From contig JAFAXE010000203.1 in assembly GCA_019241305.1 (NCBI GenBank), positions 1 to 39,305 on the forward strand: 39,305 nt of DNA. The letters run 5' to 3'. This document shows, in pieces, positions 1 to 39,305 of the stretch (position 1 is the first letter of the stretch; the number at the start of each line of letters is the position of its first letter). Position numbers and translations under genes: made by a program. The notes under the pieces were generated by a model. That model did not search any database, was not told the origin of the DNA, and saw only the letters and a program-made list of their open reading frames with translations. The stretch comes from Vulcanimicrobiota bacterium (lineage in GTDB: Bacteria; Vulcanimicrobiota; Vulcanimicrobiia; Vulcanimicrobiales; Vulcanimicrobiaceae).

Positions 1-1833
1 GTCATCAAGGGCGAGGTTCCGGAACCGCTTCGGGACCGCCGCGTCATTACGCTCGATCTTGCGGGGCTCGTCGCTGGAACGAAGTATCGCGGCGAGTTCG
101 AAGAGCGGATGAAGCGCGTCATGGACGAGATCCGTGGCGCGTCTGGGGAGATCATTCTCTTCATCGACGAATTGCATACGCTCGTCGGCGCAGGTGCGGC
201 GGAGGGCGCGATCGACGCCAGCAACATCATCAAGCCGGCGTTGGCGCGCGGCGAGTTGCAGTGCATCGGAGCTACGACGCTCAACGAATTCCGCAAGCAC
301 ATCGAAAAGGACTCCGCGCTCGAGCGCCGCTTCCAGCCGATCATGGTCGGAGAACCGAGCGTCGACGAGACGATCGAGATTCTTAAGGGTCTCCGCGACC
401 GCTACGAGGCCCATCACAAGGTCACGATTACGGACGACGCGCTCGCCGCAGCCGCCAGACTCTCGGACCGTTACATCAGCGACCGGTTCTTACCTGACAA
501 GGCGGTCGACCTCATCGACGAAGCGTCGTCCCGCGTTCGTCTGCAGGCGACCCTGCCTCCGCCGGAAGTTCGCGAGGTCGAAAACGAAATCCGCAAGACG
601 AACACGGAAAAAGAAGCGGCCGTCAAGAGTCAGGAGTTTGAAAAAGCGGCAGCAATCCGTGATCGCTGCGAGAAGCTGCGGCTCGAGAAGCAGCGTCTCG
701 AGCAAGAGTGGCACGAGAAGCGCATGCACGCCGACACGGCGGTCAAAGTCACCGACGAGGACATCGCCTACATCGTCAGCTCGTGGACGCGAATCCCCGT
801 CTCTCGGCTCGCACAAGCGGAGACGGCGAAGCTGCTGACGATGAAGGAGCAGCTGCACGAACGCGTGGTGGGACAAGACCCGGCTATCGAAGTCGTGACG
901 CGGGCAATACGCCGGTCGCGCGCCGGCCTCAAGAACCCGAAGCGCCCGATCGGTTCCTTCATCTTCCTCGGCCCGACAGGCGTCGGAAAGACGGAAGTGG
1001 CCCGCAGCCTGGCGGAATATTTGTTCGATGATGCCGAGTCCATGATCCGCATCGACATGTCGGAGTACATGGAAAAGTACGCGGTCTCGCGGCTCGTCGG
1101 CGCGCCTCCCGGTTACGTCGGATATGAGGAAGGCGGACAACTGACCGAAGCGGTGCGACGCCGTCCCTATTGCGTCGTGCTCCTCGACGAAATCGAAAAG
1201 GCGCACCCCGACGTCTTCAATTTGTTGCTGCAAGTGCTCGAGGATGGGCGTCTCACCGACTCTCAGGGCCGCGTCGTCGACTTCAAAAACACCGTGATCA
1301 TCATGACGTCAAACGTGGGTGCGACCGGGATGCAGACGACGACCGATATCGGCTTCCGCCCACAAAAAGACACGTCTGCGTCCGAAGAGCAAGCCTACGA
1401 GCGGATGAAGAATCGGGTGCTGGAGGAGGTCAAGCACACCTTCCGTCCCGAGTTCCTCAATCGCGTCGATGAGATCATCGTCTTCCATCAACTGAGTCGC
1501 GAGCAAATCGAGGCAATCGTCGGGTTGGAACTCGACAAGGTCATTCGCGAGGTGAAGGCTCAGCAGATGTACCTGGAGGTGACCGAAGACGCAAAGCGTC
1601 TCCTGGCGCGCAAGGGGTGGGATCCGCAGTTCGGCGCGCGGCCGCTTCGTCGCGCGATCCAGCGTGAGGTCGAAGACGAACTGGCGGAGGAGATGCTCAA
1701 AGGGACCTTTACTCACGGCGACAGGATTCTCGCTGAAGTAAACGCCGACAATCCTGAGAAGCTCAAGTTCTCCAAGATTCCGTCGCTCGAGCCGCCCGCC
1801 GCTCCGACCCCGGAACCCCAGACCGTCGGTTAA
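1..1833 (+). CDS. clpC: ClpC-type AAA+ unfoldase, 3' part (5' end outside window)
   Basis: Hsp100 ATPase that unfolds substrates for the ClpP protease in the cytoplasm. The frame is open from base 1, so about 610 C-terminal residues are present and the N-terminal repeat domain and first Walker A lie upstream. Visible parts: the end of the first AAA+ module ([18 protein letters not shown], then an ALERRFQ arginine-finger region), a UVR-like helical middle segment ([18 protein letters not shown]), and the second AAA+ module with Walker [10 protein letters not shown], Walker [14 protein letters not shown] and sensor 1 IIMTSNVGA. The small C-terminal domain contains [15 protein letters not shown]. 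The UVR-like middle and the lack of the long ClpB coiled coil favour ClpC over ClpB. The stop is followed closely by a perfect hairpin and the next gene. ATG codons inside the window (for example base 109) are internal methionines, not starts. Confidence 0.93.
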
Positions 1834-1847
1834 CACGCCGCTCTCGA

Positions 1848-1873
1848 CGTGGCGGGCACGGTTGCCCGCCACG
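1848..1873 (+). terminator. perfect 11-bp hairpin between clpC and the helicase gene
   Basis: Bases 1848-1858 (CGTGGCGGGCA) and 1863-1873 (TGCCCGCCACG) are exact reverse complements around a 4-base loop, CGGT. No U-tract follows, so a classical intrinsic terminator is not clear. The TTG start of the helicase gene begins in the last loop base (1862), so the hairpin could also hide that start in the mRNA. It may stabilise the clpC 3' end, attenuate transcription or limit helicase translation. Confidence 0.55.
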
Positions 1874-4800
1874 ATCGCAACCTGGTTTGCGCGCGATTTA
1901 GTCCGAGAGGCGATTCCGCTTGCTCAAAACGGCCGCGTAGCGTTACGCGTCGTCGACGAACAAAAGATCGAAGCGGCCGTGTGCGAGCCGCCGCAAACGG
2001 AGCGTACCGTTACGATTGAGTGGGCCGGCGGGACCGGCCCCCTCGCGCTTCGGGCGGTCTGTTCCGAAGGCAATACCGGGATGTGTTCGCATATCGTCGC
2101 CGCGCTCGAGGCGGTCCGCACGCAAACGATTCCGCCCCAGAATGCGGCGGATTCACAGCTGGACTGGCTACCGTCACCCGCAGGCCCGGCGACGCAGCTG
2201 CGCGCGCGCTGCGTATGGGTGGTCTTCTGGCGGCAAAACGGATCATTGGCGGCTTCGCTCGTTCTCGACTCACCGCGACTGCGCGGCGCCATCCGAGATG
2301 CGCCCTCCATTGTTGCGATGATGGACGCGACGCCGGCAGACGATTGGGACGAAGCCGATCGGGCGCTGCTGCGCGAGGAGATGGTCGTGGAAGCCTTCAG
2401 CGGCCGTCCGGTGCAACGCGCACTCGCGCGCGGCCTCTTCGCGCTCGCGCGTCATCCGCGGCTGCGCTACGATGACGAGCCTTCGCAGGGCCGCCATCCA
2501 AGCGATTTGCCTGAGTTCACCGTCGACCCGCGGGGAGTTCGGCTGCTCGCGACTCGACGGGGCGCCACCTTCGTCCCATTACTCGAAAATCGCGATGGAA
2601 GACGCTTCGTGCCCGACGGTGGGATCGTTGTGGACGGCCCGCCTGCGTGGCTCGTCGTCGAGCACGACGCGTACTTGCTGGACGGTTCATTGGATGCACA
2701 TCGCGTGCTCGCGGCATCAAGGGATGCCCACGCTGCGACGCAGACCGAAGCCGAAAGCCCTTCAGCAGCGACGATCATGCGCGTTGCGCCGTATCTGTTG
2801 CTCGAGGAACGCGCCAGTCTCGGAATCGCGGATGCGACCGACCCCTCCGCTGAGGTGGCAATGGTTTGGCATTCAGGAGCGCTCGTCGCGTCGCTCACGT
2901 TTGTCGACCGTTCGAGCGGAGCACGAGCTCCATACACTGCGCTCGGCGCAACGGCTGCGCCCGGCAACGGCTTCGTCCGCTTCGACGCGGAATACGCTGC
3001 GGCGCTGCGGATGCGCTTTTTGAACGCCGGCTTCGTACCTCGTTCCAGCGATGGGTTCGCGTTGCACGGCCCCGATCGCGCCGCTGAATTTCTTCGCAGC
3101 GTAATGCCCGGCTGGAGCGACCTCACGTGGCGTCTGGACGGCTCTCTGCGCGACGTCGCCGAAGGGCTCTCTGACGTCGAGGTTGAGCTTTCGGCTCGGC
3201 GCTCCGCGACACAGACTGACTGGTTCGAGTTGCAACTGGGAATCTTCGTCGGCCCGGAGCATCAGGCGCTCACGCACGGCGAATTGTCGGCGCTTCTTGC
3301 ATCACCGACGCGCTTCGCCGACGTACGTGGGAAACTGGTCGACTTGGAGCGGTTGCGAAGCCGCCGGACGTTGCTGGCCGAGCTCACGGAACGCCGCAAC
3401 ACCGGCCTCGCGACCTTGGTGGCGCTTCGCGACGAGTTGCGCGAGGGCGTCGACCGCGTTGACCTTCCACCCGAGGTGGAAGTGCTTCGCGCCCGCTTGC
3501 GCAACTTCAGCGGTATCGAACGCGTCACACCGCCGGCGCTGCACGGCGGCGCGTTGCGCGGCTATCAGGAGCGCGGCCTCGATTTCTTGTCCTATCTGTC
3601 GTCGTTTCGCTTCGGCGGCATCCTGGCGGATGACATGGGAACCGGAAAGACGCTGACCGTTTTGGCCCATTTCCTATTACGTAAGCAAAAAGAGGGTCAA
3701 GCCCCGTCCCTCGTCATTGCGCCAACTTCCGTTACGCACGTGTGGGAAAACGAAATTGCTCGGTTCGCGCCTGGACTCGTGACGCTGCGGCTTCAGTCGG
3801 GAAGCGATCGTGCCGAAAAATACGAGGCCATCGAGAAAAGCGACGTCGTCATCACCTCGTACGCGCTTGCCCGCATCGACGCAGAACGGCTCGCGCGGCA
3901 CCGTTTTCGGACGATGGTGCTCGACGAAGCGCAGCATGCCAAAAATCCTTCATCCCAAATTGCCCGCGTCGTGCGCGCGCTGCAAGCGGACCACCGCTTG
4001 GCGTTGACCGGGACGCCGGTGGAAAACTCGCTGCGCGACCTCTGGGCGATCTTCGCTTTCATCGAGCCGGGTTTGCTCGGGTCAGAAGCCTCGTTCCGGC
4101 GGCGCTTTGAGAACCCCATCGCGAACGGCGACCGGCACGCCGCCGCAGCGCTCCGGTCGCGATTGGAACCCTTCGTCTTACGCCGCACGAAAGAAGACGT
4201 GGCCCCTGAGCTGCCCGAGCGCGTTGAAGTGGAACTCGAGTGTGACCTTTCGCCTCTGCAGGTGCGGCTGTATCGTGGCGTCGCGGCGGCGGCGCGCCGG
4301 GAAGTGTTCGGGCAGATCGAGGCGGCCGGGATAGAAAACGCCACCGTCCATATTCTTGCCGCGCTTACTCGTCTGCGCCAGATTTGTGCGCACCCGGGAC
4401 TCATCGTCCCAGAGCACCGCGCAGACCCGGAGGCCAGCGGCAAGTTCGATGCTTTCTTAGAGACCGTGGAGGAAGTGCTCTCCGGCGGTCACCGCCTGCT
4501 GGTGTTCAGCGCTTTTGCCTCGATGCTGCGGATCATGCGAACGAAATTTGACGCGTTGGACCTCAAGTACGGATATCTCGACGGTGCCACACCGGACCGC
4601 GAGCGGCGGCTCGAGGTCGAGCGTTTCATGGAAGCCGATGGGCCGCCGGTTTTCCTCTGTTCGCTCAAGGCCGGCGGGGTAGGGCTTACGCTCACCGCCG
4701 CGGATTACGTCGTTCTTTACGATCCGTGGTGGAATCCGGCGGCGGAGCGACAAGCCATCGATCGTACGCATCGCATCGGGCAGCAGCGTTCCGTCACGGC

Positions 4801-4954
4801 GTATCGCCTCATCGCCCGAGGGTCGGTTGAAGAAAAGATCCGGGCCCTCGCTGGTCGCAAGACGGAGCTTTCCCAGAGCATCATCAAGGCGGAGGCCACC
4901 GCGGCGAAGCTGCTCACACGAGCCGATCTGGAGCTGCTGCTGGCCGATCCCTAA
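1862..4954 (+). CDS. SWI2/SNF2-family helicase with degenerate SWIM-like N-terminus
   Basis: Superfamily 2 DNA translocase of about 1030 residues, likely an RapA/HepA-like remodeller of protein-DNA complexes. The ATPase half starts near residue 560: Walker A DDMGTGKT (about 590), DEAQ box VLDEAQHAKNP (about 686), motif III LTGTPVENSL, motif V AGGVGLTLTAADYVV and motif VI QAIDRTHRIGQQR (about 970). The N-terminus has the position and context of a SWIM zinc finger, but only C67, C75 and H77 remain of the CxCx(n)CxH pattern; residue 65 is Ala. Residues 80-560 are a poorly conserved SNF2-associated region. The TTG at 1862 is the only plausible upstream start, and no other start codon lies between it and the in-frame stop region. 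It follows clpC by 28 bases, which are filled by a strong hairpin. The biological substrate is unknown. Confidence 0.88.
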   Translation: MPATIATWFARDLVREAIPLAQNGRVALRVVDEQKIEAAVCEPPQTERTVTIEWAGGTGPLALRAVCSEGNTGMCSHIVAALEAVRTQTIPPQNAADSQLDWLPSPAGPATQLRARCVWVVFWRQNGSLAASLVLDSPRLRGAIRDAPSIVAMMDATPADDWDEADRALLREEMVVEAFSGRPVQRALARGLFALARHPRLRYDDEPSQGRHPSDLPEFTVDPRGVRLLATRRGATFVPLLENRDGRRFVPDGGIVVDGPPAWLVVEHDAYLLDGSLDAHRVLAASRDAHAATQTEAESPSAATIMRVAPYLLLEERASLGIADATDPSAEVAMVWHSGALVASLTFVDRSSGARAPYTALGATAAPGNGFVRFDAEYAAALRMRFLNAGFVPRSSDGFALHGPDRAAEFLRSVMPGWSDLTWRLDGSLRDVAEGLSDVEVELSARRSATQTDWFELQLGIFVGPEHQALTHGELSALLASPTRFADVRGKLVDLERLRSRRTLLAELTERRNTGLATLVALRDELREGVDRVDLPPEVEVLRARLRNFSGIERVTPPALHGGALRGYQERGLDFLSYLSSFRFGGILADDMGTGKTLTVLAHFLLRKQKEGQAPSLVIAPTSVTHVWENEIARFAPGLVTLRLQSGSDRAEKYEAIEKSDVVITSYALARIDAERLARHRFRTMVLDEAQHAKNPSSQIARVVRALQADHRLALTGTPVENSLRDLWAIFAFIEPGLLGSEASFRRRFENPIANGDRHAAAALRSRLEPFVLRRTKEDVAPELPERVEVELECDLSPLQVRLYRGVAAAARREVFGQIEAAGIENATVHILAALTRLRQICAHPGLIVPEHRADPEASGKFDAFLETVEEVLSGGHRLLVFSAFASMLRIMRTKFDALDLKYGYLDGATPDRERRLEVERFMEADGPPVFLCSLKAGGVGLTLTAADYVVLYDPWWNPAAERQAIDRTHRIGQQRSVTAYRLIARGSVEEKIRALAGRKTELSQSIIKAEATAAKLLTRADLELLLADP

Positions 4955-4960
4955 AAGCGC

Positions 4961-5071
4961 TCAGGCGCACCCCAGGCGTGGTCCCCAACCGTGAAACTGA
5001 CCTTCTGCCTTGGGGAGACGAATGGTCGGCCGGGCTTCCTCGATCGTACGGGCTTTGTGAAGGTTCGTCAT
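4961..5071 (-). CDS. candidate 36-residue peptide with Trp-rich, Cys-containing C-terminus
   Basis: A small ORF read from ATG 5071 to TGA 4961. It begins MTNLHKARTIEEARP and ends GQFHGWGPRLGCA. A Shine-Dalgarno-like AAAGGGA lies about 9 bases before the ATG. It sits 54 bases after the secreted pentapeptide-repeat gene in the same direction and fills an otherwise empty gap. The first half is charged and leader-like. The second half is Gly/aromatic-rich with one Cys next to the last residue. There is no signal peptide and no family I recognise. It could be a signalling or modified peptide, a small binding partner of the CxGC-containing proteins upstream, or a chance ORF. No peptide-modification enzyme is visible in the window. 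Its stop is 6 bases from the convergent helicase stop. Confidence 0.4.
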   Translation of the reverse strand: MTNLHKARTIEEARPTIRLPKAEGQFHGWGPRLGCA

Positions 5072-5125
5072 GTCGTTGTCCCTTTCGCTGTTATCTAGCA
5101 GTGAACTGATGCGGATGTTTCAGAT

Positions 5126-5977
5126 TTAGAGGAGGACGCCGGAGAGGTTGGCATGCGCCAGCGTGCGCAATTCGTCTGCCGTTACGGGGCGGCAGTCCCG
5201 GAAATCGCCTTCGCCAGAGTGACAAAATCGTGCGCCGCGCAAATCGGCATCCCGTAGGTTCGCGCCCGCGAAGTCGGTGCAGCGCGTTTCGCCTTCGATG
5301 CGTGAGCCGTCGTTCTCGGTGATGCTGGGGACGCACAGAATTGCATTGCGAAAAAGCGCCGACTGCAGTGTCGCGTTGCGAAAATCTGCGCCAACCAACA
5401 CTGCATCGGTGAAGTCGGTATGCCGGCCGTCGGCTCTGCGAAACGTCGTTCCGATCAGCCGTGCTCGCAGGAAGCGGGAATTGGTGATATCGCTACCGTT
5501 GAGGTCGACGCCGGTGAATCGTACGTCAGAAAGGTCTCGGCCGCGAAGCGCGATGTCGCGCAGGTCGCAGCCCGTGCACGAACGCATGACCCCTCGCAAA
5601 CCCCCGAGGCTATCGATGGTGGCTTGGTTCAGGCGGACGCCGACCAACTCGACTCCGCTCAAATTCGCGCCCGAAAACGTTGCGCCGGTGAGGGCGCTTC
5701 CCGTGAACTTGGCATTCGTCAAGTTGGCGTTGTCGAAGTTCGCCTCACGCAGATTGACGCCGGTGAAGTGCGTGTCATGCAAGTCGGCGCCGCGGAGGTC
5801 GGCGCGCTCGAGGTTCGCGCCGACGAGCTCGATTCCGTGAAGATCGCGACCGCGCAGGTCGACGCCGTGCAAGTCGCATCCGACGCAGTGCGCAAGCAAC
5901 TCGCGCGGAACCGGGTACGCGAGCGCGACGCTGGTCACAGAGACCATGACGAGAAGGATGAGGGCCAGTCGCAGCAT
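5126..5977 (-). CDS. secreted pentapeptide-repeat protein with two CxGCDL blocks
   Basis: A 283-residue protein with a signal peptide (MLRLALILLVMVSVTSVALA, cleavage near residue 20-22), then two blocks of A(D/N)LxG-type pentapeptide repeats, expected to form a right-handed quadrilateral beta-helix. Each block opens with C-x-G-C-D-L (C31/C34 and C134/C137). The start at 5977 is set by AGGAG 6 bases upstream; the longer frame to 6094 lacks such a site and would bury the signal peptide. The C-terminal part (about residue 200 on) is less regular, with further Cys residues that may form disulfides. The layout matches the C-terminal domain of the adjacent M56 protein, including the 103-residue spacing between CxGC motifs, so the two are paralogues. 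Function unknown; it is probably periplasmic or secreted and related to the sensor next door. Confidence 0.85.
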   Translation of the reverse strand: MLRLALILLVMVSVTSVALAYPVPRELLAHCVGCDLHGVDLRGRDLHGIELVGANLERADLRGADLHDTHFTGVNLREANFDNANLTNAKFTGSALTGATFSGANLSGVELVGVRLNQATIDSLGGLRGVMRSCTGCDLRDIALRGRDLSDVRFTGVDLNGSDITNSRFLRARLIGTTFRRADGRHTDFTDAVLVGADFRNATLQSALFRNAILCVPSITENDGSRIEGETRCTDFAGANLRDADLRGARFCHSGEGDFRDCRPVTADELRTLAHANLSGVLL

Positions 5978-6010
5978 CGTATCTCCTATTTCTTTAAGAG
6001 TTGAGGGTAC

Positions 6011-6030
6011 AAAAAAAATCGCGGAAGCGA
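6011..6030 (-). terminator. intrinsic terminator or attenuator between the M56 gene and the secreted repeat gene
   Basis: On the minus strand TCGC-TTCC-GCGA (6030-6019) forms a short hairpin with a tetraloop and is followed directly by eight T (6018-6011). The 4-bp stem is weak but the U-tract is strong, which suggests partial termination and so lower expression of the two downstream genes. It is the only long T-run noticed in the minus-strand operon. Confidence 0.5.
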
Positions 6031-6044
6031 CAGGAAGGCCATTG

Positions 6045-8546
6045 TCAGCGCGACAGCGTCGTTCCGGAGAGCCGGATGCCTTCGAGACGAGCACCGTTCA
6101 GTGAAGCGCCGCTTAAGTTACAACCGGATAGCGTGGCGTTGCGCAGGTCGGCGTGGTCCAGGTTCGCCGACTCGAAGTTGACGCCGGAAAACCGAGCTCC
6201 GCTCAAATTCGCGTTGCGCAAATTGGTGCCATTGAAGTCTGCTCCCGAGAGCGAGATACCGTGGAGGTCGATTCCTCGCAAATCCATATCGGAAAGGTCG
6301 CACCCGCTGCAACCGCGCAGCAGGATTTCGCGGACCCCAGCGGCGTCGAAGCCTGCCTCGTTCAGCGCGATGCCGACGAACCGCACGCCTTCCATCTTTG
6401 CGCCACGGAAGATTGCGCCGGAGATGTTGGCGCCGCTGAAGTCGGCGGCGCTGAGGTCGGCGCCCTCAAAATTCACTTTCGAGAGGTCGTCGCCGACGAG
6501 CCGCGCGCCGTGCAGGTTGGCACCGCGCAAATCGGCGCCCTCCAAATCCGCGCCTTCGAGCGACACGCCGTGGAGATCGACGTTGCGGAGATTGCGATGG
6601 GACAGATCGCATCCGGTGCACTTCGCAATGAGGGTGCGTGTGAGCGCCGCATCCGCGGTGGAGGCTGTTGCGGCGTCAGCCTGGGCTTCGGCGCGCGCTT
6701 CCGCGGCGGCGGCCTTGGCAACAGCGGACCGCGACATGGCGATGTGTTCCGACGGAACGTGCACGTGGACCGGTGGGACGCGGACGTCGATTGCCGGTAC
6801 GTGCACATCGACCTGCGGTACATGCACGTCGACCATCGGTACGTGGACATCCAGGTTTACGCCGTCCGCGCCCGGTATGCCGCGCGCCCCATCAACAGGG
6901 CGAATGGTCGTGTTCGTTGTCGTCGGCGTCCTGGCGTTGGTTGTGGCGACCGTGCGGGGCCGCTGGACGGCTCGCTCGGGTGCGGGTGCCGTCACCGGCC
7001 GCTCGGCATTCGAAGACGGTGGCGCCGCCGCGACGTCTCCCTGCACGCTTGGGGTGCGTGCGAAATCTGAGCGCAGCCGCAGGCTCGCGTCGAGTGCCGC
7101 GGCGCTACGCTCGAGCGCGGCGATACGCTGCTGCAAGACATGGAAATGGCCTTCGCGCGCCATGCGGGCCATCAGGGTCAGCTTGTCGCGCAGCACCTTC
7201 ATTTCACCCTGCAGTTTCGTGATGCGATCCGGCGACGAGCTCGCGCCCGGCGCGTCTGCAGCTGCTGCAACATCGGTGAGTCGCGATGAAACGAACCCGG
7301 ACAGCGACGTGAGGGCGAGGATCGTTTGATCTGCCGTACGAGCCGTAGAATTGCGGACGTTATCGTCGAAGGCGTGCCAACTCACCGTACGTGAACCCGC
7401 AGAGCCGGCGTCGCTCGACGCGCTGGGCGCGGCTGCAGGGAGCAACAACGGAGGTGCCGCGACGGCGACGAGCGCGTATGAAACCAGCGCCAAGGCGAGA
7501 ACCCCTGCGGCACTGGCAGGACCGAGATGACGCAAATGGGTGCGGCCGGGTGCCAGCAACGCTTCGATACGGATCGAGATTTGTTTACGGGTGAACAGGG
7601 CGCCGGGTGCCACGACCGTATAGGCGGGCATCCGCATCTCGCGCGCTAAACGCCACAACTGATCCGCGTAGCGGGTGCGGTCGCTGGTCCGCTCCACAAC
7701 CGCGTCGTCCGCAGCGATTTCTCGCTCGAGCGCGATACGGCGTCCGGCGAACCACACGAACGGATTGAACCAAAACGTGCGCTCGATGACCCGTTGAATC
7801 AGGTTGGTGTAGTCGTCGTAGCGGCGCAGATGGGCGTGTTCGTGGATGACGAGGTCCTCGATCGCCGCAAGACCGCTCTTGGTCGCCAGTTCGGTGGGGA
7901 TCAGGATGACCGGCCGCGAGAATCCAATGGCGACCGGCGCCTCGATCTCATATGAAAGCCGGAGATACGTTTCGCGGCCCCGATGCGTTTCGGTAAGCCA
8001 CGGCAGGTCGCCAGAAAGCGTTTCGTCGAGCGGGCTGGAGCGGCGCTTCACCGCTCCGATTTGGGCCACGCTGAGCGCGAGCAGAACGAGTCCCGTCAGC
8101 GCGACGCCGGCCAGCGCTGCGAGCGCAATCAGGGATGCCGCCCATGCGACCTTCCCAAGCGCTCCGAGCGCGGTCTGCGGGGACGTCGTGACCGTGGTCC
8201 CTCGCGTCCGCTGTGGTACGGCGTGACTCGTTATGGCGGTTTGGTGACGGCTGGGCGCTGACAGCGAACGAACGTCGGAGGCGGCCGAGCGCGAACGCAG
8301 CGTGTGCGCCGCGCCGGGTAGAACAGCGGCGATGCTGCTTCCGGGTTGCACGCGGCGCGCGATGCTGGCTCCGATCCCCGCGAGCGGCAGTAATGCCATT
8401 GCGACGATCGTGGCCAGCCAGAGCGCGTGACGCGTGGATGCGTCGAACGTCCGCAGTCGCAGCAGCAGTACGACGCCGCCGACGAGGAGGCCCGAGGCGG
8501 CAACCGACGCCACGAGTGCCGTCAAGACGACGATCGACACATTCAC
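6045..8546 (-). CDS. M56 (BlaR1/MecR1-type) membrane metalloprotease fused to a pentapeptide-repeat sensor domain
   Basis: An 833-residue integral membrane zinc protease. Hydrophobic helices at about 4-29, 40-63, 133-162 and 342-370 flank the M56 catalytic part. The zinc motif is HEHAH at 235-239 with E276 in REIAADD as likely third ligand. In BlaR1 the last helix leads to a penicillin-binding sensor. Here it is followed by a predicted coiled coil (about 440-497), five VDVHVP-like heptads (about 564-598), an Ala/Glu-rich helix and, from residue 643, a pentapeptide-repeat domain in two blocks opened by CTGCDL (C643/C646) and CSGCDL (C746/C749). No SxxK/KTG penicillin-binding motifs are present. 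The GTG start overlaps the blaI stop (GTGA), indicating coupled translation. By family analogy it would transmit an external signal by proteolysis leading to loss of BlaI. The stimulus is unknown; the repeat domain argues against a beta-lactam. Confidence 0.88.
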   Translation of the reverse strand: MNVSIVVLTALVASVAASGLLVGGVVLLLRLRTFDASTRHALWLATIVAMALLPLAGIGASIARRVQPGSSIAAVLPGAAHTLRSRSAASDVRSLSAPSRHQTAITSHAVPQRTRGTTVTTSPQTALGALGKVAWAASLIALAALAGVALTGLVLLALSVAQIGAVKRRSSPLDETLSGDLPWLTETHRGRETYLRLSYEIEAPVAIGFSRPVILIPTELATKSGLAAIEDLVIHEHAHLRRYDDYTNLIQRVIERTFWFNPFVWFAGRRIALEREIAADDAVVERTSDRTRYADQLWRLAREMRMPAYTVVAPGALFTRKQISIRIEALLAPGRTHLRHLGPASAAGVLALALVSYALVAVAAPPLLLPAAAPSASSDAGSAGSRTVSWHAFDDNVRNSTARTADQTILALTSLSGFVSSRLTDVAAAADAPGASSSPDRITKLQGEMKVLRDKLTLMARMAREGHFHVLQQRIAALERSAAALDASLRLRSDFARTPSVQGDVAAAPPSSNAERPVTAPAPERAVQRPRTVATTNARTPTTTNTTIRPVDGARGIPGADGVNLDVHVPMVDVHVPQVDVHVPAIDVRVPPVHVHVPSEHIAMSRSAVAKAAAAEARAEAQADAATASTADAALTRTLIAKCTGCDLSHRNLRNVDLHGVSLEGADLEGADLRGANLHGARLVGDDLSKVNFEGADLSAADFSGANISGAIFRGAKMEGVRFVGIALNEAGFDAAGVREILLRGCSGCDLSDMDLRGIDLHGISLSGADFNGTNLRNANLSGARFSGVNFESANLDHADLRNATLSGCNLSGASLNGARLEGIRLSGTTLSR
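6754..6858 (-). repeat. five tandem 21-bp units encoding VDVHVP-like heptads
   Basis: Units start at 6754, 6775, 6796, 6817 and 6838, each 21 bp and each beginning GG(A/T/G)AC on the plus strand. They lie inside the M56 gene and encode heptads such as VDVHVPM, VDVHVPQ and IDVRVPP. Alternating Val with regular Pro suggests an extended stalk or beta-strand linker between the membrane protease and the repeat domain. The unit number may vary between strains. Confidence 0.8.
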
Positions 8547-8941
8547 GGCCGCTCGCTTTGTCCCGGCCGGCGCGCGGCGTCGATGATATCGCGAAGACGA
8601 TCGAGTTCGGAGGCGTCGACTTGTTCAGACTCGATGAGGTTCAGGACCAGCTCGCCCGGTGAGTTGTTGAAGAAACGTGAGACGACGTGTTGGACGACGT
8701 CGCGCTGCGCATCCTCACGTTCGATTGCGGGCCGATAGATGAAGGCTCGCCCGCTGGCCTTGTGCCGGACGTAGCCCTTCTGCTCGAGGATTTGCAGCGT
8801 CGTGAGGACCGTGTTGTAGGCCAGCGGCGGCTCGCCAACCGCGTCGACCACCTCCCCGACGGTCCTCGGCCCCTTCGACCACAGGATGTCCATCAGGCGG
8901 TACTCGGCCTCCGTGAGCGTGGGGGACTTCTTCCGTGCCAT
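8543..8941 (-). CDS. blaI: BlaI/MecI-family transcriptional repressor
   Basis: A 132-residue winged-helix repressor of typical family length. The N-terminal DNA-binding domain (about 8-80) contains LTEAEYRLMDILW, TVGEVVDAV and the recognition region AYNTVLTTLQILEQKGYV. The C-terminal part (about 85-130) is the helical dimerisation region with FFNNSPGELVLNLIE. In the bla/mec systems such repressors bind operator dyads as dimers and are lost after the M56 partner is activated. It is the first gene of the minus-strand operon and overlaps the M56 gene by 4 bases. A TTGACA box and an AT-rich island lie just upstream. It probably represses its own operon and possibly the divergent ligase gene. Confidence 0.92.
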   Translation of the reverse strand: MARKKSPTLTEAEYRLMDILWSKGPRTVGEVVDAVGEPPLAYNTVLTTLQILEQKGYVRHKASGRAFIYRPAIEREDAQRDVVQHVVSRFFNNSPGELVLNLIESEQVDASELDRLRDIIDAARRPGQSERP

Positions 8942-8947
8942 GCGGCC

Positions 8948-8977
8948 ACCGTATCATCGGTGCCGGGCCGCTGTCAA
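8948..8977 (-). promoter_or_regulatory. candidate blaI promoter
   Basis: On the minus strand TTGACA (8977-8972), 18 bases, then TACGGT (8953-8948). The -35 matches the sigma-70-type consensus exactly; the -10 keeps only TA---T. Transcription would start at or next to the blaI ATG (8941), giving a leaderless or near-leaderless mRNA. A GGTGG immediately upstream could alternatively act as a ribosome site if transcription starts earlier. Confidence 0.4.
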
Positions 8978-8999
8978 CTATTTAATTAAGAGAATGGCA
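8972..8999. promoter_or_regulatory. candidate BlaI operator between divergent genes
   Basis: An AT-rich island centred on TTAATTAA (8982-8989) inside GC-rich sequence. The outer arms TGTCA (8972-8976) and TGGCA (8995-8999) give an imperfect dyad with about 8 of 14 positions symmetric. It overlaps the blaI -35 box and the first codons of the divergent ligase gene at its upstream start. Assignment to BlaI rests on position only. Confidence 0.35.
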
Positions 9000-10715
9000 T
9001 CCCCCAGGCGCATGGCGGCCGGAACGGCCGCCGAAGAACCCGGCTCGATGCTGAGCTATGCGCATGGGGCGAGTTCGGCGCCGCTCATCGGCGAGACGAT
9101 CGGGGCCCATTTCGACCGAATCGCTGCAGCGTGTGGTAACCGCGACGCCGTCGTCTCTCTCCCTCAGCGCGTGCGCCTCACGTACGCGGAGCTGAAAGAG
9201 GCGACCGACCTCTTCGCACGCGGTCTGTTGGCGCTCGGTGTCGAGCATGGCGACCGCGTCGGAATTTGGTCGACGAACAACGTCGAGTGGGTGGTCACGC
9301 AGTTTGCAACCGCCAAGATCGGCGCCATCCTCGTGAACGTCAATCCGGCGTATCGCACCGCCGAGTTGGGGTACGCGCTGGAGCAGAGCGGGGTCTCCGT
9401 GCTCGTGAGCGAGATCCGCTATAAGAGCAGTGAGTACGTCGAGATGCTGCGCGAGGTGCGTCCGTCGCTGCCGCAACTACGCGATGTCGTGCTGATCGGA
9501 GAAGAAGAACTTGTTGCACCGCTCGAAGGCGCCTTACGCTGGCGGGACACGTTGGAGCTCGCCGCGCCCTCCGTTCACCCTGGCCGGCTCGCCGGACGCC
9601 TCGCGCAAACGCAGTTCGATGAACCGATCAATATCCAGTACACCTCTGGAACGACCGGCTTTCCCAAAGGTGCGACGCTGTCGCATCACAACATTCTCAA
9701 CAACGGCTTTTACATCGGCGAAGCCTGCCGCTATACGAAGAGTGACCGCGTCTGCATTCCGGTCCCGTTCTATCATTGTTTTGGCATGGTGCTGGGCAAC
9801 CTCGCCTGCGTCACGCATGGCGCCGCGATGGTCATTCCAGCCGCGACGTTCGATGCGCGCGCCACGCTGGCAGCGGTCTCGTCGGAACGCTGCACGTCGC
9901 TGTATGGCGTACCAACGATGTTCATCGCTGAACTTGCGCTGCCGGAGTTCTCCGAGTTCGATCTCCAGACGTTGCGTACCGGGATCATGGCCGGCGCGCC
10001 CTGTCCCGTCGAGGTCATGCGCCGCGTACAGTCCGAGATGCATATGCCGGAAGTCACGATCTGCTATGGCATGACGGAAACGTCTCCGGTCTCGACGCAA
10101 ACCGCGGTCGACGATCCCGTGGACAAGCGTACCGCAACGGTGGGACGCGTTCACCCGCACCTCGAGATCAAAATCGTCGATGCCGAAGGCCGCATCGTCC
10201 CCCGCGGGACTTCTGGGGAACTGTGCACGCGAGGATACAGCGTGATGCTGGGATACTGGAACGCGGATGCAGCGACCGCTCAGGTCATCGATGCGGCCCG
10301 TTTCATGCACACCGGCGATTCCGCCGCGATGGACGACGACGGGTATGTCGCCATCACCGGACGGATCAAAGATCTCGTGATTCGAGGCGGCGAAAATATT
10401 TCACCTCGCGAGATCGAGGAATTTCTGTATTTGCATCCCGCGATCCGTGACATCGCGGTGGTTGGTGTCCCGGACGAAAAGTACGGCGAGGAACTGTGCG
10501 CGTGGATCGTGCCAAAAGACGCGACGACGGTCGACGCGGCAAGCGTGCGGGCGTTCTGCGAAGGACGCATCGCGCACTACAAGATTCCGCGCTATGTCAT
10601 CGTGGTCGACGCTTTTCCATTGACCGTAACGGGCAAGATTCAAAAGTATAAGATGCGCGAGGAATCGATCGTGCGGCTCGGCCTTGCGAATGCGCAAAGA
10701 AGTACGCCTGCGTGA
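8994..10715 (+). CDS. fatty-acyl-CoA synthetase (AMP-forming ligase)
   Basis: ANL-superfamily ligase that activates a carboxylic acid through an acyl-adenylate and transfers it to CoA. From the chosen start it has about 573 residues. Motifs: P-loop YTSGTTGFPKGA (about 215), YGMTETSP (about 357), the aspartate motif in GDSAAMDDDGYVAITGR, hinge IKDLVIRGGENISPREIEE, and the catalytic Lys in TVTGKIQKYKMRE (about 545). It resembles medium/long-chain FadD-like enzymes; the exact acyl substrate cannot be read from sequence. The start is uncertain: ATG at 8994, 9012 and 9048 are in frame, and MLSYAHGASSAPLIGETIG at 9048 resembles the usual family N-terminus. Starts before 8994 would overlap blaI. Its stop overlaps the following WYL gene (GTGA). 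Confidence 0.9.
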   Translation: MASPRRMAAGTAAEEPGSMLSYAHGASSAPLIGETIGAHFDRIAAACGNRDAVVSLPQRVRLTYAELKEATDLFARGLLALGVEHGDRVGIWSTNNVEWVVTQFATAKIGAILVNVNPAYRTAELGYALEQSGVSVLVSEIRYKSSEYVEMLREVRPSLPQLRDVVLIGEEELVAPLEGALRWRDTLELAAPSVHPGRLAGRLAQTQFDEPINIQYTSGTTGFPKGATLSHHNILNNGFYIGEACRYTKSDRVCIPVPFYHCFGMVLGNLACVTHGAAMVIPAATFDARATLAAVSSERCTSLYGVPTMFIAELALPEFSEFDLQTLRTGIMAGAPCPVEVMRRVQSEMHMPEVTICYGMTETSPVSTQTAVDDPVDKRTATVGRVHPHLEIKIVDAEGRIVPRGTSGELCTRGYSVMLGYWNADAATAQVIDAARFMHTGDSAAMDDDGYVAITGRIKDLVIRGGENISPREIEEFLYLHPAIRDIAVVGVPDEKYGEELCAWIVPKDATTVDAASVRAFCEGRIAHYKIPRYVIVVDAFPLTVTGKIQKYKMREESIVRLGLANAQRSTPA

Positions 10716-11710
10716 GCGCACAACGGCAAACCGCGGCACGGCCCGCGCAGCCGAAGATCGTGCTCCTGCTGCGGCTACTCGCTGCGCTCGAAGAAGGGCG
10801 CTACGACTTCGAGGCCCTCAAGCACCGCGTTTCCCCCGAGTCTCCGCCCGGAACGCGAACGCTGCGCCGATACCTCGCGACCCTCGCGGAAGCAGGCTTT
10901 CAATGGGAGTTCGATCGCGCCACGGCAACGTATCGCTTTGCCGAAGGCGCCACGCCGCGCCGTCTTCACCTTTCGGCGCGCGAGGTTCTCGGAATTCTCT
11001 TGATGCGGGGTCTTGCGCGGAGTTTGGGCGGAGAGCTCGCATCGTCGGTAGACGAAGCGACGCAGAAGTTGGTAGCGGTCGCCGACCGGCGCACCTCCGC
11101 AGCGGCCGAGCACCCTTCGGTGCGCATCCACGTCAGCGGCATGGCGCTGGATGGGCCGCGTGCCGCGGCCTTCGAGCTGCTTCAAAACGCACAACGTGAT
11201 TCGCGCACCGTGCGCTTTTCGTACGTCGATAAACGGGGCCGCACGTCCGAGCGCACCGTCGATCCCTACGGATTCGTCGTCTCGGGCGGCCGCGGTTACC
11301 TCGTCGGTTACGATCACCTGCGCTCCGCGAAGCGCGTGTTCGCGCTGGATGGCATGACGAACGTCCGGAGCGGCGCGCGGCGCTTTGCTCGTCCGGCCGA
11401 TTTCGACCTGGAAGCCTTCGCCGCCAAGAGCATCAGCGGAATCATGCACGCGGAGGAACCGACGCGGGTGACCGTCCGCTTTTCGCGAGTCGTTGCGAAC
11501 GCGGCGAAAGCCGACCGCGTCGTCAAAGAGCGCTCGCTCGTCGAAACGAACGACGGCGGCGTCGACATCACGTATGAGGTCGCAGATCCGCTCGAACTGG
11601 TGCGGTGGACGCTGCGTTGGGGTGCTGAGGCGGAAGTGACCGCGCCGCCCGAAGTACGCGCTGCAGCCAAGTCCCTCGTTGCAGCGATTGCGACGCGCTA
11701 CTCACGTTAG
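10712..11710 (+). CDS. WYL-domain transcriptional regulator (PafB/PafC-like)
   Basis: A 332-residue protein. The N-terminal third has a winged-helix-like region (DFEALKHRV, TRTLRRYLATLAEAGF, LSAREVLGILL). The middle holds a WYL ligand-sensing domain with RTVRFSYVDKRGR, the VDPYGFVV signature and GYLVGYDHL, where the usual Trp of WYL is Gly. The C-terminal extension (about 240-332) is of the WCX type with PLELVRWTLRWGAEAEV. It starts at GTG 10712 inside the ligase stop, so it is translationally coupled. Family members bind DNA or nucleotide ligands and often respond to DNA damage; the target here is unknown, though the upstream ligase operon is a candidate. Confidence 0.85.
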   Translation: MSAQRQTAARPAQPKIVLLLRLLAALEEGRYDFEALKHRVSPESPPGTRTLRRYLATLAEAGFQWEFDRATATYRFAEGATPRRLHLSAREVLGILLMRGLARSLGGELASSVDEATQKLVAVADRRTSAAAEHPSVRIHVSGMALDGPRAAAFELLQNAQRDSRTVRFSYVDKRGRTSERTVDPYGFVVSGGRGYLVGYDHLRSAKRVFALDGMTNVRSGARRFARPADFDLEAFAAKSISGIMHAEEPTRVTVRFSRVVANAAKADRVVKERSLVETNDGGVDITYEVADPLELVRWTLRWGAEAEVTAPPEVRAAAKSLVAAIATRYSR

Positions 11711-11715
11711 ACGCG

Positions 11716-11886
11716 ATGGCGGCTCTCGATAACTCGAGAGCCGCTCACGACGTCCTTTTCGAAGGGGAGTCGCGCGTACATCGATCGCTCGATGCGCTCG
11801 CGCTGGCTACGATTCGTTTTCCGGCTGAAGATTCAGCCGCGACGGTACGTCCATCGCACTTCATTGCTGAAGTGTCGGTAGCGTAG
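11716..11886 (+). CDS. possible 56-residue small ORF (weak)
   Basis: ATG 11716 begins 5 bases after the WYL stop and the frame runs to TAG 11884-11886. The product starts MAALDNSRAAHDVLFEG and ends FIAEVSVA. There is no signal peptide or recognised motif, and no clear ribosome site in the short spacer. Its first codons lie in the perfect hairpin at 11719-11744, which argues that the region is a transcript end rather than a gene. Confidence 0.18.
   Translation: MAALDNSRAAHDVLFEGESRVHRSLDALALATIRFPAEDSAATVRPSHFIAEVSVA
11719..11744 (+). terminator. perfect 11-bp hairpin after the ligase-WYL operon
   Basis: GCGGCTCTCGA (11719-11729) and TCGAGAGCCGC (11734-11744) are exact reverse complements with loop TAAC. 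A short T-run (11756-11759) lies 12 bases downstream, too far for a textbook terminator. Position directly after the stop makes transcript termination or 3' protection the likeliest role. Confidence 0.55.
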
Positions 11887-11996
11887 CGCACACGATAGTA
11901 CGACGCAAGGGGGCAAGCGCCGCTCTTCACAGCCTATCCACAAGAAAACTCAGCTATTCGCCGAACTCCACAGGCTTGTTCGCACGTTAGAGGGCC

Positions 11997-12524
11997 GTGA
12001 TCTTGTTCGTTCGGTTTTCGCTTACCGCGATCGCACTAACGCTTCTGCTCACCGCCCGATGGCCGGCTGGTGCTCCCGCATTGGCTGCTACCCCGGCGGG
12101 AACTCCGGTCGACGGCATCCGCTGTGATCAGGCCGAGGGTGCCGTCTTTCACATTCATCAACACCTCGCGATCTTTGCACACGGCAAACCCGTCGGGGTT
12201 CCACCCGACGTTGGCCGTCCGCTGGTTGCACAATGCCTCTATTGGCTCCACACGCACACCGACGACGGCATCATCCACGTCGAATCGCCGGTCTTTCGCA
12301 CGTTCACGTTGGGACAGTTTTTCGATGTGTGGGGCGAGGCCCTAACGCGGAACAACGTCGCCGGCACGAAGGTGCGCAAGGGCGACCTGCACATCTTCGT
12401 CAATGGGGCCCCGTATAAAGGAGATCCGCGCAGAATCGAGCTGGCGCAGCACACGGATATCGTTCTCGAGGCGGGAAGTCCGTACCATCGGCCCCAGCCG
12501 TTCACGGACTGGAAGGGACAATGA
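11997..12524 (+). CDS. secreted His-rich conserved-looking hypothetical protein
   Basis: A 175-residue protein starting at GTG 11997, supported by GAGGG just upstream. A signal peptide covers about residues 1-31 (FSLTAIALTLLLTARW, then an Ala-rich cleavage region). The mature part is rich in His in ordered clusters: FHIHQHLAIFAHGK, YWLHTHTDDGIIHVESP and KGDLHIFVNGAPY. Two Cys residues (in GIRCDQ and AQCLYW) may form a disulfide. The HxHxH and HTHTDD clusters suggest metal binding, but no catalytic family is recognised. The gene stands alone on its strand and converges with the serine hydrolase gene; their stops are 4 bases apart. Confidence 0.75.
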   Translation: MILFVRFSLTAIALTLLLTARWPAGAPALAATPAGTPVDGIRCDQAEGAVFHIHQHLAIFAHGKPVGVPPDVGRPLVAQCLYWLHTHTDDGIIHVESPVFRTFTLGQFFDVWGEALTRNNVAGTKVRKGDLHIFVNGAPYKGDPRRIELAQHTDIVLEAGSPYHRPQPFTDWKGQ

Positions 12525-12540
12525 CCCCTTAGAGCAGGGG
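12525..12540. terminator. small hairpin at convergent gene ends
   Basis: CCCCT (12525-12529) pairs with AGGGG (12536-12540) over a 6-base loop. It lies exactly between the stop of the His-rich protein and the end of the serine hydrolase gene. The stem is short and no T-run follows, so a bidirectional terminator is only a possibility. Confidence 0.25.
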
Positions 12541-13323
12541 CCGCAGCGCGTCCATGAATTGGACGAAGCGCGCGTCGCCCTGCGGGGATGACGGCAGCGC
12601 GGTGTAGACAACCAAGACGTAGCGGCGTCCCTGCGCAGTCTCGAGGATGCCTCCATCGTGGGTCACCTCATCCGTGTCCCCGGTCTTGTGACAAAATCGG
12701 TCGCCAGGCTGCAGGCCGCGCGCCAGCTTCTCGTTCCAGCGTTGGCGTCCCAACATCTCCAAGAGCAAAGCCGCGCCTGGAATGGCGCGTTGCGCGATTG
12801 CGGCGAAGAGCGCCGCCGCGTCGGCAGCGGGATGCGAGTTGCGGCCCGTCGCCTCGGGATCATCGATGAGGGGAAGCGCGCCCGAAAGTTTGCGACGGAT
12901 CGCCGTTCGGCGTAGGCCCAAGAGACGCACGAGGGCCGTCGCATGGTCCCTGCCGAGGCGGTCGATGAGCACGTTGGTTGCGACGTTGTCGGACCGCGTG
13001 ATCATGAGTTCGAGCAGCTCCGCGATGCTTGCCTCGTAGCCAGGGACGAGCGGAGAATCGAGGTCGTTCACGGTCATGTTTGGCTGCGAAACGGCTGCGG
13101 TCGATTCCAACGGCAGACCGCTTGCGAGTATCGCTGCGGCGAGCGGCACCTTGATCATGCTCGCCGGGTAGAGCGGCCGCCGTCCTGCGACGTGGGTCCA
13201 AGGCGAGCCGGCGATGAGCCGTTTGAGGACGAGGGAAGGGGACGTGAGCCCCGCGTCCTCGGCGAGTCGCCGCAGCACCGTTTCTGGGCTCCGCCCGGCC
13301 GTGAGGGTACCGCCCTTCACCAC
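12529..13323 (-). CDS. class A beta-lactamase-like serine hydrolase without signal peptide
   Basis: About 264 residues from GTG 13323 (281 from TTG 13374). Penicillin-recognising fold motifs are present: SxxK as PASMIKVP, SDN as TRSDNVATN and KTG as CHKTGDTDEV. The omega-loop region DDPEATGRNSHPAAD lacks a properly spaced ExxxN: the only Glu is 5 rather than 4 residues before Asn. Efficient beta-lactam deacylation is therefore doubtful, and a related peptidase or esterase role is possible. Neither start gives a signal peptide, and the frame is closed by a stop at 13405-13407, so export by Sec or Tat is not apparent. Neither start has a good ribosome site; 13323 keeps the upstream repeats non-coding. 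It is not part of the BlaI-type operon. Confidence 0.8.
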   Translation of the reverse strand: MVKGGTLTAGRSPETVLRRLAEDAGLTSPSLVLKRLIAGSPWTHVAGRRPLYPASMIKVPLAAAILASGLPLESTAAVSQPNMTVNDLDSPLVPGYEASIAELLELMITRSDNVATNVLIDRLGRDHATALVRLLGLRRTAIRRKLSGALPLIDDPEATGRNSHPAADAAALFAAIAQRAIPGAALLLEMLGRQRWNEKLARGLQPGDRFCHKTGDTDEVTHDGGILETAQGRRYVLVVYTALPSSPQGDARFVQFMDALRPLL

Positions 13324-13368
13324 CGGGCCACGTCTACGATGCTTCCTCGCACGTTCTTTCGGGCAGAT

Positions 13369-13423
13369 TTGCAAGCAGGTACTTGCACGAATGACGTGCC
13401 CATGTTACGCTCTGCGTGCAAGT
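13369..13423. promoter_or_regulatory. operator-like repeats in the divergent hydrolase/STAS intergenic region
   Basis: Three related half-sites: TTGCAAG (13369-13375), CTTGCAC (13382-13388) and GTGCAAG (13416-13422). The first two form an inverted repeat with 6-base spacing. ACTTGCAC (13381-13388) and GTGCAAGT (13416-13423) form a perfect 8-bp inverted repeat about 35 bp centre to centre. A candidate plus-strand promoter, TTGCAC (13383-13388), 17 bases, TACGCT (13406-13411), is bracketed by them. The TetR regulator in the downstream operon is a natural candidate binder. Confidence 0.5.
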
Positions 13424-13472
13424 GCTCACTCGCGTTTCCGTTCCTCTTCTTCGGTTTGAAAGGACTGTTCCG

Positions 13473-14486
13473 GTGAAGGACTCCGCTGCCCCAGCTAACG
13501 TCTTTCGGCTCGTCCCACCCTTCGTTCCAGCGGTCGCTGTCGAGCTGCGTGGCGCGGCGGTCGCCGCAATCCAGTCCGGCGCGCCACGCTACACCGTCGA
13601 TCTCGATGCCCTTCCGTACTTGGATTCACCGGTGATTGCAGCGCTCATCGCGACGCTCCGAGAGGTACGAGAACTCGGCGGGGAACTCGTGTTGGGCGTG
13701 ACGCGTCCTAAGCTGCTCGATACCTTGCGCGTCACGGCGCTCGACAAAGTATTTCGCATCGAGGCTCCGCCGGCGGAGTTCATCCCGCCGGAGACCGGCG
13801 CACCGCCCAACCAAACGATCCGCCGTTCACGACTGGTAACGGCCACCGTCGTGTGTCTCGGGCTCGTCGTCGGTCTGGCCCTCCGAGGGGCCGCACAAGG
13901 CACGGTCGCGCCGGACGCGATCGTCGCTCACGTCGTCGCCGCGAACCCGTCTCTCCAGTCCTATCAAGCCCGCGTGCACGTCGCCGTCCACATGCAAAGC
14001 TTCCCGTTCCTCGCGCCGCGCCTGGAAGGGAGCAGTTACTTCAAGCGCCCCGACAACTACGAGGTCGTGTTCGATCGGATTCCTAGCTATGCCAAAGGGT
14101 TCGATCGCCTCTACGCGGATATCGGCGATCCTACCAGCTGGCCCCGCCGCTTCAACATGACGGTGATTGGGGAAAGAACCGTCGACGGACATACGGATAC
14201 CGTGCTGCGGCTCGTCCAAAAAGTTCGCGGCATGATCGACCACGAGGATGTTGCGATCGACGAGGGGGCGTGGCGCATCGATCAGATGGAATGGCATTAC
14301 TACAACGGCGGTGCCATTACCATGACGCAGCAGTTTGCGCATGCAGGTTCCTGGAGCGTCCCCGTCGCGCAGCATGCGGTGATTCATATTCCTTACGTGC
14401 ATGCCGTCGCCGACGCACGGTACGACGACTACCGCACGAACGTGGCGATCGATGACGCCGTCTTTGTGAAGAACCGCGGCAAGTGA
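13473..14486 (+). CDS. STAS domain fused to a membrane anchor and LolA-like extracytoplasmic domain
   Basis: A 337-residue protein. Residues 1-105 form a STAS domain of the anti-sigma-factor-antagonist type, with VDLDALPYLDSPVIAALIATL around the normally phosphorylated Ser and a second helix ELGGELVLGVTRPKLLDTL. A hydrophobic helix (about 119-140, VTATVVCLGLVVGLAL) follows, then about 200 residues resembling LolA/outer-membrane lipoprotein-sorting proteins (ANPSLQSYQARVHV, GSSYFKRPDNYEVVF, IDQMEWHYYNGGAI). GTG 13473 is chosen because AAAGGA lies 8 bases upstream; the open frame extends to 13416 without a comparable site. The reading frame is continuous, so this is a true fusion unless a sequencing error joins two genes. 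Its stop overlaps the TetR start. A cytoplasmic STAS linked to a periplasmic domain suggests signalling across the membrane. Confidence 0.72.
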   Translation: MKDSAAPANVFRLVPPFVPAVAVELRGAAVAAIQSGAPRYTVDLDALPYLDSPVIAALIATLREVRELGGELVLGVTRPKLLDTLRVTALDKVFRIEAPPAEFIPPETGAPPNQTIRRSRLVTATVVCLGLVVGLALRGAAQGTVAPDAIVAHVVAANPSLQSYQARVHVAVHMQSFPFLAPRLEGSSYFKRPDNYEVVFDRIPSYAKGFDRLYADIGDPTSWPRRFNMTVIGERTVDGHTDTVLRLVQKVRGMIDHEDVAIDEGAWRIDQMEWHYYNGGAITMTQQFAHAGSWSVPVAQHAVIHIPYVHAVADARYDDYRTNVAIDDAVFVKNRGK

Positions 14487-15088
14487 AGCTCTACGAGGGC
14501 GCACCGAAGGCATCCGACGATACGCACGAGCGGATTCTGGCGGCCGCGCGTGACCTGTTCGCGCTGAAAGGGAGCCGGGGCACGACGACGCGCGAAGTCG
14601 CCGACCGTGCAGGCGTCAACGAGGCGACCGTCTTTCGTCATTTCGGGACGAAACAGGCGCTCTTGCACGCGATGCTGGAGCGACACTGCGAGTCGCAGGA
14701 CAGAATGCGCGAATCGATCGCGGCTCTGCGCGGCCCCATTCGAGAGCAGCTCTGCGCGCTCGGGCACGGCGCGATCGAGAGCATCAAACGTAAGGAAGAT
14801 CTGATTCGCGTCGGTCTCGCGGAACAGGTAACTGATCCGGACGGGAGCGCGATGACCTGGCGCGGGCCGATGGGAGCGCTCTGCGTCCTCAGCGACTATA
14901 TGAAAGGCCGCATCGCTGCCGGCGAACTCGTGGGAGACCCCGACATGCTCGCCCGCAGTTTCATGTCGTTCTGGTTCTCGTACGTTATGGGACGCCGGAT
15001 CTGGAACGTCGCGGATCAGCCGCCCGAACGGACGCGCTTCGTCGCTCAGTGCGTCGAACTGTTCTTGAGAGGTGCGCTCCCCCGCTAA
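14483..15088 (+). CDS. TetR-family transcriptional regulator
   Basis: A 201-residue regulator. The N-terminal helix-turn-helix (about 13-60) has ERILAAARDLFALKG, TTTREVADRAGVNEATVFRHFGTKQALL, a standard TetR pattern. The C-terminal helical half (about 70-200) would bind a ligand and dimerise; no ligand can be inferred. It starts at GTG 14483 within the upstream stop and its TAA shares a base with the ATG of the next gene, so it is embedded in an export operon. TetR regulators in such a place usually repress the adaptor/channel genes; the repeats at 13369-13423 are candidate sites. Confidence 0.92.
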   Translation: MKLYEGAPKASDDTHERILAAARDLFALKGSRGTTTREVADRAGVNEATVFRHFGTKQALLHAMLERHCESQDRMRESIAALRGPIREQLCALGHGAIESIKRKEDLIRVGLAEQVTDPDGSAMTWRGPMGALCVLSDYMKGRIAAGELVGDPDMLARSFMSFWFSYVMGRRIWNVADQPPERTRFVAQCVELFLRGALPR

Positions 15089-16473
15089 TGGAGCGCGGGC
15101 AAACGACGACGGCACCACCGCCGCCGCGAGCGCAACCCGCTGCGGCTCCACCGCGCACGGAACGAGAAGCCACGAAACGCCCGCCCGTCGTCCGCACGGT
15201 CGTGATCGTCGTCGTGGCGATCGCCGTGCTTGCGGCGCTGATCGCGGCCGTGCGCTATTTCGCCTACGCCAGCTCGCATGAAACCACGGACGATGCGAAA
15301 ATCGATGCGAACCAAATCCAGGTGACAAGCAAAATCACCGAACGCGTCGACCGGGTCTTGGTCGATACCAACCAGTACGTCCACAAGGGTCAACTGCTCA
15401 TTCAATTGGACGATCGTGACGAGCGCGCGCGGCTCGAGAACGCGCTGGCAACGAGAAACGCCTACCGTGCGCAGGAAAATGCGGCGCAAGCGAACGTCGC
15501 GCTGACGCGTGACGAGCAGGCCGCGCAAAACCAGCAAAGCCGTGGTGCGATCGAATCGGCGCAAGCCGGCGTCGCGAGCGCGGGAGAGCAGGCGCAAGCG
15601 GCGCAGCAGCAAGTTGGCGTGGCGTCGGCCGGCGTCGCTGATGCCGAAGCGCAGTTGCGCGCCGCGCAGTCGGCCGTGCCGGGAGCACTTCAAAACCTGC
15701 GCAAGGCTCAGGCCGATCTTGCCCGTACGTCATCGCTCGTTTCCACGGGCGACATCGCACGTTCGCAGCTCGATTCTGCGCGTGCAGCCGAAAAAGCGGC
15801 GAGCTCGAATTACGCCCAAACGGAAGCCAACGTCGGCGCTGCGCAAGCCAACGTGAGCTCGGCAAGACAAAAACTCGCCGCGCAGGCGTCTACCGCGAGC
15901 GGCGCCTCGTCTTCGATCGGGACGAGTCAGGGAAACGTCGTGACCGCGCAGGGCAAACTCGCGGAAAGCGCGTCGCCGAATCGCGTCGCTGCGCAACAAG
16001 CCAGCGCACAGGCCGCCGGTGCGCAAGTGGCGACCGCCCAAACGAGCGTCAATCTCGCGCAAAACGATCTGTCGTACACGCAAATACGTTCGCCCATCGA
16101 CGGGTACGTCGGTCAGAAGAGCGTCGACATTGGACAAACGGTCGCGCCGGGCACGCCGCTGTTGACGATCGTCCCCGTCAGGGACGTCTACATCACGGCG
16201 AATTACAAGGAAACCCAGTTGGGCCGCATCCGGGTCGGTCAGCCGGTGGACATCAACGTGGATGCGTACAGCGGGGTGAAGTTTCACGGTTACGTGGACA
16301 ACATCTCGCCTGCGTCGCAGAACACGTTTTCGCTCGTCCCGGCGCAGAACGCGTCGGGGAACTTCGTCAAGGTCACGCAGCGTCTACCGGTCCGTATCCG
16401 ATTCATCGAACCAGATGCGCGTTACGCGCTGCGGCCCGGGATGTCGGTCGAAACCTCCATCAAAGTGAAATAA
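15088..16473 (+). CDS. HlyD/EmrA-type membrane-fusion (periplasmic adaptor) protein
   Basis: A 461-residue adaptor that links an inner-membrane pump to an outer-membrane channel. A Pro/Ala-rich cytoplasmic tail (1-34) leads to one membrane helix (about 35-58), then the conserved start of the barrel domain TTDDAKIDANQIQV and lipoyl half VDRVLVDTNQYVHKGQLLIQLDD. A long Ala/Gln-rich coiled coil (about 115-325) follows. The second lipoyl half contains YTQIRSPIDGYVGQKSVDIGQTV, then the beta-barrel ITANYKETQLGRIRVGQPVDI. The ATG at 15088 overlaps the tetR stop (TAATG). A longer frame to 15049 would overlap tetR further. No pump gene is adjacent, which is unusual. Confidence 0.92.
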   Translation: MERGQTTTAPPPPRAQPAAAPPRTEREATKRPPVVRTVVIVVVAIAVLAALIAAVRYFAYASSHETTDDAKIDANQIQVTSKITERVDRVLVDTNQYVHKGQLLIQLDDRDERARLENALATRNAYRAQENAAQANVALTRDEQAAQNQQSRGAIESAQAGVASAGEQAQAAQQQVGVASAGVADAEAQLRAAQSAVPGALQNLRKAQADLARTSSLVSTGDIARSQLDSARAAEKAASSNYAQTEANVGAAQANVSSARQKLAAQASTASGASSSIGTSQGNVVTAQGKLAESASPNRVAAQQASAQAAGAQVATAQTSVNLAQNDLSYTQIRSPIDGYVGQKSVDIGQTVAPGTPLLTIVPVRDVYITANYKETQLGRIRVGQPVDINVDAYSGVKFHGYVDNISPASQNTFSLVPAQNASGNFVKVTQRLPVRIRFIEPDARYALRPGMSVETSIKVK

Positions 16474-16476
16474 GCG

Positions 16477-18408
16477 ATGGGCACGCAGTTCCGCGGTGCG
16501 CGTGTATCGGCGCACCTTGCGGTGCCGCTTGCGGCCGGTCTGCTTTTGAGCTGCTCGATACCCGGATTTGGCGCCCAGCCCGTCCCAGCCCCATTTCCGG
16601 TGACGCCGCCGGTCACGACGGTGACGCCGGCTCCCGCATCACCGGTTCCGCGTGGTCTCGTTCTCCCGCCGGTCCCTGCCGTCGAACCGGGATATCGTGC
16701 GCCGGCGGCGACCGTTCCGACCGGTACGATCGTCGGCGTGACGCAGCAGCCGTTCGTCGGTATCGCGTTGAACGACGCGATTGCGCTGGCACTGGTGCGC
16801 AACACGGATCTCATCGTCTCTGCAGAAAACCGCCGAATCGCCGGTTACCGCATCGTGGCCGCGGAAGGCGCGTACGACGTGCGGTTTGCGGTCACGCCGT
16901 CGTACCAGTACCAGGTGACGGCCCCGCTCAGTCCCTTTCAGGCTGGGCCGGGAGGCGGTCCCATCACGCAAACGACCGGTGGATTGAGCGGTTCGTTTTC
17001 GGGTCAGACGCAATCGGGAACGCAATTTGCCGTCGGCTATTCGGGGGAAGGGATCCGTTCCAACAATACAGCCAACGGCTTCAATCCGTATTACCAAAGC
17101 GCGCTTTCGTTCAACGTCACACAGCCGCTCCTGCGCGGGCGCTTCACGGAAGCGCGGCGGCAACTGGAACTGGCACGGATCAATGCCGCCGCTGCCAGTG
17201 ACTCGACGGCGCTCACCGCCTCCAACACCATCACGAGCGTCGCCGAAACATATTGGGATCTGGTCGCCGCCTGGCGTAACGTAGCGATTCAGGAAGAGGC
17301 CTTACGTCAAGTGCAGGCCCAAGCGCAGAGCAACGAGCGGCTCGTGCGCCGCGGCGCGGCCGCGCCGGTCGAGGTGGTGGAATCGAACACGCAGGTGAGC
17401 GTGTATCAAGACAACGTGCTCTCGGGGCTACAAAATGTGGCCCGCCTTCAGAACCAATTGAAACAAACGATGCTTGCCGATCCCGCGGACCCGATTTGGA
17501 TGGCCAACCTCGTACCGACGTCGCCTGCGAAGGATCTTCCGCGCGAGCCGTCACTCGGCGACGTGCTCTTGGCGGCCCTCCGCAATCGCCCTGAAGTCGC
17601 GCAGCTGGCAGAAGAGCGCCGGCAGAATGACGTCGAGCTGGCGTACGCTCGCGACCAAGCCCGTCCTCAGGTCGATGTCAGCCTTGGCTACACCTCAAAC
17701 GGGTTTGCGGGCGAGCCGGCGAGTTTGCTCGCGAATCCGATTTTTTCGGTGTTCGGGCCCGTCTTTACGTCCGTCGATCAGCTCATCGCGTACGCCGACA
17801 TGCACGGCGCCAAGATCCCTCCCTTGCACGTCACCTTTCCGTCTCCGCCGCCGGCGTTCATCGGTGGCTTGGGTACCGCGATGACGAACCTGCTCGCCAA
17901 CCGCCTTCCGGCCGTGGCGCTCTCGGTAACGGTTGGCGTCCCATTGCGCAACCGTACCGCTCGCGCGAACTTTGCCGTCGCGCAAGAACAACAACAACAG
18001 CTCACCGTGCAGCAGGCCGCACTGGTGCAGCGAATCGCTTTTGAAGCGCGCAACGCCTTGCAAACGTTGCAAGCGGCGCGCTCACGTCTCGTCGCAGCGC
18101 GTGCCGGCCGCATTGCGGCGGAACGCGTCTATTCAAGCGAGCAACGTAAGTTTCGCGCCGGCACCTCCACGACGTTCTTGGTCTTGCAGCGACAAACCGA
18201 TGTTGCCACGCAGCGAGGACGCGAGCTGCAAGCGCAGACCGACCTCAACAAGGCCGTCGTCGAACTGGACCGCGTGAGCGGGACGATTCTCGACAGCAAT
18301 GGTTTTACCATCACCTCCGCTGGTTCCGGACCGGTCCCGGTCACGACGCTTCCAGCGCGTCCCTCGCCCGCGCCAGCGGCGACGCTTTCTCCCTTGCCAC
18401 TGCCGTAA
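16477..18408 (+). CDS. TolC-family outer-membrane efflux channel
   Basis: A 643-residue protein, longer than E. coli TolC (about 490). The N-terminal hydrophobic segment LAVPLAAGLLLSCSIP contains LLSC, a possible lipobox, as in OprM-type lipoprotein channels. A Pro-rich stretch (about 35-80) precedes two outer-membrane efflux repeats. The first carries GIALNDAIALALVRNTDLI, YQSALSFNVTQPLLRGRFTEARRQLELARI and RNVAIQEEALRQVQAQAQSN. The second carries ALRNRPEVAQLAEERRQNDVELAYARDQARPQ and a final helix region RAGTSTTFLVLQRQTDVATQRGRELQAQTDLNKAVVEL. It starts 3 bases after the HlyD stop and belongs to the same operon. The protein would span the outer membrane and periplasm. Confidence 0.92.
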   Translation: MGTQFRGARVSAHLAVPLAAGLLLSCSIPGFGAQPVPAPFPVTPPVTTVTPAPASPVPRGLVLPPVPAVEPGYRAPAATVPTGTIVGVTQQPFVGIALNDAIALALVRNTDLIVSAENRRIAGYRIVAAEGAYDVRFAVTPSYQYQVTAPLSPFQAGPGGGPITQTTGGLSGSFSGQTQSGTQFAVGYSGEGIRSNNTANGFNPYYQSALSFNVTQPLLRGRFTEARRQLELARINAAAASDSTALTASNTITSVAETYWDLVAAWRNVAIQEEALRQVQAQAQSNERLVRRGAAAPVEVVESNTQVSVYQDNVLSGLQNVARLQNQLKQTMLADPADPIWMANLVPTSPAKDLPREPSLGDVLLAALRNRPEVAQLAEERRQNDVELAYARDQARPQVDVSLGYTSNGFAGEPASLLANPIFSVFGPVFTSVDQLIAYADMHGAKIPPLHVTFPSPPPAFIGGLGTAMTNLLANRLPAVALSVTVGVPLRNRTARANFAVAQEQQQQLTVQQAALVQRIAFEARNALQTLQAARSRLVAARAGRIAAERVYSSEQRKFRAGTSTTFLVLQRQTDVATQRGRELQAQTDLNKAVVELDRVSGTILDSNGFTITSAGSGPVPVTTLPARPSPAPAATLSPLPLP

Positions 18409-18414
18409 CGCGCC

Positions 18415-19158
18415 ATGCTACGCGTCGGTCTCTGGCTGAGCGTCCTGACGTCTATTCTGTGGCTCACGTGCACCCAAGGTGCGATGGCTGGGCCGCCATT
18501 TTCCACGGATGACCCCGAGCCCACGGAATACCGCCACTGGGAAGTCTATCTTGGCGCTGACTATGAACACGCAGTGGACGGCGCAACGGCCTCCGTGCCA
18601 TTCGCGGAGTTCAACTATGGCTTGATGCCGAACGTGCAGTTTTCTATCACGTTTCCGTTCGAAGCAGGCTGGTCAGCTACACGGACGGCTTCGTATCGCT
18701 ACGGGTCCACGGAAATCGGCGCGAAGCTACGCTTCCTTCAAGAAACCCGTGCGCTGCCGCAAGTTGCGTTCTATCCTTCGGTGCGCGTTGCGAGTGGCGC
18801 CCAAAGGACTGGTACGGAAACGTTCTTGCCGCTATGGCTGCAGAAGAGTTGGGGGCGATGGACTGCATACGGCGGGGCAGGACGGTGGTTAGACTCGAGC
18901 GATCACCGCCAGAATCAGACGTTCAGCGGTTTGGCCCTGCTTCGTGCGATGTCGAGTGCGACGACGTTCGGCGTGGAGCTGTTTCACGCGAGTGCCGCGC
19001 CTCGCAGTGCGCGCGCCTCGACCGCCTTCAACGTGGGAGTGCTCATCGTTCACGATGCACATCACGGGATCGTCGCGTCGGCTGGGCGCAGCCTCGATGG
19101 CTCGACCCCATTTTCTGCTTACGCTGCCTACGAACTCATGCTGGGAAGTTCACACTAA
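18415..19158 (+). CDS. outer-membrane beta-barrel protein, transporter-like
   Basis: A 247-residue protein with a signal peptide (MLRVGLWLSVLTSILWLTCTQGAMA). The mature start GPPFSTDDPEPTEYRHWEVY is typical of barrel proteins in the MetA-pathway phenol-degradation transporter group. Alternating aromatic/polar strands follow (FAEFNYGLMPNVQFSITFPF, YRYGSTEIGAKLRF, WTAYGGAGRWL). It begins 6 bases after the tolC stop. It may be an accessory outer-membrane component of the export operon; the cargo cannot be inferred. Confidence 0.72.
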   Translation: MLRVGLWLSVLTSILWLTCTQGAMAGPPFSTDDPEPTEYRHWEVYLGADYEHAVDGATASVPFAEFNYGLMPNVQFSITFPFEAGWSATRTASYRYGSTEIGAKLRFLQETRALPQVAFYPSVRVASGAQRTGTETFLPLWLQKSWGRWTAYGGAGRWLDSSDHRQNQTFSGLALLRAMSSATTFGVELFHASAAPRSARASTAFNVGVLIVHDAHHGIVASAGRSLDGSTPFSAYAAYELMLGSSH

Positions 19159-19189
19159 GGGATTCCCCCGCCGCGGCGAACAGATCACG

Positions 19190-19750
19190 ATGCGACGTGG
19201 CTCAATGCGTGCAACGCTGCTCTCAATAGTCGTTCTCGCTTGCGCCATGCGTGCTGCTGGGGATTCGGAAACGCTGCCGGCGTGCGCGACGATTCCCGTT
19301 GAGACCGTCGATGTTCTGGATTCCGGAAAGGCCAAGATCGGTGACCGTTTCCGTTTCCGCGCCATCGACACGGTGTTGACGCCGCAAGGGCCCCGCGTGG
19401 AGCGCGGCGCGCTCGGTTACGGCATCGTGGAGTTCGTCGTTGCCGCAGCAGCACACGGCCGGCCGGGACAGCTGTTGCTCGAAGCACGGTATTTTTCATT
19501 GCCTCACGGCAAGCAGCTAGAGGTGACGATCGACGCGGCAGCTTCCAATGAAGTGCACAGCGGCGCGACCGGAAACGCACCCGGAATCTTCGGCGCAGTC
19601 CCGCTCCCTTTTATGGGCGTCGCCGTCGGCGCGTTCAACTATTTTCACGCGGGCAAGAATGTCACGATTCCGCCTGGATCCCGCTTTGCGGTCACCCCGG
19701 TCGGTGATCTCGCCAAGCCACGGCGCTGCCGCCCCGAACTGCAGCTCTAA
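19190..19750 (+). CDS. secreted hypothetical protein at the end of the export operon
   Basis: A 186-residue protein with a signal peptide (MRATLLSIVVLACAMRAAG from the second Met). The mature part has one Cys near the N-terminus (LPACATIPVE), a strand-rich middle (KIGDRFRFRAIDTVL, GALGYGIVEFVVAA, GQLLLEARYFSLPHGKQLEVTID) and a Gly-rich segment FGAVPLPFMGVAVGAFNYF that could contact a membrane. No family is recognised. ATG 19190 and 19205 are both possible; neither has a strong ribosome site. Longer frames to 18944 overlap the barrel gene and are rejected. The stop overlaps the convergent pgl stop (CTAA shared). Confidence 0.65.
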   Translation: MRRGSMRATLLSIVVLACAMRAAGDSETLPACATIPVETVDVLDSGKAKIGDRFRFRAIDTVLTPQGPRVERGALGYGIVEFVVAAAAHGRPGQLLLEARYFSLPHGKQLEVTIDAAASNEVHSGATGNAPGIFGAVPLPFMGVAVGAFNYFHAGKNVTIPPGSRFAVTPVGDLAKPRRCRPELQL

Positions 19751-20508
19751 ACGGGGTTTTGGACGAGTTGTAGCGCGGCGCGGTCCACGAACCAGCAGAG
19801 CGTACCGCTGCAAGGATTGACGATCTGCACGGGATAGGTGTTGGGGTCGTACGGACCGTCGAGAACGGCAGACAACGCTTCGGCTTTTGCCTCACCCGCG
19901 GTCACGACGATCACCTCCCGGGCCGCATTGATCGCACGTGGAGTGAGCGTCAGACGGTACGAACCAACCTTCGGCACGAACGGCGCATTGACGATCAGTA
20001 CGTCGTCGGTGACGGGAGAAGAGCCAGGAAAGATCGAGGCGGTATGTCCGTCTGGTCCCATCCCTAGCATGATGAGATCGAACACCGGGGGGTCGCCCAG
20101 TTCGCGCACCAACGTCTCGGCGTAGTCGGCGGCAGCGCGCGCCGGTTCATCTTCGCCGTGCATCCGGAAGATCTGGTGCGGATCGATGTGCAGCGGACGG
20201 AGCAACGTCGTCTCCGCCATCCCATAGTTCGAGTCGGGGTCATCTGGCGCGACACAACGTTCGTCGCCGAAGAAGAAGAGCACGCGGCGCCAATCGACCG
20301 ACACCGCATACGGCGGCGCTGCGAGCGTCGCGTAGATCGCCTTGGGCGTGTTTCCTCCCGCTAGCGCGATGGTAAAGCGGCCGCGCGCCGCGATGGCGGT
20401 CGTCGCGGCGCTTGCAACGTACGCGGCGACCTCGCCAGCAAGCTCCGCATCCGTCGCAGCGACCCGAATCACGCTCCGTTCGCGCACCGTCGGGCGCACG
20501 ACGTTCAT
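19747..20508 (-). CDS. pgl: 6-phosphogluconolactonase
   Basis: Hydrolyses 6-phosphoglucono-1,5-lactone to 6-phosphogluconate, the second step of the oxidative pentose-phosphate pathway, in the cytoplasm. It has 253 residues, usual for the family, with TIALAGGNTPKAIYATL (phosphate-binding region), FFFGDERCVAPDDPDSNYGMA and MLGMGPDGHTASIFPGS. ATG 20508 is in an ATGA overlap with the opcA stop; the longer frame to 20673 is inside opcA. It is the last gene of the operon and converges on the secreted hypothetical gene with a 4-base tail overlap. Confidence 0.93.
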   Translation of the reverse strand: MNVVRPTVRERSVIRVAATDAELAGEVAAYVASAATTAIAARGRFTIALAGGNTPKAIYATLAAPPYAVSVDWRRVLFFFGDERCVAPDDPDSNYGMAETTLLRPLHIDPHQIFRMHGEDEPARAAADYAETLVRELGDPPVFDLIMLGMGPDGHTASIFPGSSPVTDDVLIVNAPFVPKVGSYRLTLTPRAINAAREVIVVTAGEAKAEALSAVLDGPYDPNTYPVQIVNPCSGTLCWFVDRAALQLVQNPV

Positions 20509-21518
20509 TGCGACGCGCAGTCGAGAAGCCCGCAGACCGTTTCGACCGTTTGCTCGAAAATGAGATCGCGCTCCTGATGCATCGTCGCGCGCTCGACGAG
20601 CGACATCGTATCGACGCTCTGGAGCGGGGTGTACCAGCACGGTTTCGCCTTTGCGCCTTCCACGGAAAGACACACCACCGTCGGATCATCACTGAGGGTC
20701 GCGGCGTACGTCGACGCTCCGGTGCCGAGTGCTACCCGCATGACGCGCCTCCTCTCGCCGGATCGTGACGGCGCGAAGGTAACGGTGCCGCCGTCGCGCG
20801 CGATGAACGTGTGCCCCTCACCCACGTGCCAACTGAGCCGGCTCGCCAGCCAGCCCGCGAGATAAACCGTCTCTGCTTCCGAGCCGGCCGCAATCTCCAA
20901 ACGGCGCAGCGAGAACAAGTCGTGGAACAGCGCGGGGTCGTCGAAAAACTGCGCAATCATATCCTGCCACGGCAACAGCCGCATGTACGCGAGGTCGCGG
21001 AGCACCGCGCCCGGATGCGCGCGCAAGAAGTTTGCCACTTCGCGAACTGCTGCATCCTCGCGCTTCGGTCCGGAGGAGTCGACGACAATCGTTTGGACGA
21101 GCGGAAAGAGAGCCTCGAGCAACGCCGACTCGGCGACGGCCGCCGATGACCACCAGAGCACCGTGTGCGTATCACTGACGAGTAAGTCGCGCGCAATGGA
21201 GGCCGCGACGGCCGGGTCGATATCACCGACGTCGAGCATGATGCGCTGACTCAGCACCGTACAGCCATCGCCGCGCGTCGTGCTGACGTCGGCACTTCCG
21301 TCGTCGCGCGTCGCATCGAGGACGATGAGACGGGAGGGATGTTTCTCCGTCATCCGTTCGGCCCGTTCGAGCACCCACTCGCGATAGTCGGCGTCGTCGA
21401 TGAAGACGAGCAGGTTCAGCGTCGCAACGCACGGACCCACTTCCTCCGACGTGGGGGCATTCGCGCGCTGGCGCAGGATCTCGTGGATCGCGGAAAGGTC
21501 GTCGATCGACGTGGTCAT
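20505..21518 (-). CDS. opcA: glucose-6-phosphate dehydrogenase assembly protein OpcA
   Basis: A 337-residue protein placed between zwf and pgl, the classical position of opcA, and joined to both by ATGA overlaps. OpcA is an activator or assembly factor of glucose-6-phosphate dehydrogenase in Cyanobacteria and Actinobacteria. Supporting sequence: CVATLNLLVFIDDADYREWV in the N-terminal half, then VLWWSSAAVAESALLEALFPL, IVVDSSGP and LRDLAYMRLLPWQDMIAQFFDDP in the middle. ATG 21518 is chosen because of the 4-base overlap with zwf; a longer frame runs into zwf. The assignment relies partly on context. Confidence 0.88.
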   Translation of the reverse strand: MTTSIDDLSAIHEILRQRANAPTSEEVGPCVATLNLLVFIDDADYREWVLERAERMTEKHPSRLIVLDATRDDGSADVSTTRGDGCTVLSQRIMLDVGDIDPAVAASIARDLLVSDTHTVLWWSSAAVAESALLEALFPLVQTIVVDSSGPKREDAAVREVANFLRAHPGAVLRDLAYMRLLPWQDMIAQFFDDPALFHDLFSLRRLEIAAGSEAETVYLAGWLASRLSWHVGEGHTFIARDGGTVTFAPSRSGERRRVMRVALGTGASTYAATLSDDPTVVCLSVEGAKAKPCWYTPLQSVDTMSLVERATMHQERDLIFEQTVETVCGLLDCASQ

Positions 21519-23092
21519 ATGCGGCGCCACTCTCGACCGTCCGCGATGAGCATCGCGTCCGAGGTCCGCGGTCCCTGACCACCCGCGAGGTAGTTCGGAA
21601 ACTCGGGTGCGGGCGTGTCCCGCCAACCGTTCAGAACCGGCATCACGATTTGCCAAGCGCGCTCGACGGCATCCCAGCGGGTGAACAGCGTGGCGTCGCC
21701 GCGCATGGCGTCGCCGATGAGCCGTTCGTACGCGGGTGCGGAAACCGTGCCGAATCCGGTGCCGTAGTTGAAATCCATCGTCACGGCCCGAATGTGCATC
21801 TTCGGACCCGGGACCTTCGCATTGAAGCGAATCTGCACGCCTTCGTCCGGCTGAATCTTCATCACGAGCGTGTTTTGATCGATGGCGTCCCCAGTCTCTC
21901 CGAACAGCCGATGCGGAATTTGCCGGAACCGGACGGCGATCTCGGAGTTTTTGTGAGCGAGCCGCTTTCCACTGCGCAAGAAAAATGGGACGTCGGCCCA
22001 GCGCCAGTTATCGACCAGCAGTTTGACGGCGGCGTAGGTTTCGGTGTCCGAGTGAGGATCGACGCTCGGCTCCTCGCGATAGCCGACCACCGGCTTCCCT
22101 TCGATGAGCCCGGGGCCGTATTGTCCACGCGCCGTCAATTTTGTGGTCTGTTCCGGCGCAATGAGGCGCACGGCGGAGAGCACTTTGAACTTTTCATCGC
22201 GGATGCTGTCGGCGCCGGCGGAAACGGGTGGCTCCATGGCGACGAGCGCGAGTAAGTTCAGAACGTGATTCTGAATCATATCGCGGAGCGCACCGGCGTT
22301 TTCGTAGTAGCCGCCTCGTCCTTCGACTCCAACGGTTTCGGCGGCGGTGATTTGAATGGAGTCGACGTACCGGCGGTTCCAAATCGGCTCGAAGATGACG
22401 TTAGCGAACCGCAGCGCCATGATATCTTGAACCGGCTCTTTGCCGAGATAGTGGTCGATGCGATAGACGTGGCGTTCCTCGAAGACCTTGACGATCTCCG
22501 CTTGGAGCGCGCGTGCGCCGTCGAGATCGGTTCCAAACGGCTTCTCGACGATGATGCGGGTCCAACCTCGTCCGTTGTCGCGCGGTCCGAGCTTCGCAGC
22601 GTCGAGCGCCGCAACCACCTTCGGGAAGACTTGGGGCGGCGTTGACAGGTAAAACAGGCGGTTCCCGGCGGTCCCGAGGTGTTCGTCGTTTTCCTCGAGG
22701 CGTCGCTTGAGGTCGGCGAAGGCCGCCGAATCGCTGAAGTCGCCGGTGACATAGCTCAGGTGCCGCGCAAAGTCGCTCCACAGCGGATCGCGCGCCGGAC
22801 CGGAGCGAGAATAGGTATCGATCGATTGCTTGACGTTGGCCCGGAAACTGTCGTCGTTTTCCGGCGTTCTCGAAAAGCCGATGACGCCGAAATTCGTTGG
22901 CAAGATATCTTCGAGCCGCAAGTTATAGATCGCCGGAAACAACATGCGGTTCGCAAGATCGCCGCTCGCGCCGAAGAAGACGATGTTGCAGGGGTCGGCG
23001 ATGCGGTTGGATTCGAGGCCGGCACGCAGGACGTTTAAGGCGCTCGCTGCCCCATCGGAGGCGGGCCTCGTCACCGTGCCGAGGGCGCTCAT
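21515..23092 (-). CDS. zwf: glucose-6-phosphate 1-dehydrogenase
   Basis: Oxidises glucose 6-phosphate to 6-phosphogluconolactone with reduction of NAD(P). It has 525 residues, typical length. Motifs: Rossmann IVFFGASGDLANRMLFPAIYNL, IIVEKPFGTDL, and the active-site signature RIDHYLGKEPVQDIMALRFAN, with ALRDMIQNHVLNLLALVAMEPP and PFFLRSGKRL following. The N-terminal tail of about 35 residues before the Rossmann fold is longer than in E. coli and similar to OpcA-associated enzymes. ATG 23092 overlaps the gnd stop; the stop overlaps opcA. Confidence 0.96.
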   Translation of the reverse strand: MSALGTVTRPASDGAASALNVLRAGLESNRIADPCNIVFFGASGDLANRMLFPAIYNLRLEDILPTNFGVIGFSRTPENDDSFRANVKQSIDTYSRSGPARDPLWSDFARHLSYVTGDFSDSAAFADLKRRLEENDEHLGTAGNRLFYLSTPPQVFPKVVAALDAAKLGPRDNGRGWTRIIVEKPFGTDLDGARALQAEIVKVFEERHVYRIDHYLGKEPVQDIMALRFANVIFEPIWNRRYVDSIQITAAETVGVEGRGGYYENAGALRDMIQNHVLNLLALVAMEPPVSAGADSIRDEKFKVLSAVRLIAPEQTTKLTARGQYGPGLIEGKPVVGYREEPSVDPHSDTETYAAVKLLVDNWRWADVPFFLRSGKRLAHKNSEIAVRFRQIPHRLFGETGDAIDQNTLVMKIQPDEGVQIRFNAKVPGPKMHIRAVTMDFNYGTGFGTVSAPAYERLIGDAMRGDATLFTRWDAVERAWQIVMPVLNGWRDTPAPEFPNYLAGGQGPRTSDAMLIADGREWRRI

Positions 23093-24024
23093 CGCGTCGC
23101 CCCTGCGGCCTCCGTTGAACGTGAGGTGTCTTCGAGCTTCACCGCATGTCCACCGAACTCGTTTCGCAGCGCAGCGATGACCTTGGCGCTGAACGACTCA
23201 TCCTGACGCGACACGAAACGGGAGATGAGGGACATCGTGATGACCGGTGCGGGAACGTTCTCATCGATGGCCGCCTGCACCGTCCAGCGTCCCTCACCGC
23301 TGTCGTCCACATAGCCGCGAATCTTCGAAAGGGTCGGGTCGCGGCGAAACGCCATCTCGGCAAGCTCCAGCAGCCACGACCGTACGACGCTGCCGTGCAG
23401 CCACAACTTGGCGAGTTGGTGGAGATCGTAATCGAATTGCGATTTCTCCAGCACTTCAAATCCTTCGCCGTAGGCGGCGAGCATGCCGTACTCGATTCCG
23501 TTATGCACCATCTTTGAGAAATGACCGGCGCCGCTTTTGCCGACGTACGCATACCCATCCGGCGGGGCAAGCGTAACAAAAATCGGCTCGCAGCGCTTCA
23601 CCGCAGCTTCGTCGCCGCCAACCATGAGGCAGTATCCGTTTTCCAGTCCCCAAATGCCGCCGCTCGTTCCCGCGTCGATAAACGCGATGCCGTGCTCCTT
23701 AGCTTCGTCGCAGCGCGCTATCGATTCACGGTAGTTGGAATTGCCGCCATCGATGATCGCGTCGCCGCGCGAAAGCAAACCGAGAAGTTCGCGTACGGTA
23801 TCATCGGTCGGCTTGCCGGCGGGAACCATGATCCAGACCGCCCGTGGGGCCGGAAGCTTGCCGACGAGCTCCTCCAGCGACGCGGCGCCCTGGGCGCCTC
23901 CGGCCGCGCTCTGTGCCACAGCCTCGGGACTGCGGTCGTAGACTACGACGGAATGACCGCCGCGCAAGAGCCGCGTCGTCATATTGGCGCCCATGCGACC
24001 GAGCCCGATCATTCCGATTTGCAT
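23089..24024 (-). CDS. gnd: 6-phosphogluconate dehydrogenase, short (GndA/YqeC-like) form
   Basis: Oxidative decarboxylation of 6-phosphogluconate to ribulose 5-phosphate. It has 311 residues, matching the short form instead of the usual 470-residue form. Motifs: IGMIGLGRMGANMTTRLLRGGH, IIDGGNSNYRES, FIDAGTSGGIWGLENGYCLMVGG and the catalytic region YVGKSGAGHFSKMVHNGIEYG. At the end of the second beta strand VVVYDRSPEA carries Asp, which usually favours NAD over NADP. ATG 24024 is set by GGGGGA just upstream; a 14-residue extension to 24066 overlaps the preceding gene. Confidence 0.94.
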   Translation of the reverse strand: MQIGMIGLGRMGANMTTRLLRGGHSVVVYDRSPEAVAQSAAGGAQGAASLEELVGKLPAPRAVWIMVPAGKPTDDTVRELLGLLSRGDAIIDGGNSNYRESIARCDEAKEHGIAFIDAGTSGGIWGLENGYCLMVGGDEAAVKRCEPIFVTLAPPDGYAYVGKSGAGHFSKMVHNGIEYGMLAAYGEGFEVLEKSQFDYDLHQLAKLWLHGSVVRSWLLELAEMAFRRDPTLSKIRGYVDDSGEGRWTVQAAIDENVPAPVITMSLISRFVSRQDESFSAKVIAALRNEFGGHAVKLEDTSRSTEAAGATR

Positions 24025-24049
24025 GCTGTCCCCCGCGACGGTGTGTTGG

Positions 24050-26908
24050 TTACGCCGTTGCGCCAACGGCGTCGTCGACTGCTTCGATCAAGCGCTCCAG
24101 CGACGTGTCGAGCGGCGCGGCAAGATGCAGGCGAAGGCCGCGACGCTTGCGACTATCGAGTGACTCGAAATCACCGAGGGCCTGCGCGCGCTCCAAGGTG
24201 CGAAAGCCTACCATCCCGGGCACCGGGAGGTCGAAGGGTGCATCCGTCGTCAACTGCAGGAAAATCCCCGTTGGCGGGCCTCCCTTGTGCAATTGTCCCG
24301 TGGAATGCAGAAAGCGTGGGCCAAAACCGACGGTGGTCGCGACCCGCAACGCGTTGCGAATTGCCACCCGCGCTTCCCGCAGTTGCAGTTCGTGATCGGA
24401 ATTCATCGCGAGGTACGCCGTGATCGCAACGTAGTCGCCGGCTCGCGCTTGTGAAAACAGCGCGCCGAGCGCCGACGAGAGTTCCGTTCCGAGCGAGAGA
24501 TCGTGTGAGCCGGCCAGCGGGATGATTCGTGCGACCTGCGTCTCGAGGACGGGCTCTGGCTCCGGCAGCCGGCCGCTTTTTGCGAACTCCGCCAACAGGC
24601 GTTTGGTATTATCCTTCGATTCCTGAACGTTCGGTTGATCGAAGGCGTCGATACCGAGAACCGCGCCGGCAGCCGCGGTTGCGATCTCCCAAATGGCAAA
24701 TTGTTCACCGATGTCGCTGAGGTCCCGCATGGAAAGACGTACGGTGGGATGTCCGGCCCCTTCGAGCAATTCTAAACGCGTCTCGATCGCAGAGCCGTCC
24801 ATATCGCCCTCGACGTGCTCGTCCGGCAACCCTTGGCCCACGTACACGAACACGCGATCCTGACCGTAGTGCTCGGGTACGGTGAGGGGCTCGCCTTCAA
24901 TGGGGACGATTCCCGTGCCCGATTTGCCGGTGCTTTCCGCGACGAGCTGCTCGCACCATGTGCCGAACGATTCGATGAGCGGATGGCAGACGATGGTCAG
25001 TTTGTCGCGGCCAGCTTTGGCGAGCGTGCCGATCGTCGCACCGAAGCGAACAGCGCCGGACTGCTGCACCGAAGCGGAACTTCCACTTGCGTGCAATCCG
25101 CCGAGACCGCGATGGAGCAGCCGGTCGATGTCGTATCCGGCGATCGCCGCGGGGACCATCCCGAAGTAGGAAAGAGCGGAATACCGTCCCCCGATATCCG
25201 GATCGTTGAGAAACGTCCGGCAAAATCCGGTTTCGTTCGCCTCGCGTTCGAGAAGTGTTCCAGGATCGGTGATGGCGATGAAGTGACGGCCCGCCCGGTC
25301 GGCGCCGACGACCTTCGCTACGCGGTCGTAGAAGTAGCGGAAAAACGCTTGCGGCTCCGTCGTCGTCCCGCTCTTTGAGGAGACGATGAAAAGGGTGCGA
25401 GCCAGATCGAGGTGGTCTTCCAGGTCTTTGATTTGTACGGGATCGCTCGAATCGAGCACGTGCAGCAGCGGAAAGCCGCGCGTGTGACCAAAGGTACGCC
25501 GCAGCACATCAGGGGCGAGCGAGCTACCCCCCATCCCGAGGACGACGGCGTGATCGAAATCTTTGGCCGTCTCTTTCGCGAACGCGAGTAATTCATCGAC
25601 GCCTTCTAACACGCGCTGCGGGAAGTCGAGCCATCCCAAGGCGTGCCGGATGATCGCCTGATGTTCGGGCGCGTTCGTCCACGGAGCGGGGTCTTTTTTC
25701 CAGAGCTTCTGGAGGAAGCCGTCGCCGGTTAAGCGCTCTATCGCTGGGTCGATCGTGCCTTGCGCGGCACCGGCGTTGACCGCGATACGTCCCGCTCCGC
25801 CTCCGCGAAGCTGTGCTTGCTTTTGTTCGATTGACTCTAACATTGCGTTGTAGGAATCGGCGAAAGCCTTGACGCCGTCCACTTGCAGCTTCTGGGTGAC
25901 GTCGTACAGAGAAATCTGTGCCTTGGCGAGCGCGTCGATCACGGCGTGCGCGCCTGCAAGGTCCGCTTCCACGGTGCCGGGGGTTACCCGTCCTCGCGCC
26001 ATCAGTGCGTCGAGCGTCGCCGGCGGCATCGTGTTGACGGTGTCGCGACCGACGACATTTTCAACGTACATCAGTTCCGGATAGCCGGGGTTTTTCGTGC
26101 TGGTGCTCGCCCACAGCGGCCGCTGTACGCGAGCGCCCTTGGCGAGGATCGCGGCGTAGCGTTCGCCGCCACACAATTTCTTGAAGCGTTCGTAGATTAA
26201 CTTGAGGTTCGCGATACCGGTCTTACCGAGCAGACCCTGGAGCGGTTCACCCTTCGCAATCTTGCCCTCGAGCAGCTTGTCGACCGCGGTATCGATGCGG
26301 CTGACGAAAACGCTCGCGACCGAAGCGATACGGTCGACGGGAAGGCCTTGCGCGATCCGGCGTTCCATCCCTTGCAGGTATGCCTCTGCCTGCGCTTCGT
26401 ACGCTTCGAGCGAGAAGAGCAGCGTGACGTTGATGTTGATGCCGGCCGCGATCGACGCTGCAATCGCGGGAACGCCCGCCGGCGTTCCGGGGATCTTCAC
26501 CATGAGGTTGGGCCGATCGACGGCCTTCCACAACCGTTGAGCCGCTGCAATCGTTCCGTCTGTGTCATTGGCAAGCAGCGGTGAAACCTCGAGGCTGACG
26601 AACCCGTCGTGTCCATCCGCCGCGTCGTAGACGGAACGGAACTCATCGCATGCGCTGCGGATATCGGCGATGGCGAGCGCCTCGAACACGATGTTCAGAT
26701 CCGACTCGCTGACGAGTTCGCGCAATTGGTCGTCGTAATCGGTGCCGCTACCGATCGCCTTATCGAAGATCGTCGGATTCGACGTCATGCCGTGTAAACC
26801 GAGATCGATGAGCGAGCGCAACTCTCCCGACGCAAACATGCTGCGCCGGATGTTGTCGAGCCAAACGCTCTGGCCGGCGTCGAGCAGTTGCTGCAGTTGG
26901 GTGTTCAC
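24050..26908 (-). CDS. tal-pgi: bifunctional transaldolase / glucose-6-phosphate isomerase
   Basis: A 952-residue fusion. Residues about 1-370 are transaldolase: SVWLDNIRRSMFASGELR, GLHGMTSNPTIFDKAI, ASVFVSRIDTAVDKLLEG and LWASTSTKNPGYPELMYV with the Schiff-base Lys at 272. Residues about 400-950 are glucose-6-phosphate isomerase: VVLGMGGSSLAPDVLRRTFG, IVSSKSGTTTEPQAFF and FLHSTGQLHKGGPPTG. Together they link the non-oxidative pentose-phosphate branch to fructose/glucose 6-phosphate, returning carbon to zwf. The true start is GTG 26908, with AGGAG 7 bases upstream; the longer open frame to 27070 runs into tkt. It lies 28 bases after tkt and 25 bases before gnd. Confidence 0.95.
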   Translation of the reverse strand: MNTQLQQLLDAGQSVWLDNIRRSMFASGELRSLIDLGLHGMTSNPTIFDKAIGSGTDYDDQLRELVSESDLNIVFEALAIADIRSACDEFRSVYDAADGHDGFVSLEVSPLLANDTDGTIAAAQRLWKAVDRPNLMVKIPGTPAGVPAIAASIAAGININVTLLFSLEAYEAQAEAYLQGMERRIAQGLPVDRIASVASVFVSRIDTAVDKLLEGKIAKGEPLQGLLGKTGIANLKLIYERFKKLCGGERYAAILAKGARVQRPLWASTSTKNPGYPELMYVENVVGRDTVNTMPPATLDALMARGRVTPGTVEADLAGAHAVIDALAKAQISLYDVTQKLQVDGVKAFADSYNAMLESIEQKQAQLRGGGAGRIAVNAGAAQGTIDPAIERLTGDGFLQKLWKKDPAPWTNAPEHQAIIRHALGWLDFPQRVLEGVDELLAFAKETAKDFDHAVVLGMGGSSLAPDVLRRTFGHTRGFPLLHVLDSSDPVQIKDLEDHLDLARTLFIVSSKSGTTTEPQAFFRYFYDRVAKVVGADRAGRHFIAITDPGTLLEREANETGFCRTFLNDPDIGGRYSALSYFGMVPAAIAGYDIDRLLHRGLGGLHASGSSASVQQSGAVRFGATIGTLAKAGRDKLTIVCHPLIESFGTWCEQLVAESTGKSGTGIVPIEGEPLTVPEHYGQDRVFVYVGQGLPDEHVEGDMDGSAIETRLELLEGAGHPTVRLSMRDLSDIGEQFAIWEIATAAAGAVLGIDAFDQPNVQESKDNTKRLLAEFAKSGRLPEPEPVLETQVARIIPLAGSHDLSLGTELSSALGALFSQARAGDYVAITAYLAMNSDHELQLREARVAIRNALRVATTVGFGPRFLHSTGQLHKGGPPTGIFLQLTTDAPFDLPVPGMVGFRTLERAQALGDFESLDSRKRRGLRLHLAAPLDTSLERLIEAVDDAVGATA

Positions 26909-26936
26909 GCGTGTCTCCTGTGTCGGCGTCAATGGT

Positions 26937-28934
26937 TTAGGCTTTCGCGAGCAGCCCGCTCGCAACTTCGGCGACCCCTTCAGCGGTGAAGCCGAAGGCC
27001 TTCGCGATCGCCGCGGCCGGCGCGGATGCGCCGTAGCGGTCGACTCCGATGGCGACCCCGCGATCGCCAATCCAGCGCTCCCAGCCGAACGTCGCCCCGG
27101 CTTCTATGGAAACCCGTGCACGCACGGACGGTGGCAGCACGCTGTCCCGGTAGCCCTCGTCCTGCGCCTCGAAGTACTCCCAGCACGGCATGGAGACCAC
27201 GCGCACCGTCGTTCCATCCTTCGCGAGACGCTCGGCCGCCTCAACCGCAAGCGCAACCTCAGAACCAGTCGCGATGAGAATGAGGTCGGGAAGCCCCCCG
27301 CCGTCGGGGTCGCGCAACACGTAGGCGCCGCGCCACACCGGCGCCTCACGCGTTCCGAGGAAGGGAACCTTTTGACGCGTCAAGATGAGCGCCACCGGTT
27401 CTCCCTCCGAGGCGACCGCACACTTCCACGCTTCGCCCGTTTCGACGGCGTCAGCCGGCCGGATAACGGCAATGTTCGGCGTGGCGCGCAGCGTCGCTAA
27501 CTGTTCCACCGGCTGATGCGTCGGACCATCTTCACCTAAGAAGATGGAATCGTGCGTATAGATTTCGATGACGCGCAACCTGCTCAGCGCTGCGAGCCGC
27601 ACCGCGGGCTTCATGTAATCCAAGAAATTGAAAAACGTCGCGGTGAACGGAAGAAGCGGGCCGTGCAGCGCGATGCCGTTGGCGATGGCGGCCATCGCGT
27701 GCTCGCGCACCCCAAAATGGATGTTTCGCCCGGCATAGGTCCCCGGTTCGAAATCACCGAGCCCCTTGAGATAGGTTTTCGTCGAAGGATCCAAATCCGC
27801 GGAGCCACCGACCAGTTCCGGGAGCGCCTTTGCTATCGCGTTCATCACCGTACCGCCGGCGTCGCGGGTCGCGACCGCCCCGTTTTCGGCGTTGAAGCTG
27901 GGCCACGGAAGATCGTCGGGAAGTCGACCGGCTCGCATGCGGTCGAGTTCCCGCGCGAGTCCCGGGTTTGCGCGAGTCCACGCTGCGTACGTTTCATTCC
28001 AGCCGCCGCGAAGTTCGGCGCCGCGCTTTCCCTGCTCGCGCCACCACCCCAGAACGTCATCGGGGACGTAAAACGCCGGCTCCAGTGGCCACCCCAGCGA
28101 CGCCTTCGTCTTGGCAACGTTGTCGGGACCGAGCGGCTCACCGTGTGCCTGGTACGTGTCTTGTCTCGGCGAGCCAAAACCGATGTGCGTACGAACGAGA
28201 ACGATCGATGGCCGCGACGTTTCGTTTTTCGCCGCGGCAATGGCGCGGTCGATCGCGTCGACGTCGTTTCCGTGCTCTATCTCGATCGTTTGGGTGTGCC
28301 AACCGTACGCCTCGTAACGTTTGGCGATATCCTCCGTGAACGTTACCGACGTTGGACCGGCGAGGGACACGTGGTTGTCGTCGTACAGGACGATGAGCTT
28401 TCCCAGTTCCAAGTGGCCGGCCAGTGACGCGGATTCACCGGAAACGCCTTCCATGAGATCGCCGTCGCTCGCGATCACGTAGGTCTGATGGTCGACGATC
28501 CGCTGCTCGCCATTGTAGGTGGCGGCCAAGTGTGCTTCCGCGATCGCGAAACCGACGGCGTTGGAAATCCCTTGTCCGAGCGGACCGGTCGTCGCCTCCA
28601 CGCCAGGCGTGTGGTTGACTTCGGGGTGTCCCGGCGTCTTGCTCTCGAACTGACGGAACGCTTTGAGATCGTCGAGCGTCACGTCGTAGCCCGTCAAATA
28701 GAGCAGCGCGTACAACAGCATCGAGCCATGGCCGGCGCTGAGGATAAAGCGATCCCGGTCGAACCAGTGCGGATCGGCGGGATCGTAACGGAGATGTCGC
28801 GTCCACAGCGCGTACGCCATTGCTGCCGCGCCGAGCGGCAAACCGGGATGACCGGAGTTCGCTTTCTGGACGGCGTCGACCGCAAGAAAACGAATGGCGT
28901 TGATGCGCTTTTCTTGATCAGGAGAGTTCGGCAC
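26937..28934 (-). CDS. tkt: transketolase
   Basis: Thiamine-diphosphate enzyme transferring two-carbon ketol units in the non-oxidative pentose-phosphate pathway. From GTG 28934 it has 665 residues, close to E. coli TktA (663). Motifs: [58 protein letters not shown], ThDP-binding [16 protein letters not shown]...[10 protein letters not shown], and in the pyrimidine domain [24 protein letters not shown] 28934 has GAGG five bases before it; a frame to TTG 28976/GTG 28973 is also open, with GGGGAT upstream, so 13-14 extra residues are possible. It is the first gene of the pentose-phosphate operon and is divergent from dapD. Confidence 0.95.
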
Positions 28935-28999
28935 CGAGACCTCTTTCGTAGCCGGCGAGGCGGAGGAGTTCACCAAAGGTTATCCCCAAGACGAGCGAC

Positions 29000-29848
29000 A
29001 TGGAGTGGCGGCCCTTACAACAGCGCATCGAGGCGCTGATCCGAGATCCCGCGGGTATCCGGGACCAGCGGGGTACGGCGCTTGACGAGGTCATCGCCGC
29101 GCTCGACGAGGGAACTTTACGCGTTTGCGAGCCGAACGGCGCCACGTGGGTCACCCATGCTTGGGTGAAGCAGGCCATCCTCCTTTACTTTCAGCGCTGC
29201 GACAGCGTGCCGGTCGGAACGTCCGGTGGATCCGCGACTCTGAGCCGTGGATCACCACCCTCGTACTTCGATAAAGTTCCGACGAAGCGAAACTATGCCG
29301 CCTTAGGTGCACGCTGCGTGCCACCGGGCGTCGCCCGGTATGGCGCGTTTTTAGGGCGAGGCGTCATCATGATGCCGAGCTTCGTCAACATCGGGGCGTA
29401 CGTCGACGAGGGAACGATGGTCGACACGTGGGCCACGGTTGGCTCGTGCGCGCAAATCGGCAAGCACGTGCACATTTCCGGGGGCGTCGGCATCGGTGGC
29501 GTGTTGGAACCGCCGCAAGCCCAACCGGTGATCGTGGAAGACGGAGCCTTCATCGGCTCGCGGTGCGTCGTGGTCGAGGGCGTACGAGTCGGCAAGGAAG
29601 CGGTACTCGGTGCGGGAGTCGTCCTTACCGCGTCAACGCCCATCGTGGATGTCCGGGGTGACTCGCCGGCAACGACCCGAGGCGCCGTCGAAGCGCGGAG
29701 CGTCGTGATCCCCGGCACCCTGCCGAAGCGCTTTGCCGCGGGCGAGTTCGGCACGCCGTGCGCGCTCGTGATTGGTGAACGAACGCTCTCTACCGACCGA
29801 AAGACATCGCTCGAACGTGCCCTGCGCGATTACGGGGTAGCGGTATGA
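29000..29848 (+). CDS. dapD: tetrahydrodipicolinate N-succinyltransferase
   Basis: Transfers succinyl from succinyl-CoA to tetrahydrodipicolinate in lysine and meso-diaminopimelate synthesis. It has 282 residues (E. coli DapD 274). The N-terminal helical domain (about 1-100) includes TWVTHAWVKQAILLYF and SYFDKVPTK. A left-handed beta-helix of hexapeptide repeats follows: RGVIMMPSFVNIGAYVDEGT, TWATVGSCAQIGKHVHISGG, IGGVLEPPQAQPVIVEDGAF and GAGVVLTASTPIVDV. ATG 29000; only a weak GACGAG ribosome site is visible. It overlaps dapC by 4 bases. Confidence 0.95.
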   Translation: MEWRPLQQRIEALIRDPAGIRDQRGTALDEVIAALDEGTLRVCEPNGATWVTHAWVKQAILLYFQRCDSVPVGTSGGSATLSRGSPPSYFDKVPTKRNYAALGARCVPPGVARYGAFLGRGVIMMPSFVNIGAYVDEGTMVDTWATVGSCAQIGKHVHISGGVGIGGVLEPPQAQPVIVEDGAFIGSRCVVVEGVRVGKEAVLGAGVVLTASTPIVDVRGDSPATTRGAVEARSVVIPGTLPKRFAAGEFGTPCALVIGERTLSTDRKTSLERALRDYGVAV

Positions 29849-30993
29849 CGCGCCGCGTTTCGATAAACCCTCGGGTTTCGGCCGTCGGGGGTTCGACGAT
29901 TCGCGCTCTGCACGCGCGGCGCGGCCAACGTTCGATCGACCTCGGCATGGGTGAGCCCACGCTGCGTCCCGACGTCGCCCACTTCGAAGCCGCCAGCCGC
30001 TGGGTCGCGCAGCACGGTTGCCGGTATTCGTCGAATGCAGGCGAGCCGGAGTTGCGTGCTGCGATCGCGGAGCACTATGCGTATCCGGCGCTGAACCGCG
30101 CCGAAAACGTGTGCATCACGACGGGCTCGCAAGAAGCGGTGTACGTCGCCATGAAAACGCTGCTCGATCCCGCGCACGACGAAGTACTGCTCGTCGAACC
30201 GGCGTTTCCCGTGTACGGCAAGATCGCGGAGATCGAAGGGATCCCGGTGCGGCGCGTCGTGCTCGAGCCGGAAGACGATTTTGCGTTCGATGCTGAGCGT
30301 ATCATCGCGTCGATTGGACCCAAAACGCGGATGCTGGTGTTGTGTTCCCCTTGCAACCCGACGGGACGAATCATCGGCACCGAGTCGGTGCGGCGCATCG
30401 CCGGCGACCTGGGACGCCGGAGTGGTCCGCCGGTCTACGTCTTGCACGACGAAATCTATCGCGAGCAACGCTACGTGGACGACCTCGGCGCATTCGGCAA
30501 CGTGTACCCGTGGACGATCGCCGTCAACTCGCTTTCGAAAAGCAACGCGCTCACGGGGCTGCGCTTGGGGTGGGCGATCGGGCCGGCCGAGGTGATGCCG
30601 GCGATCGTCAAGATGCACGGCTGGACAACGTCGTGCGCGAGCACGTTTGCGCAACGTGTCGCGATCGAGATTTTCCGGACCGGTGCGCTCCCGGCGCAGC
30701 GGGAGTGGTACGCAGCACAGCGCGAGGCCGTCGTCGAGCTGGCGCGCGAGGCCCGCTTCGACTTCGTTGTACCGGAGGGCGCCTTTTATCTGTGCCTGAA
30801 CGTGCACGCAGCCGACTCGCTCGCCTTTTGCCATGACCTCATCGACGAGCACGACGTCATCGCCGTTCCAGGCAGCGTCTTCGCCGCGTCGATGGAGGGC
30901 TGGATCCGAACCAGTTTCGTCTCACCGCTGGACCAGATTTCCGAAGGGTATCGCCGCATCGCCTCACTCGCCGCGCTCGTTGCACCGGCGTGA
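29845..30993 (+). CDS. dapC: PLP aminotransferase, probable N-succinyldiaminopimelate aminotransferase
   Basis: Fold-type I class I/II aminotransferase, 382 residues. Motifs: IDLGMGEPTLRPDV, RYSSNAGEPELRAAIAEHY, CITTGSQEAVYVAMKTLLD, LCSPCNPTGRIIG, YVLHDEIYREQRY and SLSKSNALTGLRLGW with the PLP Lys at 232; a C-terminal Arg in WIRTSFVSP binds substrate carboxylate. The family alone does not prove substrate, but an ATGA overlap with dapD makes the next step of the succinylase pathway, N-succinyl-2-amino-6-oxopimelate to N-succinyldiaminopimelate, the best call. Other aspartate/alanine aminotransferase activity remains possible. Confidence 0.85.
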   Translation: MTRRVSINPRVSAVGGSTIRALHARRGQRSIDLGMGEPTLRPDVAHFEAASRWVAQHGCRYSSNAGEPELRAAIAEHYAYPALNRAENVCITTGSQEAVYVAMKTLLDPAHDEVLLVEPAFPVYGKIAEIEGIPVRRVVLEPEDDFAFDAERIIASIGPKTRMLVLCSPCNPTGRIIGTESVRRIAGDLGRRSGPPVYVLHDEIYREQRYVDDLGAFGNVYPWTIAVNSLSKSNALTGLRLGWAIGPAEVMPAIVKMHGWTTSCASTFAQRVAIEIFRTGALPAQREWYAAQREAVVELAREARFDFVVPEGAFYLCLNVHAADSLAFCHDLIDEHDVIAVPGSVFAASMEGWIRTSFVSPLDQISEGYRRIASLAALVAPA

Positions 30994-31028
30994 AACGCTG
31001 CATCGCCTCAGTTTCGTAGTACCGGTCG

Positions 31029-31571
31029 ATGGATGAGCTGCGTATCGGTGCAACGACCATCGCGCTGGAGCCCGGCGACATCACGCGAGTCCACGCCGAG
31101 GCCATCGTCAACGCTGCAAACGCCCATCTGGCAGGCGGTGGAGGCGTCGACGGAGCGATCCATCGCGCGGGCGGCCCCAGTATCATGGAGGAATGCCGGC
31201 GCATCGGCGCCTGCAAGACCGGAGGCGCCGTCCTTACCGGCGCAGGGAACTTACCGTCACGCTACGTCATTCACGCGGTCGCGCCACGCTATGCCGGGCG
31301 GCCGCGCGACGGCGAATTGTTGCGTTCCGCGTACGGGACGGCGCTCGACGTTGCGTGCAAGCTGGGCTTGCGGACCATCGCGTTTCCTTCGCTCGGGACC
31401 GGCGCATACGGTTATCCGATCGACGAAGCCGCCGACATCGCCCTGTCGACGGCGCGCGGTCACGCGCTCGGTGAGACGACGCTCGAACGGATCACCTTTG
31501 TGCTCTTCAGCGAGCGTGACTTGGCCGCGTTTCGCGCGGCGCTCGGACGGGCGAGCGTCCATAAAGGCTAA
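31029..31571 (+). CDS. macro-domain ADP-ribose-binding protein (MacroD-like)
   Basis: A 180-residue, nearly whole-length macro domain. Motifs: EPGDITRVHAEAIVNAANAHL with the catalytic-type NAAN, GGGGVDGAIHRAGG, CKTGGAVLTGAGNLP, YVIHAVAP and the phosphate loop FPSLGTGAYGYPIDEAA. MacroD-type proteins hydrolyse ADP-ribosyl-glutamate/aspartate or O-acetyl-ADP-ribose. Located 35 bases after dapC on the same strand, with no evident partner ADP-ribosyltransferase in the window. Confidence 0.92.
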   Translation: MDELRIGATTIALEPGDITRVHAEAIVNAANAHLAGGGGVDGAIHRAGGPSIMEECRRIGACKTGGAVLTGAGNLPSRYVIHAVAPRYAGRPRDGELLRSAYGTALDVACKLGLRTIAFPSLGTGAYGYPIDEAADIALSTARGHALGETTLERITFVLFSERDLAAFRAALGRASVHKG

Positions 31572-31601
31572 CGTCGGACAAGGACGCTCGCAGATCGCTG
31601 C

Positions 31602-33020
31602 CTATTCGACCGCGGCACCGCCCTGAGCAGTTTTCGGCGGACCGATCCACACCGTTTGAATGTTGACGAATTCCCGGATCCCAAACGACGACAGTTCGCG
31701 GCCGTAGCCGCTGTGCTTCACGCCGCCGAACGGCAGCCGCGGGTCGGAGGCCGTCATCCCGTTGATGAAGACGTTTCCGGATTCGAGGCGCGACGCAAGC
31801 TCGCGCGCCAGCTCGATGTTCTGCGTCCACACGTTGCCGCCGAGCCCGAACTCCGAGTCATTCGCCAACTCGACCGCATGCTCGACGTCGCGTGCCCGAA
31901 CGACGGCCGCGACGGGGCCGAACGTTTCTTCACGAAACAGCGGCATCGCGGCAGTCACCTCCGTGACGATCGTTGGCGCATAATACGCTCCCGGTCCGTC
32001 GATCGCGGCGCCACCGAGCGCGACGCGCGCCCCTTGCGCCACCGACTCGCGGACTTGGCGCTCGAGCGCATCGCGCAAATCCCGACGTGCGAGCGGGCCG
32101 ATCTGCGTTTCTCGATCCAGCGGATCACCGATCCGGAGCGCCTGCGTTCCATGCACGAACGCCTGCACGAAAGCGTCGTGCACGCGATCGACCACGATGA
32201 ACCGCTTGGCCGCGATGCAGCTTTGTCCGGCGTTCTGAAAACGCGCTTTGACCGCCATCGCGGCGGCCGCGTCGACGTCCGCGTCCGCGAGGACGATGAA
32301 TGCATCCGAACCGCCGAGCTCGAGTACCGTTTTCTTCAGATGTTTGCCCGCCGTTGCGGCGACCGACGAACCGGCGGGGCCGCTGCCGGTGAGGGTGACC
32401 GCAGCGACGCGCGGATCGGCAACGATCTCTTCCATCTCGCGACTCGGCACGAGCAACGTCGCGAAGGCGCCTTCCGGGAAGCCTGCGGCATAAAAAGCGC
32501 GCTCGATCTCGAGCGCGCACTCCGTGACGTTGGCGGCGTGCTTCAACACCGCGACGTTTCCGGCCATGAGGGCGGGCGCCGCAAACCGGAACACCTGCCA
32601 AAACGGGAAGTTCCAGGGCATGATCGCGAGGACGACGCCGAGTGGGCGGAAGGCGACGTAACTGTGCGTTGCGGTACTCGTAACGCGCTCGTCGGCGAGG
32701 AACCGCCCCGCATGCTCGGCATAATAGTCACAGTTCCACGCACATTTTTCGACCTCGGCCTCGGCTTCCGTAACCGGCTTCCCCATTTCAACGCTGGCGA
32801 GGGGAGCGATGCGGTCGCGATTCGTTCGCAAATGTTCAGCGAGGCGCCGCATCTTTTCCGCACGTGCCGCGATGGGCCGTTCGCGCCAATGCGTGAAGGT
32901 TTCGTCTGCCGAGTTGAGCAGCGCGTCGACCTGCACGCGATCGTGCGCGTCGTAGCGGGCGAGCCGTTCGCCGGTTGCGGGATTCGTCGTTTCAATGGAG
33001 GACGTCGTGCTGGCGGCCAT
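31602..33020 (-). CDS. NAD(P)-dependent aldehyde dehydrogenase, succinate-semialdehyde type
   Basis: A 472-residue ALDH. Motifs: LGVVLAIMPWNFPFWQVFRFAAPALMAGN, LTGSGPAGSSVAATAG, general base E234 in VLELGGSDAF and nucleophile C268 in NAGQSCIAAKRF, then EETFGPVAAVV and PFGGVKHSGYGRELS near the end. The extended NCDYYAEHAGRFLADE region and MPWNFPFWQ pattern resemble succinate-semialdehyde dehydrogenases (GabD/Sad), which feed 4-carbon semialdehyde into the citric-acid cycle; other aliphatic aldehydes are possible. It is the last gene of a minus-strand run and converges on the macro gene across a 30-base gap with no obvious terminator. Confidence 0.9.
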   Translation of the reverse strand: MAASTTSSIETTNPATGERLARYDAHDRVQVDALLNSADETFTHWRERPIAARAEKMRRLAEHLRTNRDRIAPLASVEMGKPVTEAEAEVEKCAWNCDYYAEHAGRFLADERVTSTATHSYVAFRPLGVVLAIMPWNFPFWQVFRFAAPALMAGNVAVLKHAANVTECALEIERAFYAAGFPEGAFATLLVPSREMEEIVADPRVAAVTLTGSGPAGSSVAATAGKHLKKTVLELGGSDAFIVLADADVDAAAAMAVKARFQNAGQSCIAAKRFIVVDRVHDAFVQAFVHGTQALRIGDPLDRETQIGPLARRDLRDALERQVRESVAQGARVALGGAAIDGPGAYYAPTIVTEVTAAMPLFREETFGPVAAVVRARDVEHAVELANDSEFGLGGNVWTQNIELARELASRLESGNVFINGMTASDPRLPFGGVKHSGYGRELSSFGIREFVNIQTVWIGPPKTAQGGAAVE

Positions 33021-33031
33021 AGCAGGTCGCG

Positions 33032-33898
33032 CTACGGCGGCGGCGCGATGCTCCCCTCGCGCATGCCGAACCTGCGCGCGACGACGCGCGCGGCGGCTTG
33101 CCTTGGCAGTAGACCGATGAGCTCGCTTTCAATCACCGCGACTCCGAACCGTTGCGCGAGCCTCTGAACGAGGTCGAAGAGCCGGTCGAGCGGCAGCGCG
33201 TCCGCGTCGGTGATGTTGCACGAGACTTGCGAGCGTTCGCTGCCGAGCGCAATGCCGAGCGCACGCAGGCTTCGTAAACCGCCGGTCGACTCGCGAATCA
33301 CCCGTGCAATCTTGCGCGCGACCGCAACCTCGCCGGTGCCTAGGACGACATTGAACGCGATCAGCAAAGGCCGCGCACCGATCGCGATCGCGCCTGCACC
33401 CGGATGGAACTCGATGTCCCCAACGTCAGGCCGTACTCCACGCTGAGCGCGCGTCGCGAGTCCTTCGAACCCGCCGCTGCGCACGCCCGGCAACTGCCGA
33501 TGTTCCTCGCGCGTCGCGGCGGCGCCATAAAAATACGATGGGACTCCGGTTTCCTGCCAGATGCGCGCCGCTGCGTCGCGTGCGACGGCGACGGCGTCGT
33601 CCATCGTTGCCGTTCCAAGCGGCACGAAGGGCAACACGTCGAGTGCGCCGATCCGAGGATGTTCGCCGGCGTGCGAGCGCAGGTCGATCCGCGTTGCGGT
33701 TATCCGCGCCAGCGCAAGCGCGGCGTTTACGGCCGTCGTTGCATCGCCGAAATAGGTCAGCACGCTACGATGGTGATCGGGATCGCTGGTGCGGTGCGCC
33801 AGTACCGCCCCGGCCGCCACAATCGCCGCGGCGCAGGCGTCGACGATCGCGACGTCGCGGCCCTCGGAAATGTTCGGCACGCATTCGAAGAGCTTCAT
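33032..33898 (-). CDS. glutamate formimidoyltransferase
   Basis: N-terminal FTCD-type enzyme, 288 residues, transferring the formimino group of formiminoglutamate to tetrahydrofolate in histidine breakdown. Motifs: LFECVPNISEGRD, DPDHHRSVLTYFGD, LRSHAGEHPRIGALDVLPFVPL, GVPSYFYGAAATREEHRQLPGVRSGGFEGL and the folate region HPGAGAIAIGARPLLIAFNVVLGT. ATG 33898 overlaps the methyltransferase stop. The open frame to 34285 is an antisense extension over that gene and is rejected. The cyclodeaminase half and other hut genes are not in the window. Confidence 0.92.
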   Translation of the reverse strand: MKLFECVPNISEGRDVAIVDACAAAIVAAGAVLAHRTSDPDHHRSVLTYFGDATTAVNAALALARITATRIDLRSHAGEHPRIGALDVLPFVPLGTATMDDAVAVARDAAARIWQETGVPSYFYGAAATREEHRQLPGVRSGGFEGLATRAQRGVRPDVGDIEFHPGAGAIAIGARPLLIAFNVVLGTGEVAVARKIARVIRESTGGLRSLRALGIALGSERSQVSCNITDADALPLDRLFDLVQRLAQRFGVAVIESELIGLLPRQAAARVVARRFGMREGSIAPPP

Positions 33899-34791
33899 GC
33901 GCTTACATCCAGCGCGGCGAGCCGTGGAACGGCGGTTTCTGCCAGACGGAAATAGTGGCCGTCGATCTCGATCCCGATACCCTCCACGCCAAGCGCTTCG
34001 CAGGCCGCAAGGGTCGTGCCGCAGCCGGCAAAAGGATCGAGCACGATACCCTTCCCGAGCGGCAACATGGCCGTTACCATGCGGCGCAAGAACGCCTGCG
34101 GCTTCAGGCTCGGATGTGGTGCCACGGCGCGTTCGCGCTCTGGAGTCGTGCTGCTCTCGACCACGTCGAGAAACGGCGTCTCTTCGGAAAGCCGCCGCAA
34201 TCCGCCGACACCCCATGCCCGCAAGTTTTCTGCTACGGTCCGAAAGGCGAGCGGCTTGCGAAACAGCCCCCATGGCTCCCAACATGCGCGCGGCATCGTG
34301 CAGACCATGGGAAATTCCGCATCGGCACCCTTGGGGCGGTCACCACCGCGAAAGGTCCGAACGAGACGAACGATCTCGCCGCGCCGCTCGAACCCCGCGC
34401 TTTCCATCGCCATGGCGACGAGCGGCGAGACGAGTGGGTTCCCGGCGATCATCACGTGCGCTCCGGGTTTCAACACCGGATGCAGCGCGCATCCCCACGC
34501 GCGAAAGAATGTGCGGATGGCTTCGCGCTGACCATCGGAGAGAATGGTGAAGCGCGGCAGCGCGCGTCGTTTTGCGCCGTCAAAGGACGGCGGAATCCGC
34601 CAGACGCCGCCCTTTCCATCGCGGAGTTTTTGCTGCTCTTGCGCGCTGTACTCGAGCAGCCCGTATGGCGGATCGGTGAGCACCGCGGCGATGTGGTCGG
34701 CCGTGCATGACTCCAACCACCGGTGGCAGTCCGCCAAAACGAGACGCTGATGGCCATAGACGAATTCCGTGCGGGACCGACGGCGGACCAT
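33895..34791 (-). CDS. site-specific DNA methyltransferase (N4-cytosine/N6-adenine), orphan
   Basis: A 298-residue amino-methyltransferase. Catalytic motif IV DPPYG (about 40-44) precedes the SAM-binding motif DPFAGCGTTLAACEALG (about 252), the beta-class order. The middle (about 150-230) with FRGGDRPKGADAEFP and HPSLKPQAFLRRMV would hold the target-recognition region. No endonuclease gene is adjacent, so it may regulate gene expression or mismatch repair, or be a solitary remnant. It lies 9 bases after radA and overlaps the formimidoyltransferase start by 4 bases, an unusual metabolic setting. Confidence 0.88.
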   Translation of the reverse strand: MVRRRSRTEFVYGHQRLVLADCHRWLESCTADHIAAVLTDPPYGLLEYSAQEQQKLRDGKGGVWRIPPSFDGAKRRALPRFTILSDGQREAIRTFFRAWGCALHPVLKPGAHVMIAGNPLVSPLVAMAMESAGFERRGEIVRLVRTFRGGDRPKGADAEFPMVCTMPRACWEPWGLFRKPLAFRTVAENLRAWGVGGLRRLSEETPFLDVVESSTTPERERAVAPHPSLKPQAFLRRMVTAMLPLGKGIVLDPFAGCGTTLAACEALGVEGIGIEIDGHYFRLAETAVPRLAALDVSA

Positions 34792-34800
34792 GTCTCGTCG

Positions 34801-36165
34801 TTACTCGTCCAGCGCCGCGCTGATGGCGGTAAAGACATCCCGCACGCCAGTCACGCGCAGCCCCGCAGGCGACGGAGCGTCGCTCGCCGAGGTGACGGCG
34901 GCGCGAAAACCGAGACGCTGTGCTTCCGCAAGGCGCCGAGCGCGCTGCGTCGCGGGCCGAACTTCACCAGACAGACCGAGTTCGCCGAAGGCGACGATCT
35001 CCGCGCTGACGGGGCGGTTACGAAACGCCGACGCAATCGCGAGCGCGATGCCGAGATCCGCCGCGGGCTCGGTGATGCGCAGTCCGCCCGCGACGGACGC
35101 GTAGACGTCTTGCGTGCCAAGGTTCATTCCGGCGCGCCGTTCGAGAACCGCCAGGACCATCGCCAGTCGCGCGGGATCGAGGTTTGCAGCGAGGCGCCGA
35201 GGCGTTCCATAACCAGTATCCCCGACGAGTGCCTGAACTTCCACGAGAACGGGCCGTTGACCGACGACGCTTGCAACGACGCACGACCCACTGGGCCGTT
35301 TGTCGCGCGCGTTCGCTGCGCCTAAGAACAGTTGCGACGGATTGCGGACTTCGTGCAGGCCGTTTCCGTCCATCCGGAACACACAAATCTCCTCGGCGCT
35401 CCCGAAGCGATTTTTATGGGCACGCACGATCCGGTGCTCGCCCGTTCCATCGCCCTCAAAGTAGAGAACCGTGTCGACCAAATGCTCGAGGAGCCGGGGT
35501 CCCGCAATTGTGCCATCCTTGGTGACGTGACCAACGATAAAGGTTGCGCAGTTCGTTCGTTTTGCGTACGCCATGAGGGCGCCCGCGCACTCCCGCACTT
35601 GCGCGACACTGCCGGCGTACGACTCCACGTCGGGCATCATCATCGTTTGAATCGAATCGATGACGAGCACCCGCGGGTGCCGCTCTTCGAGCGTCTCGAG
35701 GACCGCGCGAAGGTTGGTTTCCGCAAACAACAGGATGCCGTCGTCGATGCCAAGGCGCAGCGCCCGGAGCTTCGTTTGCGCCGGCGACTCTTCGCCGCAT
35801 ACGTAGACGACGCGCCCAAGTACGGCGAGCGCACCCGCCATCTGCAGCACCATCGTCGACTTTCCCGTCCCCGGCGGACCTCCGATGAGAACGAGACTCC
35901 CGGGGACGACCCCGCCTCCCAGAACGGCGTCGAGTTCCGCGAAGCCGCTCGGTAGGCGCTCGACCGCAACGGTGTCGACGTCGGCGATGCGGGTCGGCTG
36001 CAGAGCGGTTCTCATACCGGTGCCGGGCGTGGCCGCGCGCGACGCGGCGAAGACCGGTGCTTCTGCAAAGGTGTTCCAGGCCTCGCAACCAGGACAGCGG
36101 CCGAGCCACCGAGCCGCCTCGTAACCACAGGCAGAACAGAAAAATGCCGAGCGCGGCTTTGCCAC
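34801..36165 (-). CDS. radA: DNA repair protein RadA/Sms
   Basis: RecA-related branch-migration ATPase in recombination repair, 454 residues (E. coli 460). N-terminal zinc finger C10/C13/C24/C27 (FCSACGYEAARWLGRCPGC), Walker A GGPPGTGKST (about 95-104), VYVCGEESPAQTKLRA, Walker B VLVIDSIQTM, the RadA signature HKNRFGSAEEI, and a C-terminal Lon-like domain (about 300-454) with GGLRITEPAADLGIALAIASAF. GTG 36165 places the zinc finger at the usual distance; upstream open sequence (to 36462) is antisense to cmk. First gene of its minus-strand run, divergent from cmk. Confidence 0.95.
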   Translation of the reverse strand: MAKPRSAFFCSACGYEAARWLGRCPGCEAWNTFAEAPVFAASRAATPGTGMRTALQPTRIADVDTVAVERLPSGFAELDAVLGGGVVPGSLVLIGGPPGTGKSTMVLQMAGALAVLGRVVYVCGEESPAQTKLRALRLGIDDGILLFAETNLRAVLETLEERHPRVLVIDSIQTMMMPDVESYAGSVAQVRECAGALMAYAKRTNCATFIVGHVTKDGTIAGPRLLEHLVDTVLYFEGDGTGEHRIVRAHKNRFGSAEEICVFRMDGNGLHEVRNPSQLFLGAANARDKRPSGSCVVASVVGQRPVLVEVQALVGDTGYGTPRRLAANLDPARLAMVLAVLERRAGMNLGTQDVYASVAGGLRITEPAADLGIALAIASAFRNRPVSAEIVAFGELGLSGEVRPATQRARRLAEAQRLGFRAAVTSASDAPSPAGLRVTGVRDVFTAISAALDE

Positions 36166-36252
36166 GCTTTGTCGTTCGCGACGTGACGCTCGCTTTGCTA
36201 TCGCGCCGGATTCCGGGAGCCGTCGCTGCGCTGCCGAACGAGCGAGGCCGAC

Positions 36253-36924
36253 ATGCCGAACAGGAGCGTCGCCATCGACGGTCCCGTCGCGAGCGGCAAG
36301 AGCACTGCTGCACGCGCCGTTGCGGAACGCCTGGACTTGGCCTACATCGACACGGGCGCGATGTACCGAGCGGTCACTCTGGCGGCGCTGCAGGCGGGAG
36401 TCGACCCTTTCAATGAAGCCGGAGTTGTGGCTTTGCTGGCCGCGGCGCCGATCGCCGTGCATCCGGATGCCCGCGCACCGTTGGGTTATCGGATTTATCG
36501 CGACGGTGCGGAGCTCGGATCGCTATTGTTCGGAGAGGACGTTGCGAGCGCGGTTTCCGTCGTCGCTGCGCATCCGCGCGTGCGGACCGCGATGGTCGAA
36601 GAGCAGCAACGTCTGGCAGCGCGTTCCCCCGTCGTCATGGCTGGACGTGACATCGGGACCGTCGTGCTGCCCGACGCACGCTTCAAGGTCTTTCTCACCG
36701 CTTCGCTCGAGGCGCGAGTCGCGCGCCGCTGCGCCGAGCTTTGGGACAGGGGCGTCAATTGCGACCAAACGCAGTTACGCCGGCAAATCCAGGAGCGGGA
36801 CCGGCTCGATTCCACCCGCTTGGTCGCGCCGCTGCGGCCGGCGCTCGGAGCAGTCGTGATCGATTCGAGCGAGTTGAACGCGGACGAGGTCGTCGAACGG
36901 ATCGTCGCTTTGATTCGATCGTGA
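36253..36924 (+). CDS. cmk: cytidylate kinase
   Basis: Phosphorylates CMP/dCMP with ATP. It has 223 residues; P-loop IDGPVASGKSTAARAVA (10-18), LAYIDTGAMYRAVTLAAL, the CMP-binding region with VVMAGRDIGTVVLPDARFKVFLTAS, and lid Arg residues in RDRLDSTRLVAPL. ATG 36253, separated from radA by an 87-base divergent gap without clear promoter boxes. Its stop overlaps the GTG of plsC (GTGA). cmk followed by plsC and ispH is a frequent arrangement in several phyla. Confidence 0.95.
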   Translation: MPNRSVAIDGPVASGKSTAARAVAERLDLAYIDTGAMYRAVTLAALQAGVDPFNEAGVVALLAAAPIAVHPDARAPLGYRIYRDGAELGSLLFGEDVASAVSVVAAHPRVRTAMVEEQQRLAARSPVVMAGRDIGTVVLPDARFKVFLTASLEARVARRCAELWDRGVNCDQTQLRRQIQERDRLDSTRLVAPLRPALGAVVIDSSELNADEVVERIVALIRS

Positions 36925-37526
36925 CGTTTTACGGCTTCGCCAAAGCGATGTGCGGCGCGCTCTTACGTACGGTGTGGCGCCTGAAAGTGCACGGCGCCGA
37001 ACGCGTGCCGCTCGATGGACCGCTCATCGTCGCGAGCAATCACGTCTCGTATTTCGATCCGCCCGCGCTCGGGGTGGCGCTTCCACGACCGCTCTCCTAC
37101 ATGGCCAAACGGGAGTTGTTCGAGATTCCGGTCCTCGGGAGCGTCATTGCGCGCCTCCATGCCTTTCCTGTCGACCGCAGCCGCGGTGACGTTGCTGCCA
37201 TCAAGCGCTGCGTGCGGATGCTCGGGGACGGCGCGGCGGTCGGGATTTTTCCGGAGGGGACCAGAAACCGGGACGGCAGCCTCCCGGCGCAGATGGGCGT
37301 ATCTCTCCTTGCCGCACTGTCCGGGGCGCCGGTTCTTCCGGCCTTCATTTCCGGGACCGCGCACGCGAACCGGCTGGCGCGCATCGACGTTGCTTTCGGG
37401 GAGCCGTTCGTGCTTGTGGGCACGAGAAAAGCAGCGCGCGAAGACTTGGCGAAAGGGGCAGACGAGGTCATGGCGCGGGTGTTCGCCCTTCGGGAGACGG
37501 TACGGGAGACGAGTGGTGGAAATTAA
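36921..37526 (+). CDS. plsC: 1-acyl-sn-glycerol-3-phosphate acyltransferase
   Basis: Membrane-associated enzyme making phosphatidic acid from lysophosphatidic acid. It has 201 residues; acyltransferase motif I NHVSYFDPP (H41, D46), motif II region FPVDRSRGDVAAI, motif III IFPEGTRNRDGS (E112) and a Pro motif VLPAFISGT. One hydrophobic N-terminal segment (YGFAKAMCGALLRTVW) could associate with the membrane. GTG 36921 overlaps the cmk stop; longer frames run back through cmk. The end overlaps the ispH start by 11 bases. Confidence 0.92.
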   Translation: MTFYGFAKAMCGALLRTVWRLKVHGAERVPLDGPLIVASNHVSYFDPPALGVALPRPLSYMAKRELFEIPVLGSVIARLHAFPVDRSRGDVAAIKRCVRMLGDGAAVGIFPEGTRNRDGSLPAQMGVSLLAALSGAPVLPAFISGTAHANRLARIDVAFGEPFVLVGTRKAAREDLAKGADEVMARVFALRETVRETSGGN

Positions 37527-38358
37527 ACGGGCCAAGACCCAGGGCTTCTGCTTCGGCGTTGCCATTACGGTGAAGAAGGCCGAAGAAGCGGCTGCGTCGC
37601 GGTCAAGAGTCACGACGCTCGGCCACGTCGTGCACAATCCGCAGACGGTTCGCTCCCTCGAAGATCGGGGGCTGCGCAACGCGTCGAGCATCGACGAGGT
37701 CGATGACGGAACGCTCTTCGTGCGCGCGCACGGCTTGCCGACCGACGTCTTCGAAAAGGCGGCTGCGAAGGGGCTAGAGGTCATCGACGCGACGTGTCCG
37801 ATGGTCACCAAAATCCACGTTCAAGCTGAGAAGCTCAAAGCCGAAGGTTACAAGATCGTCGTGGTCGGCGATGCCGCCCATCCCGAAGTCAAAGGGACGC
37901 TCAGCCACGTACCTGGCGCCTGGTGCATCAGCACGCCGGAAGACGTCGAGCGCCTTCCGCGCGCGAGCCGCGTCGGCGTCGTCGTGCAATCGACGTGGTC
38001 GGGGACCGGCTTCGCCGAGATCGTTCGTAAACTCACGGCGAAGTACTACGAGGTACGCGCCGTCAACACGATCTGCACGGACACGCACAATCGTCAGTCG
38101 GAGGCGACGGCGCTCGCAGAAGACGTCGAAGTGATGGTCATCGTCGGGGGTAAGGCCTCTGCCAATACGAAGCACCTCGCGGAGCTGGCGACGCATCACG
38201 GAGCGCGCGCGTATCACATCGAGGGCCCGGCAGAACTGCGGCCTGAATGGTTCGCCGGCGTTCAGCGTGCCGGCCTCATGTCCGGTGCATCGACACCTGG
38301 CTGGCTCGTGGATCAGGTAGCGGAACGGATGGAGGTGCTCAGTCGTCGATCTGCGTGA
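37516..38358 (+). CDS. ispH: 4-hydroxy-3-methylbut-2-enyl diphosphate reductase
   Basis: Last step of the MEP isoprenoid pathway, an Fe-S enzyme giving IPP and DMAPP. It has 280 residues with cluster ligands C12 (TQGFCFGV), C94 (DATCPMVTKIH) and C187 (NTICTDTHNRQ), substrate residues H40 (HVVHNPQ), H72 (FVRAHGLP) and E124 (AHPEVKGT), and the final GASTPGWLVDQV. GTG 37516 is chosen over the adjacent GTG 37513 because GGGAG lies 7 bases upstream of it; longer frames are antisense-like extensions through plsC. The following gene probably uses its product. Confidence 0.95.
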   Translation: MEIKRAKTQGFCFGVAITVKKAEEAAASRSRVTTLGHVVHNPQTVRSLEDRGLRNASSIDEVDDGTLFVRAHGLPTDVFEKAAAKGLEVIDATCPMVTKIHVQAEKLKAEGYKIVVVGDAAHPEVKGTLSHVPGAWCISTPEDVERLPRASRVGVVVQSTWSGTGFAEIVRKLTAKYYEVRAVNTICTDTHNRQSEATALAEDVEVMVIVGGKASANTKHLAELATHHGARAYHIEGPAELRPEWFAGVQRAGLMSGASTPGWLVDQVAERMEVLSRRSA

Positions 38359-39305
38359 GCGCATCGAGACGCACCTCGCCGGCACGATCGAGCGGCATCG
38401 CGGATCATCGCAGATTTACGAGATGGTCCGCTATCATTTTGGCTACGACGATTCCATGGCCGCACAAAAGGGGAAGCGCTTGCGCCCGCTGCTGTTGTTA
38501 CGGGTTGCGCTCGCGGAAGGCGGGACCGTGGAAGCGGCCTTGGACGCCGCCGTGGCCGTCGAGTTATTGCATAACTACTCCCTCGTTCACGACGATATCG
38601 AAGATGGCGACCGGTTGCGTCACGGCCGCCCGACATTATGGGCTCACTACGGCGTACCGCAAAGCATCAACGCGGGCGACGCGATGTGCTCGCTCAGTTA
38701 CTTGACCTTATTGGAGGGAATGGGACCTTTGGGAGCGGTCCGAGCACGGATGGCCCACGCCTTACATGAGGCGCACCTCGCGATGTGCGAAGGACAAAGC
38801 CTCGACATCGGTTTCGAACGCAGCGATTTCGTGACGATGGAACAATACCGCGCCATGATCGCGGGGAAGACGGCGGCGCTGTTTGGTGCCGCATGTCAGC
38901 TCGGCGCGTTGTGCGCCGGGAGTTCCCACGAACGCGCTGATGCCTATGCTGCGTTTGGACGCGCCTACGGCATCGCGTTTGAGATTCGTGACGACGTCCT
39001 GGGCACGTGGGGCAGTACCGCGATCACGGGAAAGCCGAGCGGAGCCGACATCGCTCGCCGAAAATGGACGTTTCCCGTCGTATGGGCGCTCGGACGGGCG
39101 CCCTCCGCGGAACGCGAGACCGTGGCGCGGTCGTATGGTCGCCGGCAGCCACTCGCGCAAGAGGAAGTCAGCGCCGTCGTCTCAGCGCTCGAGCGGCTCG
39201 GCGCACGGGCGGCGGCCGATTCGGCCAGCGACGCCGGGTTGGAGGCGGCACAATCGGTTGCGCGCGAGGCGTCGCTCGACCGCCGCCATACAATTCGGCG
39301 TTTCA
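38351..39305 (+). CDS. polyprenyl (trans-isoprenyl) diphosphate synthase, 3' end outside window
   Basis: Condenses IPP with allylic diphosphates. The frame is open to the last base. Motifs: KGKRLRPLLLL, first Asp-rich motif in HNYSLVHDDIEDGDRLRHGRPTLW, GVPQSINAGDAM, AGKTAALFGAACQLGA, and second Asp-rich region FEIRDDVLGTWG with KPSGADIARRKWTFPVV. The chain length made cannot be assigned. The start is odd: between an in-frame TAG (38318) and ATG 38423 there is no ATG, GTG or TTG, yet LRERIETHLAGTIERHRG before that ATG looks like the usual N-terminal helix. CTG 38351, or GTC 38342/38345 behind GGAGG (38331-38335), are candidates; ATG 38423 is the conservative one. It overlaps the ispH end. Confidence 0.88.
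   Translation, partial: MRERIETHLAGTIERHRGSSQIYEMVRYHFGYDDSMAAQKGKRLRPLLLLRVALAEGGTVEAALDAAVAVELLHNYSLVHDDIEDGDRLRHGRPTLWAHYGVPQSINAGDAMCSLSYLTLLEGMGPLGAVRARMAHALHEAHLAMCEGQSLDIGFERSDFVTMEQYRAMIAGKTAALFGAACQLGALCAGSSHERADAYAAFGRAYGIAFEIRDDVLGTWGSTAITGKPSGADIARRKWTFPVVWALGRAPSAERETVARSYGRRQPLAQEEVSAVVSALERLGARAAADSASDAGLEAAQSVAREASLDRRHTIRRF

Follow-up and report, generated by a model that had tools for sequence, protein, structure and literature searches.

Results

Gene content and layout of the operon

The window, i.e., the whole 39,305-nucleotide stretch of DNA analyzed here, comes from a member of the Vulcanimicrobium alpinum family (soil bacteria of the Vulcanimicrobiota, formerly Eremiobacterota). 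Its positions 4961 to 8994 hold an M56::pentapeptide operon, all on the minus strand, with the gene order blaI, M56 receptor, secreted pentapeptide protein, and a 36-amino-acid (aa) open reading frame (ORF). The blaI and receptor genes overlap by 4 bases, with gaps of 67 bases between the receptor and secreted-protein genes and 54 bases between the latter and the 36-aa ORF. An earlier note on this DNA had described this order, strand, overlap, and spacing, and the coordinates verified all of them. Its proposed extent, 4961 to 8941, was right for the genes and fell short at the start, since the operator/promoter reaches 8994; the regulated unit begins upstream of 8941, at positions 8972 to 8994. 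An SNF2 helicase gene in convergent orientation flanks the operon on one side, and an acyl-CoA-ligase-like gene in divergent orientation on the other.

The first gene (8543 to 8941) encodes a 132-aa BlaI repressor (PF03965, 1.7e-34). A winged-helix Penicillinase_R domain covers the protein (residues 9 to 121, model positions 1 to 114 of 115), and its matches to the NCBIfam CopY/TcrY and BlaI models fall under the cut-offs.

The M56 receptor and its pentapeptide domain

The second gene (6045 to 8546, GTG start) encodes an 833-aa M56 metalloprotease receptor, with the M56 domain at aa 19 to 330 (PF05569, 8.9e-34) and pentapeptide repeats within the C-terminal 190 aa (PF00805, 6.5e-56). Hydropathy predicted four transmembrane (TM) helices (aa 11 to 29, 44 to 62, 139 to 157, and 346 to 364) and placed the protease domain, with its HEXXH motif (HEHAH, aa 235), between the third and the fourth, the arrangement of an M56 peptidase. 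The chain of the Staphylococcus aureus BlaR1 cryo-EM structure aligns with aa 163 to 288 at 4.8e-6. The AF2 model of the receptor, computed from the single sequence without an alignment, was poor overall (pLDDT 51); its secondary structure suggests a helical, Pro-rich stalk at about aa 390 to 630, and pLDDT was mostly 65 to 87 in the repeats. These form a domain of two blocks (6045 to 6660), which start with CTGCDL at aa 643 and CSGCDL at aa 746, 103 residues apart.

The earlier note had stated that SxxK and KTG motifs are lacking and that pentapeptide blocks with CxGCDL stand in their place, and the motif positions confirm this. No SxxK was found past receptor residue 365, and neither KTG nor KSG occurs in the C-terminal domain, the sole K-T/S-G string being at residue 223 in the protease domain. 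The penicillin-binding sensor of BlaR1/MecR1 was not found in the receptor, which scores 62 against the NCBIfam BlaR1 cut-off of 400. Because this defining sensor was tested for and is absent, the receptor is not a BlaR1 beta-lactam receptor. What the receptor and the secreted protein do have is the pentapeptide fold, with its A(D/N)LxX repeats and quadrilateral beta-helix, as indicated by the PF00805 matches in both and, for the secreted protein, the AF2 model and its Foldseek match to HetL. Neither reaches the NCBIfam equivalog cut-offs for Qnr/MfpA (38 to 68 bits versus 240 to 500).

BlaR1 has an N-out, C-out topology (PMC9834060). By homology, the receptor repeats would lie outside the cytoplasm, as they follow the fourth predicted TM helix, on the opposite side from the HEXXH domain. 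The cytoplasmic placement that the earlier note had named as counting against its reading is thus not what the predicted topology gives. That the receptor functions like a BlaR1/BlaI system is well supported.

Conservation and distribution of the fusion

Among 60 genomes of relatives, the M56::pentapeptide fusion was present in 28, from 26 genera. BlaI is adjacent in all 28 receptor loci, which upholds the claim of a BlaI/M56 signaling operon with a pentapeptide domain at the sensor position and disposes of the objection, raised in advance in the earlier note, that the adjacency might not be conserved in relatives. The fusion with adjacent BlaI is far beyond chance. HExxH is kept in 28/28 receptors, and the two CxxC pairs are 102 to 103 residues apart in 24/28; in the rest, the second motif has moved, is lacking, or lies beyond the contig end. 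An additional Cys lies about 60 residues past the second CxxC motif.

Among 149 genomes from the phylum, the fused form was found mainly in two families of the class, one being that of the window. Genome G017 has, at the syntenic locus, an M56 receptor in which a DUF2807 domain replaces the pentapeptides, and further M56 proteins of the phylum end in helical repeats or in different tails. The fusion was found in 0 of 80 M56 loci of other phyla, 76 of which have BlaI nearby, in a non-exhaustive scan of named genomes with exact peptide patterns; this argues for a restricted distribution. Consistent with the claim that no such system had been described, a PMC literature search returned no paper joining M56/BlaI with pentapeptide repeats, and wider M56/BlaI searches likewise returned none on such a system.

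Operator and promoter

Upstream of blaI lies a putative BlaI-type operator, TTCTCTTAATTAAATAGTTGACA (8972 to 8994), which includes the -35 hexamer TTGACA of the blaI promoter and whose palindrome is conserved upstream of blaI in relatives. It is followed by a 17-bp spacer and, as read from the sequence, a probable -10 hexamer, ATACGG (8949 to 8971). A consensus promoter scanner made no call at the blaI promoter. The conserved dyad, [AC]T[TA]A-A-N4-(A/T)TAGTTGACA, overlaps the -35 hexamer 5' of blaI in 27 loci, as would be expected of a BlaI family member with a palindromic operator in its own promoter; in locus L115 it is a perfect 24-bp dyad, and in many loci it recurs once more close to the start codon. 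A CACCG-N6-CGGTG inverted repeat over the -10 region had also been considered as the operator; it was not seen in relatives, and the conserved dyad was preferred. Matches to CTTACGAGGTTAGTTGAC in many genomes, which look like conserved sequence of a tRNA type, were discounted.

An internal operator-like site, CTCTTAAAGAAATAGGAG (5983 to 6000), lies just 5' of the secreted-protein gene, a match also made by 2% of random 250-nt windows; similar sites occur near the start of this gene in L104 and L106. The whole genome has only three zero-mismatch operator sites, and the stricter pattern gave no match in the control. One is that of the window, another belongs to a DUF5916 gene on contig C185, and the third is a double site on contig C167, with a small ORF on one side and a divergent katG on the other.

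The secreted pentapeptide protein

The third gene (5126 to 5977, ATG start) encodes a 283-aa protein with an N-terminal hydrophobic signal sequence and pentapeptide repeats (PF00805, 7e-42). Its AF2 model is a quadrilateral beta-helix (pLDDT 76.5), with HetL (3du1) as the closest PDB fold (E = 1.9e-11). In the alignment, 17 loci encode such a protein, ending in a C-terminal module with four invariant Cys that is absent from most receptors. By sequence, this protein belongs to a separate family that has its own four-Cys cap.

In G045, G048, and G050, which belong to one genus (g43), the receptor itself carries the cap module at its C terminus (iE of 6.8e-29, 6e-27, and 7.4e-30), and a separate cap gene is absent; this may reflect a single fusion event. 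The module was undetected in four tested genomes without a pentapeptide receptor. Five genomes (G003, G005, G036, G011, and G035) encode the receptor without any cap protein, and the partner is therefore not obligatory. The pattern of cap fusion favors a physical partnership, and we regard an interaction between the receptor and the secreted protein as moderately supported. The earlier note had viewed the protein as a free copy of the sensor that competes with, completes, or calibrates it. Completion gained ground from the g43 fusion and from the absence of the module in the four receptor-less genomes, while "free copy" does not hold for a distinct four-Cys family.

The GWGP peptide family

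The last ORF (4961 to 5071) encodes a 36-aa peptide ending in FHGWGPRLGCA. Length alone gives no separation from chance, as the window has 388 ORFs of that size or longer. A profile search matched the ORF in other genera with E values of 1e-10 to 1e-19, and by this sequence conservation it is a real member of a conserved peptide family. The family is phylum-wide, with E below 1e-9 in nine genomes and weaker matches in many more. Its members end in F-x-GWGP-(R/K), of which F-x-GWGP is invariant; the codons that spell the motif differ in their third positions, and a plausible ribosome site is present for most members. No TM segment is obvious in the peptides, and they match no NCBIfam model.

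Some GWGP peptide genes adjoin BlaI/M56 genes, and others open GntR-ABC operons as their first ORF. In G011 the peptide gene immediately follows a double BlaI operator, in G024 it follows a DUF5916 gene, and in G007 it stands by itself at the corresponding locus. The small operon peptide proposed in the earlier note is thus borne out as real by conservation; it is not specific to the operon, given that the family also occurs without BlaI/M56.

DUF5916 genes and possible links to the envelope

A DUF5916 gene adjoins the cassette in 13 loci; in 12, it shares the strand of the cassette and lies downstream. The operator also precedes DUF5916 genes in other genera (twice in G033 and once in G048), and phylum-wide, 10 of 29 DUF5916 genes have a high-scoring operator versus 3.9% of random windows (P of about 8e-8). 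The N-terminal part of the DUF5916 proteins is CBM9-like (PF06452 at 8e-5 in one, just under the cut-off), and we read the proteins as looking like outer-membrane barrels. The PMC literature search found no paper on DUF5916. The switch appears to control outer-membrane-type DUF5916 proteins and small peptides, of which no published account was found.

DUF4097-like genes, of which only that of G016 was matched to the Pfam model, lie ahead of blaI in G003, G030, and G017; in G016 and in G022 they adjoin the gene for the GWGP peptide. A paper on the envelope-stress response PSP deals with DUF4097 ("Toastrack"; PMC11237479). V. alpinum WC8-2 has a typical Gram-negative envelope (PMC9758169), and exported products can therefore reach the periplasm or the outer membrane. 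We favor an envelope signal because of the DUF2807/DUF4097 links together with the exported targets; the signal would be extracytoplasmic and is probably envelope stress.

Discussion

A probable proteolytic switch with a pentapeptide sensor

We consider it probable, with some reserve, that the operon encodes a proteolytic derepression switch of the BlaR1/BlaI type, with an extracytoplasmic pentapeptide beta-helix standing in for the beta-lactam sensor. The foundation is the observed gene content, its conservation, the operator and its recurrence at DUF5916 genes, and the cap fusion. BlaI dimers on the palindrome over the -35 box would hold the operon and a small regulon off. By analogy with BlaR1, the receptor would be an inner-membrane protein whose zinc protease faces the cytoplasm and whose long stalk holds the pentapeptide rod in the periplasm. 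The secreted protein may bind this rod, most likely end to end, adding the four-Cys C-terminal cap that the receptor lacks. A change in the envelope might then alter the assembly of rod and partner and activate the protease, which, like its homologs, would cleave BlaI. Loss of BlaI would raise receptor and partner in a positive feedback and induce DUF5916 proteins and, in some genomes, GWGP peptides. Weighing against this model, no more than 10 of the 29 scored DUF5916 genes have a detectable operator, and five genomes do without a cap protein.

More tentatively, the sensor may be a split solenoid, whose open-ended receptor helix is closed by the diffusible secreted cap, with capping and uncapping switching the cleavage of BlaI; we see this as possible, short of probable. 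The secreted protein could instead be an output that the switch induces, either protecting the envelope or residing at the surface, and resemble the receptor domain only through its origin from it. Such a role agrees with its place third in the operon, often ahead of a DUF5916 gene whose product is likewise exported, with the operator-like sites just 5' of the gene in the window, L104, and L106, and with its dispensability in the five genomes named above. Against this, the g43 receptors carry the cap module with no separate copy left, and the protein is absent from the tested genomes that lack the receptor, so that we regard a mere output as somewhat doubtful.

The other alternatives concern what is sensed. 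BlaI/M56 homology would suit a regulator of resistance to beta-lactams or cell-wall antibiotics, in which the rod senses the antibiotic or released wall fragments, and related GWGP peptides lead GntR-ABC operons resembling Bacillus subtilis ytrGABCDEF. We find this unlikely for a sensor without penicillin-binding motifs, and the operator targets examined included no beta-lactamase gene. The idea of the earlier note that CxGC pairs form disulfides or bind metal and so gate the protease draws on two CxxC motifs at a fixed spacing in nearly all receptors with a later Cys also present, on the four invariant Cys of the secreted cap, and on the operator beside katG. The conserved Cys may, however, just staple the solenoid ends, as the motif lies at block starts, the expected cap position, and the second motif is lost or shifted in some receptors (L119, L124, and L106); we rate redox or metal sensing as quite improbable. 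Neighboring genes differ among genera, as a chance juxtaposition of unrelated genes would have it, yet the adjacency in 28/28 loci, the shared operator, and the fused forms refute this explanation, to which we give virtually no credence.

To our knowledge, many bacterial M56/BlaI pairs are without a known signal. One lineage-wide type can now be assigned a defined sensor fold and an operator, together with a candidate partner and candidate targets; the -35 operator, the operator at DUF5916 genes, the secreted cap family, and the GWGP peptide family are new here. If the split solenoid is correct, it would represent a class-wide envelope sensor of Vulcanimicrobiota with its own DUF5916 regulon and a new GWGP peptide family. 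The lineage-wide type as such would add transmembrane sensing to the roles of pentapeptide repeats. The work also exposes a conserved family of tiny proteins common to two regulatory systems. The cassette occurs in the cultivated V. alpinum WC8-2, at about positions 1,358,700 to 1,362,900 of the chromosome, which makes the question testable.

Comparison with known systems

The operon resembles BlaR1/BlaI and MecR1/MecI of S. aureus in having a repressor beside an M56 receptor with four TM helices and HEXXH, a C-terminal domain that is predicted here to be extracytoplasmic, and an operator in the promoter. It differs in that the sensor of BlaR1/MecR1 is class D beta-lactamase-like, whereas here there are a pentapeptide beta-helix, a secreted partner, and DUF5916 targets. 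The operators are also unlike, that of staphylococcal BlaI/MecI being of the TACA/TGTA type and that found here CTWA-N6-TAGTTGAC. Another known system is BlaR/BlaI (Rv1846c) of Mycobacterium tuberculosis, in which an M56 receptor without a penicillin-binding sensor has a regulon beyond beta-lactamase (PMC9834060, PMC8265638); that BlaR has no equivalent sensor domain, in contrast to the defined solenoid sensor and candidate partner described here.

The GntR-ABC context of GWGP resembles B. subtilis ytrGABCDEF, which is induced by inhibitors of the lipid II cycle and has the order small ORF, GntR repressor, and ABC transporter (PMC12772383). YtrG is a small transmembrane protein, whereas the GWGP peptides do not look membrane spanning. 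Our literature search found no description of a pentapeptide sensor of this kind. By profile and model, HetL, Qnr/MfpA, Rfr proteins, and the DotG repeats share the fold; they differ from the proteins of this operon, in which the repeats are fused to a signaling protease or are secreted with a four-Cys module.

Receptor architecture

The stalk of the window receptor (6660-6870) includes DVHVP-type repeats, VDVHVPQVDVHVPAIDVRVPPVHVHVP, and roughly half of the remaining receptors have similar VP/HVP-rich stalks. At the syntenic locus of genome G017 (L112:5625-7925), the pentapeptides of the M56 receptor are replaced by a DUF2807 (GIN head) domain, the order being operator, DUF4097-like gene and DUF2807-bearing receptor. 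A second BlaI/M56 pair, with helical repeats and no pentapeptides, was identified at L109:13321-16025, L111:13443-16066 and L136, and has a different operator, ACCTAATTAttTAGGT. In G024:C8 (L133:3537-6870), tandem genes encode two large proteins of the pentapeptide type, of 700 and 406 aa, with no M56 gene nearby.

Operators and small peptides at other sites

Double operators also precede short ORFs. One, of the BlaI type and in the window's own genome (G000:C167, L170:1510-1610), faces an ORF of ~43 aa divergent from katG (catalase-peroxidase); another precedes an ORF of 58 aa whose N-terminus resembles a signal peptide (G009:C1, L203:3077).

At the ligase/SNF2 locus of G007 (L247), BlaI and M56 are missing and the GWGP peptide (G007:C144:5414-5518) is the sole remnant. 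The corresponding locus of G014 (L208, G014:C37:86000-92000) has a blaI gene that stands alone with its operator, together with a GWGP peptide and an NHL-like gene on the opposite strand; the complete cassette of this genome lies elsewhere, on C32.

GWGP-type peptide ORFs also open GntR(YtrA-like)-ABC transporter operons in five loci (L253, L254, L257, L266 and L269; at about 1500-2000 in each), whose promoters carry a palindromic, TTGTACTAGTgcACTAGTACAACAGTA-like element. These GntR-ABC operons are a second regulatory setting of the GWGP peptide family.

Follow-up and report, generated by a model that had tools for sequence, protein, structure and literature searches.

A STAS–LolA-fold gene fusion with a signal-peptide-like linker heads a TetR-linked export operon

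Introduction

RseB and MucB carry a LolA-like fold in a periplasmic sensor and act on a separate anti-sigma factor, through a segment of it that lies in the periplasm; we know of no STAS domain and no exporter operon in these systems. LolA of the Lol pathway takes lipoproteins from LolCDE to LolB. SpoIIAA and RsbV are soluble phosphoswitch proteins of the STAS fold, encoded next to kinase and sigma genes; they have a conserved phosphorylatable Ser/Thr after an Asp and bind a HATPase anti-sigma factor. EmrAB-TolC is a tripartite pump of jointly encoded adaptor, MFS pump, and channel, and the STAS and LolA-fold genes that head the operon described here are, to our knowledge, no part of it. MlaB is a single-domain STAS protein acting as a transporter accessory together with MlaF in the phospholipid ABC transporter (PMC7367683), and LprG is a LolA-fold periplasmic protein that shares an operon with the DHA2-class MFS pump Rv1410 in mycobacteria (PMC10576003).

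We analysed a stretch of 39,305 nucleotides from a Vulcanimicrobiota genome (hereafter the window), in which a STAS domain and a LolA-fold domain are encoded by one gene. The locus may be comparable to that of LprG and Rv1410: at three relative loci, the operon includes an MFS pump gene, typed as EmrB (also called DHA2) at one of them; the window itself has no MFS gene. LprG is a lipoprotein, whereas the window protein has no Cys after its hydrophobic core, its only Cys being Cys128 inside the core, and the operon here adds a TetR gene, an EmrA-type adaptor, a TolC-type channel, and a STAS domain. The likeness to EmrAB-TolC-type operons that have a TetR regulator extends to the adaptor, the outer-membrane channel, the local repressor, the palindromic operator, and, in relatives, the DHA2 pump, but in the window the adaptor and channel have no MFS gene between positions 16473 and 16477. 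In contrast to the MlaB system, the operon contains no ABC ATPase, the STAS domain is covalently joined to an exported protein, and its switch residue is not conserved. The fused gene shares the STAS fold with SpoIIAA and RsbV, whereas the counterpart of their gene arrangement in this genome is a module at another locus. Among the matches listed in the literature searched (titles and the starts of abstracts), no description of a STAS–LolA fusion was found, nor was an export cassette of STAS, LolA-fold carrier, TetR, and divergent beta-lactamase-fold protein found in that literature.

A STAS domain and a LolA fold in one frame

The fused gene and its parts are as follows.

13473..14486, + strand: fused gene, STAS – signal-peptide-like helix – LolA-fold domain (337 aa, GTG start)
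13485..13775, + strand: STAS domain, residues ~5–101 (PF01740, E 2.3e-8)
13626..13628, + strand: Ser52, aligned by us with the STAS phospho-Ser/Thr position
13821..13898, + strand: internal signal-peptide-like segment, consisting of RRSR, a 17-residue core (13833–13883), and a cleavage-like GAA/Q
13899..14483, + strand: LolA-fold domain, residues ~143–337 (structural matches)

As read in the window, the frame is intact and stops at 14486. Its likeliest start, judging from the sequence, is the GTG at 13473, with AAGGA at 13460–13464 eight bases ahead of it. In a Pfam profile search, the STAS half scored 34.2 bits with PF01740 against a curated cut-off of 22.6, and comparison with known structures gave Z scores of 11.6 to 2ka5 (2.3 Å, 96 aligned residues) and 11.4 to 1vc1. 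No Pfam family exceeded its cut-off on the C-terminal half; PF17131 (LolA_like) reached 11.8 bits against a cut-off of 30, over a 41-residue stretch. AlphaFold2 gave a mean pLDDT of 87.1 for the whole fused protein and 88.9 for the C-terminal half modelled alone. The models matched 3bk5 (Z 16.9), 4z48 (16.6), 9tp6 (16.1), and 3buu (14.1), and matched the classical LolA of Pseudomonas aeruginosa, 2w7q, with Z 9.8; LprG was also present in the Foldseek list of fold matches. The predicted fold, a LolA-like half barrel, places the C-terminal half in the LolA superfamily. The original prediction of a STAS domain joined to a LolA-like domain is thereby borne out, since both folds are confidently modelled and the fusion is found in 22 of 92 orthologous loci.

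The fusion recurs in one clade of relatives

The fused protein was searched against 149 genomes of the phylum and found matches in 147. All matches with E <= 2.2e-40 were taken as orthologous LolA loci (92 in total) and were sorted with our own profiles. Three STAS-only loci, whose total number is at least three, were taken from a separate search, giving 95 loci. At 22 of the 92 LolA loci, STAS and LolA are fused in one uninterrupted frame. At another 39 they are separate adjacent genes, 36 in different frames and three in a shared frame interrupted by a stop. The remaining 31, one of which lies at a contig edge, have no adjoining STAS. The fusions come from 10 genera and two families, and one of them (G008) is on a single-contig genome of 3.5 Mb.

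An assembly or sequencing error that joined two frames had been considered as an explanation, with the expectation in that case that homologues always exist as two genes. They do not, although 39 loci have separate adjacent genes and 31 lack an adjacent STAS. Because the same fusion recurs in 22 of the 92 orthologous loci, which come from separate genomes including the single-contig one, we rejected this explanation, for which no evidence was found and whose remaining probability is negligible. The gene is a real and lasting fusion of two neighbouring genes, of an unusual kind, in a recognisable type of export operon.

In the tree of these loci, all 22 fused rows fall within one clade of 26 rows (SH-aLRT 97), which contains no split row; its other four rows (G037b, G021, G005, and G098b) are without STAS. 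The split row of G031 is the sister of this clade, and the second main clade consists of 38 split and 27 STAS-less rows. Four changes of the fused label are needed on the tree, of which the starred branches force at least three. An earlier tree of 36 rows is compatible with this one, but left G031 unresolved among the fused rows. Since the 26-row clade holds no split row, the tree suggests one fusion and later losses of STAS; the fusion probably had a single origin followed by some such losses, the tree alone being no proof.

Two further arrangements were also seen. In G037, the fused gene has a second copy (L049, 7311–8156) that lacks most of STAS but keeps the start of the frame and a signal-like core. 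At L116, L117, and L118 (G082, G080, and G084), outside the fused clade, STAS and LolA share a frame and are separated by one stop codon.

The linker is equivalent to the signal peptide of separate LolA genes

The two domains are linked by a single basic and hydrophobic stretch, RRSR-LVTATVVCLGLVVGLAL, followed by GAAQG. In the AlphaFold2 model of the whole protein, residues 109–128 are of low confidence, and no long helix runs across the hydrophobic core. At split loci, LolA usually begins at a start codon of its own, which has a ribosome-binding-site-like motif and lies shortly before a basic, hydrophobic segment. Such a start before the core was found in 26 of the 39 split loci versus one of the 22 fused genes. 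The exception is G028, where a GTG with a ribosome-binding-site-like motif just before the core makes dual translation possible. An internal translation start in the fused gene of the window was ruled out, because there is no ATG, GTG, or TTG between the end of the STAS domain and the core. The median hydropathy and length of the core are 2.53 and 18 residues in the fused proteins, and 2.69 and 19 residues in the 36 split loci with different frames.

An AxA motif directly follows the core in 20 of 21 scorable fused proteins, compared to 15.1 expected from shuffling each stretch; G098a, in which no anchor was found, was left out of the 22 rows, and related rows were counted separately. In the 36 other-frame split loci, the motif was seen 25 times versus 23.8 expected from shuffles. 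The excess in the fused c-regions is modest, and such Ala-rich stretches often contain AxA by chance. The c-region of the window protein is the exception among the scored fused proteins and has a weaker GAA instead.

The linker is thus an inherited signal peptide, equivalent to that of the separate LolA genes. This equivalence and the retention of cleavage-like motifs suggest that signal peptidase I probably separates the two halves, and cleavage of the fused protein at the predicted site is likely. The linker had originally been described as a membrane helix. A hydrophobic segment is indeed present there, but it corresponds to the cleavable type of signal peptide seen in stand-alone LolA genes.

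The operon encodes an adaptor and a channel, separated by a pump-sized gap at most loci where both were seen

Three genes follow the fused gene closely.

14483..15088, + strand: TetR-family regulator (PF00440 63.9 bits, PF14246 30.4 bits), overlapping the stop codon of the fused gene
15085..16473, + strand: HlyD-family periplasmic adaptor, nearest to EmrA (PF16576 62.3 bits), overlapping the tetR stop
16477..18408, + strand: TolC-like outer-membrane efflux protein (PF02321 105.2 bits), three bases after the adaptor

The adaptor scored 125.8 with TIGR01730, over its cut-off, and 227.2 with TIGR00998, under the cut-off of 390.8. As originally proposed, the fused gene therefore heads an export operon, with TetR, an EmrA/HlyD-type adaptor, and a TolC-type channel following it; the MFS gene that is usual in relatives is missing here. 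Among the operon genes typed, there was no lol gene, no kinase, no sigma gene, and no HATPase anti-sigma gene. TetR adjoins the STAS/LolA part in 87 of the 95 loci. At all three STAS-only loci, STAS still lies ahead of TetR and the HlyD adaptor, indicating that the STAS and LolA modules can each stay with the operon without the other.

The adaptor and channel genes of the window abut (16473/16477), leaving no room for an MFS pump gene. Both neighbours were seen at 29 loci, and a gap of EmrB size separates adaptor and channel in 20 of them and is absent in nine, the window included. The gene in the gap was typed at three loci and was of the MFS type at each: EmrB at L040 (TIGR00711, 411.7 bits) and MFS_1 at L042 and L050. 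The possibility that STAS is an accessory tied to an adjacent EmrB was examined and rejected, because EmrB-sized gaps are no commoner at loci with STAS (16/23) than at those without (4/6); nothing in these counts links STAS to the pump protein itself. The genome of the window has ten EmrB-profile matches elsewhere. With regard to a pump supplied in trans, the short sequences flanking six of these EmrB-like loci were checked and gave no match to any of eight window proteins.

Upstream of the operon, at 11997–12521 (+ strand), the window encodes a small, His-rich (HIHQHL...) conserved protein with no significant Pfam match. Its homologues (49–65% identity) lie upstream of the operon, at varying distances, in several relatives.

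A double palindrome and a divergent beta-lactamase-fold gene precede the operon

The region upstream of the fused gene contains the following features.

12529..13374, − strand: divergent beta-lactamase-fold gene (PF13354 127.8 bits), with its 5' end at operator box 1
13370..13387, no strand assigned: operator box 1, TGCAAGCAGGTACTTGCA, one mismatch to TGCAAGTN4ACTTGCA, the best match in the genome
13403..13411, + strand: extended -10-like TGT-TACGCT, 17 bases after the -35-like hexamer (read from the sequence; region conserved in relatives)
13417..13434, no strand assigned: operator box 2, TGCAAGTGCTCACTCGCG, two mismatches, 47 bases after box 1

The right arm of box 1 forms a -35-like TTGCAC (13383–13388), and the two boxes flank the -35-like and extended -10-like elements. 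The consensus of the boxes is TGCAAGT-N4-ACTTGCA. A box pair was seen at 69 loci, and at 60 of these the spacing is 47–48 bases. The complete 2.8 Mb genome contains just three sites with <=2 mismatches, and boxes 1 and 2 account for two of them. An upstream box with <=3 mismatches was found at 87 of 87 TetR-linked loci versus none of the eight loci without TetR; the motif was derived from the loci in which it was later counted, so that only the link to TetR and the rarity in the window genome are at all independent. This distribution makes the predicted autoregulation of the whole operon by TetR, through the double palindrome, very likely.

The divergent beta-lactamase-fold gene occupies the same place at 61 of the 87 TetR-linked loci and at none of the other eight. 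Each of the three motifs SxxK, S[DG]N, and K[TS]G occurs in 59 of the 61 homologues. A hydrophobic N-terminal segment above the threshold was detected in only two of the 61, and the protein thus looks cytoplasmic, which would be odd for a beta-lactamase.

The STAS switch site is poorly conserved

The window protein retains Asp51-Ser52 at the STAS switch site, and conservation of a phosphorylatable Ser had been proposed as a check. Across the orthologues the site is not conserved: the switch position is Ser or Thr in only 27 of 64 STAS copies (10/22 fused, 15/39 split, and 2/3 STAS-only), and the preceding Asp is kept in six of the 22 fused copies. Moreover, the anti-sigma antagonist profile TIGR00377 gave 35.7 bits, under its cut-off of 53.45. 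A canonical STAS (DSTGLG) – HATPase – sigma-70 module is encoded elsewhere in the same genome (L077, 4973–6568, − strand).

Omega for the STAS part ranged from 0.05 to 0.70 over 14 pairs, namely 0.05–0.44 in eight split pairs and 0.18–0.70 in six fused pairs. The LolA part gave 0.05–0.29. These values suggest that STAS is mostly under purifying selection. In five of the six fused pairs, omega of STAS exceeds that of LolA, raising the possibility that the fused STAS is drifting.

A possible mechanism and its alternatives

Our best reading, to which we assign a probability of roughly 0.5, is that the gene is a fusion in a TetR-repressed operon, cut by signal peptidase I into a LolA-fold carrier and a STAS exporter accessory. 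In this mechanism, TetR would hold the operon down until a compound releases it, as the operator suggests. The fused chain would insert N-in/C-out by means of the old signal peptide, which would place STAS on the cytoplasmic side and the LolA fold on the opposite one. Signal peptidase I would then cut most or all copies, so that the LolA-fold domain is set free in the periplasm while STAS remains tethered at the inner face of the inner membrane. The LolA-fold domain may act as a carrier in the periplasm, accepting a hydrophobic substrate from an EmrB-type MFS pump and helping to deliver it to the EmrA/TolC conduit or to the outer membrane, in the way that LprG does for Rv1410. In the weakest step, STAS might be a cytoplasmic exporter accessory acting like MlaB, rather than an anti-sigma antagonist; by analogy, we take MlaB as the better guide to its role.

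The original prediction was that the gene reports an envelope state to a cytoplasmic partner. An uncut transmembrane reporter of this kind, in which the LolA fold senses the envelope and STAS signals to an anti-sigma factor or another partner, could draw on RseB and MucB, which have the same fold and are among the structural matches (Foldseek; Z 6.1–7.2), on the Ser at the switch position of the window protein, and on the STAS–HATPase–sigma module as a possible target. Against it stand the relatives: the two parts are made separately at 39 of the 92 orthologous loci, which makes a physical connection through the membrane dispensable, and 31 of the 92 have no adjacent STAS. The degenerate switch site, the sub-threshold TIGR00377 score, the retained cleavage-like motifs, and the presence of the canonical sigma module at a different locus also argue against it. 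None of the typed operon genes encodes a sigma factor or a kinase, and the regulatory route that is visible is the TetR gene with its operator. We regard such a reporter as quite improbable; transmembrane signalling by the fused protein is possible and finds little support. A tether that is likewise left uncut, in which the whole protein couples the periplasmic carrier to STAS at the exporter and loading of the carrier gates the pump, is a more tenable idea, though still an unlikely one. The fusion has been retained by one long clade across 10 genera, and, with a start and ribosome-binding-site-like motif before the core in only one of the 22 fused genes, both halves would be made as one chain. 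However, the signal-like c-region has been kept, relatives manage with separate chains, and STAS is uncorrelated with an adjacent EmrB-sized gene. It also seems improbable that the protein is an uncut single-pass exporter subunit, in which the former signal peptide connects a hydrophobe-binding LolA fold in the periplasm to the cytoplasmic STAS domain and loading of the carrier directly controls the pump or lifts repression by TetR.

It is about equally doubtful that STAS is a hitch-hiker or a decaying remnant, being lost from a protein in which only the LolA part matters. The 31 LolA loci without adjacent STAS could be read in this way, and so could G037b, which resembles a fused copy in which most of STAS is absent, the omega of up to 0.70 for STAS in one fused pair, and the degenerate switch motif. 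The eight split pairs, with STAS omega of 0.05–0.44, speak against it, as do the three STAS-only loci, all of which keep STAS with TetR and HlyD without LolA.

The locus provides a clear natural case in which the gene of a cytoplasmic protein was fused ahead of that of an exported one, with the signal peptide caught between them and long kept. It allows two questions to be put to the test: are internal signal peptides of this kind cut in bacteria, and do STAS domains work for MFS exporters in the way that MlaB works for an ABC transporter? The predicted TetR-controlled export cassette is widespread in one little-studied lineage.

Related loci in named collections and paralogues

A scan of a named genome collection, which rests on short exact peptides and reaches close relatives only, returned five loci in records named Eremiobacterota/Eremiobacteria or plain 'bacterium'. 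In four of them, STAS and LolA occupy separate open frames; the fifth (L039) has LolA only. A stand-alone LolA-fold paralogue without STAS and with about 31% identity was also seen (G000:C153:29291–29932; L074, 7298–7939). This paralogue adjoins a frame that, as read from its first residues, is MoaA-like radical-SAM, and paralogues of its kind recur across the phylum.
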